Assembly (NCBI GenBank): GCA_030148025.1
Contig: JASBUG010000009.1
Location: 124,001-188,000, forward strand
From: Flavobacteriaceae bacterium
GTDB taxonomy: Bacteria; Bacteroidota; Bacteroidia; Flavobacteriales; Flavobacteriaceae
DNA: 64,000 nt
Direction of reading: 5' to 3'
The notes under the pieces are model-generated. The model made no database searches. It worked only from the letters and a program-made list of their open reading frames with translations, and was not told the DNA's origin. This document shows, piece after piece, positions 1 to 64,000 of this stretch. Made by a program: the position numbers and the translations under genes. The first letter of the stretch is position 1. The number at the start of each line of letters is the position of its first letter.

Positions 1-1
1 A

Positions 2-2110
2 GATGTAGATTGGATAATTGAAGTAGTTGTAGAGCGCTTAGATATTAAGAAAATTGTATTTGAAACGCTTGATAAACATAGAACTCCAGGAACTTTAATT
101 ACGTCTAACACATCTGGAATTCCTATCAAGTTTATGAGTGAAGGACGTAGCGAAGACTTCCAAAAGCACTTCTGCGGAACACACTTCTTTAACCCTGCAC
201 GTTACTTAAAATTATTCGAGATTATTCCAGGACCTAAAACATCTCAAGATGTGTTAGATTTCCTTAATGGATATGGTGAGCAATTCCTTGGAAAAACATC
301 AGTTGTTGCAAAAGATACACCTGCATTTATTGGAAATAGAATTGGAATCTTCGGAATTCAATCCTTATTCCATCAAGTAAAAGAATTAGGTTTAACTATT
401 GAAGAGGTAGATAAACTAACAGGTCCAGTAATAGGAAGACCAAAATCTGCAACCTTCAGAACTGTTGATGTCGTTGGTTTGGACACATTAGTACATGTAG
501 CTAACGGAATTTATGAAAACTGTCCAGATGATGAAGCTCATGAACTTTTCAAATTACCAGATTTCATCAATACTATGATGGAGAATAACTGGCTGGGAAG
601 TAAAACTGGTCAAGGGTTCTACAAGAAAACAGTGAATGAAGCTGGTAAAAAAGAAATTTTATCACTCGATCTAAACACTTTAGAATACCGTTCAAAGAAG
701 CGCGCTTCTTTTGCGACTTTAGAGCTTACAAAGTCAGTTGACAAAGTAATTGATCGTTTTAAAATTTTAGCTGACGGGAAAGATAAAGCAGGTGAATTCT
801 ACAGAAAGAATTTCGCCGCAATGTTTACATATGTATCAAACAGAATCCCTGAAATTACTGATGAATTATATAAAATAGATGATGCGATGAAAGCAGGATT
901 TGGTTGGGAGCATGGTCCTTTCCAAATCTGGGATGCTATTGGAGTTGAAAAAGGTATTGAAATTATGAAAGCTGAAGGATTAGAACCTGCAGCATGGGTA
1001 AATGAGATGCTAGCGTCAGGAAGTGCTTCTTTCTATACAGTTGAAAACGGAGCTACATTCTATTACGATATTCCTTCAAAACAACAAACTAAAAAACCAG
1101 GGCAAGATGCTTTCATTATTCTAGATAATATCAGAAAATCTAATGAAGTATTTAAAAATTCTGGAGTTGTTATTGAAGATCTTGGTGACGGAATCCTTAA
1201 CTGTGAATTCCAGTCTAAAATGAATACTATTGGTGGTGACGTTTTAGCTGGATTAAATAAAGCAGTAGACTTAGCAGAAAAAGATTTTGACGGTTTAGTT
1301 ATAGGAAATCAAGGAGCTAATTTCTCAGTTGGTGCCAATATTGGAATGATCTTTATGATGGCTGTAGAGCAAGAATATGATGAGTTGAATATGGCTATCA
1401 AATATTTCCAAGACACCATGATGCGCATGCGCTACTCGTCTATTCCAACTATTGCTGCTCCACATGGAATGGCACTTGGTGGTGGTTGTGAACTATCAAT
1501 GCATGCTGATAAAGTTGTAGCTGCTGCTGAGACTTATATTGGTTTAGTTGAATTTGGAGTTGGTGTAATCCCAGGTGGTGGAGGTTCTAAAGAAATGACT
1601 TTAAGGGCTTCAGATTTATTTAGGAAAGGTGACGTTGAGTTGAATGTACTTCAAGAATACTTCTTAACCATTGGTATGGCAAAAGTAGCTACCTCTGCTT
1701 ATGAGGCTTTCGATATGGGAGTACTTCAAAAAGGAAAAGATGTCGTCGTTGTAAATAAAGATCGTCAAATCGCTACTGCTAAAGCTCATGCAAGATTACT
1801 GGCAGATCAAGGTTATACAAAACCTCAACAACGCAAGGACATTAAAGTACTTGGTAAACAAGCTTTAGGTATGTTCTTAGTTGGTACAGATTCGATGCAA
1901 GCTGGAAACTATATAAGTGAACATGACAGAAAAATTGCCAACAAACTTGCTTATGTAATGGCTGGTGGTGATCTATCTGAAGCTACGCTAGTTAGTGAAC
2001 AATACTTATTAGATATTGAACGCGAAGCATTCTTAAGCTTATGTACAGAGCGTAAAACGTTAGAACGTATTCAACACATGTTAAAAACAGGTAAACCACT
2101 TCGCAACTAG
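2..2110 (+). CDS. fadN: 3-hydroxyacyl-CoA dehydrogenase / enoyl-CoA hydratase, 5' partial
   Basis: This is a bifunctional beta-oxidation enzyme that hydrates enoyl-CoA and oxidises 3-hydroxyacyl-CoA with NAD. The frame is open from base 2, so the gene begins before the window and the first ATG at 134 is internal. The visible part starts at the end of the NAD-binding fold, then shows the dehydrogenase motif HFFNP with the catalytic His and EIIPGPKT, then a second dehydrogenase C-terminal domain. The hydratase domain is at the C-terminus, with GGGCELSMH and VEFGVGVIPGGGG carrying the two active-site Glu. Dehydrogenase-then-hydratase order is that of Bacillus FadN, the reverse of E. coli FadB. 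It heads an operon with a thiolase and an acyl-CoA dehydrogenase, matching fadN-fadA-fadE. The stop codon lies in a 14-bp palindrome, CGCAACTAGTTGCG (2102-2115). Confidence 0.93.
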   Translation, partial: DVDWIIEVVVERLDIKKIVFETLDKHRTPGTLITSNTSGIPIKFMSEGRSEDFQKHFCGTHFFNPARYLKLFEIIPGPKTSQDVLDFLNGYGEQFLGKTSVVAKDTPAFIGNRIGIFGIQSLFHQVKELGLTIEEVDKLTGPVIGRPKSATFRTVDVVGLDTLVHVANGIYENCPDDEAHELFKLPDFINTMMENNWLGSKTGQGFYKKTVNEAGKKEILSLDLNTLEYRSKKRASFATLELTKSVDKVIDRFKILADGKDKAGEFYRKNFAAMFTYVSNRIPEITDELYKIDDAMKAGFGWEHGPFQIWDAIGVEKGIEIMKAEGLEPAAWVNEMLASGSASFYTVENGATFYYDIPSKQQTKKPGQDAFIILDNIRKSNEVFKNSGVVIEDLGDGILNCEFQSKMNTIGGDVLAGLNKAVDLAEKDFDGLVIGNQGANFSVGANIGMIFMMAVEQEYDELNMAIKYFQDTMMRMRYSSIPTIAAPHGMALGGGCELSMHADKVVAAAETYIGLVEFGVGVIPGGGGSKEMTLRASDLFRKGDVELNVLQEYFLTIGMAKVATSAYEAFDMGVLQKGKDVVVVNKDRQIATAKAHARLLADQGYTKPQQRKDIKVLGKQALGMFLVGTDSMQAGNYISEHDRKIANKLAYVMAGGDLSEATLVSEQYLLDIEREAFLSLCTERKTLERIQHMLKTGKPLRN

Positions 2111-2118
2111 TTGCGAAT

Positions 2119-2509
2119 AGTATTGAGATATTAGTATTAAGTAATTAGAAATGCACAAAGTAGAAGATTTAAAAATATGGCAGAAATCAATTGAGTTGAC
2201 TAAAGCTGTGTATCTACTTGTTTCAGACATGCCATCTAACGAAAAGTTTGGTCTAACATCTCAAATAAAACGAAGTGCTATTTCTATTCCTTCAAATATA
2301 GCAGAAGGAGCAGGAAGAAATTCACAAAAAGAGTTTAAGCACTTTTTAAGTATTGCAAATGGTTCAGTATGTGAATTACAAACGCAACTACTTTTAATTA
2401 TTGAATTAAACTTAATTAACAAAGATAAAGTACAACCGATTATTGAACTCTGTATTGAAATTCAAAAAATGAACTATAGTTTTCAGCATAAACTTTAAAT
2501 CTCAATACT
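2119..2509. repeat. Inverted repeat enclosing the four-helix-bundle gene
   Basis: The 11-bp arms AGTATTGAGAT (2119-2129) and ATCTCAATACT (2499-2509) are perfect reverse complements. They lie just upstream and just downstream of the small gene at 2151-2498. Further partial copies of the same word, CTCAATACT, follow at 2515-2532. In RNA the arms could pair and loop out the whole gene. This recalls 23S rRNA intervening sequences, which often carry a gene of this family and are bounded by a stem; that parallel is inference. Confidence 0.6.
2151..2498 (+). CDS. four helix bundle protein (23S rRNA IVS / S23-type)
   Basis: A 115-residue all-helical protein of the four-helix-bundle family first known from 23S rRNA intervening sequences and related to the Avd accessory protein of diversity-generating retroelements. 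It shows the family pattern: an N-terminal 'EDLKIWQKS' segment, then SQIKRSAISIPSNIAEGAGR around residues 38-57, then a hydrophobic helix with ELQTQLLLI. There are no catalytic motifs and no reverse transcriptase, and the locus is protein-coding, so it is neither an rRNA IVS nor a retroelement. It lies between fadN and fadA in the same direction and would be co-transcribed with them. Its bounding inverted repeat suggests it arrived as a unit. The molecular function is unknown. Confidence 0.85.
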   Translation: MHKVEDLKIWQKSIELTKAVYLLVSDMPSNEKFGLTSQIKRSAISIPSNIAEGAGRNSQKEFKHFLSIANGSVCELQTQLLLIIELNLINKDKVQPIIELCIEIQKMNYSFQHKL

Positions 2510-2538
2510 AAAACCTCAATACTCAATACTAAAAAAAT

Positions 2539-3729
2539 ATGAAAACAGCATATATAGTAAGTGGATATAGAACCGCAGTTGCTAAGGCACCTCGAGGTTT
2601 ATTCCGTTTTAAAAGACCAGATGAATTAGCTGCTGAAACTATTCAGCACATGATGAAAGATCTACCACAATTAGACAAATCTAGGATTGATGATGTTATT
2701 GTTGGTAATGCAATGCCTGAAGGAGCTCAAGGGTTAAACATGGCACGTTTTATTTCTTTAATAGGTTTAGATACAGTTGATGTACCAGGAGTAACCGTGA
2801 ATCGTTTTTGCTCATCAGGATTAGAAACTATTGCTATGGCTTCAGCAAAAATTCAAGCAGGTATGGCAGATTGCATTATCGCTGGTGGAACTGAAAGTAT
2901 GAGTGCTGTGCCTATGACAGGATTTAAAACCGACTTAAATTATGAAATAGCAAAGTCTGGGCATGAAGATTATTACTGGGGAATGGGAAATACAGCAGAA
3001 GCTGTGGCTAACCAATTCAAAGTATCTCGTGAAGATCAGGATGAGTTTGCTTATAACTCACATATGAAAGCTTTAAGAGCTTTAGCTGAAGATCGCTTTC
3101 AAGATCAGATCGTTCCTATAACAGTAGAGCAAACTTATATAGACAATAACGGTAAAAAAGCAACAAAATCATATACAGTAAATAAAGACGAAGGGCCTAG
3201 AAAAGGCACAAATAAAGAAGCCTTAGCTAAACTCCGTCCAGTATTTGCACAAGGAGGGAGTGTTACTGCTGGTAACTCATCTCAAATGAGTGATGGCGCT
3301 GCATTTGTTATGATTATGAGTGAAGAAATGGTTAAAGAATTAAACCTTGAACCTATAGCTCGCCTAGTAAATTATGCTGCTGCTGGTGTTGAGCCTCGTA
3401 TTATGGGAATTGGTCCAGTGAAAGCTATTCCAAAAGCTTTAAAACAAGCTGGATTACAACAAAACGACATCTCATTAATTGAACTAAATGAAGCCTTTGC
3501 TTCGCAATCACTAGCAGTTATGAGAGAATTAGACCTTAATCAAGATATCGTAAATGTAAATGGTGGAGCCATTGCACTAGGTCATCCTCTTGGATGCACA
3601 GGTGCTAAACTATCAGTACAGCTATTTGATGAAATGCGTAAGCAAAACATGAAAGGTAAATATGGTATGGTAACTATGTGTGTTGGTACCGGACAGGGTG
3701 CTGCAGGCATTTTTGAATTTTTAAACTAA
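2539..3729 (+). CDS. fadA: acetyl-CoA C-acyltransferase (thiolase)
   Basis: Thiolase catalysing the last step of beta-oxidation, cleaving 3-ketoacyl-CoA with CoA to give acetyl-CoA and a shortened acyl-CoA. At 396 residues it is full length. The nucleophilic Cys is C91 in NRFCSSGLE. The C-terminal catalytic His is about H349 in GGAIALGHPLGCTG, and the second Cys is C381 in CVGTGQG. The start is the ATG shortly after the repeat-rich spacer that follows the four-helix-bundle gene. It is the second fad gene of the operon, 25 bp before the acyl-CoA dehydrogenase. An acetoacetyl-CoA thiolase role cannot be excluded, but the operon context favours fatty-acid degradation. Confidence 0.93.
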   Translation: MKTAYIVSGYRTAVAKAPRGLFRFKRPDELAAETIQHMMKDLPQLDKSRIDDVIVGNAMPEGAQGLNMARFISLIGLDTVDVPGVTVNRFCSSGLETIAMASAKIQAGMADCIIAGGTESMSAVPMTGFKTDLNYEIAKSGHEDYYWGMGNTAEAVANQFKVSREDQDEFAYNSHMKALRALAEDRFQDQIVPITVEQTYIDNNGKKATKSYTVNKDEGPRKGTNKEALAKLRPVFAQGGSVTAGNSSQMSDGAAFVMIMSEEMVKELNLEPIARLVNYAAAGVEPRIMGIGPVKAIPKALKQAGLQQNDISLIELNEAFASQSLAVMRELDLNQDIVNVNGGAIALGHPLGCTGAKLSVQLFDEMRKQNMKGKYGMVTMCVGTGQGAAGIFEFLN

Positions 3730-3753
3730 AAAGAATACCCAAAGTAAAATATT

Positions 3754-5556
3754 ATGGAAGCAACAGAACGAGAATTATTAAGAGGTGGACAGTTTCTAGT
3801 AAAAGAAACGCATTGCGACGATGTATTTACTCCTGAAGATTTTTCAGAAGAACAACGTATGATGAAAGAAGCTGTGATGGAGTTTAACGATAGAGAAATC
3901 ATTCCAAATAAAGATAGGTTTGAAGCTAAAGATTATGCTCTTACAGAAGAATGCATGAAGAAAGCTGGAGAATTAGGCTTCTTAGGTGTAGCAGTACCTG
4001 AAGCTTATGGCGGATTAGAAATGGGATTCATTTCTACAATGATTGTTTGCGATTATATTTCTAGTGGAACAGGTTCATTTAGTACAGCGTTTGGAGCACA
4101 TACAGGTATTGGAACAATGCCAATCACTCTTTATGGAACTGAAGAGCAAAAACTTAAATACGTACCAAAATTAGCTACTGGAGAATGGTTTGGAGCATAC
4201 TGTTTAACAGAGCCTGGAGCTGGTAGTGATGCTAACTCAGGTAAAACAACAGCAACACTTTCAGAAGATGGAAAATCGTATAAGATCAACGGACAAAAAA
4301 TGTGGATCTCTAATGCAGGTTTCTGTAAGTTGTTTATTGTTTTTGCAAGAATTGAAGATGATAAAAACATAACTGGTTTTATCGTAGAGAACGACCCTAA
4401 TAATGGTATTACTTTAGGTGAAGAAGAACACAAATTAGGTATTCGTGCTTCGTCAACACGTCAAGTATTTTTTAACGACTGTGTGGTTCCTGTAGAAAAT
4501 ATGCTATCTGAAAGAGGTAACGGATTTAAAATTGCTATGAACGCCTTAAATGTTGGGCGTATCAAGCTAGCTGCAGCCTGTTTAGATTCGCAACGTCGTA
4601 TTACTAGTTATGCTGTAGATTATGCAAATGCTCGTAAACAATTTAAAACTCCTATATCTCAATTTGGAGCTATAAAAGCTAAAATTGCTGAAATGGCTAC
4701 CAATACTTATGCTGGAGAATCTGCAAGCTATAGAGCTGCAAAAAATATTGAAGATAGAATTGCTTTAAGAATAGCAGCCGGTAACTCACATCAGGAAGCA
4801 GAGCTTAAAGGTGTTGAAGAGTATGCTATTGAATGTTCAATTTTAAAAGTAGCAGTATCTGAAGATGTGCAGAATTGTGCTGACGAAGGGATTCAAATTT
4901 TTGGAGGTATGGGATTCTCTGAAGAAACACCAATGGAATCGGCATGGAGAGATGCTCGTATTGCCAGAATTTATGAAGGAACCAATGAGATAAATCGCAT
5001 GCTATCGGTTGGTATGTTAATTAAGAAAGCTATGAAAGGACATGTTGATCTATTAGGCCCAGCAATGGCTGTGCAAGATGAATTAATGGGGATCCCTTCA
5101 TTTGACACACCTGATTATTCAGAGTTATTCTCTGAAGAAAAAGAAATGATAGCAAAACTTAAAAAAGTGTTTTTAATGGTAGCTGGAGCTGGTGTTCAAA
5201 AGTTTGGTCCACAACTAGAAGAACATCAACAACTATTAATGGCAGCTTCAAATATTTTAATTGAGATCTATATGGCCGAATCGGCTATTTTAAGAACTGA
5301 GAAGAACGTAAAACGTTTTGGTGAAGATGCTCAAAAAGAACAAATAGCTATGGCTCAATTGTATTTATATAATGCCGTTGATATTGTTATTAAAAATGGA
5401 AAAGAAGGTATTGTGTCCTTTGCTGAAGGAGACGAACAACGTATGATGCTTATGGGACTTAAGCGTTTTACTAAATACACCAATCAGCCAAATGTAGTTG
5501 CATTACGCACTATGATTGCTGATAAAGTCTCGGACGAAAACAAATATTGTTTTTAA
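3754..5556 (+). CDS. fadE: acyl-CoA dehydrogenase
   Basis: FAD-dependent acyl-CoA dehydrogenase, the first step of beta-oxidation. The N-terminal helical domain (about 25-140), middle beta domain with CLTEPGAGSDA (about 150-160), and C-terminal helical domain (about 255-410) are all present. The catalytic Glu lies in ARIYEGTNEINRM at about residue 416. A further C-terminal extension of about 170 residues makes it 600 residues long, as in the VLCAD/FadE class that acts on long chains. It completes the fadN-fadA-fadE operon and is followed directly by a hairpin terminator. The electron acceptor, usually ETF, is not encoded in the window. Confidence 0.93.
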   Translation: MEATERELLRGGQFLVKETHCDDVFTPEDFSEEQRMMKEAVMEFNDREIIPNKDRFEAKDYALTEECMKKAGELGFLGVAVPEAYGGLEMGFISTMIVCDYISSGTGSFSTAFGAHTGIGTMPITLYGTEEQKLKYVPKLATGEWFGAYCLTEPGAGSDANSGKTTATLSEDGKSYKINGQKMWISNAGFCKLFIVFARIEDDKNITGFIVENDPNNGITLGEEEHKLGIRASSTRQVFFNDCVVPVENMLSERGNGFKIAMNALNVGRIKLAAACLDSQRRITSYAVDYANARKQFKTPISQFGAIKAKIAEMATNTYAGESASYRAAKNIEDRIALRIAAGNSHQEAELKGVEEYAIECSILKVAVSEDVQNCADEGIQIFGGMGFSEETPMESAWRDARIARIYEGTNEINRMLSVGMLIKKAMKGHVDLLGPAMAVQDELMGIPSFDTPDYSELFSEEKEMIAKLKKVFLMVAGAGVQKFGPQLEEHQQLLMAASNILIEIYMAESAILRTEKNVKRFGEDAQKEQIAMAQLYLYNAVDIVIKNGKEGIVSFAEGDEQRMMLMGLKRFTKYTNQPNVVALRTMIADKVSDENKYCF

Positions 5557-5573
5557 ATTTAGTTAGTTAGAAA

Positions 5574-5605
5574 AAAAGCCTCGAAATATCTCGAGGCTTT
5601 TTTTA
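5574..5605. terminator. Bidirectional intrinsic terminator after fadE
   Basis: The stem AAAGCCTCGA / TCGAGGCTTT with a short AT-rich loop is followed by a U run on the plus strand and preceded by an A run that serves the minus strand. It lies between the convergent fadE and the metallopeptidase gene and can serve both. Nearly the same hairpin recurs at 6739-6770. Confidence 0.88.
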
Positions 5606-5618
5606 TTTATTAGTTCTA

Positions 5619-6590
5619 TTAATTATTTGGCCATTGTCCCCAATTACTACAGTGCCCTGCATTATCGGTAGCTCCAATAGTCGTTTGTACACCAGTATAA
5701 CCAGCATTCATAACTGCTCTCGGAGCAAAATGGAATTTCCCATTACCATTGCTTCTAAACAATTTTCCAAAGTGTCCTTGACTTAATCCATGTCCAGCTT
5801 CATGAAGCGCAACAGTTTCAACATCTATATTACTTCCTATAGCCCAAAAGAAACTATCATTATAATAAATGTCACGGAAAGCAACATCTGCCTTTCCATT
5901 ATTATCAATATCTGTAGGATCTCCACTTCCGTCAATCCACCAAAAAGTAAAGGTTACTCCTAAAACATTGCTTCCTGGACCGAAGATAGCGTCTGTAACT
6001 GTAGTATTAAATCCAGAGTGCATTAGATCAGTAAATACAAATGCTCCATGTGCTCCTCCAGTTACTAGAGCTTCTACATAACCAAGATCAAAAGGACTTG
6101 ATCCTAAATTATTTAAAACTAAACCGCTAGAACATGTAACATTATCCCATGTGGTCATAGCATTTAAGATAGCGCCATCTGTCTGAGCTTGTGTCAATCC
6201 ACTCGACGTAGCACCTTCAGTTCCATCTCTTGCATACGCTATATCTGTAAATCCGCCTCTTCGTATATCACCGGGAACAAAATCGTGTCCTAACTGCTTA
6301 TTTCCTCTATTGTTAAAAAAAACAGTATTACCTGCACCATCGGCTCCATAATATTCCACAACTCCTAGCTCAATTCCGGATCCAGAGATAGACTCATTTA
6401 TAGCGGCCATCCATGACTCGACGTCTGCACCTCTCCCACTGTTAATAATATTTACATCTATATCAGCTAAACTTCTATTTATTCTTTTATCAAATTCATT
6501 CGACAGGTTATCTGTGTTATCAGAATCCTTATTACAAGCAAATAACAGCGTTACCATAAACGCCAATAAAATTGGTTTTAGATTTTTCAT
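5619..6590 (-). CDS. secreted lipoprotein zinc metallopeptidase (metzincin-like)
   Basis: A 323-residue exported lipoprotein: the signal peptide ends in LLFACNKD, a lipobox with Cys at residue 19. The zinc motif HEAGHGLSQGH gives ligands H263, H267 and H273 with catalytic E264. It is followed by an AVMNAGYTG segment with M294 that fits the Met-turn of metzincins, and the match is closest to matrixin-like (M10-type) enzymes. It probably hydrolyses proteins or peptides at the cell surface or in the periplasm; the substrate is unknown. It is a single-gene unit between two almost identical terminators. Its upstream region contains the palindrome ACTCAATTTGAGT. Confidence 0.8.
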   Translation of the reverse strand: MKNLKPILLAFMVTLLFACNKDSDNTDNLSNEFDKRINRSLADIDVNIINSGRGADVESWMAAINESISGSGIELGVVEYYGADGAGNTVFFNNRGNKQLGHDFVPGDIRRGGFTDIAYARDGTEGATSSGLTQAQTDGAILNAMTTWDNVTCSSGLVLNNLGSSPFDLGYVEALVTGGAHGAFVFTDLMHSGFNTTVTDAIFGPGSNVLGVTFTFWWIDGSGDPTDIDNNGKADVAFRDIYYNDSFFWAIGSNIDVETVALHEAGHGLSQGHFGKLFRSNGNGKFHFAPRAVMNAGYTGVQTTIGATDNAGHCSNWGQWPNN

Positions 6591-6650
6591 TTTTTCGTGT
6601 TTTTAGTTAATAGCTATGTAAAGCTCACAAACATTATCTATCAATACAAT

Positions 6651-6688
6651 ACTCAATTTGAGTAATTTGAGGGTTTTTACTCAAAAAA
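6651..6688 (-). promoter_or_regulatory. Palindrome and repeated CTCAAATT words upstream of the metallopeptidase
   Basis: ACTCAATTTGAGT (6651-6663) is a palindrome around one central base. Read on the minus strand, CTCAAATT occurs twice in tandem (9-bp period) beside it, and ACTCAAA occurs again near 6679. The cluster is 60-90 bp upstream of the minus-strand start at 6590, a plausible operator position. The binding protein is unknown. Confidence 0.35.
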
Positions 6689-6738
6689 ACATAGGTTTCT
6701 AAAGCACATTACTAAAAACATTGAAATCTTTATGACAT

Positions 6739-6770
6739 AAAAAAGCCTCGAAAATCTCGAGGCTTTTTTT
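6739..6770. terminator. Intrinsic terminator of the M14 peptidase operon
   Basis: Hairpin AAAGCCTCGA / TCTCGAGGCTTT flanked by an A run and a U run, just downstream of the minus-strand stop at 6785. It is nearly identical to the terminator at 5574-5605, including stem sequence and both runs. Confidence 0.87.
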
Positions 6771-6784
6771 ATTAATAATCTATT

Positions 6785-8026
6785 TTATAATTCCAACAAA
6801 TAATTCATCATAGCTTGAGCTGAAACCTTGCCTTTAGTTTTAATAAAATCTCTAGGCGTATCATCACCAATTTCATAAGTGATACCTGTTGCTCCAAATT
6901 GCCTGTTAAACCAAGCACTAGACGTTGGTCTTTCATTTTTTCCTGGACTATCGTTAATAGTTTCTAAATTTAAAGCAATTCTGATTTTTTCTAACCAAGC
7001 ATCTTTAAATTCAGGAATTTTTCGTTCAATAATTTTATGAGGTGTATAATACACGTCTTGATATGTACTATGAAAATCTAATCCTAAAAGAACATCATTC
7101 CTTTGCTTATTGGTTTCTTTAACCATATGTTTTGTTATCTGAGCTATTTCTGGTTGATTATAAACGCTCCAATCTCTGTTCATATCTATACCTCCAGTAT
7201 TATGCCTATAATGACCAAGGTCCACACCATCTGGATTTAATAATGGATAAACCAAAACGCGATATTTATCTAAAAATCCATTATTCTTACCTTCATCTAT
7301 AATGGTTTCTACAAACGATTTCATAGCTAAAAACCCTGTCACTTCTGGTGGATGTTGCCTACTAATAATTATTACTGTTGGTTTCTTTTTAGAAGAGCCA
7401 TTAGTAATATTCATAAAAAACAAAGGTCTTCCCAAAACACTTTTCCCAATAGTATCTAATGACACCGAATTACCTTGAAGTGCACTAGCCCAAGCTTCTA
7501 CTCTTTTTGTATCCTGAATTTCTTGCGCTGCAACCCACAATGTATCTTGTGTTACATGCAGTTTTAAAAGAGCATCTTTTTGTTCATCTAGCCAAATTTT
7601 AGTTGAATCTAAGGCATTCCAATTTTCTCCGTCGTAACTTAATTTTGGATTGTAACGATGCTTATACTTTTCAGGATAATGCAGTTTTACATATATGTCT
7701 TTAGTTTGGTTAGACCACAACTTGAATGCATACCACGGACTCGGATTTATTGGTGTGTTTTCTGGGGTTATAGTTGCTAGAAAAGTACTATCGTTCAACT
7801 TTTCAAAATTATTTAAACGCGCAGCTGGAAACTTGTTTGTAACATGAATACCATCAATAGAATATAGTTTCTTCTGTTGGTACTGAATTGCTTTGGTTTC
7901 TGTATTAACTGGTTTAACATATTTGTGAGTTCTTAATGATCTTCCGCAGGATACAAAGATGAATGTACAGCATAGTGCTATACAGTATCTTAAGGTATCA
8001 TTTTTAATTTTCAAATTTTTCAACAT
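6785..8026 (-). CDS. M14 family zinc carboxypeptidase, lipoprotein
   Basis: A 413-residue exported zinc carboxypeptidase. The N-terminal segment reaches a lipobox-like FVSCGRS near residue 27, followed by a beta-rich N-terminal domain (about 50-190). The peptidase domain carries the M14 zinc ligands H225 and E228 in QHPPE and H319 in LDFHS. It also has the substrate-binding region GIDMNRDW (N283, R284) and the general-base Glu E385 in ITYEIGD. It should trim C-terminal residues from peptides, or amide bonds of cell-wall peptides, outside the cytoplasm. It lies 18 bp downstream of the FAD oxidoreductase gene, probably in one operon. Confidence 0.88.
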   Translation of the reverse strand: MLKNLKIKNDTLRYCIALCCTFIFVSCGRSLRTHKYVKPVNTETKAIQYQQKKLYSIDGIHVTNKFPAARLNNFEKLNDSTFLATITPENTPINPSPWYAFKLWSNQTKDIYVKLHYPEKYKHRYNPKLSYDGENWNALDSTKIWLDEQKDALLKLHVTQDTLWVAAQEIQDTKRVEAWASALQGNSVSLDTIGKSVLGRPLFFMNITNGSSKKKPTVIIISRQHPPEVTGFLAMKSFVETIIDEGKNNGFLDKYRVLVYPLLNPDGVDLGHYRHNTGGIDMNRDWSVYNQPEIAQITKHMVKETNKQRNDVLLGLDFHSTYQDVYYTPHKIIERKIPEFKDAWLEKIRIALNLETINDSPGKNERPTSSAWFNRQFGATGITYEIGDDTPRDFIKTKGKVSAQAMMNYLLEL

Positions 8027-8044
8027 TTAATGGTTTATTAGTTC

Positions 8045-9379
8045 TTATAATTCTGCTCGACTTTTATAGCGTTCGTAGGCTAATCGCGTAGATATACCAA
8101 TGCTTAAAAAAGGTTCTGGTGGATTCCAACAAGGCAATTCAGCGTTTCTTAAAAGGTTTAAATCTTCAGATTCTCCAGTAATAATTTCATCGGCTATAGA
8201 TTTTCCTGCTAAGGACCCTCTGGCAGCACCAACGCCATTATGTCCGTAGCATGAATAAATGTTCTCCTCTAGTTTCCCAGCAAAAAAACCAAAGTTTCTT
8301 GATACTGCACAAACGCCTCCCCAAGTAAATTCAATCTTTAAATCATTAAGATCTGGATATCTATCTACCAAGCCATTGTAATGTTGCTGCTTTAATTTAG
8401 TAATGAATCTATCATTTACTTGATAACTTGGTGTATGTGTATAATGATTTCTTATAACAAGTCGTTTGTCTTTTGTCATTCGCAAAGTAGTTCCTCCCTT
8501 ATCAGCAGATGTTAATCCCCAACCATAAGTACCTGTATATTTTGCTTGTTGTTCTTCTGTTAAAACATTAGACATACTTGCATAAGTTATAATGGGTACT
8601 ATGGTATTCTTCGAGTAATTAAATTCTCTAACATAGACATTTACTGAAAGTATAAGCTTTTTACAATTGATTGTTGCTGATTTAGTAGACACAGCAACTC
8701 CTTTAGCATTTGAAGCCACTGAAATAACTTTTGCGTTTTCGAAAACACTAACATTCTCAGGCAACGATCTGGCTAATCCTTTTAAATAAGCAGCTGGTTG
8801 TATTAATACACATCCAGGAGTAAAAACACCAGAAATATATTTTTTTGTCCCCATTACAGACTCTAATTCAGCTTGATCTAAAACCCTATAATTTTCTTTA
8901 GCTCCATCAAGCATTTTCTTATAATTCTCAAGATAAGACGCTGCTTTATGAGAAGCTGCAACCTGATATTTTCCACTTTGTTTCCAATTACATTTTATGT
9001 CATTGTCATTAACCATTTCCTGCATCCAGAAAATGCCTTTTCTATTAATTTCAAAAGCTTGTTTGTGTAAATTAGAATCGTCGTGTAGTAAATCTCCTTT
9101 GTGAGGAGTATCTATAACAAACCCACTACATCTTCCAGAGCTACTTAAACCTATTTTAGTTGCATCAATTATAGCTATATGAGATTTTGGAGATAATTGC
9201 GCTAACCGGTAAGCGGCAGATAAACCTACAAAACCAGCACCTACAATTACATAATCATATGATAAATTTCCTTTCAATTCAATTGGTGAGTCTTCTATTG
9301 AAGTATCTAGTGAGTAATACCAACCGTTAGAACCAATACTGTTTTGAAATTTCATATACTTTGAGAATTCTTTAACCAA
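8045..9379 (-). CDS. FAD-dependent amine/amino-acid oxidoreductase (DAO family)
   Basis: A 444-residue flavoprotein of the D-amino-acid oxidase/glycine oxidase superfamily. The Rossmann fingerprint is VIVGAGFVGLSAAYRLA near residues 43-60, followed by the acidic beta-2 end (IIDA). The typical GHNGVGAARGSLAGKSIAD motif near the C-terminus contacts FAD. Overall architecture resembles gamma-glutamylputrescine oxidoreductase (PuuB-like), but the substrate cannot be read from sequence. There is no signal peptide, so it is cytosolic. It is the first gene of a two-gene unit with the M14 carboxypeptidase, which may link it to use of peptide-derived amines or amino acids (inference). Confidence 0.8.
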   Translation of the reverse strand: MVKEFSKYMKFQNSIGSNGWYYSLDTSIEDSPIELKGNLSYDYVIVGAGFVGLSAAYRLAQLSPKSHIAIIDATKIGLSSSGRCSGFVIDTPHKGDLLHDDSNLHKQAFEINRKGIFWMQEMVNDNDIKCNWKQSGKYQVAASHKAASYLENYKKMLDGAKENYRVLDQAELESVMGTKKYISGVFTPGCVLIQPAAYLKGLARSLPENVSVFENAKVISVASNAKGVAVSTKSATINCKKLILSVNVYVREFNYSKNTIVPIITYASMSNVLTEEQQAKYTGTYGWGLTSADKGGTTLRMTKDKRLVIRNHYTHTPSYQVNDRFITKLKQQHYNGLVDRYPDLNDLKIEFTWGGVCAVSRNFGFFAGKLEENIYSCYGHNGVGAARGSLAGKSIADEIITGESEDLNLLRNAELPCWNPPEPFLSIGISTRLAYERYKSRAEL

Positions 9380-9498
9380 AATAACACTTTTACTTCAATA
9401 AAAAGATATATCCTTATATGATATATATTATCTATCCTAACTTCTATATTTATATACTAATTTTACTTAATTTAGACAGAAACTCAAATTAGTTTATA

Positions 9499-10737
9499 AT
9501 GAATAAATTGTTCTCTATTCTTTTCTTTTGCATTACTCTCTTTTGCTTCGCTCAACCTAATACTGAAATATTTCTTTTTGACCTGAATACCAAAAATGGA
9601 GTATTTGAGCTATCTAATTATCGAAACATTTCTAACAACGAGGGTTACGATAACCAGCCTTCTTTTTTAGATAATAATACCATTTTATATTCAGGTACAA
9701 GAAAAGGACAAACAGATATAGTTAAGTACAACATAAGATATGATTCTAAAATTTTCATCAATCATACTGATGGTAGCGAATATTCGCCTTTGAAAATTCC
9801 TAGTCAAAAAGCAGTTTCAGCAATTCGTTTAGAAAAAAATGGCGATCAAAAACTATATAAATACAGTTTAAGAAATGGAGAATCGGAAGTTTTAGTTGAA
9901 GATATCATTATTGGGTATCATGTTTGGAACAACGAAGATGTATTGGTTTCCTCTGTTTTAGAAGATAATAAACTTGCTCTATATACTACAAAATTCAAAG
10001 AAGGAGAAAACAAAAAATTCCATTCTAATATTGGTAGGTCTCTTCACAAAATCCCTGAATCTAATCTCATTAGCTTCATATCTAAAACCAATTCTGAAGT
10101 TTGGGAAATTCAATCAATACATCCAAGCTCAGGCAAAATTAAATCTATCGTTGCTACCTTCCCAAAATCGGAAGACATGTGCTGGACACCTTCCGGAACT
10201 ATTGTTATGGGACATGAAAATAAGCTGTATACTTATACTCCAAATAAAGATAAAGATTGGAAAGAAGTATCCTCTCTTGAAAGTTACGGCATTAAAAATA
10301 TCACCCGATTAGCTATTAGTCCAGATGGAAGTAAAATTGCAATTGTTGGTGAAGGTGGGAAAACTAAAAAATCAAACAAAAAAGAAGAACCTAAATCTAA
10401 TAATGTTACTGAAATCGAAAACATAGTTCAAACCCAACTAGATGCTTATAACAATCGAGATCTAGATGCTTTTATGGCAACATATTCTAATGATATCAAG
10501 TTATACAATTATCCTAATAAATTAACTACAGATGGTCATGAGCAAATGAAAAAAGGGTATAAAAATTGGTTTGACAACACTCCTGATCTAAGAGCTTTTA
10601 TAAAGAAACGTATCGTTATTGGTAATAAAGTAATTGATCATGAACAGGTAACTGCCAATGGTAAAATTTTTAATGCTGTAGCTATTTACGAAGTAGAAAA
10701 TGGAAAAATAAATAAAGTAACTTTTATTAGAGAATAA
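9499..10737 (+). CDS. exported beta-propeller protein with C-terminal SnoaL/NTF2-like domain
   Basis: A 412-residue protein with a Sec signal peptide (hydrophobic core, cleavage after LFCFAQ). Residues about 30-290 form TolB/WD40-like repeats, with phrases such as DNTILYSGTRKGQTDI and ISPDGSKIAIVGE. A Lys-rich linker (about 290-305) joins them to a SnoaL/NTF2-like domain (about 310-412) with the family pattern QLDAYNNRDLDAFMATYS. The combination suggests a periplasmic ligand-binding or scaffold protein. No catalytic assignment is possible. It starts a plus-strand operon with the DUF6265, M28 and M1 genes; the next ATG directly follows its TAA stop. Confidence 0.75.
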   Translation: MNKLFSILFFCITLFCFAQPNTEIFLFDLNTKNGVFELSNYRNISNNEGYDNQPSFLDNNTILYSGTRKGQTDIVKYNIRYDSKIFINHTDGSEYSPLKIPSQKAVSAIRLEKNGDQKLYKYSLRNGESEVLVEDIIIGYHVWNNEDVLVSSVLEDNKLALYTTKFKEGENKKFHSNIGRSLHKIPESNLISFISKTNSEVWEIQSIHPSSGKIKSIVATFPKSEDMCWTPSGTIVMGHENKLYTYTPNKDKDWKEVSSLESYGIKNITRLAISPDGSKIAIVGEGGKTKKSNKKEEPKSNNVTEIENIVQTQLDAYNNRDLDAFMATYSNDIKLYNYPNKLTTDGHEQMKKGYKNWFDNTPDLRAFIKKRIVIGNKVIDHEQVTANGKIFNAVAIYEVENGKINKVTFIRE

Positions 10738-11211
10738 ATGAAACTTATAACAACACTACTATCTATTATTTTGTTCAATGTATCCTATGGACAAAACAAA
10801 GCACAATTAGAACCTAAACTAGAAAACATTTCTTGGATCTCTGGAAACTGGACAGGCGAAGCTCTTGGTGGTATCGCTGAAGAAAATTGGAGCAAACCTT
10901 CCGGAGGTTCTATGATGGCAGCTTTTAAATTAGTAAAAGATGGTAAAGTGGTTTTTTATGAAATTGAAGTTATACGTGAAGTTGAAAACACCCTTATTCT
11001 TCAATTAAAGCATTTTAACAATGACCTTAAAGGATGGGAAACCAAAGATGAAACTGTAGATTTTCCATTAAAAGAAATAACCAAAAACAAAGTGGTTTTT
11101 GAAGGTATGACCTTTGAAAAAGTTTCTGAAAAAGAAATGAATGTTTATGTAGATATGCATAAAAAAGATGGCAGTATAGATGTATTAAAATTTAATTATA
11201 AAAAAAACTAA
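10738..11211 (+). CDS. exported DUF6265 family protein
   Basis: A 157-residue protein with a signal peptide ending near SYGQNK. The mature part shows the DUF6265 pattern: WISGNWTG and a following ENWSKPSGGSMMAAF segment, then a beta-rich body that resembles small lipocalin-like barrels. The function is not known; ligand binding is inferred only from the fold type. It starts on the base after the upstream stop and ends 9 bp before the M28 peptidase, so it is translationally linked to a group of secreted peptidases. Confidence 0.75.
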   Translation: MKLITTLLSIILFNVSYGQNKAQLEPKLENISWISGNWTGEALGGIAEENWSKPSGGSMMAAFKLVKDGKVVFYEIEVIREVENTLILQLKHFNNDLKGWETKDETVDFPLKEITKNKVVFEGMTFEKVSEKEMNVYVDMHKKDGSIDVLKFNYKKN

Positions 11212-11220
11212 CCAACCAAT

Positions 11221-12555
11221 ATGAAACAAATAATCACCCTTGGCCTCCTCCTTTCTACCTTTCTTGTATGTTCACAAACCGACCAAAAACTTTACGATAT
11301 TATTGATGCAGTTTCTGAAGAACGTTTAAGAAATGATGTAAAAACATTAGCTGATTTTGGAACAAGGCACACCCTAAGTGATACTGTATCAAACACTCGT
11401 GGAATAGGTGCTGCCAGACGGTGGATAAAATCTGAATTTGATAATATTTCTAAAGATTGTAATAATTGTTTAGAAGTATTTTTTCAAAAAGATCTAGTAA
11501 AAAAAGGAGATAATGCTCGTATTGTGAAAGATGTTTGGGTAGTAAATGTTGTGGCTATTCAACGAGGCACAAAATATCCTAATCGCTATATAATAATGAG
11601 TGGTGACATTGATTCTAGAGTGTCAGATCCAACTGACTATACTTCCGATTCTCCTGGTGCTAATGACAATGCTTCTGGAATGGCAGGTGCTATAGAAGCT
11701 GCTAGAGTTTTAAGTAACTATAAATTTGAAAGTAGTATTATTTATGTTGGATTGTCTGGAGAAGAACAAGGGCTTTATGGCGGCAAAGGATTAGCCAACT
11801 ATGCAAAGGAAAACAATTGGGACATCATTGGTATTTTAAACAACGATATGATTGGCAATATTAAAGGTGTGGATGGAGTTATTGATAATCGCACCTTTAG
11901 AATTTTTTCTGAACCTACACCTCCTACCGAAACTGATCGTGAAAGAAATAGACGTCGTTTTTATGGTGGTGAAGTAGATGGAATTTCTCGTCAGTTAGCC
12001 CGCTATGTACATAAAACTACCAAAACCTATATGCCAGAAATGAACCCAATGATGGTATATCGTTTAGACCGTTTTGGTCGTGGTGGTCATCACAGGCCAT
12101 TTTGTGATGCTGGTTTTGCAGGTATACGAATTATGGAAGCTCATGAAAACTACACACAGCAACACCAAGATATTCGTACCGAAAATGGCATTAATTATGG
12201 AGATACGTTTGAGCATGTAAATTTTCCGTATGCAAAAAAACTAACAGCTGTAAACGCTATAAATTTAGCTAGTTTAGCTTCTGCTCCACCACCACCGCAA
12301 GAATTGGCTATTGGTGGTATTGTAGAACCATCGGTAAAATTTAAATGGAAAAAGGTTGATGGTGCTGTTGGCTATAAAATTTATTGGCGAGACACTACTT
12401 CTCCTACATGGGACAACAGTCGTTATGTTGGTGATGTTTCAGAATTCTTATTAGAAGGTATTGTGATAGACAATTTCTTTTTTGGAGTTGCTGCCGTTGG
12501 AAAAAATGGCCATGAAAGTGTAGTTTCGTTCCCTAGTAGTACCTTTAGAAATTAA
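11221..12555 (+). CDS. secreted M28 family metallopeptidase
   Basis: A 444-residue exported aminopeptidase-type protein with a signal peptide (cleavage near LVCSQT). The M28 set is readable: bridging D149 in GANDNASG, catalytic/ligand pair E181-E182 in SGEEQGLYG, D209 in NNDMIGN and H332 in FEHVNFPY. The first position, normally His in GHxDS, is Asp here (SGDIDSR, D129-I-D131). Residues about 355-444 form a fibronectin-III-like tail. It probably releases N-terminal amino acids in the periplasm or outside the cell. It sits in one operon with the M1 peptidase, a pair well suited to peptide degradation. Confidence 0.85.
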   Translation: MKQIITLGLLLSTFLVCSQTDQKLYDIIDAVSEERLRNDVKTLADFGTRHTLSDTVSNTRGIGAARRWIKSEFDNISKDCNNCLEVFFQKDLVKKGDNARIVKDVWVVNVVAIQRGTKYPNRYIIMSGDIDSRVSDPTDYTSDSPGANDNASGMAGAIEAARVLSNYKFESSIIYVGLSGEEQGLYGGKGLANYAKENNWDIIGILNNDMIGNIKGVDGVIDNRTFRIFSEPTPPTETDRERNRRRFYGGEVDGISRQLARYVHKTTKTYMPEMNPMMVYRLDRFGRGGHHRPFCDAGFAGIRIMEAHENYTQQHQDIRTENGINYGDTFEHVNFPYAKKLTAVNAINLASLASAPPPPQELAIGGIVEPSVKFKWKKVDGAVGYKIYWRDTTSPTWDNSRYVGDVSEFLLEGIVIDNFFFGVAAVGKNGHESVVSFPSSTFRN

Positions 12556-12570
12556 ATTTAGAACTAATAC

Positions 12571-14214
12571 ATGAAAAAAATTGCTTTCATCATTACCTCA
12601 CTAGTACTTTCAGTTACTATTGAGGCACAAACACCTTTATCTGAAAAACAAAAATTCACACATCAAGACACCTTACGTGGATCGATTACTCCAGAACGTG
12701 AATGGTGGGATTTAAGCTATTACCATCTAGATATAGAAGTAGATCCTGATAAAAAATTCATCAAAGGAAAAAACACTATTCAGTATAAAGTACTGTATCC
12801 ACATTCTGTATTACAAATAGATTTACAATCGCCTTTAAAGATTATTAAAGCTGTTCAAAACAATACAGAATTAAAAGTAAAAAGTGATGGTAATGCGCAT
12901 TTTATTTCACTTATAGAAGATCAAAAAGTTGGTAGCACACAAAGTATTGATGTGTATTATGAAGGCTACCCAAAAGAAGCTATTAGAGCGCCTTGGGATG
13001 GAGGTGTTTCATGGAAAAAAGATGATAACGGAAATCATTTTGTTGCTACTTCGTGTCAAGGTTTAGGAGCAAGCGTTTGGTGGCCTAACAAAGATCATAT
13101 GTACGACGAAGTAGATAGTATGCTCATGAGTGTACGTGTGCCTAAAAACCTAATGAATGTATCAAATGGTAAGCTTCGAAACATTGAAAAACATAAAGAC
13201 AACACCTCAACTTATCATTGGTTTGTAAATAATCCTATTAATAATTATGGTGTGAACATAAATATTGGAGATTACGTAAACTTCTCGGAAGATTATCAGG
13301 GTGAAAAAGGCACTTTAAAACTAGATTATTATGTTCTTAGAGATAACTTAGATAAAGCCAAAGAACAGTTTAAACAAACATCAAAGATGATGAAAGCTTT
13401 CGAGCATTGGTTTGGCCCTTATCCCTTTTATGAAGACAGTTTTAAATTGGTTGAAGTTCCTTATTTAGGAATGGAACATCAAAGTTCTGTAACCTATGGG
13501 AACAAGTATCAAAATGGGTATTTAGGTCGAGATCTGTCCGGAACTGGTTGGGGCTTAAAATTCGATTTTATTATTATTCATGAAGCAGGACACGAATGGT
13601 TTGCTAATAACATTACTTATAAGGATGTTGCAGATATGTGGATACACGAAAGCTTCACAAACTATTCCGAAAACCTATATCTCGATTATCATTTTGGTAC
13701 TACAGCTTCTGAAGATTATGTTATAGGTACACGTAAAAACATTCAAAACGATATTCCAATTATTGGTCACTATAATGTAAATAAAGAAGGCTCTGGCGAT
13801 ATGTATTACAAAGGAGCTAATATGCTCCATACCTTACGACAACTTGTTGGAAATGACGAAAAGTGGCGTCAAATACTACGCGGATTAAATAAAGATTTCT
13901 ATCATCAAACTGTTACAACAAGACAAATTGAAGATTACTTAAGCGACAAAACAGGTTATGATCTTTCGGCTTTTTTCAATCAGTATTTAAGAGACACTAG
14001 AATTCCGACTTTAGAATATAAAATAAAGGATAATCAACTTCATTATAGATATACAAATATTGTTGATCATTTTGATTTGCCCTTAAAAGTTGATATTGAT
14101 GGGAAAACAGAATGGATTCACCCAACCAATAAATGGCAATCGAAAAATATCAATTCAGAAAACAGTAAATTTACTGTAGACAGAAATTTTTACATCAACA
14201 CTAAAAAATTATAG
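12571..14214 (+). CDS. secreted M1 family aminopeptidase
   Basis: A 547-residue exported M1 zinc aminopeptidase with a signal peptide ending near TIEAQT. The N-terminal beta-saddle domain covers about 40-240. The catalytic domain contains the exopeptidase-type GMEHQ motif (300-304) and the zinc site H337-E338-xx-H341 with E360 eighteen residues later. It lacks the long C-terminal helical domain of PepN, as is common in Bacteroidetes M1 enzymes. The expected reaction is removal of N-terminal residues from peptides. It follows the M28 gene by 15 bp, and its stop overlaps the GTG start of the next gene by one base. Confidence 0.9.
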   Translation: MKKIAFIITSLVLSVTIEAQTPLSEKQKFTHQDTLRGSITPEREWWDLSYYHLDIEVDPDKKFIKGKNTIQYKVLYPHSVLQIDLQSPLKIIKAVQNNTELKVKSDGNAHFISLIEDQKVGSTQSIDVYYEGYPKEAIRAPWDGGVSWKKDDNGNHFVATSCQGLGASVWWPNKDHMYDEVDSMLMSVRVPKNLMNVSNGKLRNIEKHKDNTSTYHWFVNNPINNYGVNINIGDYVNFSEDYQGEKGTLKLDYYVLRDNLDKAKEQFKQTSKMMKAFEHWFGPYPFYEDSFKLVEVPYLGMEHQSSVTYGNKYQNGYLGRDLSGTGWGLKFDFIIIHEAGHEWFANNITYKDVADMWIHESFTNYSENLYLDYHFGTTASEDYVIGTRKNIQNDIPIIGHYNVNKEGSGDMYYKGANMLHTLRQLVGNDEKWRQILRGLNKDFYHQTVTTRQIEDYLSDKTGYDLSAFFNQYLRDTRIPTLEYKIKDNQLHYRYTNIVDHFDLPLKVDIDGKTEWIHPTNKWQSKNINSENSKFTVDRNFYINTKKL

Positions 14215-14786
14215 TGGACAAACCTGAACTCTTTTTTTCACGAGATACAGATTGGTACAATTGGTTACTTCAAAATCATGAAAACTCCAATGGTGTTTAT
14301 CTCATTTTCTATAAGCTAGAAATGAAAGTACCAACAATGCGTTGGGAAGAAGCTGTAAAAGTCGCCTTATGCTTTGGTTGGATAGACTCTACAGTAAAAA
14401 GTTTAGGTGATGGAAAACGACGTCAATATTTTTCTCCACGGAATCCCAAAAGTGTCTGGAGTGCTCTAAATAAAAGATATATTAAAGAATTGCTTCAAGA
14501 AAACTTAATGCAACCCAACGGATTTAAATCTATAGAAATTGCAAAAGAAAATGGCATGTGGACATTTCTTGATGATGTCGAAAATTTAATTGTTCCAAAC
14601 GATTTACAAGCTGCATTTAATGACAAACCAATAGCTTTTGAAAACTATCAAAATTTTGCCCCTAGTTACAGAAAGTCATATCTCTACTGGCTAAAACAAG
14701 CTAAACGAGAAGAAACACGACAAAAACGAATTTCAAAAATTATCGAGCTCTGTGCTTTAAATAAAAAATCAACTGGAAGTTGGTAA
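14214..14786 (+). CDS. YdeI/OmpD-associated family protein
   Basis: A 190-residue cytosolic protein of the YdeI family. The N-terminal part has DTDWYNWLLQNH and WEEAVKVALCFGWIDS, the family hallmark. The C-terminal part (about 120-180) is the OmpD-associated helical segment SYRKSYLYWLKQAKREETR. Members have been linked to peptide or bacteriocin resistance, but the mechanism is unknown. The GTG start at 14214 shares one base with the M1 stop codon, and no better ATG lies nearby, so translational coupling is likely. Confidence 0.8.
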   Translation: MDKPELFFSRDTDWYNWLLQNHENSNGVYLIFYKLEMKVPTMRWEEAVKVALCFGWIDSTVKSLGDGKRRQYFSPRNPKSVWSALNKRYIKELLQENLMQPNGFKSIEIAKENGMWTFLDDVENLIVPNDLQAAFNDKPIAFENYQNFAPSYRKSYLYWLKQAKREETRQKRISKIIELCALNKKSTGSW

Positions 14787-14870
14787 AATTCTTGTCAAAA
14801 AATTGCATTAACAACTCTTTAAGAATTATTCCCCTTAAATTTCCTATTTTCGGCGTTTAAACCATTACTA

Positions 14871-15428
14871 TTGAGCTTAAAAACAAGACAACTAGCTAAA
14901 GACACACGTTTTTATCGCAAACTACATAAGTTTGTAGCTGTACCTATGTTAGTGTTTATGTTACTTTTAGGCTCTACAGGACTGTTACTAACCTGGAAAA
15001 GCGAACTTAATTTACAACCACCTTCTCAACAAGGTAGTACAAAAAACAATACATTAATATCGCTAGACCAAATTCATAAAACAGCCATTCATTTTGCCGA
15101 TTCTTTAAAGCTTTCCAATACTATTGACAGAATTGATTATCGCCCTAATAAAGGTATTGCGAAAGTGCGTTTTACAAATCATTTTACAGAGCTACAAATA
15201 GACTGTTATACTGGTAATATCTTATCAGTTAAACAACGAACCGATTCCATCATTGAAATGATACACGACGGTTCTATTATCGATTATTTGTTTGGAAGTA
15301 CTTCAGAAAATGCTAAACTTCTCTACTCTAGCATCACATCTCTAGCATTATTGCTACTTGCTTTCAGCGGTTTTTGGTTATGGTTTAAACCTAAGCAAAT
15401 AAAGCATCATAAAACTAAAAAGCATTAA
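14871..15428 (+). CDS. PepSY-associated membrane protein
   Basis: A 185-residue protein with two membrane segments (about 22-42 and 152-170) enclosing a periplasmic PepSY-type domain (about 60-140). The N-terminal RFYRKLHKFVAVPMLVFMLLLG segment is typical of PepSY-associated TM proteins. These often accompany iron uptake or reductase systems, but no such partner is adjacent here. The chosen start is TTG at 14871; a TATTTTCG element resembling the -7 consensus lies about 20 bp upstream. It is separated from both neighbours and is probably monocistronic. Confidence 0.72.
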   Translation: MSLKTRQLAKDTRFYRKLHKFVAVPMLVFMLLLGSTGLLLTWKSELNLQPPSQQGSTKNNTLISLDQIHKTAIHFADSLKLSNTIDRIDYRPNKGIAKVRFTNHFTELQIDCYTGNILSVKQRTDSIIEMIHDGSIIDYLFGSTSENAKLLYSSITSLALLLLAFSGFWLWFKPKQIKHHKTKKH

Positions 15429-15504
15429 CATCTCCTTAAGAAATAACTAAGGGCTTTTCACTAACTTTAATGCTTTCATTAACTAACCCAAAAATTCTTA
15501 TGTG

Positions 15505-15530
15505 GCCTTGGCTGCATCAGGCTTTTTTTT
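15505..15530 (+). terminator. Possible weak terminator after the PepSY gene
   Basis: GCCT (15505-15508) can pair with AGGC (15519-15522), followed by eight U. The stem is only four pairs, so efficiency is doubtful, but the U run and position 75 bp after the stop fit. Confidence 0.4.
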
Positions 15531-15550
15531 AAAACAATGTATTATAACTC

Positions 15551-18500
15551 ATGAGAAAAGTTATCACTCTCGTAATGCTGTTCTGTGTTACGTTGCTTTC
15601 TGCACAAGAATTCTCAATGGACTTAGTAAAAAACATGGCACCTCGAAGTATTGGTCCTGGAGGTATGTCTGGTCGTGTTACTGCCATTGATGTGGTTTTA
15701 AGTAATCCTGATATCATGTATGTAGGTACCGCTTCTGGTGGTCTTTGGAAATCTACTTCTGGTGGTATAAAATGGGATCCTATTTTCGAAAAAGAAGTAA
15801 CTGCTTCAATTGGAGCTGTCGCTATTCAACAATCTAACCCTAGTGTTATCTGGGTTGGTACTGGAGAAGGAAACCCAAGAAATAGTTTGAATGGAGGTTA
15901 TGGTATTTTCAAATCTTTAGATGGTGGTAAAACCTGGAAGTCTATGGGATTAGAAAAAACACGCCACATTCACCGTGTAATTATTGACCCGACAAATCCT
16001 GACGTGGTTTATGTAGCTGCTATAGGTTCACCTTGGGGAGTTCACCCAGAAAGAGGTGTTTATAAAACTACCGATGGCGGGAAAACCTGGAATCAAATTT
16101 TATTTGCAAACAATAAAACTGGAGCAGCCGATTTAGTGATGGATCCAAGTAATCCAAACAAATTGATTGCTGCTATGTGGGAACACAAGCGAGACCCTTG
16201 GTTCTTTAAGTCTGGAGGTGAAGGTTCTGGCTTACATATAACACACGATGGTGGAAACACTTGGAAAAAATTAAGCGATAAAGATGGACTTCCTAAAGGA
16301 GATTTGGGACGTATAGGTATTGCTATAGCTAGGAACAAACCTAATGTAGTTTATGCTTTGATAGAAGCAAAACAAAATGCTTTATACCGAAGCGACGATG
16401 GAGGTTTTAAATGGCGTAAGGTTAATGCTAACTCAAGTGGTCGTGGACAAGGTGGTATTGGTAACCGTCCGTTCTATTACTCTGAGATCTATGTAGATTC
16501 TCAAAACGAAAATCGCGTTTTCTCAATCTTTACCTATGTCAATGTTAGTGAAGATGGAGGTAAAAGTTTTAGACAATTAATGCCTGCTTATGGTGTGAGT
16601 AATGGGGTGCATCCAGATCATCATGCATGGTGGATACACCCTGAAAACGGACAATTCATGATCGATGGAAATGATGGTGGATTAAACATTACTAAAGATG
16701 GTGGACGCACATGGCGCTTTATTGGAAACATCCCAGTAGCTCAGTTCTACCATATAGCTGTAGATAATGAATATCCTTATAATGTTTACGGAGGTATGCA
16801 AGATAATGGTTCTTGGAGAGGTCCAGCTTATGTTTGGAGAGCTCAAGGAATTAGAAACTCGTACTGGCAAGAAATTAGTTTTGGTGATGGATTTGATGTA
16901 GTTCCAGATAGAGATGATTCACGTTACGGATGGACTATGAGTCAACAAGGCTTTGTGAGTCGTTATGACTGGAAAACAGGTAACAACTACATTGTTCGTC
17001 CAACACATCCAGATGCTGATGTACAATTACGTTTCAATTGGAACTCTGCTATAAATATCGATCCAAACGATAATAGTACAATCTACTTTGGAAGCCAGTT
17101 TGTACATAAATCTACAGACAAAGGAGATACATGGACAGTTATTTCTCCAGACTTAACTACCAACGATCCTGAAAAACAAAAACAACACGAGTCTGGTGGT
17201 CTAACCATGGATGCTACAGGAGCAGAAAACCACTGTACTATTTTAGTTATTGAACCTTCTACAGTAGAGAAAGATATGCTTTGGGTAGGAACCGACGATG
17301 GTCGTGTACACATTACTCAAAATGGAGGAACAACATGGACAGAGGTAACTCAAAATATTAAAGGGTTACCAGCTGGCAGTTGGATTCCGCAAATAAAAGC
17401 TTCTAATAAAAATAAAGGTGAAGCCTTATTAATTGCAAATGATTATCGTCGTTTTAACTATACGCCTTATGCATTCAGAACACGCGACTACGGAAAAACC
17501 TGGGAACGTATTGTAGATGGTAATGATGTTGAAAGCTATACTCTAGCCATAGTAGAAGATATTGAAGAACCAAATTTATTGTTCTTAGGTACAGATGATG
17601 GTCTTTATGTATCAGTAGATGCTGGGAATAAATGGACAAAATGGACTGAAGGTTTCCCAACAGTATCTGTTAAAGATCTGGTAATCCATCCTAGAGAACA
17701 TGACTTGGTAATTGGTACTTTTGGACGTGCTGCCTGGGTATTAGATGATATTCGTCCGTTACGTGAAATAGCACGAAACAAATCTGTTTTAAACAATAAG
17801 CTAGCATTATTTAAACCTCCAACGGCTATTCAAGCTTCATATAAGCAGCCTACTGGAAGTCGTTTTGGCGGAGACGCTTTATATAATGGTGAAAATCGTG
17901 GTGGTGGTGCTATTATGTCTTACTATTTAAAAATAGATAAAAAGAAAAAGGACGAGGCAAAAAAGGATGACTCAAAGAAAAAGAAAAAAGGGAAAAAGAA
18001 GAAAGAAGATAACGTAGTTGAGAAATCTGATGAGAAAAAAGAATCTAAAGTAAAATGGGATTCTGTTCATATGAAGATCTATGATGGCGATCGTTTAATT
18101 AGAACTTTAAAACGAAGAGCACCAAAAGAAAGCGGTGTTTATAAATGGACTTGGTATATGAACGAAAAAGGTGGAGACAGACCATCTAGAACCATTAGAA
18201 CAAGACGAGGCGAACCAGGAGGTGTTGGTGTTAAGCCAGGAACTTACAAAGTAGTAATGAGTTTTGGTGATCAAACATCAGAGCAAATGGTTACTGTTAA
18301 GACCGACCCTAGAATTGATGTAAACATGAACTCTGTTAATGAAGTATATACAGCTTCAAAAGAGATTCAAAACATACGTCAAACAGCTGCTGATGCTGTA
18401 AAACAGTTGGTAGAAAGCAAAAATGTTGCTACAGAATATAGCAAAACATTGGCTAAACTCGACAAGAAAAAATACAAAGACAATATTAAAGAGTCTAAAG

Positions 18501-18811
18501 ATATTATTAAGCGTATAGATGAAGTTATTGCAATTTACCTTGGTAAAGTAGACGAACGTCAAGGAATTACTGCAGACCCTAATGTTAATGTTAATGATAG
18601 AATTGGAACCGCAGGTTTCTATGCCGGAACAAGACAAAATGGTATTACTTCTACTGAACGAACATTAATGAAGCATGCCAAAGATGCTTTAAAAGACGCG
18701 CTTGATAAAACCAATACATTCTTTAATGATGAATGGAAACCTTATCAAACAGCAATTCAAGCTTTAGATATATCTCCATTTAAAGAAATAAAGTCTTTTA
18801 AATTAGACTAA
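15551..18811 (+). CDS. large exported VPS10/sortilin-type beta-propeller protein
   Basis: A 1086-residue exported protein with a signal peptide ending near LLSAQE. Residues about 25-750 contain many Asp-box/BNR-like repeats, such as SLDGGKTWKS, KTTDGGKTWN, THDGGNTWKK and DYGKTWERI. These are typical of sialidase-like or sortilin-like propellers, often annotated loosely as glycosyl hydrolases. A Lys/Glu-rich low-complexity linker (about 795-835) is followed by an FlgD-like beta domain (about 835-920) and a helical C-terminus. No sialidase active-site triad was identified, so a binding or scaffolding role is as likely as hydrolysis. The propeller is not followed by a Por sorting domain. Confidence 0.75.
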   Translation: MRKVITLVMLFCVTLLSAQEFSMDLVKNMAPRSIGPGGMSGRVTAIDVVLSNPDIMYVGTASGGLWKSTSGGIKWDPIFEKEVTASIGAVAIQQSNPSVIWVGTGEGNPRNSLNGGYGIFKSLDGGKTWKSMGLEKTRHIHRVIIDPTNPDVVYVAAIGSPWGVHPERGVYKTTDGGKTWNQILFANNKTGAADLVMDPSNPNKLIAAMWEHKRDPWFFKSGGEGSGLHITHDGGNTWKKLSDKDGLPKGDLGRIGIAIARNKPNVVYALIEAKQNALYRSDDGGFKWRKVNANSSGRGQGGIGNRPFYYSEIYVDSQNENRVFSIFTYVNVSEDGGKSFRQLMPAYGVSNGVHPDHHAWWIHPENGQFMIDGNDGGLNITKDGGRTWRFIGNIPVAQFYHIAVDNEYPYNVYGGMQDNGSWRGPAYVWRAQGIRNSYWQEISFGDGFDVVPDRDDSRYGWTMSQQGFVSRYDWKTGNNYIVRPTHPDADVQLRFNWNSAINIDPNDNSTIYFGSQFVHKSTDKGDTWTVISPDLTTNDPEKQKQHESGGLTMDATGAENHCTILVIEPSTVEKDMLWVGTDDGRVHITQNGGTTWTEVTQNIKGLPAGSWIPQIKASNKNKGEALLIANDYRRFNYTPYAFRTRDYGKTWERIVDGNDVESYTLAIVEDIEEPNLLFLGTDDGLYVSVDAGNKWTKWTEGFPTVSVKDLVIHPREHDLVIGTFGRAAWVLDDIRPLREIARNKSVLNNKLALFKPPTAIQASYKQPTGSRFGGDALYNGENRGGGAIMSYYLKIDKKKKDEAKKDDSKKKKKGKKKKEDNVVEKSDEKKESKVKWDSVHMKIYDGDRLIRTLKRRAPKESGVYKWTWYMNEKGGDRPSRTIRTRRGEPGGVGVKPGTYKVVMSFGDQTSEQMVTVKTDPRIDVNMNSVNEVYTASKEIQNIRQTAADAVKQLVESKNVATEYSKTLAKLDKKKYKDNIKESKDIIKRIDEVIAIYLGKVDERQGITADPNVNVNDRIGTAGFYAGTRQNGITSTERTLMKHAKDALKDALDKTNTFFNDEWKPYQTAIQALDISPFKEIKSFKLD

Positions 18812-18829
18812 AGTATTATTTACACTAAC

Positions 18830-18862
18830 AAAAAAGGCGCTCAAATTGAGCGCCTTTTTTAT
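18830..18862. terminator. Bidirectional intrinsic terminator between propeller gene and fnr
   Basis: The perfect stem AAAAAGGCGCTCAA / TTGAGCGCCTTTTT has the A run and the U run needed for both directions. It separates the convergent genes ending at 18811 (plus) and 18859 (minus) and overlaps the minus-strand stop. Confidence 0.92.
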
Positions 18863-19536
18863 TCTATTCTTCTTAGACCTTCAAGATCTTCTATTTTTAT
18901 ATACTTACCAATTGTAGATATGAGCCCTTCCTTTTTAAATTGAGATAATACCCTAATTGCCGATTCTGTTGCAGTTCCAACAATACTAGCGAAATCTTCT
19001 CGTGATAATAACACACTTAAAGTACCATCAGCATTGGTTCCAAAGCTTTCATTAATACTAATTAGAGCCTCAGCTAAACGTTGTCTAACAGATTTCTGAG
19101 CCATATTCACAATAATATCATCCGCTTCTTTTAAATCGTTGGCCATATGATGTAAAACATCCATAGTAAAGTTATTATTCTTTTGAAGATCGTTCATGAT
19201 CTCCGCCTTTGGAATAAAACACAGTTCCATATCATTTAAAGCCGTTGCTCGTAAGTTTGTACGCTCTTCACTAATTAAAGAACGCTGTCCAAGCAATTCG
19301 CCCTTGACAACTAATTTGATGATCTGATCCTTGCCATTTGCACTTAACTTCGTAAGCTTGCAAATACCATCACGAACACAATACACACCATTTAAAGACT
19401 CTCCTTCTTCAAAAATCACATCGCCTTTTTTAACAACCTTAGATGTTTTGCATGCAGAGATCCGCACTAATTCATCTTTAGTCAAAGACTTAAGAGAATT
19501 AAATTGCCTAATAATACATTGTTCACATTTACTCAT
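18859..19536 (-). CDS. fnr: Crp/Fnr family transcriptional regulator (FNR-type)
   Basis: A 225-residue CRP/FNR regulator: cyclic-nucleotide-like sensor domain (about 20-140), dimer helix, and winged HTH (about 165-215). N-terminal cysteines C4 and C7 (CEQC) and C29, plus further Cys near 72 and 79, could hold an oxygen-labile Fe-S cluster, though the spacing differs from E. coli FNR. The recognition helix has Glu and Arg four residues apart (ESAIR), as in FNR proteins that read TGAT half-sites. It is divergent from ccoI, and TGATnnnnATCA boxes lie before ccoI, ccoS and hemN. It is the obvious candidate for their control (inference). Confidence 0.87.
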   Translation of the reverse strand: MSKCEQCIIRQFNSLKSLTKDELVRISACKTSKVVKKGDVIFEEGESLNGVYCVRDGICKLTKLSANGKDQIIKLVVKGELLGQRSLISEERTNLRATALNDMELCFIPKAEIMNDLQKNNNFTMDVLHHMANDLKEADDIIVNMAQKSVRQRLAEALISINESFGTNADGTLSVLLSREDFASIVGTATESAIRVLSQFKKEGLISTIGKYIKIEDLEGLRRIE

Positions 19537-19586
19537 ACTATTTACCTATACCTATTCCATTAATATATGCAAAATTAACTAAAAAC

Positions 19587-19630
19587 ATGATAAAAATCAT
19601 ATTTAAATTTTTAGTAACTTTTAACCTTTG
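19587..19630 (+). promoter_or_regulatory. FNR-box promoter of ccoI
   Basis: The palindrome ATGATAAAAATCAT (19587-19600) fits TGATnnnnATCA. Twenty-two bases later comes AACCTTTG (19623-19630), a one-mismatch Bacteroidetes -7 element (TAnnTTTG). The box centre falls about -41 from the expected start, the usual class II activator position. No -7 element lies at this spacing on the other strand, so the box serves ccoI rather than fnr. Confidence 0.75.
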
Positions 19631-19656
19631 CAACAGGTATATAAAGAGCAAATTAT

Positions 19657-22032
19657 ATGGAACATAAATCATGTTTCCACTGTGGATTAGAGGCAGAAAC
19701 CTCTCCTATTCTATTCGACAATAAGACATTTTGTTGTAATGGATGTAAAACCGTTTACGAGATTTTTTCTTTAAACGATCTAACTTGTTATTACGATTTA
19801 CAACAAGCTCCTGGTGCAACTCCAAAAGAAATTGAAGGAAAATATGATTTTCTTGACAACGAAAAAATTGCAGAAAAACTACTAGAATTTAATGACGGGA
19901 ACATAAAAATCGTATCACTTTACATTCCTCATATTCATTGTAGTTCTTGCATATGGATATTAGAGAATCTCAATAAGCTATTACCTGCTGTTAGTAGTTC
20001 GCTAGTTAATTTTGGAGAGAAAACAGTACGTATAACATTTAATGGAGATGATCTAACTCTAAAACAACTGGTCAAGCTTTTAAGTAGTATTGGGTACGAA
20101 CCTTATATAAGTTTAGAAAATTACGAAACTGGCAAGAAAAAAATTGATCGTTCACTTATCTATAAACTAGGTATTTCAGGTTTTGCATTTGGAAATGTCA
20201 TGTTCTTATCATTTCCAGAGTATTTTCAAGTAGAAGGATTTTGGCTAGAACAATACAAGCACGTTTTTAGATGGCTTATGTTTGCATTCTCCCTACCTGT
20301 TGTGTTTTATGCGGCTCAAGATTATTTTATTTCTGCATATAAAGGGCTTCGCTCTAAATTACTAAACATAGATGTACCTATTGCACTAGGTATTTTAGTA
20401 CTATTTCTTAGAAGTACTACCGAAATAGTTTTAGACATAGGCACCGGTTTTTTTGATAGTTTAACTGGCTTAGTGTTCTTTTTATTATTAGGTAAATTTT
20501 TTCAGCAAAAAACATATGCCTTCTTATCTTTTGAACGTGATTATAAATCGTATTTTCCAATTGGTATTACTAAAATAAGCAAAGAGGGAAAAGAAGAATC
20601 TGTACAGGTTTATGACATAAAAAAAGGAGATCGATTATTGATAAGAAACGAAGAGCTTATTCCTGTAGATTGTATTTTAATAAAAGGAACGGCTCGTATA
20701 GACTATAGTTTTGTTACAGGCGAATCTGAAGCTGTTTCTAAATTATCAGGCGATAAACTTTTTGCAGGCGGGAAACAGCTAGATGGTATTATAGAAGTAG
20801 ATGTACTTAAATCGGTCGAGCAAAGTTACCTCACACAATTATGGAGTAACGATGTATTTAAAACTAATAAAGAAGATGCGTTCACCACGCTCACAAACAA
20901 AATAAGCAAGCATTTTACTATTGCTATTTTACTCATAGCTGCTATTTCAACAAGTTTCTGGTTATTTTACGATTCTAGCAAAGCACTTAATGTATTTACA
21001 GCAGTATTAATAATTGCCTGTCCATGTGCTATTGCACTATCTGCGCCATTTACCCTAGGGAATTTATTACGCATTTTAGGTAAGAAAAAATTCTATTTAA
21101 AAAATGCCTCTGTAATTGAGCAGTTAGCAAAAATCAATACTGTTATTTTTGATAAAACAGGAACACTCACTGCAAACAAGGGTTCCAAAATCACCTATGA
21201 AGGTGACACCCTTACCGTAGATGACGAACTGTTATTAAAGAACACATTAAGAGGTTCTAATCATCCATTAAGTAGAGCACTCTACGACATCCTAGACGAG
21301 CATGAAATAGTTACCTTAGATGATTATAAAGAACATTTAGGAAAAGGCATTGAAGCACAGTACCATTCTAGGCAAATAAAAATTGGCTCAGCTTCCTTTG
21401 TCGGTCATCAAGTAGAAAGCGCAACCATCAATACTGCGGTGCATGTAAGCACGAATAGCAAATACAAAGGAAAATTCACCTTCTACAATGCTTACAGAAA
21501 AGGACTATCGAAACTCTTTAATAGCTTAAAACACGATTACGATTTAGCAATAATTTCTGGCGATAATGAAGGCGAAAAGAACAACTTAACAAAGTTGCTA
21601 CCTTCAAAAACCAAGTTATTATTTAATCAGAAACCAGATGATAAGTTAGAATACATTAAATACCACCAAAGCGAAGGTGCAAAAGTTTTAATGGTAGGAG
21701 ATGGCTTAAATGATGCAGGTGCTTTAGCACAAAGTGATGTTGGTATTGCTATATCAGAAAATGTAAATGTATTTTCACCTGCTTGCGATGCTATTTTAGA
21801 CGCTTCAAAGTTCAATCAGTTATATAATTATATTAACGCATCAAAATCTGCTATAAAAATTATAAAGTGGAGTTTTATACTTTCATTTTTTTACAATGTT
21901 ATCGGATTGTATTTTGCAACAACTGGTCAGCTTGCGCCCGTAATTGCTGCTATTTTGATGCCTTTAAGCTCAATAAGCATTGTTGTTTTTACAACAATTG
22001 CCACTAATTTTTTAGGAAAAAAATTAGAATGA
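19657..22032 (+). CDS. ccoI: cbb3 oxidase copper-transporting P1B-type ATPase
   Basis: A 791-residue P1B-type ATPase expected to move copper for assembly of the cbb3 oxidase CuB site. The N-terminus has a Cys-rich segment (C6, C9, C26, C27, C30), then a heavy-metal-associated domain with HCSSC (C95, C98). Eight membrane helices follow, with the ion-binding CPC motif at C455-P-C457. The phosphorylation site is D499 in DKTGTLT, and the hinge motif is VGDGLNDAGAL. The Cys-rich N-terminal extension is typical of the CcoI/FixI branch. It opens the cco locus and has its own FNR-box promoter. Confidence 0.93.
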   Translation: MEHKSCFHCGLEAETSPILFDNKTFCCNGCKTVYEIFSLNDLTCYYDLQQAPGATPKEIEGKYDFLDNEKIAEKLLEFNDGNIKIVSLYIPHIHCSSCIWILENLNKLLPAVSSSLVNFGEKTVRITFNGDDLTLKQLVKLLSSIGYEPYISLENYETGKKKIDRSLIYKLGISGFAFGNVMFLSFPEYFQVEGFWLEQYKHVFRWLMFAFSLPVVFYAAQDYFISAYKGLRSKLLNIDVPIALGILVLFLRSTTEIVLDIGTGFFDSLTGLVFFLLLGKFFQQKTYAFLSFERDYKSYFPIGITKISKEGKEESVQVYDIKKGDRLLIRNEELIPVDCILIKGTARIDYSFVTGESEAVSKLSGDKLFAGGKQLDGIIEVDVLKSVEQSYLTQLWSNDVFKTNKEDAFTTLTNKISKHFTIAILLIAAISTSFWLFYDSSKALNVFTAVLIIACPCAIALSAPFTLGNLLRILGKKKFYLKNASVIEQLAKINTVIFDKTGTLTANKGSKITYEGDTLTVDDELLLKNTLRGSNHPLSRALYDILDEHEIVTLDDYKEHLGKGIEAQYHSRQIKIGSASFVGHQVESATINTAVHVSTNSKYKGKFTFYNAYRKGLSKLFNSLKHDYDLAIISGDNEGEKNNLTKLLPSKTKLLFNQKPDDKLEYIKYHQSEGAKVLMVGDGLNDAGALAQSDVGIAISENVNVFSPACDAILDASKFNQLYNYINASKSAIKIIKWSFILSFFYNVIGLYFATTGQLAPVIAAILMPLSSISIVVFTTIATNFLGKKLE

Positions 22033-22050
22033 TTATAAATAAATTTAAAC

Positions 22051-22094
22051 ATGATATTTATCATATTTTAACAAACGTTATGAAATTAATTTTG
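22051..22094 (+). promoter_or_regulatory. FNR-box promoter of the ccoS-ccoNOQPGH operon
   Basis: The palindrome ATGATATTTATCAT (22051-22064) is followed after 22 bases by TAATTTTG (22087-22094), a perfect TAnnTTTG -7 element. The spacing equals that at ccoI and hemN to the base. It lies in the 82-bp gap between ccoI and ccoS, showing that the structural genes have their own oxygen-responsive start. Confidence 0.8.
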
Positions 22095-22114
22095 AAACTT
22101 AAATTCGGGTAGGT

Positions 22115-22300
22115 ATGAGTGTCATTTATGTTTTACTAGCTATTAGCATTATTGTGGCTGTGGCTTTTTTTATTGCTTTCATTTTTGCTGTAAAAAAAGG
22201 ACAGTATGATGATTCTTATACACATTCAGTACGAATGCTTTTTGAAGACGAACTAATTAAAGAAAAATCCAATAAACAAATACTAACCAATAAAGATTAA
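22115..22300 (+). CDS. ccoS: cbb3-type cytochrome oxidase assembly protein CcoS
   Basis: A 61-residue single-span membrane protein needed in other bacteria for insertion of heme b and CuB into CcoN. The first 28 residues form the membrane helix (LAISIIVAVAFFIAFIFAV), followed by KKGQYDD, the family signature. The length is normal. It precedes ccoNO by 11 bp and shares its promoter. Confidence 0.92.
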   Translation: MSVIYVLLAISIIVAVAFFIAFIFAVKKGQYDDSYTHSVRMLFEDELIKEKSNKQILTNKD

Positions 22301-22311
22301 CACGTATAACT

Positions 22312-24486
22312 ATGGAAATGCAACAATTTCAATACGATAATAAGATCGTTAAGAATTTTATCTATGCCACGATGCTTTGGGGAGTTGTAGGTATGCTTGT
22401 AGGTTTAATACTTGCATTCATGTTCTTATTCCCTAACCTAACAGATGGAGTATCATGGTTAAGTTTTGGTCGTTTAAGACCATTGCACACAAACGCGGTT
22501 ATTTTTGCCTTTGTAGGAAATGCCATTTTTGCTGGTGTTTACTACTCTTCGCAACGTTTACTTAAAGCTAGAATGTTTAGCGACCTATTAAGTAAAATTA
22601 ACTTCTGGGGATGGCAATTAATAATTGTAGGTGCTGCAATTACACTACCTTTAGGTTTTACAACCTCTAAAGAATATGCCGAATTAGAATGGCCTTTTGA
22701 TATAGCCATTGCATTAATTTGGGTGGTTTTTGGAGTCAACTTAATAGGTACAATTTTAAAACGTAGACAACGTCACTTATATGTTGCTATTTGGTTTTAC
22801 CTAGCAACATTTGTTACTGTAGCCGTTTTACACATTTTCAATAGTTTAGAATTACCTGTAAGTGCCATGAAGAGTTACTCGGTGTATGCAGGTGTTCAAG
22901 ATGCATTGGTACAATGGTGGTACGGACATAATGCTGTAGCATTCTTCCTTACAACGCCTTTCTTAGGATTAATGTATTATTTTGTACCAAAAGCTGCAAA
23001 CAGACCAGTATACTCTTATAGACTATCTATTGTTCACTTCTGGTCATTGATATTTATTTACATTTGGGCAGGACCTCACCATTTACTTTACACATCATTA
23101 CCTGATTGGGCTCAAAACTTAGGTGTAACATTCTCTGTAATGTTATTAATGCCGTCTTGGGGTGGTATGATCAACGGATTATTGACACTTCGTGGTGCAT
23201 GGGACAAAGTACGTACAGATCCTGTTTTAAAATTCATGGTTGTAGCAATTACCGGTTATGGTATGGCAACTTTTGAAGGACCAACACTATCGCTTAAAAA
23301 CGTTAATGCAATTGCTCACTTTACAGATTGGATTATTGCCCACGTTCACGTTGGTGCCTTGGCATGGAACGGATTCTTAACCTTTGGTATGATCTATTGG
23401 TTGGTTCCTAGAATGTTTAAAACAAAACTGTTCTCTACCGGATTAGCAAACCTGCATTTCTGGATCGGTACTTTAGGTATTATTATGTATGCATTACCAA
23501 TGTACGTTGCTGGATTTACCCAAGCAAGTATGTGGAAACAGTTCAACCCAGACGGAACATTAGTATATGGTAACTTCCTTGAAACTGTAACCGAAATTAT
23601 GCCAATGTACTGGATGCGTGCTATTGGAGGTACATTCTTCTTAGCAGGTATGTTAATAATGGTTTACAATATTATTGTAACTATTAAATCTGGAAGTAAA
23701 GTTGAAGACGAACTAGCTGAAGCTCCTGCTTTAACAAGAGTTTCAAAGCGTCGTACTGCTGGTGAAGGATGGCACACTTGGTTAGAAAGAAAACCTATAC
23801 AATTAACAATATTGGCTACTATAACCATATTAATTGGTGGTATCGTGCAAATTATACCTACTATAATGGTGAAGTCAAATATTCCAACTATAAGTAGTGT
23901 ACAACCGTATACGCCATTAGAATTAGAAGGTAGGGATATTTATATTCGTGAAGGATGTAATACATGTCACTCTCAAATGATTCGTCCGTTTAGAAGTGAA
24001 GTTGAGCGTTATGGCGAATATTCTAAAGCTGGTGAGTTTGTTTACGATCATCCATTCTTATGGGGAAGTAAACGTACAGGACCAGACTTACATAGAATTG
24101 GTGGAAAATACTCTGACAACTGGCACTTTAACCATATGTACGATCCACAAAGTACATCATCTGGTTCTATCATGCCACGATACCCTTGGTTAATAAATAA
24201 TGCCTTAGATAAATCTGATACTGAAGCAAAAATGAGAGTTATGGTTAAACTTGGTGTACCATATACAGATGAAGATATTGCTGGAGCTCAAGAAAGCATG
24301 TTAGCTCAAGGAACTCAAATAGAACAAAATCTTTATTCTGATCCAGATTTTGCAAGCAGTTATGAAGACAGTAAAAATAATGCAGGTGAAGGATTTGTAG
24401 AAATGAGAAACAGAGAGATTGTAGCATTAATAGCTTATCTACAACGTTTAGGTACAGATATTAAAGTAGAAACAGCACAACAATAA
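22312..24486 (+). CDS. ccoNO: cbb3-type cytochrome c oxidase, fused subunits I and II
   Basis: The catalytic core of the high-affinity cbb3 oxidase, with CcoN and CcoO in one 724-residue chain. Residues 1-470 are the heme-copper oxidase domain with about twelve membrane helices and ligand His residues in LHTNAVIFAF, WYGHNAV, AGPHHLLY and AHVHVGALAW. A membrane anchor at about 495-515 leads to the CcoO part with one c-type heme site, C549-x-x-C552-H553, in CNTCHSQMIRPFRSE. It reduces oxygen to water and pumps protons at low oxygen. Such fusions are common in Bacteroidetes and are not an assembly error, since the reading frame is clean. Confidence 0.95.
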   Translation: MEMQQFQYDNKIVKNFIYATMLWGVVGMLVGLILAFMFLFPNLTDGVSWLSFGRLRPLHTNAVIFAFVGNAIFAGVYYSSQRLLKARMFSDLLSKINFWGWQLIIVGAAITLPLGFTTSKEYAELEWPFDIAIALIWVVFGVNLIGTILKRRQRHLYVAIWFYLATFVTVAVLHIFNSLELPVSAMKSYSVYAGVQDALVQWWYGHNAVAFFLTTPFLGLMYYFVPKAANRPVYSYRLSIVHFWSLIFIYIWAGPHHLLYTSLPDWAQNLGVTFSVMLLMPSWGGMINGLLTLRGAWDKVRTDPVLKFMVVAITGYGMATFEGPTLSLKNVNAIAHFTDWIIAHVHVGALAWNGFLTFGMIYWLVPRMFKTKLFSTGLANLHFWIGTLGIIMYALPMYVAGFTQASMWKQFNPDGTLVYGNFLETVTEIMPMYWMRAIGGTFFLAGMLIMVYNIIVTIKSGSKVEDELAEAPALTRVSKRRTAGEGWHTWLERKPIQLTILATITILIGGIVQIIPTIMVKSNIPTISSVQPYTPLELEGRDIYIREGCNTCHSQMIRPFRSEVERYGEYSKAGEFVYDHPFLWGSKRTGPDLHRIGGKYSDNWHFNHMYDPQSTSSGSIMPRYPWLINNALDKSDTEAKMRVMVKLGVPYTDEDIAGAQESMLAQGTQIEQNLYSDPDFASSYEDSKNNAGEGFVEMRNREIVALIAYLQRLGTDIKVETAQQ

Positions 24487-24503
24487 CCTAAAAAGTATAA
24501 ATC

Positions 24504-24698
24504 ATGTTAAAATACGTAAAAGAACATATGGAAACTATATTAGGTGTAGAGATCTACCCTATTATTTCCCTGCTCATTTTCTTTACATTTTTTGTGGTCT
24601 TATCTTGGTGGGTTATGACTGCTAAAAAAGATTACATCAACACTGTAAGCAATATTCCATTTGATAATAAACACAACCAAAACGACACTATAATATGA
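24504..24698 (+). CDS. ccoQ: cbb3 oxidase subunit CcoQ-like
   Basis: A 64-residue protein with one membrane helix (about 17-38) and a short polar tail. The size, place between ccoNO and ccoP, and WWVMTAKKDYINTVSNIPF tail fit the small accessory subunit that stabilises cbb3. Its TGA stop overlaps the ccoP ATG (ATGA), showing translational coupling. Confidence 0.82.
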   Translation: MLKYVKEHMETILGVEIYPIISLLIFFTFFVVLSWWVMTAKKDYINTVSNIPFDNKHNQNDTII

Positions 24699-25633
24699 GA
24701 AATCTAATTCCTTCATACGTAAGAGTTCCGGTAATATTCTTTATTATATTCGGAATTGTAGAATACATGATAGATTCTGGAGAAAAACCAGCATTTATCG
24801 AATATCCAGCTGTAATGTTATTCTTATTCTTAGTGCTTTTAATTCTTATAGCAATTGAGGCTATCATTGGAGCACTAGAGAATGTAATGCTACATAAAAT
24901 GGATGAAGAAGCTAAAGAACGCTTCTTAGCTGAAAAGAATAAGTCATACCAGTTTACCTGGATCATGAACATCTATAAAAAGTTAGCTGGTGGAAAACCA
25001 ATAGAAGAAGAAGGAGAAATCATTCTTGACCATAACTACGATGGTATTAAAGAGTTGGATAACAACTTACCACCTTGGTGGATCTACTCATTCTATATCT
25101 CAATTATTTTTGCAGCTGTTTATTTATTAAGATATCATGTTTTTGATGGTCCTTCGCAGCTTGCTGAATTTGAAACTGAAATGGCTGAAGCTAAAGCAGC
25201 AGTAGAAGAGTACAAAAAGACCGCTAAAAACTTAGTAGATGTAAATACTGTAACCGTTTTAACTGATGCAGCCGACTTAAGTGCTGGTAAAGCAATTTGG
25301 GACACCAATTGTGTTGCTTGTCATATGGCTGACGGTGGCGGAGGTATTGGTCCAAACATGACCGATGAGTACTGGATACTTGGCGGCGGTATTAAAAACA
25401 TTTTCAATACTATTTCTGAAGGTGGTCGAGACGGAAAAGGAATGGTTGCATGGAAACAACAGTTAAAACCATTAGAAATGGCACAAGTTGCTAGTTTTAT
25501 ACTGACTTTCCAAGGCACTACTCCAGCAAATCCTAAGGCTGCTGAAGGAGATATCTGGGTTGATGAAACTGCAGCTCCTGCTGAGGATGCTGGTACTGAA
25601 ACAACCGAAGAAGAAGATAATAGCGAAAATTAA
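24695..25633 (+). CDS. ccoP: cbb3-type cytochrome c oxidase subunit III
   Basis: A 312-residue membrane-bound c-type cytochrome that feeds electrons to CcoO/CcoN. Two membrane segments (about 9-60) are followed by the CcoP N-terminal motif DGIKELDNNLPPWWIYSFY (about 115-135) and another helix. A single cytochrome c domain has heme site C206-V-A-C209-H210 and a later Met ligand candidate (GMVAW). The second heme domain of proteobacterial CcoP is absent. The acidic C-terminal tail (about 290-312) is low complexity. Confidence 0.92.
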   Translation: MRNLIPSYVRVPVIFFIIFGIVEYMIDSGEKPAFIEYPAVMLFLFLVLLILIAIEAIIGALENVMLHKMDEEAKERFLAEKNKSYQFTWIMNIYKKLAGGKPIEEEGEIILDHNYDGIKELDNNLPPWWIYSFYISIIFAAVYLLRYHVFDGPSQLAEFETEMAEAKAAVEEYKKTAKNLVDVNTVTVLTDAADLSAGKAIWDTNCVACHMADGGGGIGPNMTDEYWILGGGIKNIFNTISEGGRDGKGMVAWKQQLKPLEMAQVASFILTFQGTTPANPKAAEGDIWVDETAAPAEDAGTETTEEEDNSEN

Positions 25634-25653
25634 ACAAAGTAACACCAAATATT

Positions 25654-27078
25654 TTGGAAACACCTGGAAACGAAAAATTTAGAGATTCGATTGGAACAAT
25701 AAACGAAGAAGGTAAACGTGCCTGGGTGTTTCCAAAAAAACCTTTTGGTAGGTTTTATGATTACAGGAAATATGTAAGCTATTTTCTTCTAGCTTTTCTA
25801 TTTTCTGCCCCATTTATAAAAATAAATGGAAATCAATTCTTGATGTTTAACATCCTAGAAAGACGTTTCAATATTTTTGGTTTTCCATTTTGGCCTCAAG
25901 ATTTTCATTTATTTGTAATTTCAATGATCATAGGTGTTGTATTTATAACACTGTTTACTGTTGTTTTTGGCAGATTATTTTGTGGTTGGATTTGTCCTCA
26001 AACCATATTTATGGAAATGGTGTTTAGAAGGATTGAATATTGGATTGAAGGAGATAGAGGAAAACAGATTAGACTTTCTAAACAACCATGGACTGCAGAA
26101 AAGATTAGAAAGAAATCATTAAAACTTATAGTATTCTTATTCATTTCTTTCTTAATAGCCAACATTTTTTTAGCATACCTAATCGGTAGTGATAAATTGA
26201 TTCAATATATAATAGATGGCCCTTCTGCTCACCTAAACACTCTCGTCTCTCTAGTAATTTTCACAGGCGTATTCTATTTTATTTTTGCCTGGTTTAGAGA
26301 ACAAGTTTGTGTTATTGCTTGCCCTTACGGACGATTACAAGGTGTATTATTAGACACTAAATCTATAGTAGTAGCATACGATCATAAACGTGGTGAAGGA
26401 GAAAAAGGAAGAAAGAAATTTCGAAAAAATGAAGACAGATCAGCATTAGGTCATGGCGATTGCATTGACTGTTTACAATGTGTACATGTCTGTCCTACTG
26501 GTATTGACATTAGAAACGGAACACAATTAGAATGTGTAAATTGTACTGCTTGTATTGACGAGTGTGATACCATCATGGAAAAGGTAAATCTTCCTAAAGG
26601 ATTGATTCGTTATGCTAGTGAAGAGAACATTGAAAAGAAAACTAAATTTAAATTAACCGCCAGAGTAAAAGGATATATTGCTGTATTAGTAATACTAATA
26701 GGTGTTTTAATTGGAATGCTATTCTTGCGAAATGATGTTGAAGCTAGAGTATTACGACTTCCAGGGCAATTATACGAGCATAAGGAAGGCAATATTATTA
26801 GCAATGTTTTTACCTATAAATTAGTAAACAAAACAACACAAGACATAAACGACGTTTCTATAAAATTAATGTCACATGATGGAACTGTAAAATTGGTCTC
26901 AACACATGACACATTTATTGTCCCTGCACAAGGTTTAGCAGAAGGAACTTTATTTATAGAAATTGATAATTCTAAACTATCTGGCGATAGAAACACTATT
27001 AAAATTGGCATCTATGCCAATGACAAATTAATTGAAACAACTAGTGCTAACTTTTTAGGCCCTAGAAGTTATAATTAA
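25654..27078 (+). CDS. ccoG: cytochrome c oxidase accessory protein CcoG
   Basis: A 474-residue membrane ferredoxin-like protein. In other bacteria CcoG reduces copper for cbb3 assembly. Four to five membrane helices surround CGWICPQTIFMEMVFR (about 112-127) and a second CPYGRLQGV site. Two 4Fe-4S motifs follow: C270, C273, C276, C280 and C294, C297, C300, C304. The C-terminal part (about 340-474) has a membrane helix and an immunoglobulin-like domain. The start used is TTG at 25654, 20 bp after ccoP; no ATG lies between it and the conserved N-terminal region. Confidence 0.92.
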   Translation: METPGNEKFRDSIGTINEEGKRAWVFPKKPFGRFYDYRKYVSYFLLAFLFSAPFIKINGNQFLMFNILERRFNIFGFPFWPQDFHLFVISMIIGVVFITLFTVVFGRLFCGWICPQTIFMEMVFRRIEYWIEGDRGKQIRLSKQPWTAEKIRKKSLKLIVFLFISFLIANIFLAYLIGSDKLIQYIIDGPSAHLNTLVSLVIFTGVFYFIFAWFREQVCVIACPYGRLQGVLLDTKSIVVAYDHKRGEGEKGRKKFRKNEDRSALGHGDCIDCLQCVHVCPTGIDIRNGTQLECVNCTACIDECDTIMEKVNLPKGLIRYASEENIEKKTKFKLTARVKGYIAVLVILIGVLIGMLFLRNDVEARVLRLPGQLYEHKEGNIISNVFTYKLVNKTTQDINDVSIKLMSHDGTVKLVSTHDTFIVPAQGLAEGTLFIEIDNSKLSGDRNTIKIGIYANDKLIETTSANFLGPRSYN

Positions 27079-27089
27079 ATTAAAAAGTT

Positions 27090-27536
27090 ATGAAAATTAA
27101 TTGGGGAACAGGAATTGTATTAGCATTTATAGGGTTTATAGCTTTTATCCTATATTTTGTTATCTCTATGAGTACTAACAAAAAGTACGACCATGATCTT
27201 GTTACCGAAGATTATTATAAAAAAGAATTAGAATATCAAACAGATATCGATAAACTTGAAAATGCTAAATCTTTAACCCAAGATATCACTTATAAAAAAA
27301 CACCAGAAGGAATACTTGTCAGTTTTCCTACCAATCTGGATTACAAGAAAATTAAAGGTAAATTGTTCCTATATAGACCATCTAACAAACAACTAGATTT
27401 TGAAACTACCATTTCTCTTTCTAATACACATTTGCTCATACCTGACAAACGTTTGGTAGATGGTCGTTGGAACATTAAAATAGATTGGCAATATAATGGA
27501 AAATCTTATCTATTTAAAGACGATTTAGTTTATTAA
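27090..27536 (+). CDS. ccoH: FixH/CcoH family protein
   Basis: A 148-residue protein with one N-terminal membrane helix (about 8-27) and a periplasmic beta domain. The post-helix VTEDYYKKELEYQTDIDKLENA segment is the FixH hallmark. CcoH helps assemble or stabilise the oxidase. It lies 11 bp after ccoG and one base before the next start, in the same operon. Confidence 0.88.
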   Translation: MKINWGTGIVLAFIGFIAFILYFVISMSTNKKYDHDLVTEDYYKKELEYQTDIDKLENAKSLTQDITYKKTPEGILVSFPTNLDYKKIKGKLFLYRPSNKQLDFETTISLSNTHLLIPDKRLVDGRWNIKIDWQYNGKSYLFKDDLVY

Positions 27537-27537
27537 T

Positions 27538-28242
27538 ATGTTAGTAGCGGCTTTTGTTCTTGGTTTACTAGGAAGTTTTCACTGTGTAGGCATGTGTGGG
27601 CCAATAGCTTTTATGCTTCCAGTAGACAGATCAAATAATACAAAAAAAATAGCTCAAATCTCTATTTATCATTTTGGAAGACTATTAGCTTATAGCATTA
27701 TCGGGCTTATTTTTGGGCTTATTGGAAAAGGCCTTTATATTTTTGGGTTACAACAACAGCTTTCTATAATAATAGGCATTACTATGATTGTGGTAGTTTT
27801 AATTCCATATAAAACATTTAATAAATACAATTTTTCCAAGCCATTATTTAAAATCATCTCAAAAGTAAAAAGTGCTTTAGGAAAAGAACTTCAAAAAAAA
27901 ACACCTGATACCTTTTTAACCATTGGGTTTTTAAATGGTTTTTTACCTTGTGGATTAGTTTACATGGCAGTTTTTGCAGCCATAGCATCAGGAAGCATCA
28001 TTCAAGGCAGTTTATATATGGTTCTCTTTGGTTTAGGAACCATTCCTTTAATGACAACCGCTATTTACTTTAGTCACTTTTTAAAAGGTAAAGCAAGACA
28101 AAAAATACAAAAAGCAATACCAGTTTTTATTGTATTTATAGGCTTACTTTTTATTCTTAGAGGTCTCGGATTAGGCATTCCTTACATCTCTCCTGCTCCA
28201 GTTTACGACATAGCAAATGCCACCATGGATTGTGTTAACTAA
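27538..28242 (+). CDS. sulfite exporter TauE/SafE-type (UreH-like) membrane protein
   Basis: A 234-residue protein with six predicted membrane helices. The N-terminal motif GSFHCVGMCGPIAFMLP carries His and two Cys that could bind copper, and NGFLPCGLVYMAVF opens the second half. This family lies at the end of many cbb3 operons and is thought to act in copper supply to the oxidase; that role is from context, not from sequence alone. It is the last gene of the operon. An AT-rich hairpin (28251-28271) follows but has no good U run. Confidence 0.82.
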   Translation: MLVAAFVLGLLGSFHCVGMCGPIAFMLPVDRSNNTKKIAQISIYHFGRLLAYSIIGLIFGLIGKGLYIFGLQQQLSIIIGITMIVVVLIPYKTFNKYNFSKPLFKIISKVKSALGKELQKKTPDTFLTIGFLNGFLPCGLVYMAVFAAIASGSIIQGSLYMVLFGLGTIPLMTTAIYFSHFLKGKARQKIQKAIPVFIVFIGLLFILRGLGLGIPYISPAPVYDIANATMDCVN

Positions 28243-28337
28243 CCACTCTGATTTTCAATTTCTTAGAAAATTATTTAATAAAACATAAGTAATTGTTAAA
28301 AAAAATAGCTTAAATTTAGTAATCTCTCTTTAACAAA

Positions 28338-28373
28338 ATTAATAGAATGTGCACCTTTGTGCGCTGTATTAAT
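28338..28373 (+). promoter_or_regulatory. Candidate promoter with inverted repeat before the sigma-54 activator gene
   Basis: CACCTTTG (28352-28359) is a one-mismatch -7 element. It is framed by the inverted repeat ATTAATA (28338-28344) / TATTAAT (28367-28373). The activator gene starts 20 bp further on. No FNR-type box is present in this gap. Confidence 0.4.
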
Positions 28374-28393
28374 GCTTGGGATAATATGAGATT

Positions 28394-31300
28394 ATGAAAA
28401 CAAAACCAGCCAAAACTGTTGAACAATTCTTAAAAGAAATTCAGGAATTGCAAAATAAAATTGACGAGCTCAAAAAATTTGAAGCTAACTCAAACGCTGC
28501 GAAAAACCGAATCTCAATCCCAGAGTTAAAAAGTCTAATTTGGCTTGAAAAATCTCCTGTTTGCACAAAAATTGTTGACTTAGATTTTAATCTTCAATAT
28601 ATGAGCAACTCGGGTGTGTCAATGCTTAAAATTGAAGATATAACTAACTTTTATGGCAAACCATATCCTTTAGGTTTCTACCCAGAGCTTTTTAAATCTT
28701 CGATGCAAAAACACCTTCAGGAAACAAAAACTACAAATAAAACTATAACTTTTGAAGCACCTTTTCAAAATGAACAAGGTCATGAAACGTGGTTTCAATC
28801 AACATTAATTCCAATTAATGATGAAAAAGACAAGTTAGACTATATTCTAGTTGTGTCATTAGACATTACTACTAGAAAACAAGCAGAGCTTAAATTAATC
28901 GAAAATGAAGACAAGCTCAATAACGCCTTAGAAATAACAAAATTAGGCACATTCTCCTATGACGATAATACAGGATTATTTGAAACGTCTTCAATAAGTG
29001 ATTTAATTCTTGGTATTGATGACACCTACATAAGAGATGTAAACGGATGGGTTAATTTGGTGCACCCTGAAGATTATGAAAATGCTCAACAGTTATTAGA
29101 TAACTCAGAAGTAAAATCAATTTCAACCGAGTTTAGAATTGTTCGTCCTGTAGACAAAAAAATTATTTGGATTTTAGGGCATGCAAAAAAAGAATTTGAT
29201 CAAAATGGAGAACGCACCAAAGTTACTGGAACAATTCAGGATGTAAGTGAACGTAAAACAGCCGAGAAAAACCTACGCTTAAGTGAGTTGCGATTACGCG
29301 AAGCACAATCGGTAGCTCGTATTGGTAGTTTTGAAGGTACTATAAATGATGATGAACTTTGGTGGTCTGAAGAATTATTTAATCTATTTGGATTGAAAGC
29401 TCCAAACCTCAACATGACCAAAGAAGGATTTGACAAATTAGTGCACCCAGACGACAAAGATCAATACATGGCAGCATTAACAAACTGCCTTGAAACTGGT
29501 AAATCATTTAAAAAAGATTTTAGAGGCAAACACACCAGTGGTGAATGGCTTTACTTTGAAACTGTTGCTGGAGTAACATATGATTCTGAAGGAAAAATAT
29601 TTGGGTTACGTGGAACTGTTCAAGACATTACCGAACGTAAAAAAGCTGAACAGATTATTAGAGAAAATCAAATCTTCAATGAATCTCTTTTAAAGACTAC
29701 ACCAGATATTATTTATGTATATGACCTTGACAAAAAGACAAATGTATACACCAATGATGGCAATTATAAAGTACTAGGCTATACAGCTCAGGAAATTATT
29801 GATTTTGACGACAAACTTGTTGAAAAGCTTTTACATCCTGAAGATTTTGCAGAATATAAACTCAAGATTATTCCTAAATATAACACTATAAAAGATGGCG
29901 AAGTCATTGAGTACATTAATAGATTAAAACACAAAAAAGGACATTGGATATGGATGCAATCTAAAGAGATTGTCTTTAAACGAGAAAACGACAAAGCCAT
30001 ACAAATTTTTGGAATCGCTGAAGATGTCACTAAACGAAAAGAAGCTGAAGAAAGGTTAAAAATAGCAAAAGCGCGACTTAAAAACACTTTCGACCTTTCT
30101 CCAAGTATTATTGCAACAGTAGATGTAGCAAAAAATCAATTTATTGATGCCAGTGCTGCTGTAACCAGAATTTTAGGGTATAGCATTAAAGAGTTTACAT
30201 CAAAACCTTTTTATGCTTTTATTCATCCAGAAGACCTTGAAAGAACTTCAAAAACTGTTGAAAAGAAACTAAAGAAACACGATTTTGAAACTTTCGAAAA
30301 TCGCTATATCTGTAAAGATGGCACATACAAATGGATCTCGTGGCAAGGCACCAAACCAAATAGTGATGGTGAAGTAACAGCGATAGGAACAGATGTTACT
30401 GAAAGAAAAAAGGTTGAGATAGATTTAAAAAGAAGTGCGGAACGCTTTGAAAGATGGAAGTCTTCAAATTTCATAGGAATTATTCAATCAAATGCTGCTG
30501 GAGATATCATAGATGCAAATGACACCATCTTAAATATGTTGGGTTATACCAAGAAAGAAATGCAAGAAGGAAAGTTAGATTGGACAAAGTTAACTCCTCC
30601 TGAGTTCTTACACTTAGATATGGCCGGAATTAAAGAAGCAGAAGAAAAAGGCTATTGGACCCCTTTTGAAAAAGAATACTTCCATAAGGATGGTCATAGA
30701 ATTCCAATCATAATTGGAGGGTCTTTGTTTGAAGAAACACAAAAAGAATTTATTGTTTTTGTAGTTAATCTTACAGAAAGCAAAAAAATAGAAAAAGACT
30801 TAAAAGAAAGTGAACAATTTCTAAATCTAACTGGAGAAATTGCTAAAGTAGGCGGCTGGGAACTAAATCTTTTGTCTAAAAAAGTAAAGTGGTCTCGTGA
30901 AACTAAACGTATTCATGAAGTAGATAAAGAATACGAACCAAGTTTAGAAACTGCCATAGATTTTTACCATGAAGACGATAGAGAATTAGTAAAAAAATGC
31001 GTTTCGGAATCTATCGAAAAAAATAAACCTTACAATTACGAAGCAAGGATAATTACTGCCAAAGGGAATTTAAAGCATGTAAAAGCTATAGGACATCCTG
31101 TATTTGAAGAAAATACTTGTGTAAGACTTTATGGAGCTTTTCAAGATATCACTGAAAGAAAGAAAATTGACGCCGAATTAGAAACGTATCGCAAACAGCT
31201 AGAAACAGAAAACATATTATTAAAACAAGAAATTTCGCTAGCCTTCAATTTTGAAGATATGGTTTACTCAAGCGTAGAAATGAGTAATGTTTTAAATATG

Positions 31301-32185
31301 GTAGAACAAGTATCTACAACCGATGCAAATGTTTTAATTCAAGGAGAAACAGGAACAGGAAAAGAACTCATCGCCAAAGCAATTCATAATACAAGTAGAC
31401 GTAAGAATCATCCTTTAATACGTGTAAACTGTGGTGCAATTCCATCTGAACTAATAGAAAGTGAATTATTTGGTCATATAAAAGGTTCTTTTACAGGGGC
31501 TATTAATAACAGAATAGGAAAGTTTGAATTGGCAGATGGAGGAACACTGTTTCTAGATGAAATTGGCGAAATGCCAATAGCCTTACAACCAAAGCTTTTA
31601 AGAGCTATTCAAGAAGGTGAGATAGAACCAATTGGCAGTTCAGAGTTACGTAAACTAGATGTCAGAATAATTGCAGCTACCAATAAAAACTTAAAAGAAG
31701 AGATTGAAAAAAAACACTTTAGAGAAGATTTATATTTTAGATTAAATGTATTTCCAATAAATGTTCCTGCTTTAAGAGACAGGATTTCAGATATTCCAGT
31801 TTTAACCGAATATTTTGTAACTAAATATTCAAAAAAACACGGTAAAGACATTAAATATATTTCAGACATTACCATGAGTGAAATGAAAGATTATAATTGG
31901 CCAGGTAATGTACGAGAACTTGAAAACTTAATTGAACGTGCTGTAATTATATCTAATCAAGATGTTCTAATAATGCAGGATTTTGATAGCTCATCTATCA
32001 ACAATACAAACATTAAAAACCACAGACTCACTTTAGATCAAGTACAGAGAAACCATATTCTAAAAACCTTAAAAGATACTAGTTGGAAAATTGATGGCGC
32101 TGATGGTGCTGCTGAATTATTAGACATAAAACCTAGCACATTACGAGATAGAATGAAAAAACTAGGCATTGAAAGACCTAGTTAG
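28394..32185 (+). CDS. multi-PAS sigma-54-dependent transcriptional activator
   Basis: A 1263-residue enhancer-binding protein. After a short coiled coil (about 5-30), seven PAS/PAC modules follow. Their ends are marked by D[IV][TS]ERK-like sequences near residues 160, 283, 412, 547, 668, 792 and 920. The AAA+ domain (about 945-1190) has Walker A GETGTGKE at 984, the sigma-54 contact loop as GSFTGA at 1031 (canonical GAFTGA), and Walker [12 protein letters not shown] Fis-like HTH ends the protein (about 1210-1260). There is no receiver or kinase domain, so PAS ligands or redox state probably control it directly. The 3' flank holds candidate binding sites and a sigma-54 promoter. Confidence 0.92.
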
Positions 32186-32189
32186 AGCG

Positions 32190-32250
32190 TCCACGGTATT
32201 TCGTGGAATCACAAAAAAAGCTCTTTATTAATCTCGGTATTCCGTGGAAT
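32190..32250. promoter_or_regulatory. Two phased palindromic repeats, candidate activator sites
   Basis: Site 1 (32190-32209) contains TCCACG-GTATTT-CGTGGA with perfect 6-bp arms. Site 2 (32231-32250) repeats CGGTATTCCGTGGAAT with one change in the shared core. The sites are 41 bp apart, about four helical turns, so on the same face. They lie about 95 and 137 bp upstream of the sigma-54 -24 element, the usual place for enhancer sites. Site 1 could also fold as an RNA hairpin at the end of the activator mRNA. Confidence 0.6.
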
Positions 32251-32333
32251 TAAAAATACCACCTTTTGAACTCCTCCTTATACTCCCTTACATATCAACG
32301 TTTTAAAATATTACTATTATATAATGAATAGTT

Positions 32334-32348
32334 TGGCACCACTGTTGC
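32334..32348 (+). promoter_or_regulatory. Sigma-54 (-24/-12) promoter
   Basis: TGGCAC-CACTG-TTGC, followed by TT, matches the sigma-54 consensus TGGCAC-N5-TTGC at every conserved base. Transcription is expected to start near 32360 on the plus strand. The only downstream protein gene is on the opposite strand, so the product must be a short transcript ending at the terminator at 32471-32508. Confidence 0.75.
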
Positions 32349-32359
32349 TTATAAGATAA

Positions 32360-32508
32360 ATAAATCCTAATAATATCCTTATTATTATAGAATTGAGACA
32401 TCTTTAACAAGTCTGTTGGATTAATAACAATTGACAATGTATTAAAAATCCCTAACGAAAGATGTTATACGACTAAAGTGAGTTCCATACTCACTTTAGT
32501 CTTTTTTA
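32360..32508 (+). ncRNA. Candidate sigma-54-driven small RNA, about 150 nt
   Basis: The interval between the sigma-54 promoter and a strong forward terminator has no meaningful reading frame; the longest ATG frames are two and four codons. It contains an AT-rich hairpin near 32365-32390 (ATAATA-TCCT-TATTAT) and single-stranded stretches that could base-pair with targets, and it ends in the terminator stem with a U run. The arrangement recalls activator-controlled sRNAs such as Vibrio Qrr, though no sequence relation is claimed. The start is predicted from the promoter, not measured. Confidence 0.55.
32471..32508 (+). terminator. Forward intrinsic terminator
   Basis: The 13-bp stem GACTAAAGTGAGT / ACTCACTTTAGTC with loop TCCAT is followed by six U on the plus strand. 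On the minus strand the sequence after the stem is GTATAACATC, without a U run. The signal therefore ends a plus-strand transcript and is not well suited to the minus-strand usp gene. Confidence 0.9.
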
Positions 32509-32527
32509 TTTTAAGAAATCTTGGAAA

Positions 32528-33361
32528 TTAAATCTTGAATGTCATTACAGGTAGCGAAGAGTGATTAGCAATATCCTCTCCTATGCTACCAGCAAAGAAA
32601 TGCGATACACCTTTTCTTCCATGAGTAGGTATCGCTATTAAATCGGCTCCAACTTTATTAGCAAAATTCAAAACACCTTGTTCAACACTATAGTCTGCCT
32701 GATAAGCAACATCATCAATCCTGTCTAAATTACCATCAGCAGTAACTAAAAATTCTGCAATCTTTTTTTCAATCTCAACAGAACTCTTGAAATGCTCATT
32801 TGGTAAGTTTACATACAAGAGCACTAATTTGGCTCCAAGAAGATCAAACAATTTGGTAGCGTTTAGATAAGGACGCACATTTTCTTCTTCAAAATTTGTT
32901 GCAAAAACCACTGTACCAAAATCAACGCTGTTAAGCTCATTCTTAACTACCAAAACGGGTATATCTGCATTTCTTACAACTCTTTCAGTATTAGAGCCAA
33001 CAATAAACTCTTTAAAGCCACTTGTACCATGCGACCCCATAACAATCAAATCGGCATCATTTTCTTTTGCAGCATCATTAACCTCACTAAACACTTTAAA
33101 ATGCTTAACAACTGGAGTTACCTTAACATCTTTTAAGTACTCTTGATTTAAAAAAGAATTAAACTTCTTTTCTACAAGCTTTAGAAAGAAAACAGCTTTT
33201 TGCTGTTGTTCACTATCACTTTTTGTTAGTAAAACATCAGACATCTCTAACATATGTAATGCCAGTAATTCTGCATCATTCTTTTTTGCCAGTTTAGCTG
33301 CAGTTTTTAATGCATATTCAGAGTGTTCTGAAAAATCGATAGGTACAATAATTTTTTTCAT
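32528..33361 (-). CDS. tandem universal stress protein
   Basis: A 277-residue cytosolic protein with two UspA domains (about 1-142 and 150-277). Both nucleotide-binding signatures are visible: GSHGTSGFKEFIVGSNTE and PTHGRKGVSHFFAGSIGED. Usp proteins support survival under stress and low oxygen; the biochemical role is unclear. It starts 26 bp after hemN ends, so it is probably the second gene of the FNR-type hemN operon. That link to low oxygen is inferred from the shared promoter. Confidence 0.88.
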   Translation of the reverse strand: MKKIIVPIDFSEHSEYALKTAAKLAKKNDAELLALHMLEMSDVLLTKSDSEQQQKAVFFLKLVEKKFNSFLNQEYLKDVKVTPVVKHFKVFSEVNDAAKENDADLIVMGSHGTSGFKEFIVGSNTERVVRNADIPVLVVKNELNSVDFGTVVFATNFEEENVRPYLNATKLFDLLGAKLVLLYVNLPNEHFKSSVEIEKKIAEFLVTADGNLDRIDDVAYQADYSVEQGVLNFANKVGADLIAIPTHGRKGVSHFFAGSIGEDIANHSSLPVMTFKI

Positions 33362-33387
33362 TAGTTTCTTTTTGTTTAATGTTCAAT

Positions 33388-34752
33388 CTAAATAGTCATT
33401 GAAAACAACTGTGTTTCAGGTTTTTTTCGCTGTAAAAGCAAATCAAAAGCCATACATATGTTTCTAACAAAAGGATATCCTTTTGTAGTAACAGCTATTC
33501 TATTTGAGTTTATTTTTAAAAGACCATCTACTTCCATCTCTTGCAGTTTTTGGAGCACTTGTGGAAGTTCTTCAAAATAAAGATAGTCATTATTCCATGA
33601 AGTTTTAAACTGACACATTAAATTTAAAATATGTTTTCTAATGATAAGGTCCTCTTTATTTAAAATATGACCTCTATAAACCGGAAGTAAACCCTCAGAC
33701 AACAACCTGTAATAGTCTTCTATTTTTTTAACATTTTGCGCAAAACCATACCAACTATCACTAATAGATGAAACTCCTAGCCCTATCATTGCTTGAGTTT
33801 TAGAGGCTGTATACCCCATAAAATTACGATGTAATTCACCCTCTATCATCGATTGATATAACGAATCGCTAGTTAAGGCAAAATGATCCATTCCAATTTC
33901 ACGATAACCTACTTCTGCTAATAGCTCTTTTCCCGTTTCGTATTGTTCACGCTTCAACTCTGGTGATGGTAAATCAGACTCATCAAACCCTCGTTGTCCA
34001 TTACCCTTTATCCACGGCACATGTGCATAGCTGTAAAACGCTAACCTATCTGGCAACAACTCTTTTGTTTTTAATATGGTATGCTTTACATGCTCTAATG
34101 TTTGAAATGGTAAACCGAAAATAATATCATGTCCTACAGATGTATAACCTATATCTCTCGCCTGTTCAGTTGCACGCTTTACATTTTCAAAAGGCTGCAC
34201 CCTGTGTATGGCCTTTTGAACGGTTAGATTATAATCTTGAACTCCAAAACTTACCCTTCTAAACCCCACATCATATAAGGCTTGCAAATGTTCTTTCGTA
34301 GTATTATTAGGATGACCTTCAAAACTAAACTCGTGGTCATCTGCTACACTTCCTTTTTCTATAATCCCCTTAATTAACTGAGTAAGGTTGGCAGGACTAA
34401 AAAATGTAGGCGTTCCTCCTCCTAAATGAAGCTCTTTTATTTTAGGTTTTTCTCCCAATAACTCACAATAGAGACGCCATTCTTTTAAAACAGCATTTAT
34501 ATATGGAGACTCTACCTCATGCCGCTTAGTTATACGCTTGTTACAACCACAAAACGTACAGAGGCTCTCACAAAATGGCAAGTGAATATAAAGACTTATA
34601 CCTTCCTTTTCATTACTTTCTTCAAACGATTTCTTTAAAGAAGCCTTCCATTTATTTAATGAAAATGTACTATCATCCCAGTAAGGTACAGTTGGATAAC
34701 TGGTATACCTCGGACCGGCAACATTATATTTATTAACTAATTTGCTACTCAT
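33388..34752 (-). CDS. hemN: oxygen-independent coproporphyrinogen III oxidase
   Basis: A 454-residue radical-SAM enzyme that converts coproporphyrinogen III to protoporphyrinogen IX without oxygen, supplying heme for the cytochromes encoded upstream. The cluster motif is C61-ESL-C65-TF-C68-G-C70, preceded by YIHLPF, and ELHLGGGTPTF is the SAM-binding glycine motif. GRRV-type and EIGMDHFAL sequences of HemN proper are present, which favours HemN over the HemW paralogue. The promoter has an FNR-type box at the same spacing as ccoI and ccoS. Confidence 0.93.
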   Translation of the reverse strand: MSSKLVNKYNVAGPRYTSYPTVPYWDDSTFSLNKWKASLKKSFEESNEKEGISLYIHLPFCESLCTFCGCNKRITKRHEVESPYINAVLKEWRLYCELLGEKPKIKELHLGGGTPTFFSPANLTQLIKGIIEKGSVADDHEFSFEGHPNNTTKEHLQALYDVGFRRVSFGVQDYNLTVQKAIHRVQPFENVKRATEQARDIGYTSVGHDIIFGLPFQTLEHVKHTILKTKELLPDRLAFYSYAHVPWIKGNGQRGFDESDLPSPELKREQYETGKELLAEVGYREIGMDHFALTSDSLYQSMIEGELHRNFMGYTASKTQAMIGLGVSSISDSWYGFAQNVKKIEDYYRLLSEGLLPVYRGHILNKEDLIIRKHILNLMCQFKTSWNNDYLYFEELPQVLQKLQEMEVDGLLKINSNRIAVTTKGYPFVRNICMAFDLLLQRKKPETQLFSMTI

Positions 34753-34770
34753 ACCTATTTATTACAACTG

Positions 34771-34815
34771 CAAAAATAAAGCAATTGAAGCCTAAAAAAT
34801 ATGATATATATCATA
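34771..34815 (-). promoter_or_regulatory. FNR-box promoter of hemN-usp
   Basis: The 16-bp perfect palindrome TATGATATATATCATA (34800-34815) contains TGATnnnnATCA. On the minus strand, 22 bases after ATGATATATATCAT, lies TATTTTTG (34778-34771), a perfect TAnnTTTG -7 element. The spacing equals that at ccoI and ccoS. No -7 element lies at this distance on the plus strand, so the divergent hydrolase-OsmC gene is not clearly controlled by it. Confidence 0.8.
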
Positions 34816-34882
34816 CGTTTTATAATTCGAAAGGTCTCCCTGAAGTTAACGACTTAAGTTTCAAAATTATAATACAATTAGC

Positions 34883-36091
34883 ATGCAAAAAGTATCCTTT
34901 ACAAATAAAGATGGATTAAAATTATCAGGACGCCTTGAGCTTCCAGCAAATCAACAGCCTCATAATTTTGCTCTATTTGCTCATTGTTTTACATGTACTA
35001 AAAACTTATCTGCTATAAGAAATATTAGTCGTGCATTAACTTCTCAAGGCTTTGGCGTTTTACGCTTTGACTTTACTGGACTAGGTGAAAGTCATGGTGA
35101 CTTTGAAGACACCAATTTTTCTGGAAATGTAGACGACTTATTAAGTGCTTCCAATTTTCTAAAATCTCATTATAAATCACCTACACTTATTATTGGACAT
35201 TCATTAGGTGGTGCGGCTGCCATTTACGCTGCAGCAAATATAAACTCTATTAAAGCAGTAGCCACTATAGGAGCTCCATCAAACCCAAAACATGTGCAGC
35301 ATTTGATAAAAAGCAGTATTAATGAAATAAATAAAAATGGTAAAGCAGTTGTTAATTTAAGCGGGAGAGATTTCACCATAAAAAAACAGTTTTTAGATGA
35401 TCTTGAAACCAACTCTATATACAATGTGGCAAGTAATCTTAGAAAAGCGTTACTTATTTTACACTCACCACAAGACACTACAGTTGGCATAGAAAATGCT
35501 GAAAAAATTTATAAAGCCGCACATCACCCTAAAAGTTTTATCTCTTTGGACGGTGCCGATCATTTATTATCAAATAAAGAAGATTCAATATATACAGGAA
35601 ATGTAATAGCAAATTGGGCTAAACGTTACTTAGACATTACAAAACAAGCACAAATCAAAACCAGTCATCAGGTAGTAGCAAACTTAAATATCGAAGATGG
35701 CTTTACAACTCAAATGAAAGTTGGTAACCATTATATGGTAGCAGACGAACCATTAACATATGGTGGAAACGACTTTGGCCCATCACCCTACGAGCTAGTA
35801 TCTGCAGGCTTATCAGCCTGTACAGCTATGACTATTAAAATGTATGTAAATCGCAAAGGTTGGGACTTAAAGAATGTTGAAGTACATACATCTTATTCCA
35901 AAACACATGCAAAAGACTGTGATGCTTGTGAAGATAACACATCCAAGATAGATACGTTTGAAAGAGACATAAAATTAACAGGAAATCTTGATAAAGAACA
36001 AACCAAAAGAATTTTACAGATAGCAGATAAATGCCCAGTACACAAAACCTTACACAACGACACACAAATAATCACAAAACTTATAACATAA
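34883..36091 (+). CDS. bifunctional alpha/beta hydrolase - OsmC family protein
   Basis: A 402-residue fusion. Residues about 1-245 are an alpha/beta hydrolase with nucleophile elbow GHSLGG near residue 107, oxyanion region AHCFTCTKN, and a late His in DGADHLL. Residues about 260-402 are an OsmC domain, with the redox Cys in SAGLSACTAMT and the second in ADKCPVHKT. OsmC proteins reduce organic hydroperoxides. The hydrolase could release peroxidised acyl groups for the OsmC half to reduce, but that is inference. An extra CDACED segment lies in the OsmC part. It is divergent from hemN and precedes the superoxide dismutase gene. Confidence 0.9.
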   Translation: MQKVSFTNKDGLKLSGRLELPANQQPHNFALFAHCFTCTKNLSAIRNISRALTSQGFGVLRFDFTGLGESHGDFEDTNFSGNVDDLLSASNFLKSHYKSPTLIIGHSLGGAAAIYAAANINSIKAVATIGAPSNPKHVQHLIKSSINEINKNGKAVVNLSGRDFTIKKQFLDDLETNSIYNVASNLRKALLILHSPQDTTVGIENAEKIYKAAHHPKSFISLDGADHLLSNKEDSIYTGNVIANWAKRYLDITKQAQIKTSHQVVANLNIEDGFTTQMKVGNHYMVADEPLTYGGNDFGPSPYELVSAGLSACTAMTIKMYVNRKGWDLKNVEVHTSYSKTHAKDCDACEDNTSKIDTFERDIKLTGNLDKEQTKRILQIADKCPVHKTLHNDTQIITKLIT

Positions 36092-36158
36092 TTGAAATTT
36101 GCAATTAGATAATTATTGACTTAACTTCCCTCTCTAAATTGAAATCTCAACAGTAATC

Positions 36159-36755
36159 ATGAAAAAAATATCATTTTTTGCTTTAGCCTTTACTTTAGTA
36201 TTTACAACCTCTTGTAAATCTGACAAAAAAGAAACAAAAACAGAAACGCCAACTGAAAATGTAGAAGAAAAAACTGTAACGGAACCTAGCGAAAATTCCG
36301 GAAAACAAGTTTGGGTGGTATTAAACTCGAAAAGTGGTAGCAATGTTTCTGGTAATGTGATTTTTGAACAAGAAGGCGATATGGTAACTATGGTAGCTTC
36401 AGTTAATGGGTTAGAACCAGGACTTCATGCAATACACTTACATGAAAAAAGTGACTGCTCATCAGAAGATGGAAAGTCTACAGGAGGTCATTGGAACCCA
36501 ACCGCACAACCTCATGGACAATGGGGTGCTTCTGAAGGATACCACAAAGGAGATATTGGTAATTTTACTGCCAACGAAAATGGAAAAGGCACTATTACCT
36601 TTGCTACCGATGAATGGTGTATAGGGTGTGGTGATGAAACTAAAGATATTTTAGGCAAAGCAGTAATTATACACCAAGGTGTTGATGATTTTACTTCACA
36701 ACCTTCAGGAGCTGCTGGTTCGAGAGTTAGCTGTGGTGGTGTAATTGAAAACTAA
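36159..36755 (+). CDS. sodC: Cu/Zn superoxide dismutase, lipoprotein
   Basis: A 198-residue periplasmic or outer-membrane superoxide dismutase. The signal peptide ends in a lipobox-like TTSCKSD, followed by a Lys/Glu/Thr-rich linker (about 22-48). Copper and zinc ligands are in HAIHLHE, GGHWNP, PHGQWG, YHKGDIGNF and IIHQGVDDF, and the structural disulfide Cys are in KSDCSSED and RVSCGGV. An unusual EWCIGCGDE segment adds a CxxC in the loop before the last His ligand. It neighbours the OsmC fusion, together forming a small oxidative-defence pair, and is followed by a terminator. Confidence 0.92.
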   Translation: MKKISFFALAFTLVFTTSCKSDKKETKTETPTENVEEKTVTEPSENSGKQVWVVLNSKSGSNVSGNVIFEQEGDMVTMVASVNGLEPGLHAIHLHEKSDCSSEDGKSTGGHWNPTAQPHGQWGASEGYHKGDIGNFTANENGKGTITFATDEWCIGCGDETKDILGKAVIIHQGVDDFTSQPSGAAGSRVSCGGVIEN

Positions 36756-36780
36756 TTAAAATTAATTAAGCATATAGATC

Positions 36781-36807
36781 AGCTGCTTTTTTAAGCAGCT
36801 TTTTTTA
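36781..36807 (+). terminator. Intrinsic terminator after sodC
   Basis: AGCTGCTT (36781-36788) pairs with AAGCAGCT (36793-36800) over a four-U loop, followed by seven U. It lies 26 bp after the sodC stop and before the LETM1-related gene. Confidence 0.88.
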
Positions 36808-36836
36808 TCTTCCATACATTTAAAAACCCAAAACTA

Positions 36837-38009
36837 ATGAATCCTTCGGCTAGTGGTTGGATAAAAAAACTCCAAAAAGAAACTTCAAATAATGATACGC
36901 TATTAAAGCTTCCTCATGATAGCTTTTATGAGCACTTGAGAAATTGTGGTTTTATTTATGGAAGTAATCTATTTGTGGTTAATAATCTAATTGACAAAAA
37001 GGACTTGACAAATGAAGAATTAAGCAAAATTAATCTTTATTCTTCATTACAATATATCCATTTTAAAAGTGGAAAATCTATTAATTTTTTAGAGAGTGCT
37101 ATTGCATTTTATAAAGACATAAAGGTACACAAGATCTCTTTTTTTAACAGCATTATAATCAATAACACGACGTCATCAACTCTGGAAAAGATAATACATA
37201 AACGTGTTCAAATTGACGATAATCTGCTAACTAAAAACTTCAACTATTTTGTTATTAATGCACTTCTATATGTTGATGTTCTAGCCTATCAAGAGTATTT
37301 AAAAAAGGGGTCTATTTCTAGTGATTATATAAAAAAATTAGAAGCATCTATTGAAACTATTGTTCTTGAGACGCTAAATACAAAAATCAATAAAACGCCT
37401 CATGACGAAAGTTTAATTAAGCTGGTTGAATCGTCATTAAGATATCAAGATCATGTCGACATTTCTTATTCTGAAGCCATAAAAAATCTAAATTCTGATC
37501 ATGAAAAATGGTACTTGTTAGACATAGCTTGCATGTCTACTTGGAGTGATAAAACTATTGATAGTAAAGAACAATCATTTTTACAGAAACTTGGGTCAGA
37601 TCTTTCTTTAGACAAAACAACTGTTGATGAGTCTATTAACTCTGTCAATACATTTTATTCAAACAACAAAGACAATATTGCACTCTTAAGTTCGTCAAAT
37701 ATTGTAAAAAATTTCTACGATAACTCCAGTAAAATGGTTAATAAGTTAATCTCTAGAAATAAAAAACGCCTTAAAAAAGAGCTCGTACAAAGCAAGCAGT
37801 TGGTTAAGCTTATTAGCCAATCAACTATCCGAGACCTGTCTGAAGAAGAACAAAAACAGCTTCAGGAACAACTTTTAGATATTATTAAAGCAATTCCTAG
37901 TTTAGCAATATTTTTGCTTCCTGGAGGCGCATTATTGCTGCCTATTTTTGTAAAATTTATTCCTAAGTTATTACCATCAGCTTTTGATGACAACAGAATA
38001 GAAGAGTAA
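36837..38009 (+). CDS. LETM1-related, TerB-like domain protein
   Basis: A 390-residue protein of the group annotated in Bacteroidetes as LETM1-related biofilm-associated. A TerB-like acidic helical region lies at about 225-280 (EKWYLLDIACMSTWSDKTIDSKEQ). The C-terminal LETM1-like part has DLSEEEQKQLQEQLLDIIKAIP followed by a hydrophobic segment (about 358-385) with LLPGGALLLP and FIPKLLPSAF. No signal peptide is present, so it is probably a cytosolic protein attached to the inner membrane by its C-terminus. The function is not established. It ends 3 bp from the convergent S41 gene. Confidence 0.75.
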   Translation: MNPSASGWIKKLQKETSNNDTLLKLPHDSFYEHLRNCGFIYGSNLFVVNNLIDKKDLTNEELSKINLYSSLQYIHFKSGKSINFLESAIAFYKDIKVHKISFFNSIIINNTTSSTLEKIIHKRVQIDDNLLTKNFNYFVINALLYVDVLAYQEYLKKGSISSDYIKKLEASIETIVLETLNTKINKTPHDESLIKLVESSLRYQDHVDISYSEAIKNLNSDHEKWYLLDIACMSTWSDKTIDSKEQSFLQKLGSDLSLDKTTVDESINSVNTFYSNNKDNIALLSSSNIVKNFYDNSSKMVNKLISRNKKRLKKELVQSKQLVKLISQSTIRDLSEEEQKQLQEQLLDIIKAIPSLAIFLLPGGALLLPIFVKFIPKLLPSAFDDNRIEE

Positions 38010-38012
38010 AAT

Positions 38013-39647
38013 TTAGTTCTTTTTAAAACGCTCTAAAATAAAATCTAAAACTGGGTCTTCATTATTTTTATACGCCTCAAAAGATGGTTCAATATAAATA
38101 TCTGGAGCGATCCAATGTCGTTTATCCCATGATACAGAGCGTTGCCAATAGGCATTAGAAATACTCACATTTATTTTACTATATGGCAATTCAACAAAAT
38201 TTGTTTCCCCAACAAAATTTGGACTTGACCCTGTAGGTTCTCCAATAAAAGTTGTATTTGTTCTTTGCTCTAAATCGGTTGTTAAATTCATAGCTGCAGA
38301 AAATGTTTTACGACCAATTACGGTATAAAAATTTCCCTTTTTATTTAGGTGTTTACTTTTTAAAATGTGCTCTAATAAAGGTTTGTTGTTAAACGAATTT
38401 CCACCCGGACAATTTCTAATATCTAGAATTAATCGTTCTATGTTATTTGTTTCTATATAAGCAAAAACCTCATCATAAAACTCCTCAATATCTTTATCAG
38501 GCATTGAGAAATTAATATTTAATTGTAAATAAATGGCGTTGGCATCGTTAATATGTTTAAACCAAAAATACTTTGCCGGATTAGATCTGTATAAAGGCAA
38601 CTCCTTATCTGAACTTAAAACAGAATTCCACAATGCTGGATTAAAATCTAAAGCTTCAATATTCAGGGTTACCTCTTCTCCATTCTCTTTCTTAAACCTA
38701 AAAGATACTTGCGTTTTTTGCTTTGTAACCTTTAAATTATGTAAGACTTCAGAAAGCATAATTAAATATGCATTTTCTTTATAGCCCATCTCATTATCAA
38801 CACTTAAAGCAGATTTAAACTTATCTAACACAGTACTAACTGGCGTGTTATCTATATGAGTTAGCTCCCCTCCAACAACCTCTTTATACTTCTCATTAAT
38901 AGCCGTTACATAAACCCCTTCTTTAAATTGATATAATTGAATTGGGTAAAAATGCAATTTATTTGAGCCTTGTAAAGGCGGACGAACAAAAGTATGACCA
39001 TCTCCTACTTTAGCGGTCAATTGCATAATCTTGGTAACAATTTCATCATCTGTTAACACTTCAACATTTTTCTTTATATCTGCAATGTTCTGTTCCCAAT
39101 CAGCTTTACTTATTTTTCTATAAAGGTCAAAATGAATTGTTTCAAAAGCTGTTTTATAAAGATCAATATCTGTATTCCACCCTTCTGATCTGGTAGCTTC
39201 GTCCTTTACCACTGGATAAAGAGCTCTAAAGTCGTCCATATCTCTTAAGGCTTCAAATTGTTCCTTTTTCAAATCACTGTAATAAATACTTTTGGGAGTT
39301 TTCAATCCTTTTTTTATCCATTTTAAAGCCTCTTGCTTATTTCCTAGTCTGGCATTATTTGATGCTATAAAATATATACAGCGCCCTTTTTTATAGCCTA
39401 CACCTAGGCTCTCTTTATAAGCTTCCAGTGACGCTTCATATTTATTTTGCTTCCTTAAAGAAGTAGCTAGCTTATAAAGATAGTCTCCTTTAGTTGGATT
39501 TATCTCTGCTAGTTTATTAAATGCTTCAGATGCTTCTTCCCATTTTTTTTCTTCATACAAATGGTTGGCTTTTTCAATTTGCTCTATAGTTTGAGCAGAT
39601 AACAATCTAGTTGAAATAAGAATTGCTAGGAGTAAAGTTTTTTTCAT
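38013..39647 (-). CDS. S41 family peptidase with N-terminal TPR repeats
   Basis: A 544-residue exported protein with a signal peptide (cleavage near RLLSAQT). Residues about 22-140 form TPR helices (ANHLYEEKKWEEASEAFNKL and following). The C-terminal half is an S41/CtpA-like protease with LILDIRNCPGGNSF (about 400-413), the nucleophile region GRKTFSAAMN and GEPTGSSPNFVGE. No clear PDZ domain is seen, though a degenerate one may lie around 200-260. It probably cleaves or binds peptides in the periplasm. It is a single gene, convergent with the LETM1-related gene. Confidence 0.8.
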   Translation of the reverse strand: MKKTLLLAILISTRLLSAQTIEQIEKANHLYEEKKWEEASEAFNKLAEINPTKGDYLYKLATSLRKQNKYEASLEAYKESLGVGYKKGRCIYFIASNNARLGNKQEALKWIKKGLKTPKSIYYSDLKKEQFEALRDMDDFRALYPVVKDEATRSEGWNTDIDLYKTAFETIHFDLYRKISKADWEQNIADIKKNVEVLTDDEIVTKIMQLTAKVGDGHTFVRPPLQGSNKLHFYPIQLYQFKEGVYVTAINEKYKEVVGGELTHIDNTPVSTVLDKFKSALSVDNEMGYKENAYLIMLSEVLHNLKVTKQKTQVSFRFKKENGEEVTLNIEALDFNPALWNSVLSSDKELPLYRSNPAKYFWFKHINDANAIYLQLNINFSMPDKDIEEFYDEVFAYIETNNIERLILDIRNCPGGNSFNNKPLLEHILKSKHLNKKGNFYTVIGRKTFSAAMNLTTDLEQRTNTTFIGEPTGSSPNFVGETNFVELPYSKINVSISNAYWQRSVSWDKRHWIAPDIYIEPSFEAYKNNEDPVLDFILERFKKN

Positions 39648-39718
39648 ATGGTTTTCAATTATATAATTGACGAGTCACTTTATAAAATGTTACAAAAAAA
39701 ATCCCCTACCTTTACCAT

Positions 39719-39961
39719 ATGGGATTAACAAACAACGATATATTTAAAAAACTTCGTGTGGCGCATAAATTGCGTGATGACGATATTGTAAAAATATGTG
39801 CTTTAAAAGATTTTAAAGTTACCAAAAGTGAATTAGGTGCTATATTTAGAAATGAAAACCACCCAAAATACATGGAATGTGGTGACCAATTTCTTCGGAA
39901 TTTTTTAGATGGTTTAATTATTCATCTTCGAGGACCTATGCCTCCTAAAAAAGAAAAATAA
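39719..39961 (+). CDS. DUF1456 family protein, single-domain
   Basis: An 80-residue protein with one DUF1456 unit: MGLTNNDIFKKLRVAHKLRDD and the KSELGAIFRNENHPKY segment. E. coli YehS has two such units in about 156 residues, so this is a half-length form, complete in itself with a normal stop. It is basic at the C-terminus and may bind nucleic acid, but no function is known. It lies 15 bp before the PLP decarboxylase gene and is probably co-transcribed. Confidence 0.82.
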   Translation: MGLTNNDIFKKLRVAHKLRDDDIVKICALKDFKVTKSELGAIFRNENHPKYMECGDQFLRNFLDGLIIHLRGPMPPKKEK

Positions 39962-39976
39962 AACAAGTTATACCGA

Positions 39977-41434
39977 ATGACCGACCAACCAAATAATTTT
40001 GAAACATTAGATCCTGAAAATTGGGAAGCATCTAAAGCATTAATGCATCAAATGGTAAACGATGCTTTTGATTATGTAAAAAACATAAGAGATCGTAAAA
40101 TTTGGCAAGAAATTCCTGAAGACGTTCTAAACAATTTTAATTCAGAAATACCTTTAAAGCCTAGTTCGGCAGAAAGTGTCTATAACGATTTACAAAAAAA
40201 TGTGTTACCCTACCCTATGGGAAATGTACACCCACGTTTTTGGGCTTGGTATATGGGTAATGGGACTATTTCTGGAGTTATGGGTGACTTTTGGGCATCT
40301 ATAATCAATCCTAATTTAGGAGGTGGAAATCATGCAGCTCATAAAGTAGAAGAACAAGTAATTAACTGGATAAAACACATTGTAGAGTTTCCAAAATCAG
40401 CCAGTGGTTTACTGGTAAGCGGTGGTTCTATGGCTAATTATGCGGCCCTGGCAGTTGCTAGAAACGTGAAAGCTGGATACGATATTCGAACTGAAGGTTT
40501 AAAAGAGAACAATCTTGTTTTTTATGCCTCTACCGAAATACATAGCTGCAATACCAAAGCAGTAGAGCTTTTAGGTTTAGGTACTAAAGGTTTAAAAAAG
40601 ATAAAAACAAACGACGATTACACAATCAACATTAACGCTTTAAAACAACAAATCCAAGAAGATAAAGCCAACGGATTACAACCTATTTGCGTTATCGGAA
40701 CATCTGGAACTGTGAATACAGGCGCTGTAGATAATCTAAAAGCAATTGCTGATATATGTGAAGCAGAAAATATGTGGTTTCATGTAGATGGTGCTATTGG
40801 TGCCATTGCTATGTTGTCTGATAAAATAAAACCACAACTTTCAGGTATTGAACGTGCCGATTCAGTTGCACTTGATCTACATAAATGGCTACACATGCCT
40901 TTTGAAGCTGGCTGCGTGGTAATAAAAGATAAAAGTTCTCATAAAAAAACATTTTCTTTAATTCCGGAATATCTAGAAAAAAACACCAGAGGTCTTGCCT
41001 CTGGAGACAATTGGTTCAGTGAATTTGGTCTGCAATTGTCCAGACGTTTTAGAGCGTTAAAAATATGGATGTCATTAAAAGAACATGGAAGCGAACGCTT
41101 TGGCAGAATGATATCTCGCAATGTGGAGCAAGCATATTATTTAGCCGAATTGGTAGATCAGCATCAGCACTTAGAAATGTTAGCTCCAATAGGAATGGAC
41201 ATTGTTTGTTTTAGATTTAATCCTGGAAACAAAGAGCTGGAAGAACTAAATGCTCTAAACAAAGAAATAAAGTTACAATTAGAAGAACAAGCCATTGCTT
41301 TACCAGGTTATACAACCCTTAATGGAGCCTACTGTATACGCTGTGCTATTTCTAGCCATAGAGTTACAAATGAAGATTTTGATGTGCTAATTAATGAAGT
41401 TTTAAGAATTGGAAAGCAACTATTAAACCAATAA
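39977..41434 (+). CDS. PLP-dependent decarboxylase (group II, amino-acid decarboxylase family)
   Basis: A 485-residue fold-type I PLP enzyme of the aromatic/glutamate decarboxylase group. PLP-binding features are SGGSMANYAAL (phosphate loop), a stacking His in STEIHSCN, HVDGAIGAIA with the ring-nitrogen Asp, and Schiff-base Lys K303 in LDLHKWLHMP. The N-terminal NVHPRFWAWYMGNGT segment is that of the aromatic-L-amino-acid decarboxylase branch. The substrate cannot be fixed from sequence. No antiporter is adjacent, so an acid-resistance role is unsupported. A small TACAGT/ACTGTA hairpin follows the stop. Confidence 0.85.
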   Translation: MTDQPNNFETLDPENWEASKALMHQMVNDAFDYVKNIRDRKIWQEIPEDVLNNFNSEIPLKPSSAESVYNDLQKNVLPYPMGNVHPRFWAWYMGNGTISGVMGDFWASIINPNLGGGNHAAHKVEEQVINWIKHIVEFPKSASGLLVSGGSMANYAALAVARNVKAGYDIRTEGLKENNLVFYASTEIHSCNTKAVELLGLGTKGLKKIKTNDDYTININALKQQIQEDKANGLQPICVIGTSGTVNTGAVDNLKAIADICEAENMWFHVDGAIGAIAMLSDKIKPQLSGIERADSVALDLHKWLHMPFEAGCVVIKDKSSHKKTFSLIPEYLEKNTRGLASGDNWFSEFGLQLSRRFRALKIWMSLKEHGSERFGRMISRNVEQAYYLAELVDQHQHLEMLAPIGMDIVCFRFNPGNKELEELNALNKEIKLQLEEQAIALPGYTTLNGAYCIRCAISSHRVTNEDFDVLINEVLRIGKQLLNQ

Positions 41435-41583
41435 TACAGTACAAACTGTAACAATCCTCCAAAATAGCTCTCTTATAGTTAATCAAAATATATTATAAGA
41501 AGAAATAACAATTAACTCTTCACTCTTTCTGTAAGTGTTTATTGTAATATTCGTCTATAAGCTAATCAATCAAAAAATCACAC

Positions 41584-42501
41584 ATGAAAAAATTTACTAC
41601 CAACAGCTTAATGGCTTTAGCATTCACTTTAGCTACTTCTGCTGTTTATGCGCAAGCTGAATCACTGTTCAACGGAATTTCTTTAGGCAATAATACCGAA
41701 GAAGTAAAAGCAAAACTAGAAGCAATTTCAAATAAGGTTAAACTTGTTTCTGTAAAAGATTTAAGATTTCCTATGGCAACAAATACAGAGGCACATCTTA
41801 TATGTAGCAATATTAAAACTGAAAGTGGTACCATTGACAAAGCTATATTTACATTTGCTGACGATAAACTTAGCTATATTGAAGCAAAAGGAAATGCTGT
41901 AGAGGTTTTTGAAAGCACACGAAAAGATACAGCTAGAACCTACTTAGACTACAGTGCTTATATAAAGGATAAACTGTTTTTAAACAAGAAAAAAGAAACT
42001 GCTTGGATATTAAATCAGGAAGGAATGCATCTTAACCTCTTTACCTGGGAAAATCCTTTATTACAAAAGGGTTACAAACCTAACACTGAATTGTCTGGTA
42101 AAATTCCTGAGTTTATTAAAATGGGTGCTAACATAGATGATCTAAGAGCAGACTTGGAAGCATACAGTGTTTTTACAAATACTGAAAAACTGGACGGATC
42201 TGACCCAAATGCACAAGTTCAAATAAACTGCTTTGGCGTTGATTACTTTGGCTTTCCCAGAAAAATTGAAGCACGATTTGGTGACGATCAATTAAACGTT
42301 GTTTGGATACTCACCGCTAAAGGAGAAGAGGATCGTATAAGACAAGAACTTATAAAACACTATGGAAAACCAATTTTCACTACCGATGAATGGGAGATAT
42401 TTGATAACTGGAAAATAGGTTTAAGAAAAGATAAACCAGAAGTTTTAGTTTTAACTCAAGAACTAGGACTCTTCTACAAAAAAGAATACTTTAAACAATA
42501 A
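41584..42501 (+). CDS. exported protein of unknown function
   Basis: A 305-residue protein with a clear signal peptide (cleavage near AVYAQAE). It seems to contain two related halves: LFNGISLGNNTEEVKAKLEAIS near the start and FIKMGANIDDLRADLEAYSVF in the middle. Each is followed by a beta-rich stretch in which a loop contains FP (DLRFPMA; YFGFPRK). An internally duplicated periplasmic fold is therefore likely. No known motif was recognised. Its gene is preceded by a 149-bp gap holding an AT-rich inverted repeat (CTTATA/TATAAG). Confidence 0.7.
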   Translation: MKKFTTNSLMALAFTLATSAVYAQAESLFNGISLGNNTEEVKAKLEAISNKVKLVSVKDLRFPMATNTEAHLICSNIKTESGTIDKAIFTFADDKLSYIEAKGNAVEVFESTRKDTARTYLDYSAYIKDKLFLNKKKETAWILNQEGMHLNLFTWENPLLQKGYKPNTELSGKIPEFIKMGANIDDLRADLEAYSVFTNTEKLDGSDPNAQVQINCFGVDYFGFPRKIEARFGDDQLNVVWILTAKGEEDRIRQELIKHYGKPIFTTDEWEIFDNWKIGLRKDKPEVLVLTQELGLFYKKEYFKQ

Positions 42502-42568
42502 AGCACTACATTTTAAGTGTAATTGTAACGCAAGTAGTTTTATACCGTCTTTAAATAAAAATTTGATC

Positions 42569-43006
42569 ATGCGTATATTACTATTTGCGTTTTTTGCTTT
42601 ACTATTCTCCAGTAATTGCCTTTCACAGACCAAAACTCAAACAACAATCTTAAACAAGTTTATCACCGCCCATAACAAAGGAACCGAAAAAGCTATAAGT
42701 ACATTTATTAAAGACACCTATCACCCTGATGTGTATAAGAGAATAAATTTACAAGAGCATATTAGTTTTTATAACCAGATTGTGAATGAGTTTGGCCCTT
42801 TAAATTATGTAGTATATAAAACAGTTAAAACTACTTCAGATCGTTATGTTGTACATCTTATTAAACAAGGTGAAAACACTAATAACCAATATATAAAGCC
42901 AGACGATATTTTAGTAGTCAAACTAGATATTAGCAAGGATAATAATAGATTTATGCCTCATGGCTTAGGACTTGGTTCACTCACGTGTGAATTAAGAAAG
43001 GAATAA
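42569..43006 (+). CDS. small exported protein of unknown function
   Basis: A 145-residue protein from ATG 42569, preferred over the in-frame TTG at 42563 because the signal peptide then begins MRILLFAFFALLF. Cleavage is expected near NCLSQT. The mature part has a helical segment (NKFITAHNKGTEKAISTFIKD) and a beta-rich remainder, similar to small NTF2-like domains, but this is not certain. It lies 67 bp after another exported unknown and may share its transcript. It is convergent with the lytTR operon. Confidence 0.65.
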   Translation: MRILLFAFFALLFSSNCLSQTKTQTTILNKFITAHNKGTEKAISTFIKDTYHPDVYKRINLQEHISFYNQIVNEFGPLNYVVYKTVKTTSDRYVVHLIKQGENTNNQYIKPDDILVVKLDISKDNNRFMPHGLGLGSLTCELRKE

Positions 43007-43007
43007 C

Positions 43008-43763
43008 TTATTCTAGCCAATCTTTAAATGTTTTTACACGCTCTCGGGCCACAATAACATCTTGCTCATTATAGGTATTTAGCTTGATCTGTAAACGAGA
43101 ATTGGTATAACTCACCATATCTTTTATGGCATGAATATTCACAAAGAACTTTCTATTAATTCTAAAAAATGTTTGTGGTTCTAATTCGTTTTCCAGATTT
43201 TCTAATGTGGTATCCAACAAGTAGTTTCTCCCTTCTGAAGTGTGCAAATAAGTACCTTTATTTTCACTGTAAAAACATTCAATATCGTCAATATTAATTA
43301 GCTTTAAATGTTGACCTACCTTTACAGAAAAACGCTTTTTATATTCGCGCTCAATTGGGTTAACCAATAGCTTTTTTATATCGTTAAAATCTAGTGTTAC
43401 CGATTGTTCTTTTGGCAAATTTTGCTTGTATTGTTCTACCGCATTAGCAAGTTCATCTTCATCTATTGGCTTTAATAAATAGTCTATACTATTTAACTTA
43501 AATGCTTGCAAAGCATACTCGTCATAAGCCGTGGTAAATATAATGGCCGATTTTACATCGATAGTTTCAAATATCTCGAACGATAGGCCATCACTTAACT
43601 GTATATCCAAAAAAATAAGATCTGGATGCTCATTGTTCTGAAACCATGCTATAGACTCTTCAACAGAATGTAACATTACCTCTGCGTCAACATTTAAGTC
43701 GCTAAGCATACGTTGTAAACGACGTGCTGACGGTTTTTCGTCTTCAATAATAATTACTCGCAT
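43008..43763 (-). CDS. LytTR family response regulator
   Basis: A 251-residue regulator. The receiver domain (1-120) has acidic residues E7-D8, phospho-acceptor D53 in LIFLDIQLSDG, and the conserved Lys in LLKPIDEDE. The LytTR DNA-binding domain (about 145-250) shows RFSVKVGQHLKLINIDDIECFYSE (split here by family usage) and FFRINRKFFVNIHAIKDM. It is the last gene of an operon with its cognate LytS-type kinase and two 2TM proteins. LytTR proteins bind 9-bp direct repeats; such repeats stand before this operon and before the TonB receptor gene. Confidence 0.92.
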   Translation of the reverse strand: MRVIIIEDEKPSARRLQRMLSDLNVDAEVMLHSVEESIAWFQNNEHPDLIFLDIQLSDGLSFEIFETIDVKSAIIFTTAYDEYALQAFKLNSIDYLLKPIDEDELANAVEQYKQNLPKEQSVTLDFNDIKKLLVNPIEREYKKRFSVKVGQHLKLINIDDIECFYSENKGTYLHTSEGRNYLLDTTLENLENELEPQTFFRINRKFFVNIHAIKDMVSYTNSRLQIKLNTYNEQDVIVARERVKTFKDWLE

Positions 43764-43788
43764 TAATTAAACTTTTAGTATTAAAATA

Positions 43789-44139
43789 TTATTCCCAATG
43801 TTGTTTATCTTTATCCATAAACTCCTTTATTTTTCGTTCTTCCCAATTCTTTCCAAAAATAAAGTTAGGTCCAAACACTCCTAAAAAATGGAATATTAAA
43901 CCAATGCCCCAGAAAAAAGCTGTGGCAAATGTTCCAAAGTCCCAAATATCGTCCCCTGGATCACTATTAATAACAATCATTATTATTAAAAACGCATTTA
44001 CAACTACATATACTGCCAAGTGCCAATAAAACCCAACTAATTTTTCAAGCTTTTTTTTAGCTCTTAAATATGCATCTTCTTCTCGAAAACGTTCTTTATT
44101 AAATTCGTCTCTATAGGTATGTTCATCTAGTCTTTTCAT
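43789..44139 (-). CDS. 2TM domain protein
   Basis: A 116-residue protein of the 2TM family: a helix (AYLRAKKKLEKLVGFYWHLA), two membrane spans (about 38-55 and 70-90), and the conserved tail FGKNWEERKIKEFMDKD. It is a paralogue of the next gene and of the C-terminal domain of the kinase, so the operon holds three versions of one module. The function is unknown; a sensory or partner role in the membrane is plausible. It is 25 bp from the response regulator gene. Confidence 0.88.
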   Translation of the reverse strand: MKRLDEHTYRDEFNKERFREEDAYLRAKKKLEKLVGFYWHLAVYVVVNAFLIIMIVINSDPGDDIWDFGTFATAFFWGIGLIFHFLGVFGPNFIFGKNWEERKIKEFMDKDKQHWE

Positions 44140-44149
44140 AATCTTAAAT

Positions 44150-44491
44150 TTATTCCCATTTAGAATCTCGTTCTTCTTCCATATATTCAGCTATTTTTCG
44201 TTCTTCCCAGTTAGGCCCTAATAAGTAAGGTAATCCAAAAACTGAAAATGCATGTATAGCCAATCCTATTCCCCAAAGCATCCAAACTGAAAATGTTCCA
44301 AATTCAAAGAATGCTTCTCCAAAAGGTGTTCCTTCAGCTAAATCGTCGTAAATTTTAAAAACCGAAATTATGGTATTTATAACAATGTAGACAATAAAAT
44401 GTGTGTAAAAATTCTTTATAGTCTCAACACGCTTTTGGGCTCTATGATACGCTGTGTTTTTTGTAAAATCTTCCATAATCATTAATTCCAA
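44150..44491 (-). CDS. 2TM domain protein
   Basis: A 113-residue 2TM protein with AYHRAQKRVETIKNFYTHF, two membrane spans (about 32-48 and 67-90) and the tail LGPNWEERKIAEYMEEE. Its start overlaps the end of the kinase gene by 10 bp, which indicates translational coupling. The first in-frame ATG gives MELMIMED; a start at the second or third Met is also possible. Confidence 0.87.
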   Translation of the reverse strand: MELMIMEDFTKNTAYHRAQKRVETIKNFYTHFIVYIVINTIISVFKIYDDLAEGTPFGEAFFEFGTFSVWMLWGIGLAIHAFSVFGLPYLLGPNWEERKIAEYMEEERDSKWE

Positions 44492-45831
44492 CGGTTATCT
44501 TGTTCTTGCTCTTGTCTCATAAATTCTTCTATTTTTCGTCGTTCCCAATTACGGCCAAAAGCACCATTATGTACAAATACACGATACGCTTGAATAATTA
44601 ATCCTAATCCCCATCCAAACATTGGAAACCAAAACCATTGGTAATGCCATGAAGTTTTATAATTAATAAAGATTAGAAAAGGAATTACAAATACATAGGC
44701 TATTAAACTATAATAAAACCCTTGTAATTCTTCTACGTGTTTTCGAGCTCTAACATAGCTGCTCTCGTCAAAATTTGTTGTTCTTTGTGTTCTCATGATT
44801 GATATTTGTTTTGAAAGCATTGGTATTGCTACTGCAAAACGATCTGCTTTCTGATTGATGAATACTCTTTTATCTGTTAATAATTCGTAACGTTGTTTAA
44901 TATTATTCAAACCAACACCGCTACTCTTTTTTACTATTTGTTTTGGTTGTAAATTGTTTTCTACAACCAAAGCACCATTAGATTCAAATATTTTAATGTG
45001 CAATGGCTTACTAGTCGTAACCATATTATGTTTTACAGCATTTTCAAGTAAAAGTTGTAATGATAATGGTACTACCTTTAACTCTGAATTTGAAATATGT
45101 TCTGGTATTTCAAACACGATACTGTCTTCAAATCTCATTTTCAATAAAGACATGTACGTTTTTGCAAAGTCTAACTCCTCACCTACAGTTACAAGCTCCT
45201 TGTTCTTTTGTTCTAAAACATACCTGTACACTTTAGATAAAGCAGTTGTAAACTTCTGCGCACTTTTTGGGTTCTCATCTATTAAACTTGTAAGTACATT
45301 TAAACTGTTAAATAAAAAATGAGGATCTAATTGATTCTTTAACGCGTCAAACTTCGCACTTGCGGTTCCTGCTATTACCTTTTGCTCTTTAAGTTTTTTC
45401 TGCTGATAGGCATTATAAAAATAGACCACATGAAAGATCACTACTATAGTTAATGTAATCCATAATCCAAATGTATAATACTGTATCGATTCGTTAGCCA
45501 AAAACGTTTGAAAACTGTTTCCATTTATAATTACAGAGCTAAAAACCCTTAATATAAACAAGCCTAATAACGTAATAACGGTTGCTCCTAAAAACCCAAC
45601 AACAACGCGCTTAACTCTTTCGGCTGGTTGCCATTTTAAGTTATTTAAATAATCAAAGAAAGCCATGTTAGAATATCCAAGCACAAACGAATACAACTGA
45701 TACATTACAAAATCTATTAGAAATTCGTTTGCCGATTTAAAGGCAAAACCTCCTGAAATTGCATTGCCTATTATAAAGACTACAACTCCAATTATAAATA
45801 CTATAAGGATATTTTTGGTTATTTTATTCAT
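44482..45831 (-). CDS. LytS-type histidine kinase fused to a 2TM domain
   Basis: A 449-residue membrane kinase. Four membrane spans (about 8-145) precede the His_kinase domain with phospho-acceptor H171 in DPHFLFNSLN. The ATP-binding part has LLENAVKHN (N box) and GVGLNNIKQRYELL (G box). After a linker, residues about 355-449 form a complete 2TM module ending FGRNWERRKIEEFMRQE, like the two neighbouring proteins. The reading frame is continuous, so this is a true fusion. It should phosphorylate the LytTR regulator encoded at the end of the operon. The signal sensed is unknown. Confidence 0.9.
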   Translation of the reverse strand: MNKITKNILIVFIIGVVVFIIGNAISGGFAFKSANEFLIDFVMYQLYSFVLGYSNMAFFDYLNNLKWQPAERVKRVVVGFLGATVITLLGLFILRVFSSVIINGNSFQTFLANESIQYYTFGLWITLTIVVIFHVVYFYNAYQQKKLKEQKVIAGTASAKFDALKNQLDPHFLFNSLNVLTSLIDENPKSAQKFTTALSKVYRYVLEQKNKELVTVGEELDFAKTYMSLLKMRFEDSIVFEIPEHISNSELKVVPLSLQLLLENAVKHNMVTTSKPLHIKIFESNGALVVENNLQPKQIVKKSSGVGLNNIKQRYELLTDKRVFINQKADRFAVAIPMLSKQISIMRTQRTTNFDESSYVRARKHVEELQGFYYSLIAYVFVIPFLIFINYKTSWHYQWFWFPMFGWGLGLIIQAYRVFVHNGAFGRNWERRKIEEFMRQEQEQDNRWN

Positions 45832-45845
45832 GGCTTGATTCTAGT

Positions 45846-46466
45846 TTATTTTTTACAGCTTGCCAGCACTTGTTCTGCTCTCTCTTTTCCCCAATTTGGA
45901 TGAAATGGAGATTCTGGTTTAAAGTTAGCAAAAAGTTCTAAGGCCTTTTCTACATCTTTACAAAACGGTGCTGTATCCTGACCAAAAAATCTTGCACCTC
46001 CCATGTCCCATTCAGCTTTATTTAAAACCACTCGTGGGTTATTAGGTGCTATTTCAAAAGCTTTTTGATATAACATTACAACTTTAGGAGATAAACTCAT
46101 TCCATAAGTTGCACCATCATAAGCTACCCAAGCAGTATGTACCAAAGCTTGCATTACAATAATTTCTGGATTGTCTTTCGAAATTGCCTTGGCGTCGTTA
46201 ATTAAGTCTTGTGCTTTGTTTAATTGTGCTGTTAGCACATCCTTGTCCTTTTCTCCAAAGCTTTTTAATATATTAACATAAGCCGCATAATAGGCTGGTA
46301 ACCAATTATCGGTTTCAGCTTTTGCAATTCGCTCAAATAAATTTGATGCTTCAGTAGGATTTGTTTTCCACAATTCGAAAGCTTTTTGCATACCTTTTTC
46401 GTATTGTGATTGACCACTTACTAGGCTTGTAATGATCATTGCTAATATAATTGCTATTTTTTGCAT
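45846..46466 (-). CDS. exported TPR-like protein, first gene of the lytTR operon
   Basis: A 206-residue protein with a signal peptide (cleavage near LVSGQS). The mature part is helical with TPR-like spacing: KAFELWKTNPTEASNLFERIA, WLPAYYAAYVNIL and MLYQKAFEIAPNNPRVVLNKA. Near the C-terminus it has WDMGGARFFGQDTAPF. It lies 14 bp before the kinase gene, so it is transcribed with the two-component system. A periplasmic sensing or effector role is possible but unproven. Its promoter carries the LytTR-type repeats. Confidence 0.75.
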   Translation of the reverse strand: MQKIAIILAMIITSLVSGQSQYEKGMQKAFELWKTNPTEASNLFERIAKAETDNWLPAYYAAYVNILKSFGEKDKDVLTAQLNKAQDLINDAKAISKDNPEIIVMQALVHTAWVAYDGATYGMSLSPKVVMLYQKAFEIAPNNPRVVLNKAEWDMGGARFFGQDTAPFCKDVEKALELFANFKPESPFHPNWGKERAEQVLASCKK

Positions 46467-46490
46467 AATGGTTTGTTTTTAATTATGGTA

Positions 46491-46562
46491 CAAATGTGTT
46501 AGCTTTTACACTTAATCTAAAAAGCAATTAACCGAATTGTTATTTTTAAAGGACGAATTGTT
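46491..46562 (-). promoter_or_regulatory. LytTR-type direct-repeat operator and promoter of the lytTR operon
   Basis: The 30-bp element 46531-46560 holds ACCGAATTGT and GACGAATTG. The shared word CGAATTGTT occurs at 46533-46541 and 46554-46562, 21 bp apart with a 12-bp spacer, the layout bound by LytTR domains. On the minus strand the -7-like CACATTTG (46498-46491) lies with its last base 40 bp from the element. The same arrangement precedes the TonB receptor gene. Confidence 0.68.
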
Positions 46563-46646
46563 GTTTATAATTTTTTTTAAAAAAAGTGCGACATTAATTT
46601 TTAATCTACGTTATACAATTGTAGACCAAACCAAACTTACGTTTTC

Positions 46647-47204
46647 TTGAAAGACAAAGAACTAATAAATAAATGTAAAGAGAATGACTATGCAGCTCAA
46701 ATACAAGTGTTCAACCTGTATAAAAGAATGCTGTACAATGCAAGTTGGAGGATATTTAAAAACAGACCAGATGCCGAAGATGCTGTACAGGAAGCATTTA
46801 TAAAAGGATTTCAAAAAATACACCAAGTAAAAGAAGACGCAAATTTAGGAGCTTGGTTAAAACGAATAACAATAAATCATTCACTCGATGTTATACGTAA
46901 AAGAACACAAATTTGGGTAGATGATGTTGTAATAGTTGATAAGGAAGTAGAAGAGCCGTTTATAGAAGATGATAGTATATCAATAGGATACATAAAAGAT
47001 TGTATAAATAAACTAGATGAAAAATATCGTATCATACTCGTTCTATATCTCATTGAAGATTATACTCATAAAGAGATAAGTGAACAATTAAATTTAAACG
47101 AAAGTACTGTAAGAAACCAATACAGACGTGGAAAATTACAATTATTGAAATTGATCGAAACAAATAAAACACATGAGTTTAAAGCAATACATACAAGACA
47201 ATAA
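46647..47204 (+). CDS. ECF-type RNA polymerase sigma factor
   Basis: A 185-residue sigma-70 family ECF protein. Region 2 has AEDAVQEAFIKGFQKIHQ with the acidic motif, and INHSLDVIRKR ends it. Region 4 has YRIILVLYLIEDYTHKEISEQL and NLNESTVRNQYRRGKLQL for -35 recognition. The start is TTG at 46647 (read as Met, then KDKELI). The 3' end overlaps the next gene by 32 bp, an arrangement common for sigma/anti-sigma pairs. The inverted repeat TCTAC/GTAGA (46605-46625) stands just upstream and could be a self-regulatory site. Confidence 0.9.
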   Translation: MKDKELINKCKENDYAAQIQVFNLYKRMLYNASWRIFKNRPDAEDAVQEAFIKGFQKIHQVKEDANLGAWLKRITINHSLDVIRKRTQIWVDDVVIVDKEVEEPFIEDDSISIGYIKDCINKLDEKYRIILVLYLIEDYTHKEISEQLNLNESTVRNQYRRGKLQLLKLIETNKTHEFKAIHTRQ

Positions 47205-47775
47205 AAGCAAACTTGATGATCAAGAAGTGTCTTTAGACTTGAATTCTAAATTTGAGCAACGCTTAAAAGCAGAATTACACCAACCTACTAAAGGAAAGTT
47301 AATCTATTTAAAGTACGTTTCAATTGCTGCTTCTATAGTAATACTACTAACATTTAGTATTAACACTATAAATAACACAAAAGACAAAAATGAATTGTTA
47401 GCAAATTTAACTAATGATTCAGCAGGTACACGACTTGAAGGCGTATATCATTTTGACGATTCATACACCAAAGAAGACAACCAAATTATAGAAATACTTA
47501 TCAAAATATTACATAACGATAAGAACGATAATTTAAAAATAGCAACGATTGATGCGTTGTTAAAATTTCCAGATAACGAAACCATACGAACCAATTTAAT
47601 CACTGCTCTGGACAATGAGGTGTCACCATTGGTTCAAATTAAATTAATCAAATCTGTAAGCATTTTAAGAGAAAATCGTGCACAAAAACCTCTTAAAAAG
47701 ATTATAGAAAACGAACAGTCAATTCCCATAGTAGTGAGCAATGCCTCTCTAGCTATGAACAATTTAAAACTTTAG
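47173..47775 (+). CDS. membrane HEAT-repeat protein, putative anti-sigma factor
   Basis: A 200-residue protein with a cytosolic N-terminus (1-55), one membrane span (about 56-75, VSIAASIVILLTFSI) and a periplasmic part. The latter resembles HEAT repeats (LKIATIDALLKFPDNETIRTNL, VQIKLIKSVSILREN). No zinc-binding HxxxCxxC motif is present, so it is not a ZAS anti-sigma factor. Overlap with the sigma gene and membrane topology suggest it restrains the sigma factor; this is inference. It ends 3 bp before the adhesin-like gene. Confidence 0.72.
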   Translation: MSLKQYIQDNKSKLDDQEVSLDLNSKFEQRLKAELHQPTKGKLIYLKYVSIAASIVILLTFSINTINNTKDKNELLANLTNDSAGTRLEGVYHFDDSYTKEDNQIIEILIKILHNDKNDNLKIATIDALLKFPDNETIRTNLITALDNEVSPLVQIKLIKSVSILRENRAQKPLKKIIENEQSIPIVVSNASLAMNNLKL

Positions 47776-47778
47776 ATC

Positions 47779-48804
47779 ATGAAAAAACACATATCATTTT
47801 TAACTCTGTGCCTTTTTTTAGCAGTACAAACTATATCTAGTGCACAAGAAGGAACAAAAATTCCATTTAAAAACGGAACGCTTAAAATATGCTCTACCAA
47901 AAGCTTTACCATAAAAGGACATGATGGAAACAATGTTATTATTAAAAATTTAAGTAACGGAATAGCGAGTAACAATGTAATAGTAGCTGACTCTTTAACT
48001 GCCAGAGTATATAGTAACTATAGTACTAAAAATCGTGTTTCTTCTGGCTTATATACAACTGGATCTTCTAAAGGTATTGCCAGAACAAGAAGCTATCCTT
48101 CAAGAGGATATTACACAACATTAAAGGGCAATGCTATAAAGAATAACGATTCGGTATTTGTGGGATTCCTTCATTCTAATAAAGATCAAAACAGAAGCAA
48201 AGGTTTAAAGAAACTTGGAAAAAAAGCTGCTGCCGAAGAAAGTGGAATCTATTTAAAAATTGAACAAAAAGATGGAGAGCTTATAATCTCGGATGACCTC
48301 GAAAACCTATTCGTGATGACGCAAGGAGAAAAATATGAAATAACCATTCCTAATTCCATAAGCTTAAATTGGGACACAAGCGGATGTTCAAAAAAAACAA
48401 AATCGTATTTCTTTAGAGCTAACGGATCTGAAATCATGAATTTTAAAGGCGAAGTTGAGATCACCTCATCGCTAAACAATTTTAAGTTAACCGATGTTTC
48501 TGGACCTGTTTCGGTAAATACTATTGGCGGCAACGTTACGGTAATTTTCGACAAAACCACGCCTAACAAATTATACTCGGTTTATAGTAATAATGGGTTT
48601 ATAGATATTACTTTACCAAAATCATCAAGCATTACTGTTGATGCTACCGCTTCAGAAATATTAAGCGACCTAGATTTTAAAATTCTTTCTGAAAGCAACA
48701 AAAACCATAACCAACAAATGAACTTGAAATTAGGCAATGGTAATGTGAAAATGAAATTAGATGCCGACCTTGGAAATATTTATTTAAGAGGTAAAAAGAA
48801 CTAA
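47779..48804 (+). CDS. exported DUF4097-like (adhesin-type) beta-helix protein
   Basis: A 341-residue exported protein with a signal peptide (cleavage near ISSAQE). The C-terminal half (about 200-340) reads as DUF4097-type parallel beta-helix: NFKGEVEITSSLNNFKLTDV, GPVSVNTIGGNVTVIF and YSNNGFIDITLPKSSSITVDA. In Bacteroidetes such proteins commonly follow ECF sigma/anti-sigma pairs, probably as envelope sensors or targets. The middle part (about 75-130) is Ser/Arg/Tyr-rich and may be disordered. A terminator follows the gene. Confidence 0.75.
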   Translation: MKKHISFLTLCLFLAVQTISSAQEGTKIPFKNGTLKICSTKSFTIKGHDGNNVIIKNLSNGIASNNVIVADSLTARVYSNYSTKNRVSSGLYTTGSSKGIARTRSYPSRGYYTTLKGNAIKNNDSVFVGFLHSNKDQNRSKGLKKLGKKAAAEESGIYLKIEQKDGELIISDDLENLFVMTQGEKYEITIPNSISLNWDTSGCSKKTKSYFFRANGSEIMNFKGEVEITSSLNNFKLTDVSGPVSVNTIGGNVTVIFDKTTPNKLYSVYSNNGFIDITLPKSSSITVDATASEILSDLDFKILSESNKNHNQQMNLKLGNGNVKMKLDADLGNIYLRGKKN

Positions 48805-48827
48805 AAATAATTAGTTGAACTATCACT

Positions 48828-48876
48828 AAAAAAGCCCTTTCAATTTAAATTAGTTTTTAAATAAAGGGCTTTTAAT
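48828..48876. terminator. Intrinsic terminator after the ECF operon
   Basis: AAAAGCCCTTT (from 48830) pairs with AAAGGGCTTTT (ending at 48872), extended by AT pairs (TTTAAA). It has runs of A and U on both sides and separates the convergent ECF operon and methyltransferase gene. Confidence 0.85.
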
Positions 48877-48897
48877 TTTATAAAAAAATATTTTAGA

Positions 48898-49452
48898 TCA
48901 GATAACAGAACATTTATAAACAAATGCTGGAGGCAAGTTAATTGGTGTAAAACCAAGTTTTACCTCATCAAATATTCCTTTTAAATACTTATACTTATTT
49001 AAGCTATACTGATATTGCAAAAAACTTCCTTCATTAATTAAATAATCAGGAACCTTTCCAAACATTATTGCCAATTCCTCATCTGGTATGATCGATAAAG
49101 GCAGACTTGACACCAAATAATCAATTCTTTCAATACTTAATTCGTTTAAAAGAGAATCAAACTCTATTGCCGAATGATTAAATATTTGAAAATTATCGTA
49201 TTCTTTAAATCTATCTTTGCAGTGATTAAAAAAAGGTGTGTTAATCTCTAGAGAAATCAATCGTGAACTTGCTGGTAATTTCTTTAAAATATGTTTGGTT
49301 ATTGCACCATTTCCAGGCCCAAACTCAAGTACCACCTGATTTTCTCCAAAGTCAATATGCTTAATAATGTTATTTGCTAAGTATTTAGAACTCGGTGCAA
49401 TAGCACCAATATTTTTAATGGAAGAAATGGCTTCCTTTGCAAATAATTTCAT
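48898..49452 (-). CDS. SAM-dependent methyltransferase (phospholipid N-methyltransferase / KsgA-like)
   Basis: A 184-residue methyltransferase. SSKYLANNIIKHI is followed by motif I VLEFGPGNGAITKHIL (about 40-55), an acidic motif II (SLEIN), and the motif IV region YLVSSLPLSIIPDEE in place of the NPPY of rRNA dimethylases. The SLP motif and length match PmtA-type phospholipid N-methyltransferases, which make phosphatidylcholine or methylated PE. The closest alternative is a KsgA-like adenine methylase. It has no signal peptide. It stands alone, with a 346-bp gap upstream. Confidence 0.75.
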   Translation of the reverse strand: MKLFAKEAISSIKNIGAIAPSSKYLANNIIKHIDFGENQVVLEFGPGNGAITKHILKKLPASSRLISLEINTPFFNHCKDRFKEYDNFQIFNHSAIEFDSLLNELSIERIDYLVSSLPLSIIPDEELAIMFGKVPDYLINEGSFLQYQYSLNKYKYLKGIFDEVKLGFTPINLPPAFVYKCSVI

Positions 49453-49798
49453 TTATTGATTTTTAGTTTTCTAAATAAATAGCTCTACGCTAATTTATTT
49501 AAAATTTTGATTGATATACTATACGACGATAAGAAAATTAATACGTTACCAAATTTTGTCATTTTTTTATTTAAAACGTTCTAACATCTTATTACACATT
49601 TATTAGCATTATTTTTTATTAACTTAACCACATCAGTTTTATTTCATACTCGTATAAAAACAGTTAAACATATTGTTAGAATAATTTGTTTATCTCTAAC
49701 AAAGAATATAACTTTTCAATCTATTTCTTGTCTATGTCCTTTGGTGTAATCATGCGCTTATTATTTTTAAGACAACAAGAATATAAAACCACTAAATC
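49453..49798. other. 346-bp AT-rich intergenic region with an inverted repeat
   Basis: No reading frame of note. The divergent promoters for the methyltransferase and the DUF1684 lipoprotein must lie here. TTCTAACA (49579-49586) and TGTTAGAA (49674-49681) form an 8-bp inverted repeat with a long spacer, and CTCTAACAAAG follows at 49694. A TTTG-containing word (TCCTTTG, near 49737) could be a -7 element for the plus gene. No FNR box or sigma-54 element was seen. Confidence 0.4.
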
Positions 49799-50683
49799 AT
49801 GAAATATTTAATCATTCTTTTAATACTACCTATAAGCTTTTCTTGTAAAGAACAAGACAAAAAAGAAATTTTACCAGAAACCTATCTAACAGAAATAGAA
49901 GATTACCGTAATAAATTAAACACAGGTAGAAAAAACGGCTATCTACAACTTACCGGCTTATTTAAGTTAGACTCGTTAGATAATACCTTTGGCAAAAACA
50001 GCAATAATGATTTTGTTTTTAATGTTACCGATATTCCTGAAAACATAGGAACTATTTCTATGACAGCCGAAAATATAGTGTTTACGCCTAATACCAATAT
50101 TGAAATAACTACAAAACAAGATTCAGTAATTACTGCATCAATATTAAATTTTGATGAATTTGGCAGTTCAGTAAGAATGTATCACAAACATGCAAATTGG
50201 CAGGTTATTACACGTTCTGGTCAAAAATACCTGAGAGTTTGGGATGAAAAAAACCCCGCAATTGAAGCCTTTAAAGGTTTTGAATTTTACGCCTTAAATT
50301 CAAATTTCATAATTGAGGGGCAATTCACTTATTTTAAAGAAGCCAAAGAAGCATCGGTTAAATCGCAATTAGGTGTTAATGCCAATACCAATTTTATAGG
50401 ACAAGTGTCCTTCAATTTTGATGGTGACACACACACCTTAGATGTTGGTAGTAATGGGTTCACAATGGTTGGCGATGCTACAACTGGTGAAGCTACATAT
50501 GGTGGTGGTCGTTATGTATATTTAGATCTTCCGGAAACTGATGGTGCTGTAACAATCGATTTTAATAAACTTTACAATCCACCATGCTCATTCAGTAAAT
50601 ATACTACATGTTTATATCCACCTAGACAAAATCATCTTCCGTTTGAAATTTTGGCAGGAGAGACAATTACTAAAAATAAGTAA
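49799..50683 (+). CDS. DUF1684 domain lipoprotein
   Basis: A 294-residue lipoprotein with the lipobox ISFSCKEQ. The mature part matches DUF1684. It has EIEDYRNKLNTGRKNGYLQLTGLF near the start, RSGQKYLRVWDEKNPAIEAFKGFEFY in the middle, and the C-terminal signature TYGGGRYVYLDLP, FNKLYNPPCSF and CLYPPRQNHLPFEI. Function is unknown; the well-conserved C-terminal Cys/Pro-rich segment suggests a catalytic or binding site. It ends 7 bp from the convergent tonB gene. Confidence 0.88.
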   Translation: MKYLIILLILPISFSCKEQDKKEILPETYLTEIEDYRNKLNTGRKNGYLQLTGLFKLDSLDNTFGKNSNNDFVFNVTDIPENIGTISMTAENIVFTPNTNIEITTKQDSVITASILNFDEFGSSVRMYHKHANWQVITRSGQKYLRVWDEKNPAIEAFKGFEFYALNSNFIIEGQFTYFKEAKEASVKSQLGVNANTNFIGQVSFNFDGDTHTLDVGSNGFTMVGDATTGEATYGGGRYVYLDLPETDGAVTIDFNKLYNPPCSFSKYTTCLYPPRQNHLPFEILAGETITKNK

Positions 50684-50690
50684 CAGGTAT

Positions 50691-51419
50691 TTATTCTACA
50701 TATGTAAAGTTAATAGGCAAACTGTAAGGCACACTCACAGAGCGTCCTCGTTGTTTCCCTGGTATCATTTTTGGCAACAAACTTACAATACGTTCGGCTT
50801 CTTTTTCTAAAAGTTTATCTGGACCACGTGTTTTTATTTTTGTAACCAAACCCTTAGAGTCTATAGTAAACAACACATACACCTTACCTCTTAGACCTCG
50901 TTCTATGGCAGCTTCTGGATATTGAAAATTTTTGGTAACGTGTTTTACCATCTTTTCTTGAAAACACTTTTTAAGCGTTGCATTGCTCTTTCCTTTACAT
51001 CCAGGCCATACAGGTACATTTTCAACCACAGCAAAAGGGACTGCTACATCTTCCTCTTCTTCAACAACATTCACATCTTCGATAAAAACTTCGCGTTCTT
51101 CAATAGCTTCTTCCATACTCGTTTCAGTACTTTCTATAACTGTTTCCTCAACCTCCTCAACATCTTCAATAATAGTAATTACTTCTGGTGCAGCTGGTGG
51201 CGGTGGCGGTGGTGGCGGTGTTTTTAGATCTATAATAGGAATTTCCTCTTCTTCCTGTACCTCATCCATTTGTAAAATATCTAAGGCTATATCATCTTTA
51301 TCGTAGGTTTTATAGTTTAGTAGCCCTTTGGTAACAAAGAGCATTAAACATAAGCCAATAGTAAAATATAAGCTACTATTCTTACTTAAATCTAGATCGG
51401 GATTCTTCTTCAACTCCAT
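50691..51419 (-). CDS. tonB: energy transducer TonB
   Basis: A 242-residue TonB protein carrying proton-motive energy to outer-membrane receptors. One N-terminal membrane span (about 18-34) is followed by a Pro run (KTPPPPPPPPAAPEV) and a long Glu/Val-rich periplasmic linker (about 75-125). The C-terminal TonB domain (about 150-242) has FQYPEAAIERGLRGKVYVLF and GRSVSVPYSLPINF. No exbB or exbD lies nearby. The receptor at 59.6-61.7 kb is a possible client. The divergent gap upstream has a 10-bp inverted repeat. Confidence 0.92.
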   Translation of the reverse strand: MELKKNPDLDLSKNSSLYFTIGLCLMLFVTKGLLNYKTYDKDDIALDILQMDEVQEEEEIPIIDLKTPPPPPPPPAAPEVITIIEDVEEVEETVIESTETSMEEAIEEREVFIEDVNVVEEEEDVAVPFAVVENVPVWPGCKGKSNATLKKCFQEKMVKHVTKNFQYPEAAIERGLRGKVYVLFTIDSKGLVTKIKTRGPDKLLEKEAERIVSLLPKMIPGKQRGRSVSVPYSLPINFTYVE

Positions 51420-51441
51420 AATAGTAGTATTTAATTGTAAA

Positions 51442-51508
51442 ACGACTCTATGAAGTTATTACCAAATATTACCAAATACTATGACAAATATCAGTTCTAT
51501 AGAGTCGT
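51442..51508. promoter_or_regulatory. Inverted repeat with tandem repeats between tonB and S10 gene
   Basis: ACGACTCTAT (51442-51451) and ATAGAGTCGT (51499-51508) are perfect 10-bp reverse complements. Between them ATTACCAAAT is repeated back to back (51458-51477). The element begins 23 bp upstream of the tonB start and lies within the 192-bp gap to the S10 gene. It could be an operator with a looped or cooperative site, or an RNA stem in the tonB leader. Confidence 0.5.
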
Positions 51509-51611
51509 AATTCTGTATAAAATGATTTTTTGATTGTTCATTTAAAAACTATTAACTTCGTTAGCGCTCCATTTCAACACATTTTTTTTTAATATTAATC
51601 AACCCACACTC

Positions 51612-53120
51612 ATGAAAAGAATTCTTTTCCTTTTAAGCTGTTTTATAATATCTGGAAGTTCATTAGCTCAAGAAAAACAAAAAACAGATTCCAAACCCAT
51701 TCCTGAACCAAAGGCGTTTGTAACGTCGCACCAAGCTAATATTAATGGAAAAGCGTTAAAGTATACAGCTACTGCCAAAGAAACCTATTTAAAGAACAAC
51801 AATGGTGAGCCTGTGGCTTCAATATGGTCTGTAGCTTATACAGCTACCGAAAAGACTAATCCAGCTAACAGACCTGTAACTTTTATTTTTAATGGTGGTC
51901 CAGGTTCAGCCTCGGTTTGGTTACACATGGGCTTATTTGGACCAAAATTGGTAAAGGTGCATTCTGATGCTAAAGAAGATGATGGTGCAGCTCCTTATAA
52001 TTTAACTAAGAACACACATAACTTGCTCGATATTACTGATCTGGTTTTTATCGACCCTGTTGGTACTGGTTATAGTCGTGTTGTTGGAAAAGGTAAAGTT
52101 GAAAACTATTGGGGATTAAATGAAGACGCTAGTTCTATTGCCAAATTTATGAGGCAGTGGATTACAGAAAATAAACGATGGTTCTCACCAAAATATATTG
52201 CTGGCGAAAGTTATGGTACCACAAGAGCTGCAGCTGTAGCCAATGTACTTGAAGGTGGCGGTCAAAATATGGCATTAAACGGATTGATCTTAATTTCTCA
52301 GGCTTTAGATTACGATGGTTCAACATCCATTCATGATAATATTACCTCCTACCTAACCTACTTACCAAGTATGGCTGCCACTGCATGGTATCATAAAAAA
52401 GCAGGCGCAGGAAAAACATTAGAAGCCTTTGTAGAAGAAGCTAGACAGTTTACGTATAATGATTATACCAGAGCACTTTACAAAGGAAACCTATTAACCG
52501 CAACTGAGAAAAACACCATAGCAGAACGTTTGGCCTATTTTACTGGATTACATAAAGCCTATATCTTAAAATCCAACTTAAGGGTTTTAGTGCCACGCTT
52601 TCAAAAACAACTTTTAGCAGACAAAGGATTGACTATAGGTCGTTTAGACGGCAGATTTATGGGAGATGAAGATGATGATGTATCAGACAGACCAAGCTTA
52701 GGTGACCCGTCATCATATCAAATTGGCGCAGCATATACAGCAGCATTAAATCATTATTTAGCTTCAGATCTTAAAGTAGATATGGATCGTCCTTATCTTA
52801 CTTCTAACGGACAAATAGGTTCTAAATGGCGCTGGAGAACTGTACCAGATGGACAATACTGGGAACCAACTCCTGTAAATACCTCAAGACAATTAGGTGA
52901 GGTCATGAGGCGAAATACAGAAATGAAAGTACTCGTTGCCAGTGGCTACTACGATCTTATTACACCATTTTTTGACGCAGAATATACCTTTGCTAGAAAC
53001 AGCATTGTAAGCGAGCGTGTTAGCATGACCTACTACGAAGGTGGACATATGATGTACACACACGAACCAGACTTTGTAAAAATAGCAGAAGACATAAGAG
53101 CATTCATTACTAAACAATAA
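51612..53120 (+). CDS. S10 family serine carboxypeptidase, secreted
   Basis: A 502-residue exported serine carboxypeptidase with a signal peptide (cleavage near SSLAQE). FNGGPGSASVWLHMGLFGP is the oxyanion and substrate region. The nucleophile is S200 in AGESYGTTRA, the catalytic Asp lies in ASGYYDLITPF (about 440), and the catalytic His is in GGHMMYTHEPD (about 478). It removes C-terminal amino acids outside the cytoplasm and adds to the M14, M28 and M1 peptidases of this window. It precedes the RidA-like lipoprotein gene by 4 bp, so they are one operon. Confidence 0.9.
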   Translation: MKRILFLLSCFIISGSSLAQEKQKTDSKPIPEPKAFVTSHQANINGKALKYTATAKETYLKNNNGEPVASIWSVAYTATEKTNPANRPVTFIFNGGPGSASVWLHMGLFGPKLVKVHSDAKEDDGAAPYNLTKNTHNLLDITDLVFIDPVGTGYSRVVGKGKVENYWGLNEDASSIAKFMRQWITENKRWFSPKYIAGESYGTTRAAAVANVLEGGGQNMALNGLILISQALDYDGSTSIHDNITSYLTYLPSMAATAWYHKKAGAGKTLEAFVEEARQFTYNDYTRALYKGNLLTATEKNTIAERLAYFTGLHKAYILKSNLRVLVPRFQKQLLADKGLTIGRLDGRFMGDEDDDVSDRPSLGDPSSYQIGAAYTAALNHYLASDLKVDMDRPYLTSNGQIGSKWRWRTVPDGQYWEPTPVNTSRQLGEVMRRNTEMKVLVASGYYDLITPFFDAEYTFARNSIVSERVSMTYYEGGHMMYTHEPDFVKIAEDIRAFITKQ

Positions 53121-53124
53121 ACTC

Positions 53125-53679
53125 ATGAAACAACTAACCAGCCTTTTCATTTTATTACTTTTTGCTTGCAATACCAACCCTAAACAAGAAGAAGTACCAA
53201 AAGCAGCATTGTACGATTATGATGTTGAAGAACGTATTGAAGCACTAGGACACAAACTATCGACACCTACCAAACCAGTAGCCAATTATGTTAATGCCGT
53301 TAAAACTGGCAACCTTGTATTTATGGCAGGTAAAGGCCCTAGAGATGCCGAAGGGAATCTTATAACAGGCAAAGTTGGGATAGATCTTACTATTGAAGAA
53401 GGTTATGCAGCCGCAACAAAAACAGCAATTGCTCAACTATCTGCACTTAAAGCAGAAATAGGAGATCTCAACAAAGTTGTACGTATCGTAAAGGTTTTAG
53501 GTATGGTGAATTGCGATGACAACTTTACACAACATCCTGAAGTAATTAATGGATTTTCAGATACTATGGTCGCCATTTTTGGGGAACGTGGCAAGCATGC
53601 CCGAGCTGCAGTTGGTATGGGATCTCTACCTAGAGATCTAGCTTGTGAAATAGAAATGATCGTTGAAATTCAAGACTAG
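53125..53679 (+). CDS. RidA family lipoprotein
   Basis: A 184-residue protein with a lipobox signal (LLLFACNTN) and then a complete RidA/YjgF domain (about 45-184). The domain begins GHKLSTPTKPVANYVNAVKTG and ends with ARAAVGMGSLPRDLACEIEMI. The Arg that binds carboxylates in RidA is present in the conserved place (GMGSLPRD region differs from the canonical RxxV). RidA normally hydrolyses imines in the cytosol; here export is predicted, so the substrate is open. It lies between the S10 peptidase and a cyclophilin lipoprotein. Confidence 0.85.
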   Translation: MKQLTSLFILLLFACNTNPKQEEVPKAALYDYDVEERIEALGHKLSTPTKPVANYVNAVKTGNLVFMAGKGPRDAEGNLITGKVGIDLTIEEGYAAATKTAIAQLSALKAEIGDLNKVVRIVKVLGMVNCDDNFTQHPEVINGFSDTMVAIFGERGKHARAAVGMGSLPRDLACEIEMIVEIQD

Positions 53680-53683
53680 AATT

Positions 53684-54553
53684 ATGAAGCAATTATTCAA
53701 GCTATTTGGTTTAGTGCTTATTGTCTTTACAATATCTTGTGACAAAGAAATTGAAGAAGGTGTAAAACAAAGTGATCTTTCTAAAGATATTGAGTTTGTT
53801 ACAGATTATGGTTCTATTATCATGCGATTATCAGACGAAACACCAAAGCATCGTAATAATTTTATCAAATTAGTAAATCAAAAATTCTACGATAGTATTT
53901 CCTTTCATCGCGTAATCGAAAAATTTATTATTCAAACTGGCGATCCTGAAACTAAAAACCCTAATACCACCAAAGAAATTGGTGCTTCAGATCTGCCGTA
54001 TCGCGTAGATGCAGAGTTCAACCCTAATTTATTTCATAAACGCGGCGCTTTAAATGCTGCTCGAGAAGGTGACAACAACAACCCAAATAGAGCTTCCAGT
54101 AGTACACAATTCACCATTGTTCAAGGTAGAGTTTATAACGATAGTACCCTTAACATTGCAGAAGGTCGCATTAATAAGTGGTTAGCTTATAATAAATTGA
54201 TCAATAAACCAGAGCAACAAGAGAATCTAAAAAAAATGGCGTCTTATATAGAGAATTATAACGAACATAAAGAGGCATACCAAGTACTAAAAAAAGAACT
54301 GGACTCTTTAGCGCAAATAGAACTTGAATCTATGGAACCTTATACCTATCCAGATGCGCATAGAAACATTTACAAAACCATTGGTGGTGCTGCCCACTTA
54401 GACCAGAACTATACTGTTTTTGGTGAAGTTGTAAAAGGAATGGATGTAGTAGACAGTATTGCTGCGGTTAAAACCAATAATAGGGATCGGCCAGAAAAAG
54501 ACATAAGAATTATTACTGCAAGACTTATAGAACGTAAAGATTACAATCGTTAA
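53684..54553 (+). CDS. peptidyl-prolyl cis-trans isomerase, cyclophilin type, lipoprotein
   Basis: A 289-residue lipoprotein cyclophilin. The ATG at 53684 is preferred over the in-frame TTG at 53663, because MKQLFKLFGLVLIVFTISCDKE is then a clean lipobox signal and the gene starts just after the RidA stop. The isomerase fold shows SISFHRVIEKFIIQTGDPE, AEFNPNLFHKRGALNAAR and STQFTIVQG. A helical insertion of about 70 residues (roughly 165-235) separates the last strands, which end HLDQNYTVFGEVVKGMDVVDSI. It helps fold exported proteins. Confidence 0.9.
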   Translation: MKQLFKLFGLVLIVFTISCDKEIEEGVKQSDLSKDIEFVTDYGSIIMRLSDETPKHRNNFIKLVNQKFYDSISFHRVIEKFIIQTGDPETKNPNTTKEIGASDLPYRVDAEFNPNLFHKRGALNAAREGDNNNPNRASSSTQFTIVQGRVYNDSTLNIAEGRINKWLAYNKLINKPEQQENLKKMASYIENYNEHKEAYQVLKKELDSLAQIELESMEPYTYPDAHRNIYKTIGGAAHLDQNYTVFGEVVKGMDVVDSIAAVKTNNRDRPEKDIRIITARLIERKDYNR

Positions 54554-54621
54554 CACTAATTAACACAGGTTATCCGCCTTATTACTTATCTTACAGCAGT
54601 TAATCAAAAAACCATGTTATA

Positions 54622-55080
54622 ATGTTAAAAAAATTATTGCTAATAGTAACGGTAGTATTAGGTACATCTGTAGCTAATGCTCAAAACAATGTTGCTGAAG
54701 AAGAAAAAGCTGTATCTGAAGCAGTTTTAAATTACATCGAAAACTTTTTTGAAAACAAGTTTGATGAGATGAATGCATCTTTACATCCTCGTTTAGCAAA
54801 ACGTGGATTGAATCCAGATGGCACCATGTACGAAGATCTGCCTCCGGCAAAACTTAAAGAAATGATGTCTAAAAAAAAGCCATTGGCTTTGGAGCATCAA
54901 AAGAATTTGGTAGATCAAATTTCTGTATTTGGAAAAATGGCAAGTGCTAGCTTAACCACAGGATATCCGAATATGAAATGGAAAGAATATGTACATCTGG
55001 TTAAAGACAATGGCCAATGGAAGATTATTAATATTTTCTGGGAATACTACCCTATGAAAAAACGATCTAAAAAGAAATAA
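54622..55080 (+). CDS. exported NTF2-like (lumazine-binding-like) protein
   Basis: A 152-residue exported protein with a signal peptide (cleavage near ANAQNN). The mature part has the NTF2-like pattern VSEAVLNYIENFFENKFDEMNASLHPRLAKRG and ends VHLVKDNGQWKIINIFWEYYP. It resembles the putative lumazine-binding family, which binds small ligands; no catalytic residues are certain. It is followed by a terminator and stands apart from the cyclophilin gene by 68 bp. Confidence 0.78.
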   Translation: MLKKLLLIVTVVLGTSVANAQNNVAEEEKAVSEAVLNYIENFFENKFDEMNASLHPRLAKRGLNPDGTMYEDLPPAKLKEMMSKKKPLALEHQKNLVDQISVFGKMASASLTTGYPNMKWKEYVHLVKDNGQWKIINIFWEYYPMKKRSKKK

Positions 55081-55084
55081 TAAC

Positions 55085-55118
55085 AAAAAAGCTTAGTTAA
55101 CCACTAAGCTTTTTTTAT
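55085..55118 (+). terminator. Intrinsic terminator after the NTF2-like gene
   Basis: AAAAAAGCTTAGT (from 55085) pairs with ACTAAGCTTTTTTT over a short TAACC loop, giving a strong stem with a U run just after the stop at 55080. Confidence 0.9.
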
Positions 55119-55148
55119 TGGGTTTAAATTTTAAAACGATTACCTTGC
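55118..55148 (+). promoter_or_regulatory. Candidate promoter of the nitrilase gene
   Basis: TTG (55118-55120) and TACCTTGC (55141-55148), 20 bp apart, resemble the Bacteroidetes -33/-7 pair TTG and TAnnTTTG, with two mismatches in the last bases. They stand 24 bp before the ATG. A related word, TATCTTGCAG, lies before the large PLP gene (57653). Confidence 0.45.
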
Positions 55149-55171
55149 AGTTACCAGATATATAATATGCC

Positions 55172-56092
55172 ATGACACTAAAAGTTGCCGTTGTACAGGA
55201 TGCTCCTGTTTTTTTCGATAAAAAAAAAACCTTAGATAAAGTAACATCCGTTACCAAAACCTATGCAGAACAAGGTTGTAATTTAATTGTATTTCCAGAG
55301 TCGTTTGTACCAGGATATCCTCGCGGATTTAGTTTTGGAGCTGTAGTTGGCAGTCGTAATGATGCTGGCAGACAATTGTATACCGATTATTACAACAATA
55401 GTATAGATCTTGAAAGTGATGATCTAAAATATCTGGAAACGCTTTGTAAAGAACAGAACATATACATGGTTATTGGTGTAACCGAAAGACAACATACCAA
55501 TGGTAGTTTATATTGCTCTATGTTATACCTCTCTCCTACCAAAGGTTTATTAGGGGTACACCGAAAAATAAAACCTACAGGTACCGAGCGCCTTATTTGG
55601 GCAGAGGCAGGAGGCGAATCGCTAGTGACTTTCGATACAAAAATTGGAAAGCTAGGCGGACTTATTTGCTGGGAAAACTATATGCCGTTAGCTCGCATGT
55701 CTATGTACTTAAAAGGTGTAGAGATCTATATTGCACCAACGGCTGATTCGCGTGAGCAGTGGACAGCTACCATGCAACAAATTGCACTTGAAGGACGCTG
55801 TTTTGTATTGGGTTGTAACCAATATATAACCAAAAGTATGTACCCTGTAAAATACGCTGAAGACGTTAAAAATGAACAAGAGAATTTCTGCCCTGGTGGT
55901 TCTGTAATTGTTTCACCTTTAGGCAAGATTATAGAAGGTCCTTTATTTAATAAAGCAGGTGTATTGGTTGCTGAACTAGATCTTGAAGATATTAAACGCA
56001 GTAAACTCGATTTTGATGTAATTGGGCATTATGCACGACCAGATATTTTTGATTTCAAGGCAAACAACCAGCCAGATATTATTAAAGAATAA
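55172..56092 (+). CDS. nitrilase family carbon-nitrogen hydrolase
   Basis: A 306-residue cytosolic enzyme of the nitrilase superfamily with the full catalytic triad: E43 in FPESFVPGYPRG, K132 in HRKIKPTGTERLIW and C166 in GGLICWENYMPLAR. The RKIKPT and CWENYMPL signatures point to the nitrilase branch proper (hydrolysis of nitriles to acids and ammonia) rather than amidases. The natural substrate is unknown. It is a single-gene unit with its own promoter after a strong terminator. Confidence 0.9.
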   Translation: MTLKVAVVQDAPVFFDKKKTLDKVTSVTKTYAEQGCNLIVFPESFVPGYPRGFSFGAVVGSRNDAGRQLYTDYYNNSIDLESDDLKYLETLCKEQNIYMVIGVTERQHTNGSLYCSMLYLSPTKGLLGVHRKIKPTGTERLIWAEAGGESLVTFDTKIGKLGGLICWENYMPLARMSMYLKGVEIYIAPTADSREQWTATMQQIALEGRCFVLGCNQYITKSMYPVKYAEDVKNEQENFCPGGSVIVSPLGKIIEGPLFNKAGVLVAELDLEDIKRSKLDFDVIGHYARPDIFDFKANNQPDIIKE

Positions 56093-56180
56093 AACCTACT
56101 TATCACCTAGCATTATGTGTTTTACACAAAAAAGACAACTTGGTTATCATTTGTTAGCAGTAGTAATTGAACAAATATAA

Positions 56181-57422
56181 ATGAAAAGATTAATTCTTAT
56201 TTTAAGTTTACTTTACATTGTATTGAGTAGCTGTCAAAATCAAAAAAAAGAAAGGTTATCTGAAACTTATAAAAAATCAAAAACACAAAAGCTACCAGAT
56301 AATGCAATTTCTATAACCTATACTAATCATCTATATTTTCAATTAGATTTTGACAGTATAAAAGGCAATTACATTTTTGATACTGGAGCAGATGGACTTT
56401 ATTATGACAGCATCTTTTATAATAGTAATCAATTTAAACACAAAAATATTGGTTTTGGAAGGTTACCTGGTATTGGATTAAAGAAACAATTAGTTCAGGT
56501 AGTGTTCGATACAGTTCAATTTAAATTGAAAGACAAAAACTTCACTACAAATATCTCTCCAATTATAAAATTAAAACCAATAGTTGGAGATTTTGCAGAT
56601 GGAATTATAGGTGGAAAACTATTTAACAAGTCTATCTTAGAATTAAGTTATGATAAAGAATATGTTAATATTCATTCCTCAGTGGATTCAATCGATTTAA
56701 CCTCATATAAGAAAATAAAATTAGATAGAGTAAAAAATCGGTTCTACTTACCTTTAACTATTAAAGTAAATGATTCCTTATTAGTGCAAGGGAAATTTAT
56801 TTTAGATTTAGGTTCTGGAGGTAGTATATCATTCACAAATCATACTTCAAAGAAATATAATTTTGAGGAAAAAATAGATTTTAAAATTCCTTATTATACA
56901 AAATATGGTGGTATTGGTGGAGAGTCTTCAAGTTTTGATTTTAAATCTGATTCTTTATTTATTGGAGGTTTCAAACTAAGTAATGTAGTTATGGATTACA
57001 GTATTGATAATTCAGGAGCATTATCAAAAAGAAATTATTTAGGAATACTAGGTAACCAAGTGTTAGAGAAGTTTGATATCATTATTGATAATATTAATAG
57101 TGACTTGTACTTAAAACCCAATTCTAAATTTAATGACCCAATAACGTTCTCAGCCAAAGGGTTCGTTTATGTTGATAGAAATCAAACAAAAGGAGCTTGG
57201 ATAGTAACAGGTATCAACAAGGGTAGTAATGCCGAAAAAGCAGGATTAAAAATTGATGATAAAATTATCAAAGTAAATAACATTGATATTAATTCCATAC
57301 AATTTAAACAACACAAAACAATTTGGCAACAAACTGATTCTATTGAATTAACAATAAAGAAGAATGATAGTATTGCGAATAGAATAAAGTTTAAATTAGA
57401 AACCCCAAATAAGAACCGCTAA
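56181..57422 (+). CDS. retropepsin-like aspartyl protease with PDZ domain, lipoprotein
   Basis: A 413-residue lipoprotein with the lipobox IVLSSCQN. Two retropepsin-like lobes are visible: NYIFDTGADGLYYDS (about 60-75) with the DTG triad, and GKFILDLGSGGSISFTN (about 205-220), where the second site is DLG-S. A PDZ domain (about 335-395) reads VTGINKGSNAEKAGLKIDDKIIKVNN. Such proteins belong to the PDZ-containing aspartyl proteases of Bacteroidetes. It probably acts in the periplasm; the substrate is unknown. The codon usage is slightly more AT-rich than its neighbours. Confidence 0.85.
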   Translation: MKRLILILSLLYIVLSSCQNQKKERLSETYKKSKTQKLPDNAISITYTNHLYFQLDFDSIKGNYIFDTGADGLYYDSIFYNSNQFKHKNIGFGRLPGIGLKKQLVQVVFDTVQFKLKDKNFTTNISPIIKLKPIVGDFADGIIGGKLFNKSILELSYDKEYVNIHSSVDSIDLTSYKKIKLDRVKNRFYLPLTIKVNDSLLVQGKFILDLGSGGSISFTNHTSKKYNFEEKIDFKIPYYTKYGGIGGESSSFDFKSDSLFIGGFKLSNVVMDYSIDNSGALSKRNYLGILGNQVLEKFDIIIDNINSDLYLKPNSKFNDPITFSAKGFVYVDRNQTKGAWIVTGINKGSNAEKAGLKIDDKIIKVNNIDINSIQFKQHKTIWQQTDSIELTIKKNDSIANRIKFKLETPNKNR

Positions 57423-57683
57423 CATTTTGTATAAGTATAGGCAAAGAAGTACTGAATTTTAAGATTTCTAGCTCTCAAAATTACGTAACAGCCTTACGAA
57501 AAGCTCCACGTAATCTGCCATTATTTAAATAATTTATCAATAACAAAAGCGTCTCAGTAACCTCCGCTACGCATAGTAAATCTCTTCTTAAAACTTCAAA
57601 AAACAATCAAAACAAAACGATTTAATATGTCTAAAAAAATGTCAAGTTAATGTATCTTGCAGGTCATATTTAAAGATGACATT
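57423..57683. other. Intergenic segment with unusual composition and palindromes
   Basis: It contains the inverted repeat ATTACGT (57480-57486) / ACGTAAT (57508-57514) and the 14-bp palindrome ATTATTTAAATAAT (57520-57533). On the minus strand there is a reading frame of about 42 codons without a start, ending at 57486 with the peptide NNGRLRGAFRKAVT. The stretch 57485-57575 is richer in G and C than other gaps here. It could be a remnant gene or a dispersed repeat. The promoter of the PLP gene (TATCTTGC, 57653-57660) lies at its right end. Confidence 0.4.
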
Positions 57684-59528
57684 ATGCAAGACAATAAAAT
57701 ACTAAGTTATATTAAAGGTGTAATAGAAAACATACCAAAAGATTGGCTAAATCTAACTACCCATCGCTTAGATATTTATAATGAAGAATTGGCAAAAACA
57801 CAGTTTCTAGATGGATTAAACACCCTGTTTAATAACAATAACTTTGAAACTTCTTCATTAAATGAATTACCTACAGCCTTTGATTATATTAGGTTAGGGC
57901 ATCCATTGTCTTGCGTACTAGAATGGACTATTGCTCAATTAAATAATACAAAAGCTGATAATGTTATTAGTTTTTCATCTAGAACAGCACCTGTTTTAGC
58001 AATTTTGAGAAAGAATTTATTAGCCAATAAAAATACACTAATAACCTATACAGGAACATTACCAGATTTTTTTGATCCTGAAATAATACGAAATGTTTAC
58101 GGCTACACCTTTGAGTTAAAGAAAGTTGACAACCTTGAAGCCATTGCTGAGTTCAACGGGAGTACAATTTTTATGTCAGAGCAGCAGGACATTTGCAATT
58201 TTGAACGCAACCCAAATATTGACTTTTTTGTCAATACACATTCTCAATTAGGGAGCATTATCTTGGTTAACGGAGCAGAAAATGATGATTATATTTCAGA
58301 AATTCAACATGTAAGACGACGAGAAACCATAGCAATGACACCTGCTAATACACTTATCGCCTTAAACCAATTAGTAGGATTGACTTCTGAGAATATTAAG
58401 AGTATTGATATTGAAACCAACAAAACACTTGTTCTAAATACTATTAAAACAATTACAGGAACTAACACAAAAGCAGTGGTTGGTTCTAGTGGACTATCTA
58501 TACAATATGCTATTGTTATGGGATTGGTACATCATGCACTTGAAAATCATAAAGGAAAGCAGATAAAAATTATAGTGCCTCCAAATTGCTATGGTGGTAC
58601 AAATGATCAGGCAAGACGTGTTGCCGCTTGCCATGATAATATTGAAGTTATGGACCTGCCAGTTGATAGTGGTCAAGACATGGTTAGCAGCATTGATAGT
58701 GTGTTAAGTAAGATTGCCCAAGAAGATGCCGTTCCTTTTATTATTGCAGAAATCCCGACCAACCCTCGCGTTGAAGTTCCAGATCTTCTAAAATTGGAAG
58801 AGGTATTAAGTAAAGAGCGTAAAACTAAAGAAGATACTATTGCCATTGATCCTGTGTTTATTTTAGATCAAACATTTTGTCCAAACGTTCACTTTTTAGG
58901 AGATAATGAAATACTGTCTTCGGTTAGAACTATTGCCTATGTAAGCGGATCAAAATTCCCAAGTGGTGGTAAATGTACTGCTGGTTACTGTACCGCAAAT
59001 AAAAAAGCAGAGTCTTTAATGAACAACATCGACCTTCATTTAAGACTTTGCGATAATGAAGCTACAGCACTTCAAATAGAAATATTAGCACAACAAATGC
59101 CTTCAATGAATCAACGAATTCAGGATGCTTATACAAACACTCGTGATTTTGTAAACTTTATTCAGGATGTTTTACCAAAGGCGAAAATAAACTTTGTTTC
59201 AGAAGAACTAGCGCAGCAAGGATTTACACCTTCGGTTTTTTCATTAGACCTTCCTACCAAAGGCAATACTGATGAAGAAAAAGAAACATATAAAAGAGCA
59301 CTCAATCTTAAGCTCATCAATTTAATGATCACTGAAATTCCTAACGAAAGTAAGTTCTGTGTGAGTTATGGTCAGCTAAAAGGTTGTTATTGGACCATAC
59401 CTGCTACTTCTACTCAAGGAACCACTAAAGAAGGAGACAAAGATTATATTGTTCGTGTAGCGGTATCTCCCGATCTAGATCTTGAACGTCATAAAAAAGT
59501 ATTTTCAGATTTTGTTAAGAGCATATAA
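57684..59528 (+). CDS. Cys/Met-metabolism PLP-dependent enzyme, large form
   Basis: A 614-residue PLP enzyme related to cystathionine gamma-synthase/lyase. The ATG at 57684 is preferred over the in-frame TTG at 57657, which overlaps the promoter. The PLP fold occupies about 230-600, with VVGSSGLSIQYAIV, PPNCYGGTNDQARR (substrate loop), DPVFILDQTF (ring-nitrogen Asp) and the Schiff-base Lys in YVSGSKFPSGGKC (about 430). About 230 N-terminal residues have no close parallel in the usual 390-residue enzymes. The reaction, probably gamma-replacement or lyase on a sulfur amino acid, cannot be fixed. Confidence 0.78.
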   Translation: MQDNKILSYIKGVIENIPKDWLNLTTHRLDIYNEELAKTQFLDGLNTLFNNNNFETSSLNELPTAFDYIRLGHPLSCVLEWTIAQLNNTKADNVISFSSRTAPVLAILRKNLLANKNTLITYTGTLPDFFDPEIIRNVYGYTFELKKVDNLEAIAEFNGSTIFMSEQQDICNFERNPNIDFFVNTHSQLGSIILVNGAENDDYISEIQHVRRRETIAMTPANTLIALNQLVGLTSENIKSIDIETNKTLVLNTIKTITGTNTKAVVGSSGLSIQYAIVMGLVHHALENHKGKQIKIIVPPNCYGGTNDQARRVAACHDNIEVMDLPVDSGQDMVSSIDSVLSKIAQEDAVPFIIAEIPTNPRVEVPDLLKLEEVLSKERKTKEDTIAIDPVFILDQTFCPNVHFLGDNEILSSVRTIAYVSGSKFPSGGKCTAGYCTANKKAESLMNNIDLHLRLCDNEATALQIEILAQQMPSMNQRIQDAYTNTRDFVNFIQDVLPKAKINFVSEELAQQGFTPSVFSLDLPTKGNTDEEKETYKRALNLKLINLMITEIPNESKFCVSYGQLKGCYWTIPATSTQGTTKEGDKDYIVRVAVSPDLDLERHKKVFSDFVKSI

Positions 59529-59554
59529 TGTAGGTTAAGCTTCTGGTAGACTGT

Positions 59555-61708
59555 CTAAAGTTTATCTAACTGATTACTACTTTTATCATCGCTTATCGTC
59601 CAGAAGAAACCAACAAAAAAGAATTGGTCTGCTGCCGGTTTTAAAGCACGCCTATCAAAATTACCATGAATATCTGGTGTATTTGCATATTGATACCCAT
59701 TAATATTCTTAAGCCCAAGTACATTGTTTACTGAAAAGTACAGTATTTTTTGCTGACTGATCAAATAAGCCCAATTCACACTCAAGCTATTATAGCTTTT
59801 GGTTTTCTGATTTAAAAATCCTTCTATATTCGGATTTGTATACGTACGACCAGACGCATAGCTATAGCTAAAACCTAACTGGCTTTTCCAAGAATCTACC
59901 CAATACTTTCCTACTACAGACAAATTGTGTGTGTTAGCAAAATTTGGTTGCGCTTCCATAGTGTAATTTCTAAAATCTCTTTCAGAGTCTAAATACGAAT
60001 AACTTAACCAATAATCCATGTTTTTAATGCTCTTGTTATCTCTCCAAAACAGATCAATTCCTTTGGCATAACCATATCCAATGTTAGTAATGTTGCTATT
60101 AAAATCTACAAACTCACTATCGTATTTTATAAGGTCGTTATAGTCTTTATAATACGCTTCTGCTCTAAATATTTGTCCGTCGGCATTATGCTGGTAGTTT
60201 AAAATATAATGCTTAGTGTTTTGCGCTTTTAGATCCTGTTCAAACTTCAATACATTACTCAACGGGTTTTGATAAAAGCTACCATAGGCTAACGATACCT
60301 GACTTTTTCCCGAAGTTTTATAGGCCAATGATAATCTAGGTACAACTGTATAATCTTTAAACAATTCACTATACTCTGCACGTACACCAGCTTTCATTGC
60401 TAGTTTTTTAGAAAAGAACACATCGGCTTCGGTGAATGCAGCAGCTATATTATTGTTGTAACCATACTTCACTTTTGAAACCATTGGAGTCTCATAGGCC
60501 TCATTAAAATCAGTTGCAAAATATTCTGCTCCAAAATTCAACTTAAACCTGCTACTAAAACGTCTTTTAAACTTCAATTTTGCATGAAAGCTATTTTCAA
60601 CATCTTTTATATCCTGATCTATAATGTCTACCTTTTCATTACTGTTGGTATAGCTCAAACCTCCTTGAACCGTCCATACATCATTTAGCATGCCTTTATA
60701 AGATCCATTAAAATACAAGTTGTTATTTCTTAATTTAAAATGTACGCCGTCTTCATAATTTATATCTTCCTGTGTGAGTTCAAAATTTGAATTATCAAAA
60801 GCCGAGTATAGTTTTAAAATACCGTTATCAAACTTTTGCCTAAATACAGCTTCTCCAGACAATCCTTGATAAGGCTTCTCCCAATCATTTCTATCTGGAA
60901 ACAATCCAATATAAGGCGCCAAATTAATATAAGAAGCATTGATACTTAAAGAGCTTTTATCCCATTTTTGAGTATTCCCAAGCGTTCCTCCAACGGTCAT
61001 AATACCAATATCAGTCTTTTCTTGAGTTGGTTCTTCAATGGTATTTAGTAAAAGTACACTAGACAATGCTTGTCCATATTCGGCTGAATATCCTCCTGTT
61101 GAAAAAGTAATCCCATCAAACAAAAAAGGTGAATAACGCCCTCTAGTTGGTGTGTTATTAGTTGTTGGTGCATAAGGTGTAAATACACGAATCCCGTCAA
61201 TAAATATTTGGGTTTCTTCTGCCTCTCCTCCACGTACAAATAAACGTCCGTCCTCTGCAACAGTGGTAGTTCCTGGAAGCGTTTGCAACGCACCGACAAA
61301 GTCACCCAAAGCACTGGCTGTAGTCACCACATCCAGAGGTTTTAAAACACTTATCTTACTATTATCACCAGCTTCAAAAGTTCCGGCAGATAACACCACT
61401 GCATCTAAGGTTCCTACATCTTCTCGAAGTTTAACTATAATCTTTTTCATTAAAGTTACATCGCCTGTCATGGTAAAGGTTTCATAACCTAAATACGATA
61501 CTATTAATGTTTGACTTCCTGTTTCCTGTGTTTTAAAATTAAAAGTGCCATCTTCTAATGAAGTACTGCCATCGTATGTACCTTCAAGGTATACATTGGC
61601 TCCCATAATAGGCATTCCTTTTTGATCGGTTACCGTTCCATTAATAGTGGTTTGCGCATTTATTTGAATGCTAAATAAAGTTAGTAGTGCAATGATTAGT
61701 GTTCTCAT
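59555..61708 (-). CDS. TonB-dependent outer-membrane receptor
   Basis: A 717-residue outer-membrane receptor. A signal peptide (cleavage near IQINAQT) is followed by a carboxypeptidase-regulatory-like domain (about 22-95, INGTVTDQKGMPIMGANVYLEG). The plug follows (about 105-225, VGALQTLPGTTTVAEDGRLFVRGGEAEETQIFIDGIRV), then a 22-strand barrel ending in FFVGFFWTIS. No SusD partner is adjacent, so it is not a standard Sus pair; the ligand is unknown. A LytTR-type operator lies 97 bp before its start, linking it to the two-component system at 43-46.5 kb. Confidence 0.92.
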   Translation of the reverse strand: MRTLIIALLTLFSIQINAQTTINGTVTDQKGMPIMGANVYLEGTYDGSTSLEDGTFNFKTQETGSQTLIVSYLGYETFTMTGDVTLMKKIIVKLREDVGTLDAVVLSAGTFEAGDNSKISVLKPLDVVTTASALGDFVGALQTLPGTTTVAEDGRLFVRGGEAEETQIFIDGIRVFTPYAPTTNNTPTRGRYSPFLFDGITFSTGGYSAEYGQALSSVLLLNTIEEPTQEKTDIGIMTVGGTLGNTQKWDKSSLSINASYINLAPYIGLFPDRNDWEKPYQGLSGEAVFRQKFDNGILKLYSAFDNSNFELTQEDINYEDGVHFKLRNNNLYFNGSYKGMLNDVWTVQGGLSYTNSNEKVDIIDQDIKDVENSFHAKLKFKRRFSSRFKLNFGAEYFATDFNEAYETPMVSKVKYGYNNNIAAAFTEADVFFSKKLAMKAGVRAEYSELFKDYTVVPRLSLAYKTSGKSQVSLAYGSFYQNPLSNVLKFEQDLKAQNTKHYILNYQHNADGQIFRAEAYYKDYNDLIKYDSEFVDFNSNITNIGYGYAKGIDLFWRDNKSIKNMDYWLSYSYLDSERDFRNYTMEAQPNFANTHNLSVVGKYWVDSWKSQLGFSYSYASGRTYTNPNIEGFLNQKTKSYNSLSVNWAYLISQQKILYFSVNNVLGLKNINGYQYANTPDIHGNFDRRALKPAADQFFFVGFFWTISDDKSSNQLDKL

Positions 61709-61764
61709 GTTTAAAATTTGTTCGTTTTTTGATACTGAAACAAGTTCAGCACATGTTGATGAGA

Positions 61765-61834
61765 CAAAATTGCTTTGTAACTACATTTTGTAAAACTTAT
61801 ACTGACCGAACTGTAAATTTTTAATGACGAATTG
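61765..61834 (-). promoter_or_regulatory. LytTR-type operator and promoter of the TonB receptor gene
   Basis: ACCGAACTGT (61805-61814) and GACGAATTG (61826-61834) form a 30-bp element closely matching the one before the lytTR operon, including the T-rich spacer. On the minus strand CAATTTTG (61772-61765), a one-mismatch -7 element, ends 40 bp from it, the same distance as in the lytTR promoter. Confidence 0.66.
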
Positions 61835-61860
61835 AATATATTTGAGTAAATCAACTTTTT

Positions 61861-62535
61861 ATGAACCTCTCAAAACCTGAAAGAATCTTTACCATCATCT
61901 TTACCATCATTGTATTGTGGGAACTGTTTGCCGATCAACTACAAGAGTTATTACCCTTTCATTTTGCACCTAAACCCTTAATTCTAACGTCGCTTATCAT
62001 TTTCTTTATAAGTCAATGGAAACATTTAAGCTCTAGTAGCAAATACATTACACTATTTGCTCTAATATTTTCATTAACTGGTGATGTATTGTTGATGTTT
62101 GTAGAAACCTCAGCTAATTTCTTTTTAGGCGGACTTGTAGCCTTTTTGATTGCTCATATCATGTACATTCTATTGTTCCTTAAAAAGAAGAATCAAAAGA
62201 AACCTTCCATCCCTTTTTCGTTTGTGCTCATTATTTATGCCCTTGGACTATTTTATGTATTAAAGGATGGCTTGGGAGACATGCTAATTCCAGTAATTGT
62301 GTATATGCTGGTTATTTTGTCTATGGCTTTATCGGCTTCCCTACGAAAAGGAATGGTGAGTAATTCTAGCTACAACTTGGTTTTTATTGGTGCCATTTTC
62401 TTTATGATCTCTGATAGTATTTTGGCAGTCAACAAATTTTACAATCCTGTACCAATGTCTGGAATACTCATTATGAGTACTTATGCTTTGGCGCAGTATT
62501 TGATTGTAATAGGCGTATTAAGGCAGGAAAAATAA
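61861..62535 (+). CDS. lysoplasmalogenase family (YhhN) membrane protein
   Basis: A 224-residue integral membrane protein with about eight helices. The YhhN signature is visible as LIFSLTGDVLLMF (about 80-92), FFLGGLVAFLIAHIMYILLF and GAIFFMISDSILAVNKF (about 178-194), the last with the conserved SDS. Eukaryotic relatives hydrolyse the vinyl-ether bond of lysoplasmalogens; the bacterial substrate is unclear. It is divergent from the TonB receptor. A hairpin with CACCT/AGGTG arms (62550-62582) follows but has no U run. Confidence 0.87.
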   Translation: MNLSKPERIFTIIFTIIVLWELFADQLQELLPFHFAPKPLILTSLIIFFISQWKHLSSSSKYITLFALIFSLTGDVLLMFVETSANFFLGGLVAFLIAHIMYILLFLKKKNQKKPSIPFSFVLIIYALGLFYVLKDGLGDMLIPVIVYMLVILSMALSASLRKGMVSNSSYNLVFIGAIFFMISDSILAVNKFYNPVPMSGILIMSTYALAQYLIVIGVLRQEK

Positions 62536-62626
62536 ATGCAGCTATATCTCACCTCACTTTATTTGATAATAAACGTAAGGTGTTGTAAGAATAATATGTA
62601 CTTTTATTGAAATAATTATAATCTTT

Positions 62627-63037
62627 GTGAAAACCAACATACCCAAGTTGAAATTAAAAAAGAAGGCTCTGGTCATTTTTATTGAGTATTTTCTTTTCGG
62701 TTTTTTCTCCTTTACAGCTAATGAATTAGCTTCTCTAATATTTGGTAAAAACGTATTCAACTATTGGTTAGTTTTGCTATTCTCATTCTTTATATACTAT
62801 TCTTTAACCGAACTATTGTTTAATAAATCATTTGGAATGTATTTGTTAAGAGTTGAATTAGACAATCACAAACCAAAACAGCTGAATCTTAATTTCATCA
62901 CTTATTCAGTAACTTCTCTATTAGACAGAACCATATTAGTACCGATATATTTATTAATTGGATTTCTTAACTATGAGAGCTCGCTCCTATGTGAAAAACT
63001 AAGTGGAATAAATTGGAAAAATTTTGACTCTAATTAA
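62627..63037 (+). CDS. RDD family membrane protein
   Basis: A 136-residue membrane protein with three predicted helices (about 12-38, 46-64, 100-120). The RDD pattern is partly degenerate: NKSFGMYLLRVELDN after the second helix and DRTILVPIYLLIGF in the third, with the Arg-Asp of the first helix not obvious. The start is GTG at 62627. Such proteins may transport ions or solutes; no function can be assigned. It is probably monocistronic. Confidence 0.65.
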   Translation: MKTNIPKLKLKKKALVIFIEYFLFGFFSFTANELASLIFGKNVFNYWLVLLFSFFIYYSLTELLFNKSFGMYLLRVELDNHKPKQLNLNFITYSVTSLLDRTILVPIYLLIGFLNYESSLLCEKLSGINWKNFDSN

Positions 63038-63165
63038 AAAATACCTTCTTACGAACAGGCTAAACGTAAAAAACATTGTTTTAATACTTTCTTAACTAGA
63101 ATATACCATGAATAATTGTAGCTATGCATTTATTATCATGTTTTCAACAATCAAAAAATTAAACA

Positions 63166-64000
63166 ATGAAAAAAGCGTATTTTATACTAATACTTGTATT
63201 TGCTCTATTTTTAAACGCCTGTAACACTAAAAAACAAAACCCAAAAGATAGCGATTCACCAACTATAGAAGACCTCTATCTAGGACAAAAACCACCTGGT
63301 TCAACTCCAGAAATATTTGCACCTGGAATAATTTCAGTAGATGGAAGGTATGAACATGGCATTTCATTTTCTCCTGATTTAAAAGAATTATATTTTGGAG
63401 CTAATTTTGAAGATCAAGATCCGAGTATCTATTTCTCAAAACTCGAAGGTAAAAATTGGACACATCCTAAAAAAGCAAATTTTACAAAAGGTAAAAAAGT
63501 GGGTGAAATGCATCCATTTGTTAGCCCTAATGGTAAAACACTTCATTTTGCAGCTCATGATTCATTTACTTTACCTCATCATAAATCTTCTGTTAAAAGT
63601 TGGTATGTAAAACGTTTTGGAGATTCCTGGAGTGATGCAAAACAATTGGATTCACCTGTAAATAATGATTTCGTTTTTTACTCGAATGAGGCAAAAAATG
63701 GAGATCTTTATTATACTAATATATCAAAACGTACAATGTATTACGCCCCTAAAAAAGATGACAAATATCCCGAAGCACACGAATTAGGAACCGGAGGTTT
63801 TCATGGTTTTATTTCTCCTTCTCAGGATTATTTAATGGTAAATGCTAGAAACAAAGAAGATGCTCAAAGAAAAAGTGATATTTATATCTATTTCAGAGAA
63901 AAAGACGGAACATGGTCAAAAGCTATTAACCTTGGAAGTGACGTAAATACTAATTTTGCTGAAACATGCCCAAGCATCACACCAGATGGTAAATATTTAT
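63166..64000 (+). CDS. PD40/WD40-like repeat lipoprotein, 3' partial
   Basis: The frame from ATG 63166 is open to the right edge, giving 278 codons. It begins [20 protein letters not shown], a lipobox signal with Cys at residue 19. Repeats of TolB/PD40 type follow: [48 protein letters not shown] and [11 protein letters not shown], each in a beta-propeller-blade context. Proteins of this kind bind peptidoglycan-associated or outer-membrane partners, or hydrolyse peptides when a peptidase domain follows beyond the edge; the end is not visible. Confidence 0.82.

Follow-up and report, generated by a model that had tools for sequence, protein, structure and literature searches.

In Vibrio, the sigma-54 activator LuxO drives small RNAs, and several of these Qrr RNAs have a common seed. 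Qrr1-4 have been placed under LuxO, and the E. coli GlrR-GlmY/GlmZ system also comprises a sigma-54-controlled sRNA (PMC7602753); in the CbrB-CrcZ/CrcY system of Pseudomonas, a sigma-54 promoter and its activator drive noncoding RNA (PMC8657755). For Flavobacterium psychrophilum, a sigma-54-type (SM4) promoter has been given for the putative RNA Rfp36, whose activator and targets are undescribed in the portion of that paper available to us (PMC9723704). The same portion presents Rfp18, an sRNA acting on secreted-protein mRNAs, which controls metalloproteases and for which no link to sigma-54 is stated there (PMC9723704).

The stretch of DNA analysed here, hereafter the window (64 kb, positions 1-64,000), belongs to a genome of the same bacterial family (G000, assembly 88% complete), and next to a multi-sensor activator it probably carries the gene of a short, structured RNA that is preceded by a sigma-54 promoter and would link the sensor to the cell surface. 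The arrangement resembles LuxO-Qrr in that a sigma-54 activator would drive small RNAs and that several RNAs have one seed, but it differs in the absence of an Rfam match, in an activator with multiple PAS domains and without a receiver domain, in the phylum, in the predicted target, and in a second RNA that is not sigma-54-controlled. CrcZ and CrcY sequester Hfq/Crc, whereas here a seed antisense to an mRNA leader is predicted; with respect to GlmY/GlmZ, there is neither an Rfam match nor a related target. The likeness to Rfp36, likewise a putative RNA behind a sigma-54-type promoter, and the difference from Rfp18 with its metalloprotease control are both by description, not by sequence. The original prediction considered a circuit of this kind undescribed in Bacteroidetes, which does not wholly hold, since the Rfp36 promoter, as given in the available portion of PMC9723704, means that the class of sigma-54-driven sRNAs is not unknown in the phylum. 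What appears to be new is the RNA family, a multi-PAS activator apparently dedicated to that RNA, and a named candidate target.

The activator gene and the unit behind it

The activator gene (28394-32185, plus strand) encodes seven PAS domains, counted by their seven PAC-type linkers, followed by an AAA+ domain (Sigma54_activat, Pfam PF00158, E 3e-72) and a Fis-type HTH. Walker A and the loop GSFTGA, a variant of GAFTGA, place the protein among the bacterial enhancer-binding proteins; strong Sigma54_activat proteins number three in G000. To judge by the adjacent genes (cbb3 oxidase, usp and hemN), the signal of the activator may have to do with oxygen or redox. Its orthologs (L146-L171) vary widely in length, from 533 to 2205 aa by open frame, and with it in how many sensor domains they have, while the AAA+ and HTH parts as well as the promoter behind them stay alike.

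Directly past the stop codon lie two palindromes, CACGGTATTTCGTG (32192-32205) and, at a distance of 41 bp, CTCGGTATTCCGTG (32233-32246), which are probably the activator sites. In a whole-genome search of G000, CACGGTATTCCGTG at one mismatch or less returned the two palindromes only, and matches with three mismatches were no commoner than in a reversed control. At 101 bp past the start of the second palindrome follows the -24/-12 promoter TGGCACCACTGTTGC (32334-32348, plus strand), an exact consensus and the sole exact match in 64 kb, with 0.06 expected from shuffles. Because CACGGTATTCCGTG occurs at just these two places in the genome, as far as its 88% complete assembly reaches, the promoter at 32334 may be the only target promoter of the activator in G000.

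The promoter stands directly ahead of a noncoding, terminated unit, the predicted small RNA sRNA1 of about 149 nt (32360-32508, plus strand), its start being set by the position of the -12 element. From 32349 up to the terminator, every frame that has a stop is four codons long or shorter, and the one GTG frame (at 32478) continues inside the terminator stem, leaving the promoter-to-terminator gap of about 120 bp free of protein frames. The intrinsic terminator (32471-32508) consists of a stem of 13 pairs (32471-32501) followed by TTTTTTATTT, and its U run is found in the plus direction and not in the minus; beyond it the neighbour usp is convergent (32528-33361, minus strand). The segment 32360-32508 folds much better than its shuffles (z = -5.0), into a predicted 5' hairpin (32368-32387), a helix P1 (32398-32405 with 32458-32465) and a helix P2 (GGAUU, 32418-32422, with AAUCC, 32447-32451), the conserved loop UUAAUAACAAUUGACA spanning 32421-32436. 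Across the whole window no Rfam covariance match reached the gathering score, the Qrr family included; neither sRNA1 nor the second RNA described below is in Rfam, a lone weak ncS54 match, below threshold, falling on the palindromes of locus L193. An activator with seven PAS domains ending at 32185, palindromic repeats where activator sites are expected, a full-consensus promoter, an interval without protein frames, a 13-bp terminator stem with its U run in the plus direction only, and usp on the opposite strand had all been called in the original prediction, and each of them was recovered here, with every coordinate correct.

Farther along the window, a single ORF (34883-36091) resembles, by eye, a fusion of an alpha/beta hydrolase with an OsmC-like domain, and the product of 36837-38009, a bacterial protein, contains a domain of the LETM1 ribosome-binding-like type (PF07766, E 1.4e-9).

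Related RNAs and a complementary surface-protein leader

When the full intergenic stretch was compared as DNA with 60 relatives, it matched the window alone, a genus search found no second genome, and a sample of 397 genomes of the family was required. About 95 nt of the unit match genomes G222 (76%) and G110 (75%), and G254 was added by a covariance model. Run on 40 genomes, a model with P1, P2 and the terminator scored the four RNAs, each from a different genus, at 101-111 bits (E 1e-18 to 1e-20), those of G222, G110 and G254 at 101-106 bits, and gave nothing above 41 bits in the 36 others, 28 of which have a close activator ortholog. Scores below about 50 bits in other genomes were treated as chance; the best of these, in G023, was rejected as a gene end sharing just a hairpin. 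A peptide-pattern scan of genome contigs yielded mostly unrelated activators, among which the RNA model found nothing.

In all four genera sRNA1 sits directly before a convergent usp, and the terminator is conserved in each. MAFFT alignments (A2-A4, A6, A7) put the helices in wrong places, and a model-based alignment (A9) was used instead, the structure model to which it was fitted coming from two of its own rows. Here seven of the eight P1 pairs are altered on both sides, and the covariation score was reached by 0 of 500 shuffles, four genera being a small sample; P2 is paired in 95% of cells, with little variation. The sequence of the 5' hairpin is unconserved, and G222 has a different one. 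Compared with shuffles, the folds of the RNAs from the window, G222 and G110 are better by 4.3 to 5.9 SD, and the loop reads UUAAUAnCAAUUGACA in all four genera, with 15 bases fixed and one position variable.

The exact complement of these 15 bases occurs in G000 at three places: antisense to sRNA1, antisense to a second RNA (C11:69364), and at C29:1075-1090. Exact matches alone were counted, because hits with three mismatches equalled the control. The second RNA, sRNA2 (G000:C11:~69320-69430, minus strand; L250, also L252 and L249), is unannotated and strongly conserved: three genera share an invariant stretch of more than 40 nt, and the RNA has a terminator of its own and the same loop as sRNA1. 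It also has a TATATTTG-type box (TATATTAG in G254) and, upstream, tandem TACGGTTTTyCCGTA-like sites (TACGGTTTT-CCGTA), and its neighbours are a HisKA_3 kinase and a response regulator; from this position, sRNA2 would be under the adjoining two-component system.

The third place lies, in sense orientation, in the leader of the gene G000:C29:1113-8480, whose product is a T9SS surface protein of 2,455 aa containing the domains LamG, GEVED and Por_Secre_tail. All three places recur in G222, its leader being that of the homologous gene (58% identity over the N-terminal 660 residues) and the site occupying the gap between a TATATTTG box and the ATG. Since the loop is complementary to the start of a surface-protein mRNA, sRNA1 is probably a regulatory RNA. 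The window RNA and its leader form 16 contiguous pairs, which none of 2,000 shuffled leaders reached (maximum 13); the own pair of G222 matches at 18 of 19 positions, with one G-U (by eye) and one mismatch, and has a contiguous run of 10 bases only, reached by 33 of 2,000 shuffles. Duplex energies of whole molecules, with z of only -1.8 to -3, are uninformative because long AT-rich RNAs chain, and the accessibility of the seed is partial, part of the sRNA1 loop being paired in the fold prediction. The site is known from two genomes, G000 and G222; the gene was not found in G110 and G254, whose assemblies are 87% and 80% complete. A block of translation would be the likeliest effect of pairing, because the site lies right beside the start codon in G222 and, in G000, beside the point where the mRNA is predicted to begin.

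It is conceivable that the sigma-54-driven sRNA is real and has its main target elsewhere, in another mRNA or a bound protein. The target test covered one kind of site, and the conserved AAUCCC of sRNA1 and AUCCCU of sRNA2 could serve as a second seed. We regard this as unlikely, if worth keeping in mind, given that the exact complement stands in homologous leaders of exactly those two genomes that have both the RNA and the gene, at an expectation of about 0.06 such sites per genome (estimated from base composition), and that the site is absent from the target homologs of five other members of the family, all lacking the RNA, where 6-7 contiguous bases pair.

The promoter in orthologous loci

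The family sample of 397 genomes yielded a group of about 30 activators with 61-75% identity over the last 311 residues, and 29 orthologous loci, the window included, were examined for a downstream promoter. In 26 of them a TGGCAy-N5-TTG promoter is found in the same place, 132-156 bp past the activator stop, mostly preceded by two palindromes about 40 bp apart, whose number and spacing are conserved. Elsewhere this promoter leads into a protein operon with DUF7793 proteins, a PAS histidine kinase and sometimes a response regulator; the RNA as first unit behind it is peculiar to the window. Alignment of the interval from relatives, a check proposed with the original prediction, found promoter, palindromes, stem and terminator conserved and a covarying helix in four genera. 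The compact unit of activator, sites, promoter and RNA that it described is supported by this comparison, with the amendment that most orthologs drive a protein operon, which has been lost in the window.

Distant activators (L013, L014, L015, L018) are followed by ACGATATTTCGT palindromes and a sigma-54-type promoter before an OsmC-like protein and a 2-oxoacid oxidoreductase-like protein (names by eye). As the same layout occurs in the orthologs and in this distant group, the order of activator, two sites, sigma-54 promoter and target operon is, on this comparison, old. In G011 (L021:2433-2850), an ORF of about 40 codons after the promoter, a terminator-like hairpin and transposase-like sequence were seen, and the promoter may drive a very short transcript.

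The four genomes with sRNA1 present three arrangements. In G110 and G254, without a clear sigma-54 promoter or palindrome array directly before it, the RNA is the end of an operon driven by the first sigma-54 promoter. G222 has a second palindrome pair (L192: 3165 and 3205) and a second sigma-54 promoter (3305) directly before the RNA, spaced by 40 and 100 bp as compared with 41 and 101 bp in the window, so that paired sites of conserved geometry, as for enhancers, stand ahead of this RNA as well. The window lacks the operon, and its promoter leads directly into the RNA. In G110 and G254, the stretch from the response regulator to sRNA1 holds a further conserved hairpin of the AGGCATTAG...CTAATGCCT type, without a U run (L193:4870-4965, L232:~2505-2600), which is absent from the window. 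The missing operon, together with a promoter core, TTTGGCACmACTGTTGy, that matches the pre-operon promoter of G110 and G254, makes a deletion that joined promoter and RNA in the lineage of the window the simplest history. In each of the four genomes the RNA thus stands within reach of the same activator, be it as the end of an operon, behind a promoter array of its own, or through deletion of the operon. That three different arrangements keep it there suggests selection for the link between activator and RNA.

Such a deletion could also have left a mere relic, the functionless 3' end and terminator of the lost kinase/regulator operon behind its former promoter, as the promoter drives proteins in most relatives and in G110 and G254, and the window, with the same core, is without those proteins. 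This is quite improbable in view of 75-76% identity over about 95 nt between genera, the compensatory changes in P1, the separate promoter array in G222, and a loop that recurs in sRNA2 and is matched by a complementary leader. We give still less weight to the shared 16-bp motif being a DNA operator of a transcription factor: it holds the palindrome CAATTG and lies beside the start site predicted for the surface-protein gene, but it lies inside the transcribed, structured body of both RNAs, in sRNA2 just before the terminator, and in both genomes it is oriented antisense to the mRNA leader. That the terminator belongs to the activator mRNA, with the region as its 3' UTR and the promoter match incidental, is scarcely credible, for although it stands on the same strand about 285 bp past the stop codon with no other plus-strand terminator-like site between, a 2-kb operon parts activator and terminator in G222, G110 and G254, where the terminator stays with the RNA, and 26 of 29 loci have kept the promoter.

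The proposed circuit and its significance

The reading that we favour, and hold to be reasonably probable, leads from the activator through sites and promoter to sRNA1 and its pairing with the surface-protein leader. The seven-PAS protein would sense a signal, bind the pair of palindromes that follows its own gene and open the promoter at 32334, and RNA polymerase would make the noncoding RNA of about 149 nt ending near 32508. P1 and P2 would display the conserved loop, which would pair with the 5' leader of the mRNA for the giant LamG-type, T9SS-secreted surface protein, most likely blocking its translation; sRNA2, with the same loop and beside a two-component system, would probably act at the same leader site. 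Promoter, sites, conservation and covariation of the RNA, and complementarity are drawn from sequence comparison; transcription, binding of the activator, pairing in vivo, the sign of regulation and the signal we infer.

More tentatively, two unlinked RNAs with one seed and one leader site, the first under the multi-PAS activator and the second beside a two-component system, could give Flavobacteriaceae an RNA switch with two inputs that acts on the cell surface, the activator having shifted in evolution from a signalling operon to an RNA only. Few Bacteroidota RNAs have a known regulator or target; here the sequence puts a name to each part, from the regulator, its binding sites and the promoter to the RNA, its seed and a target leader, and all are testable in one strain.
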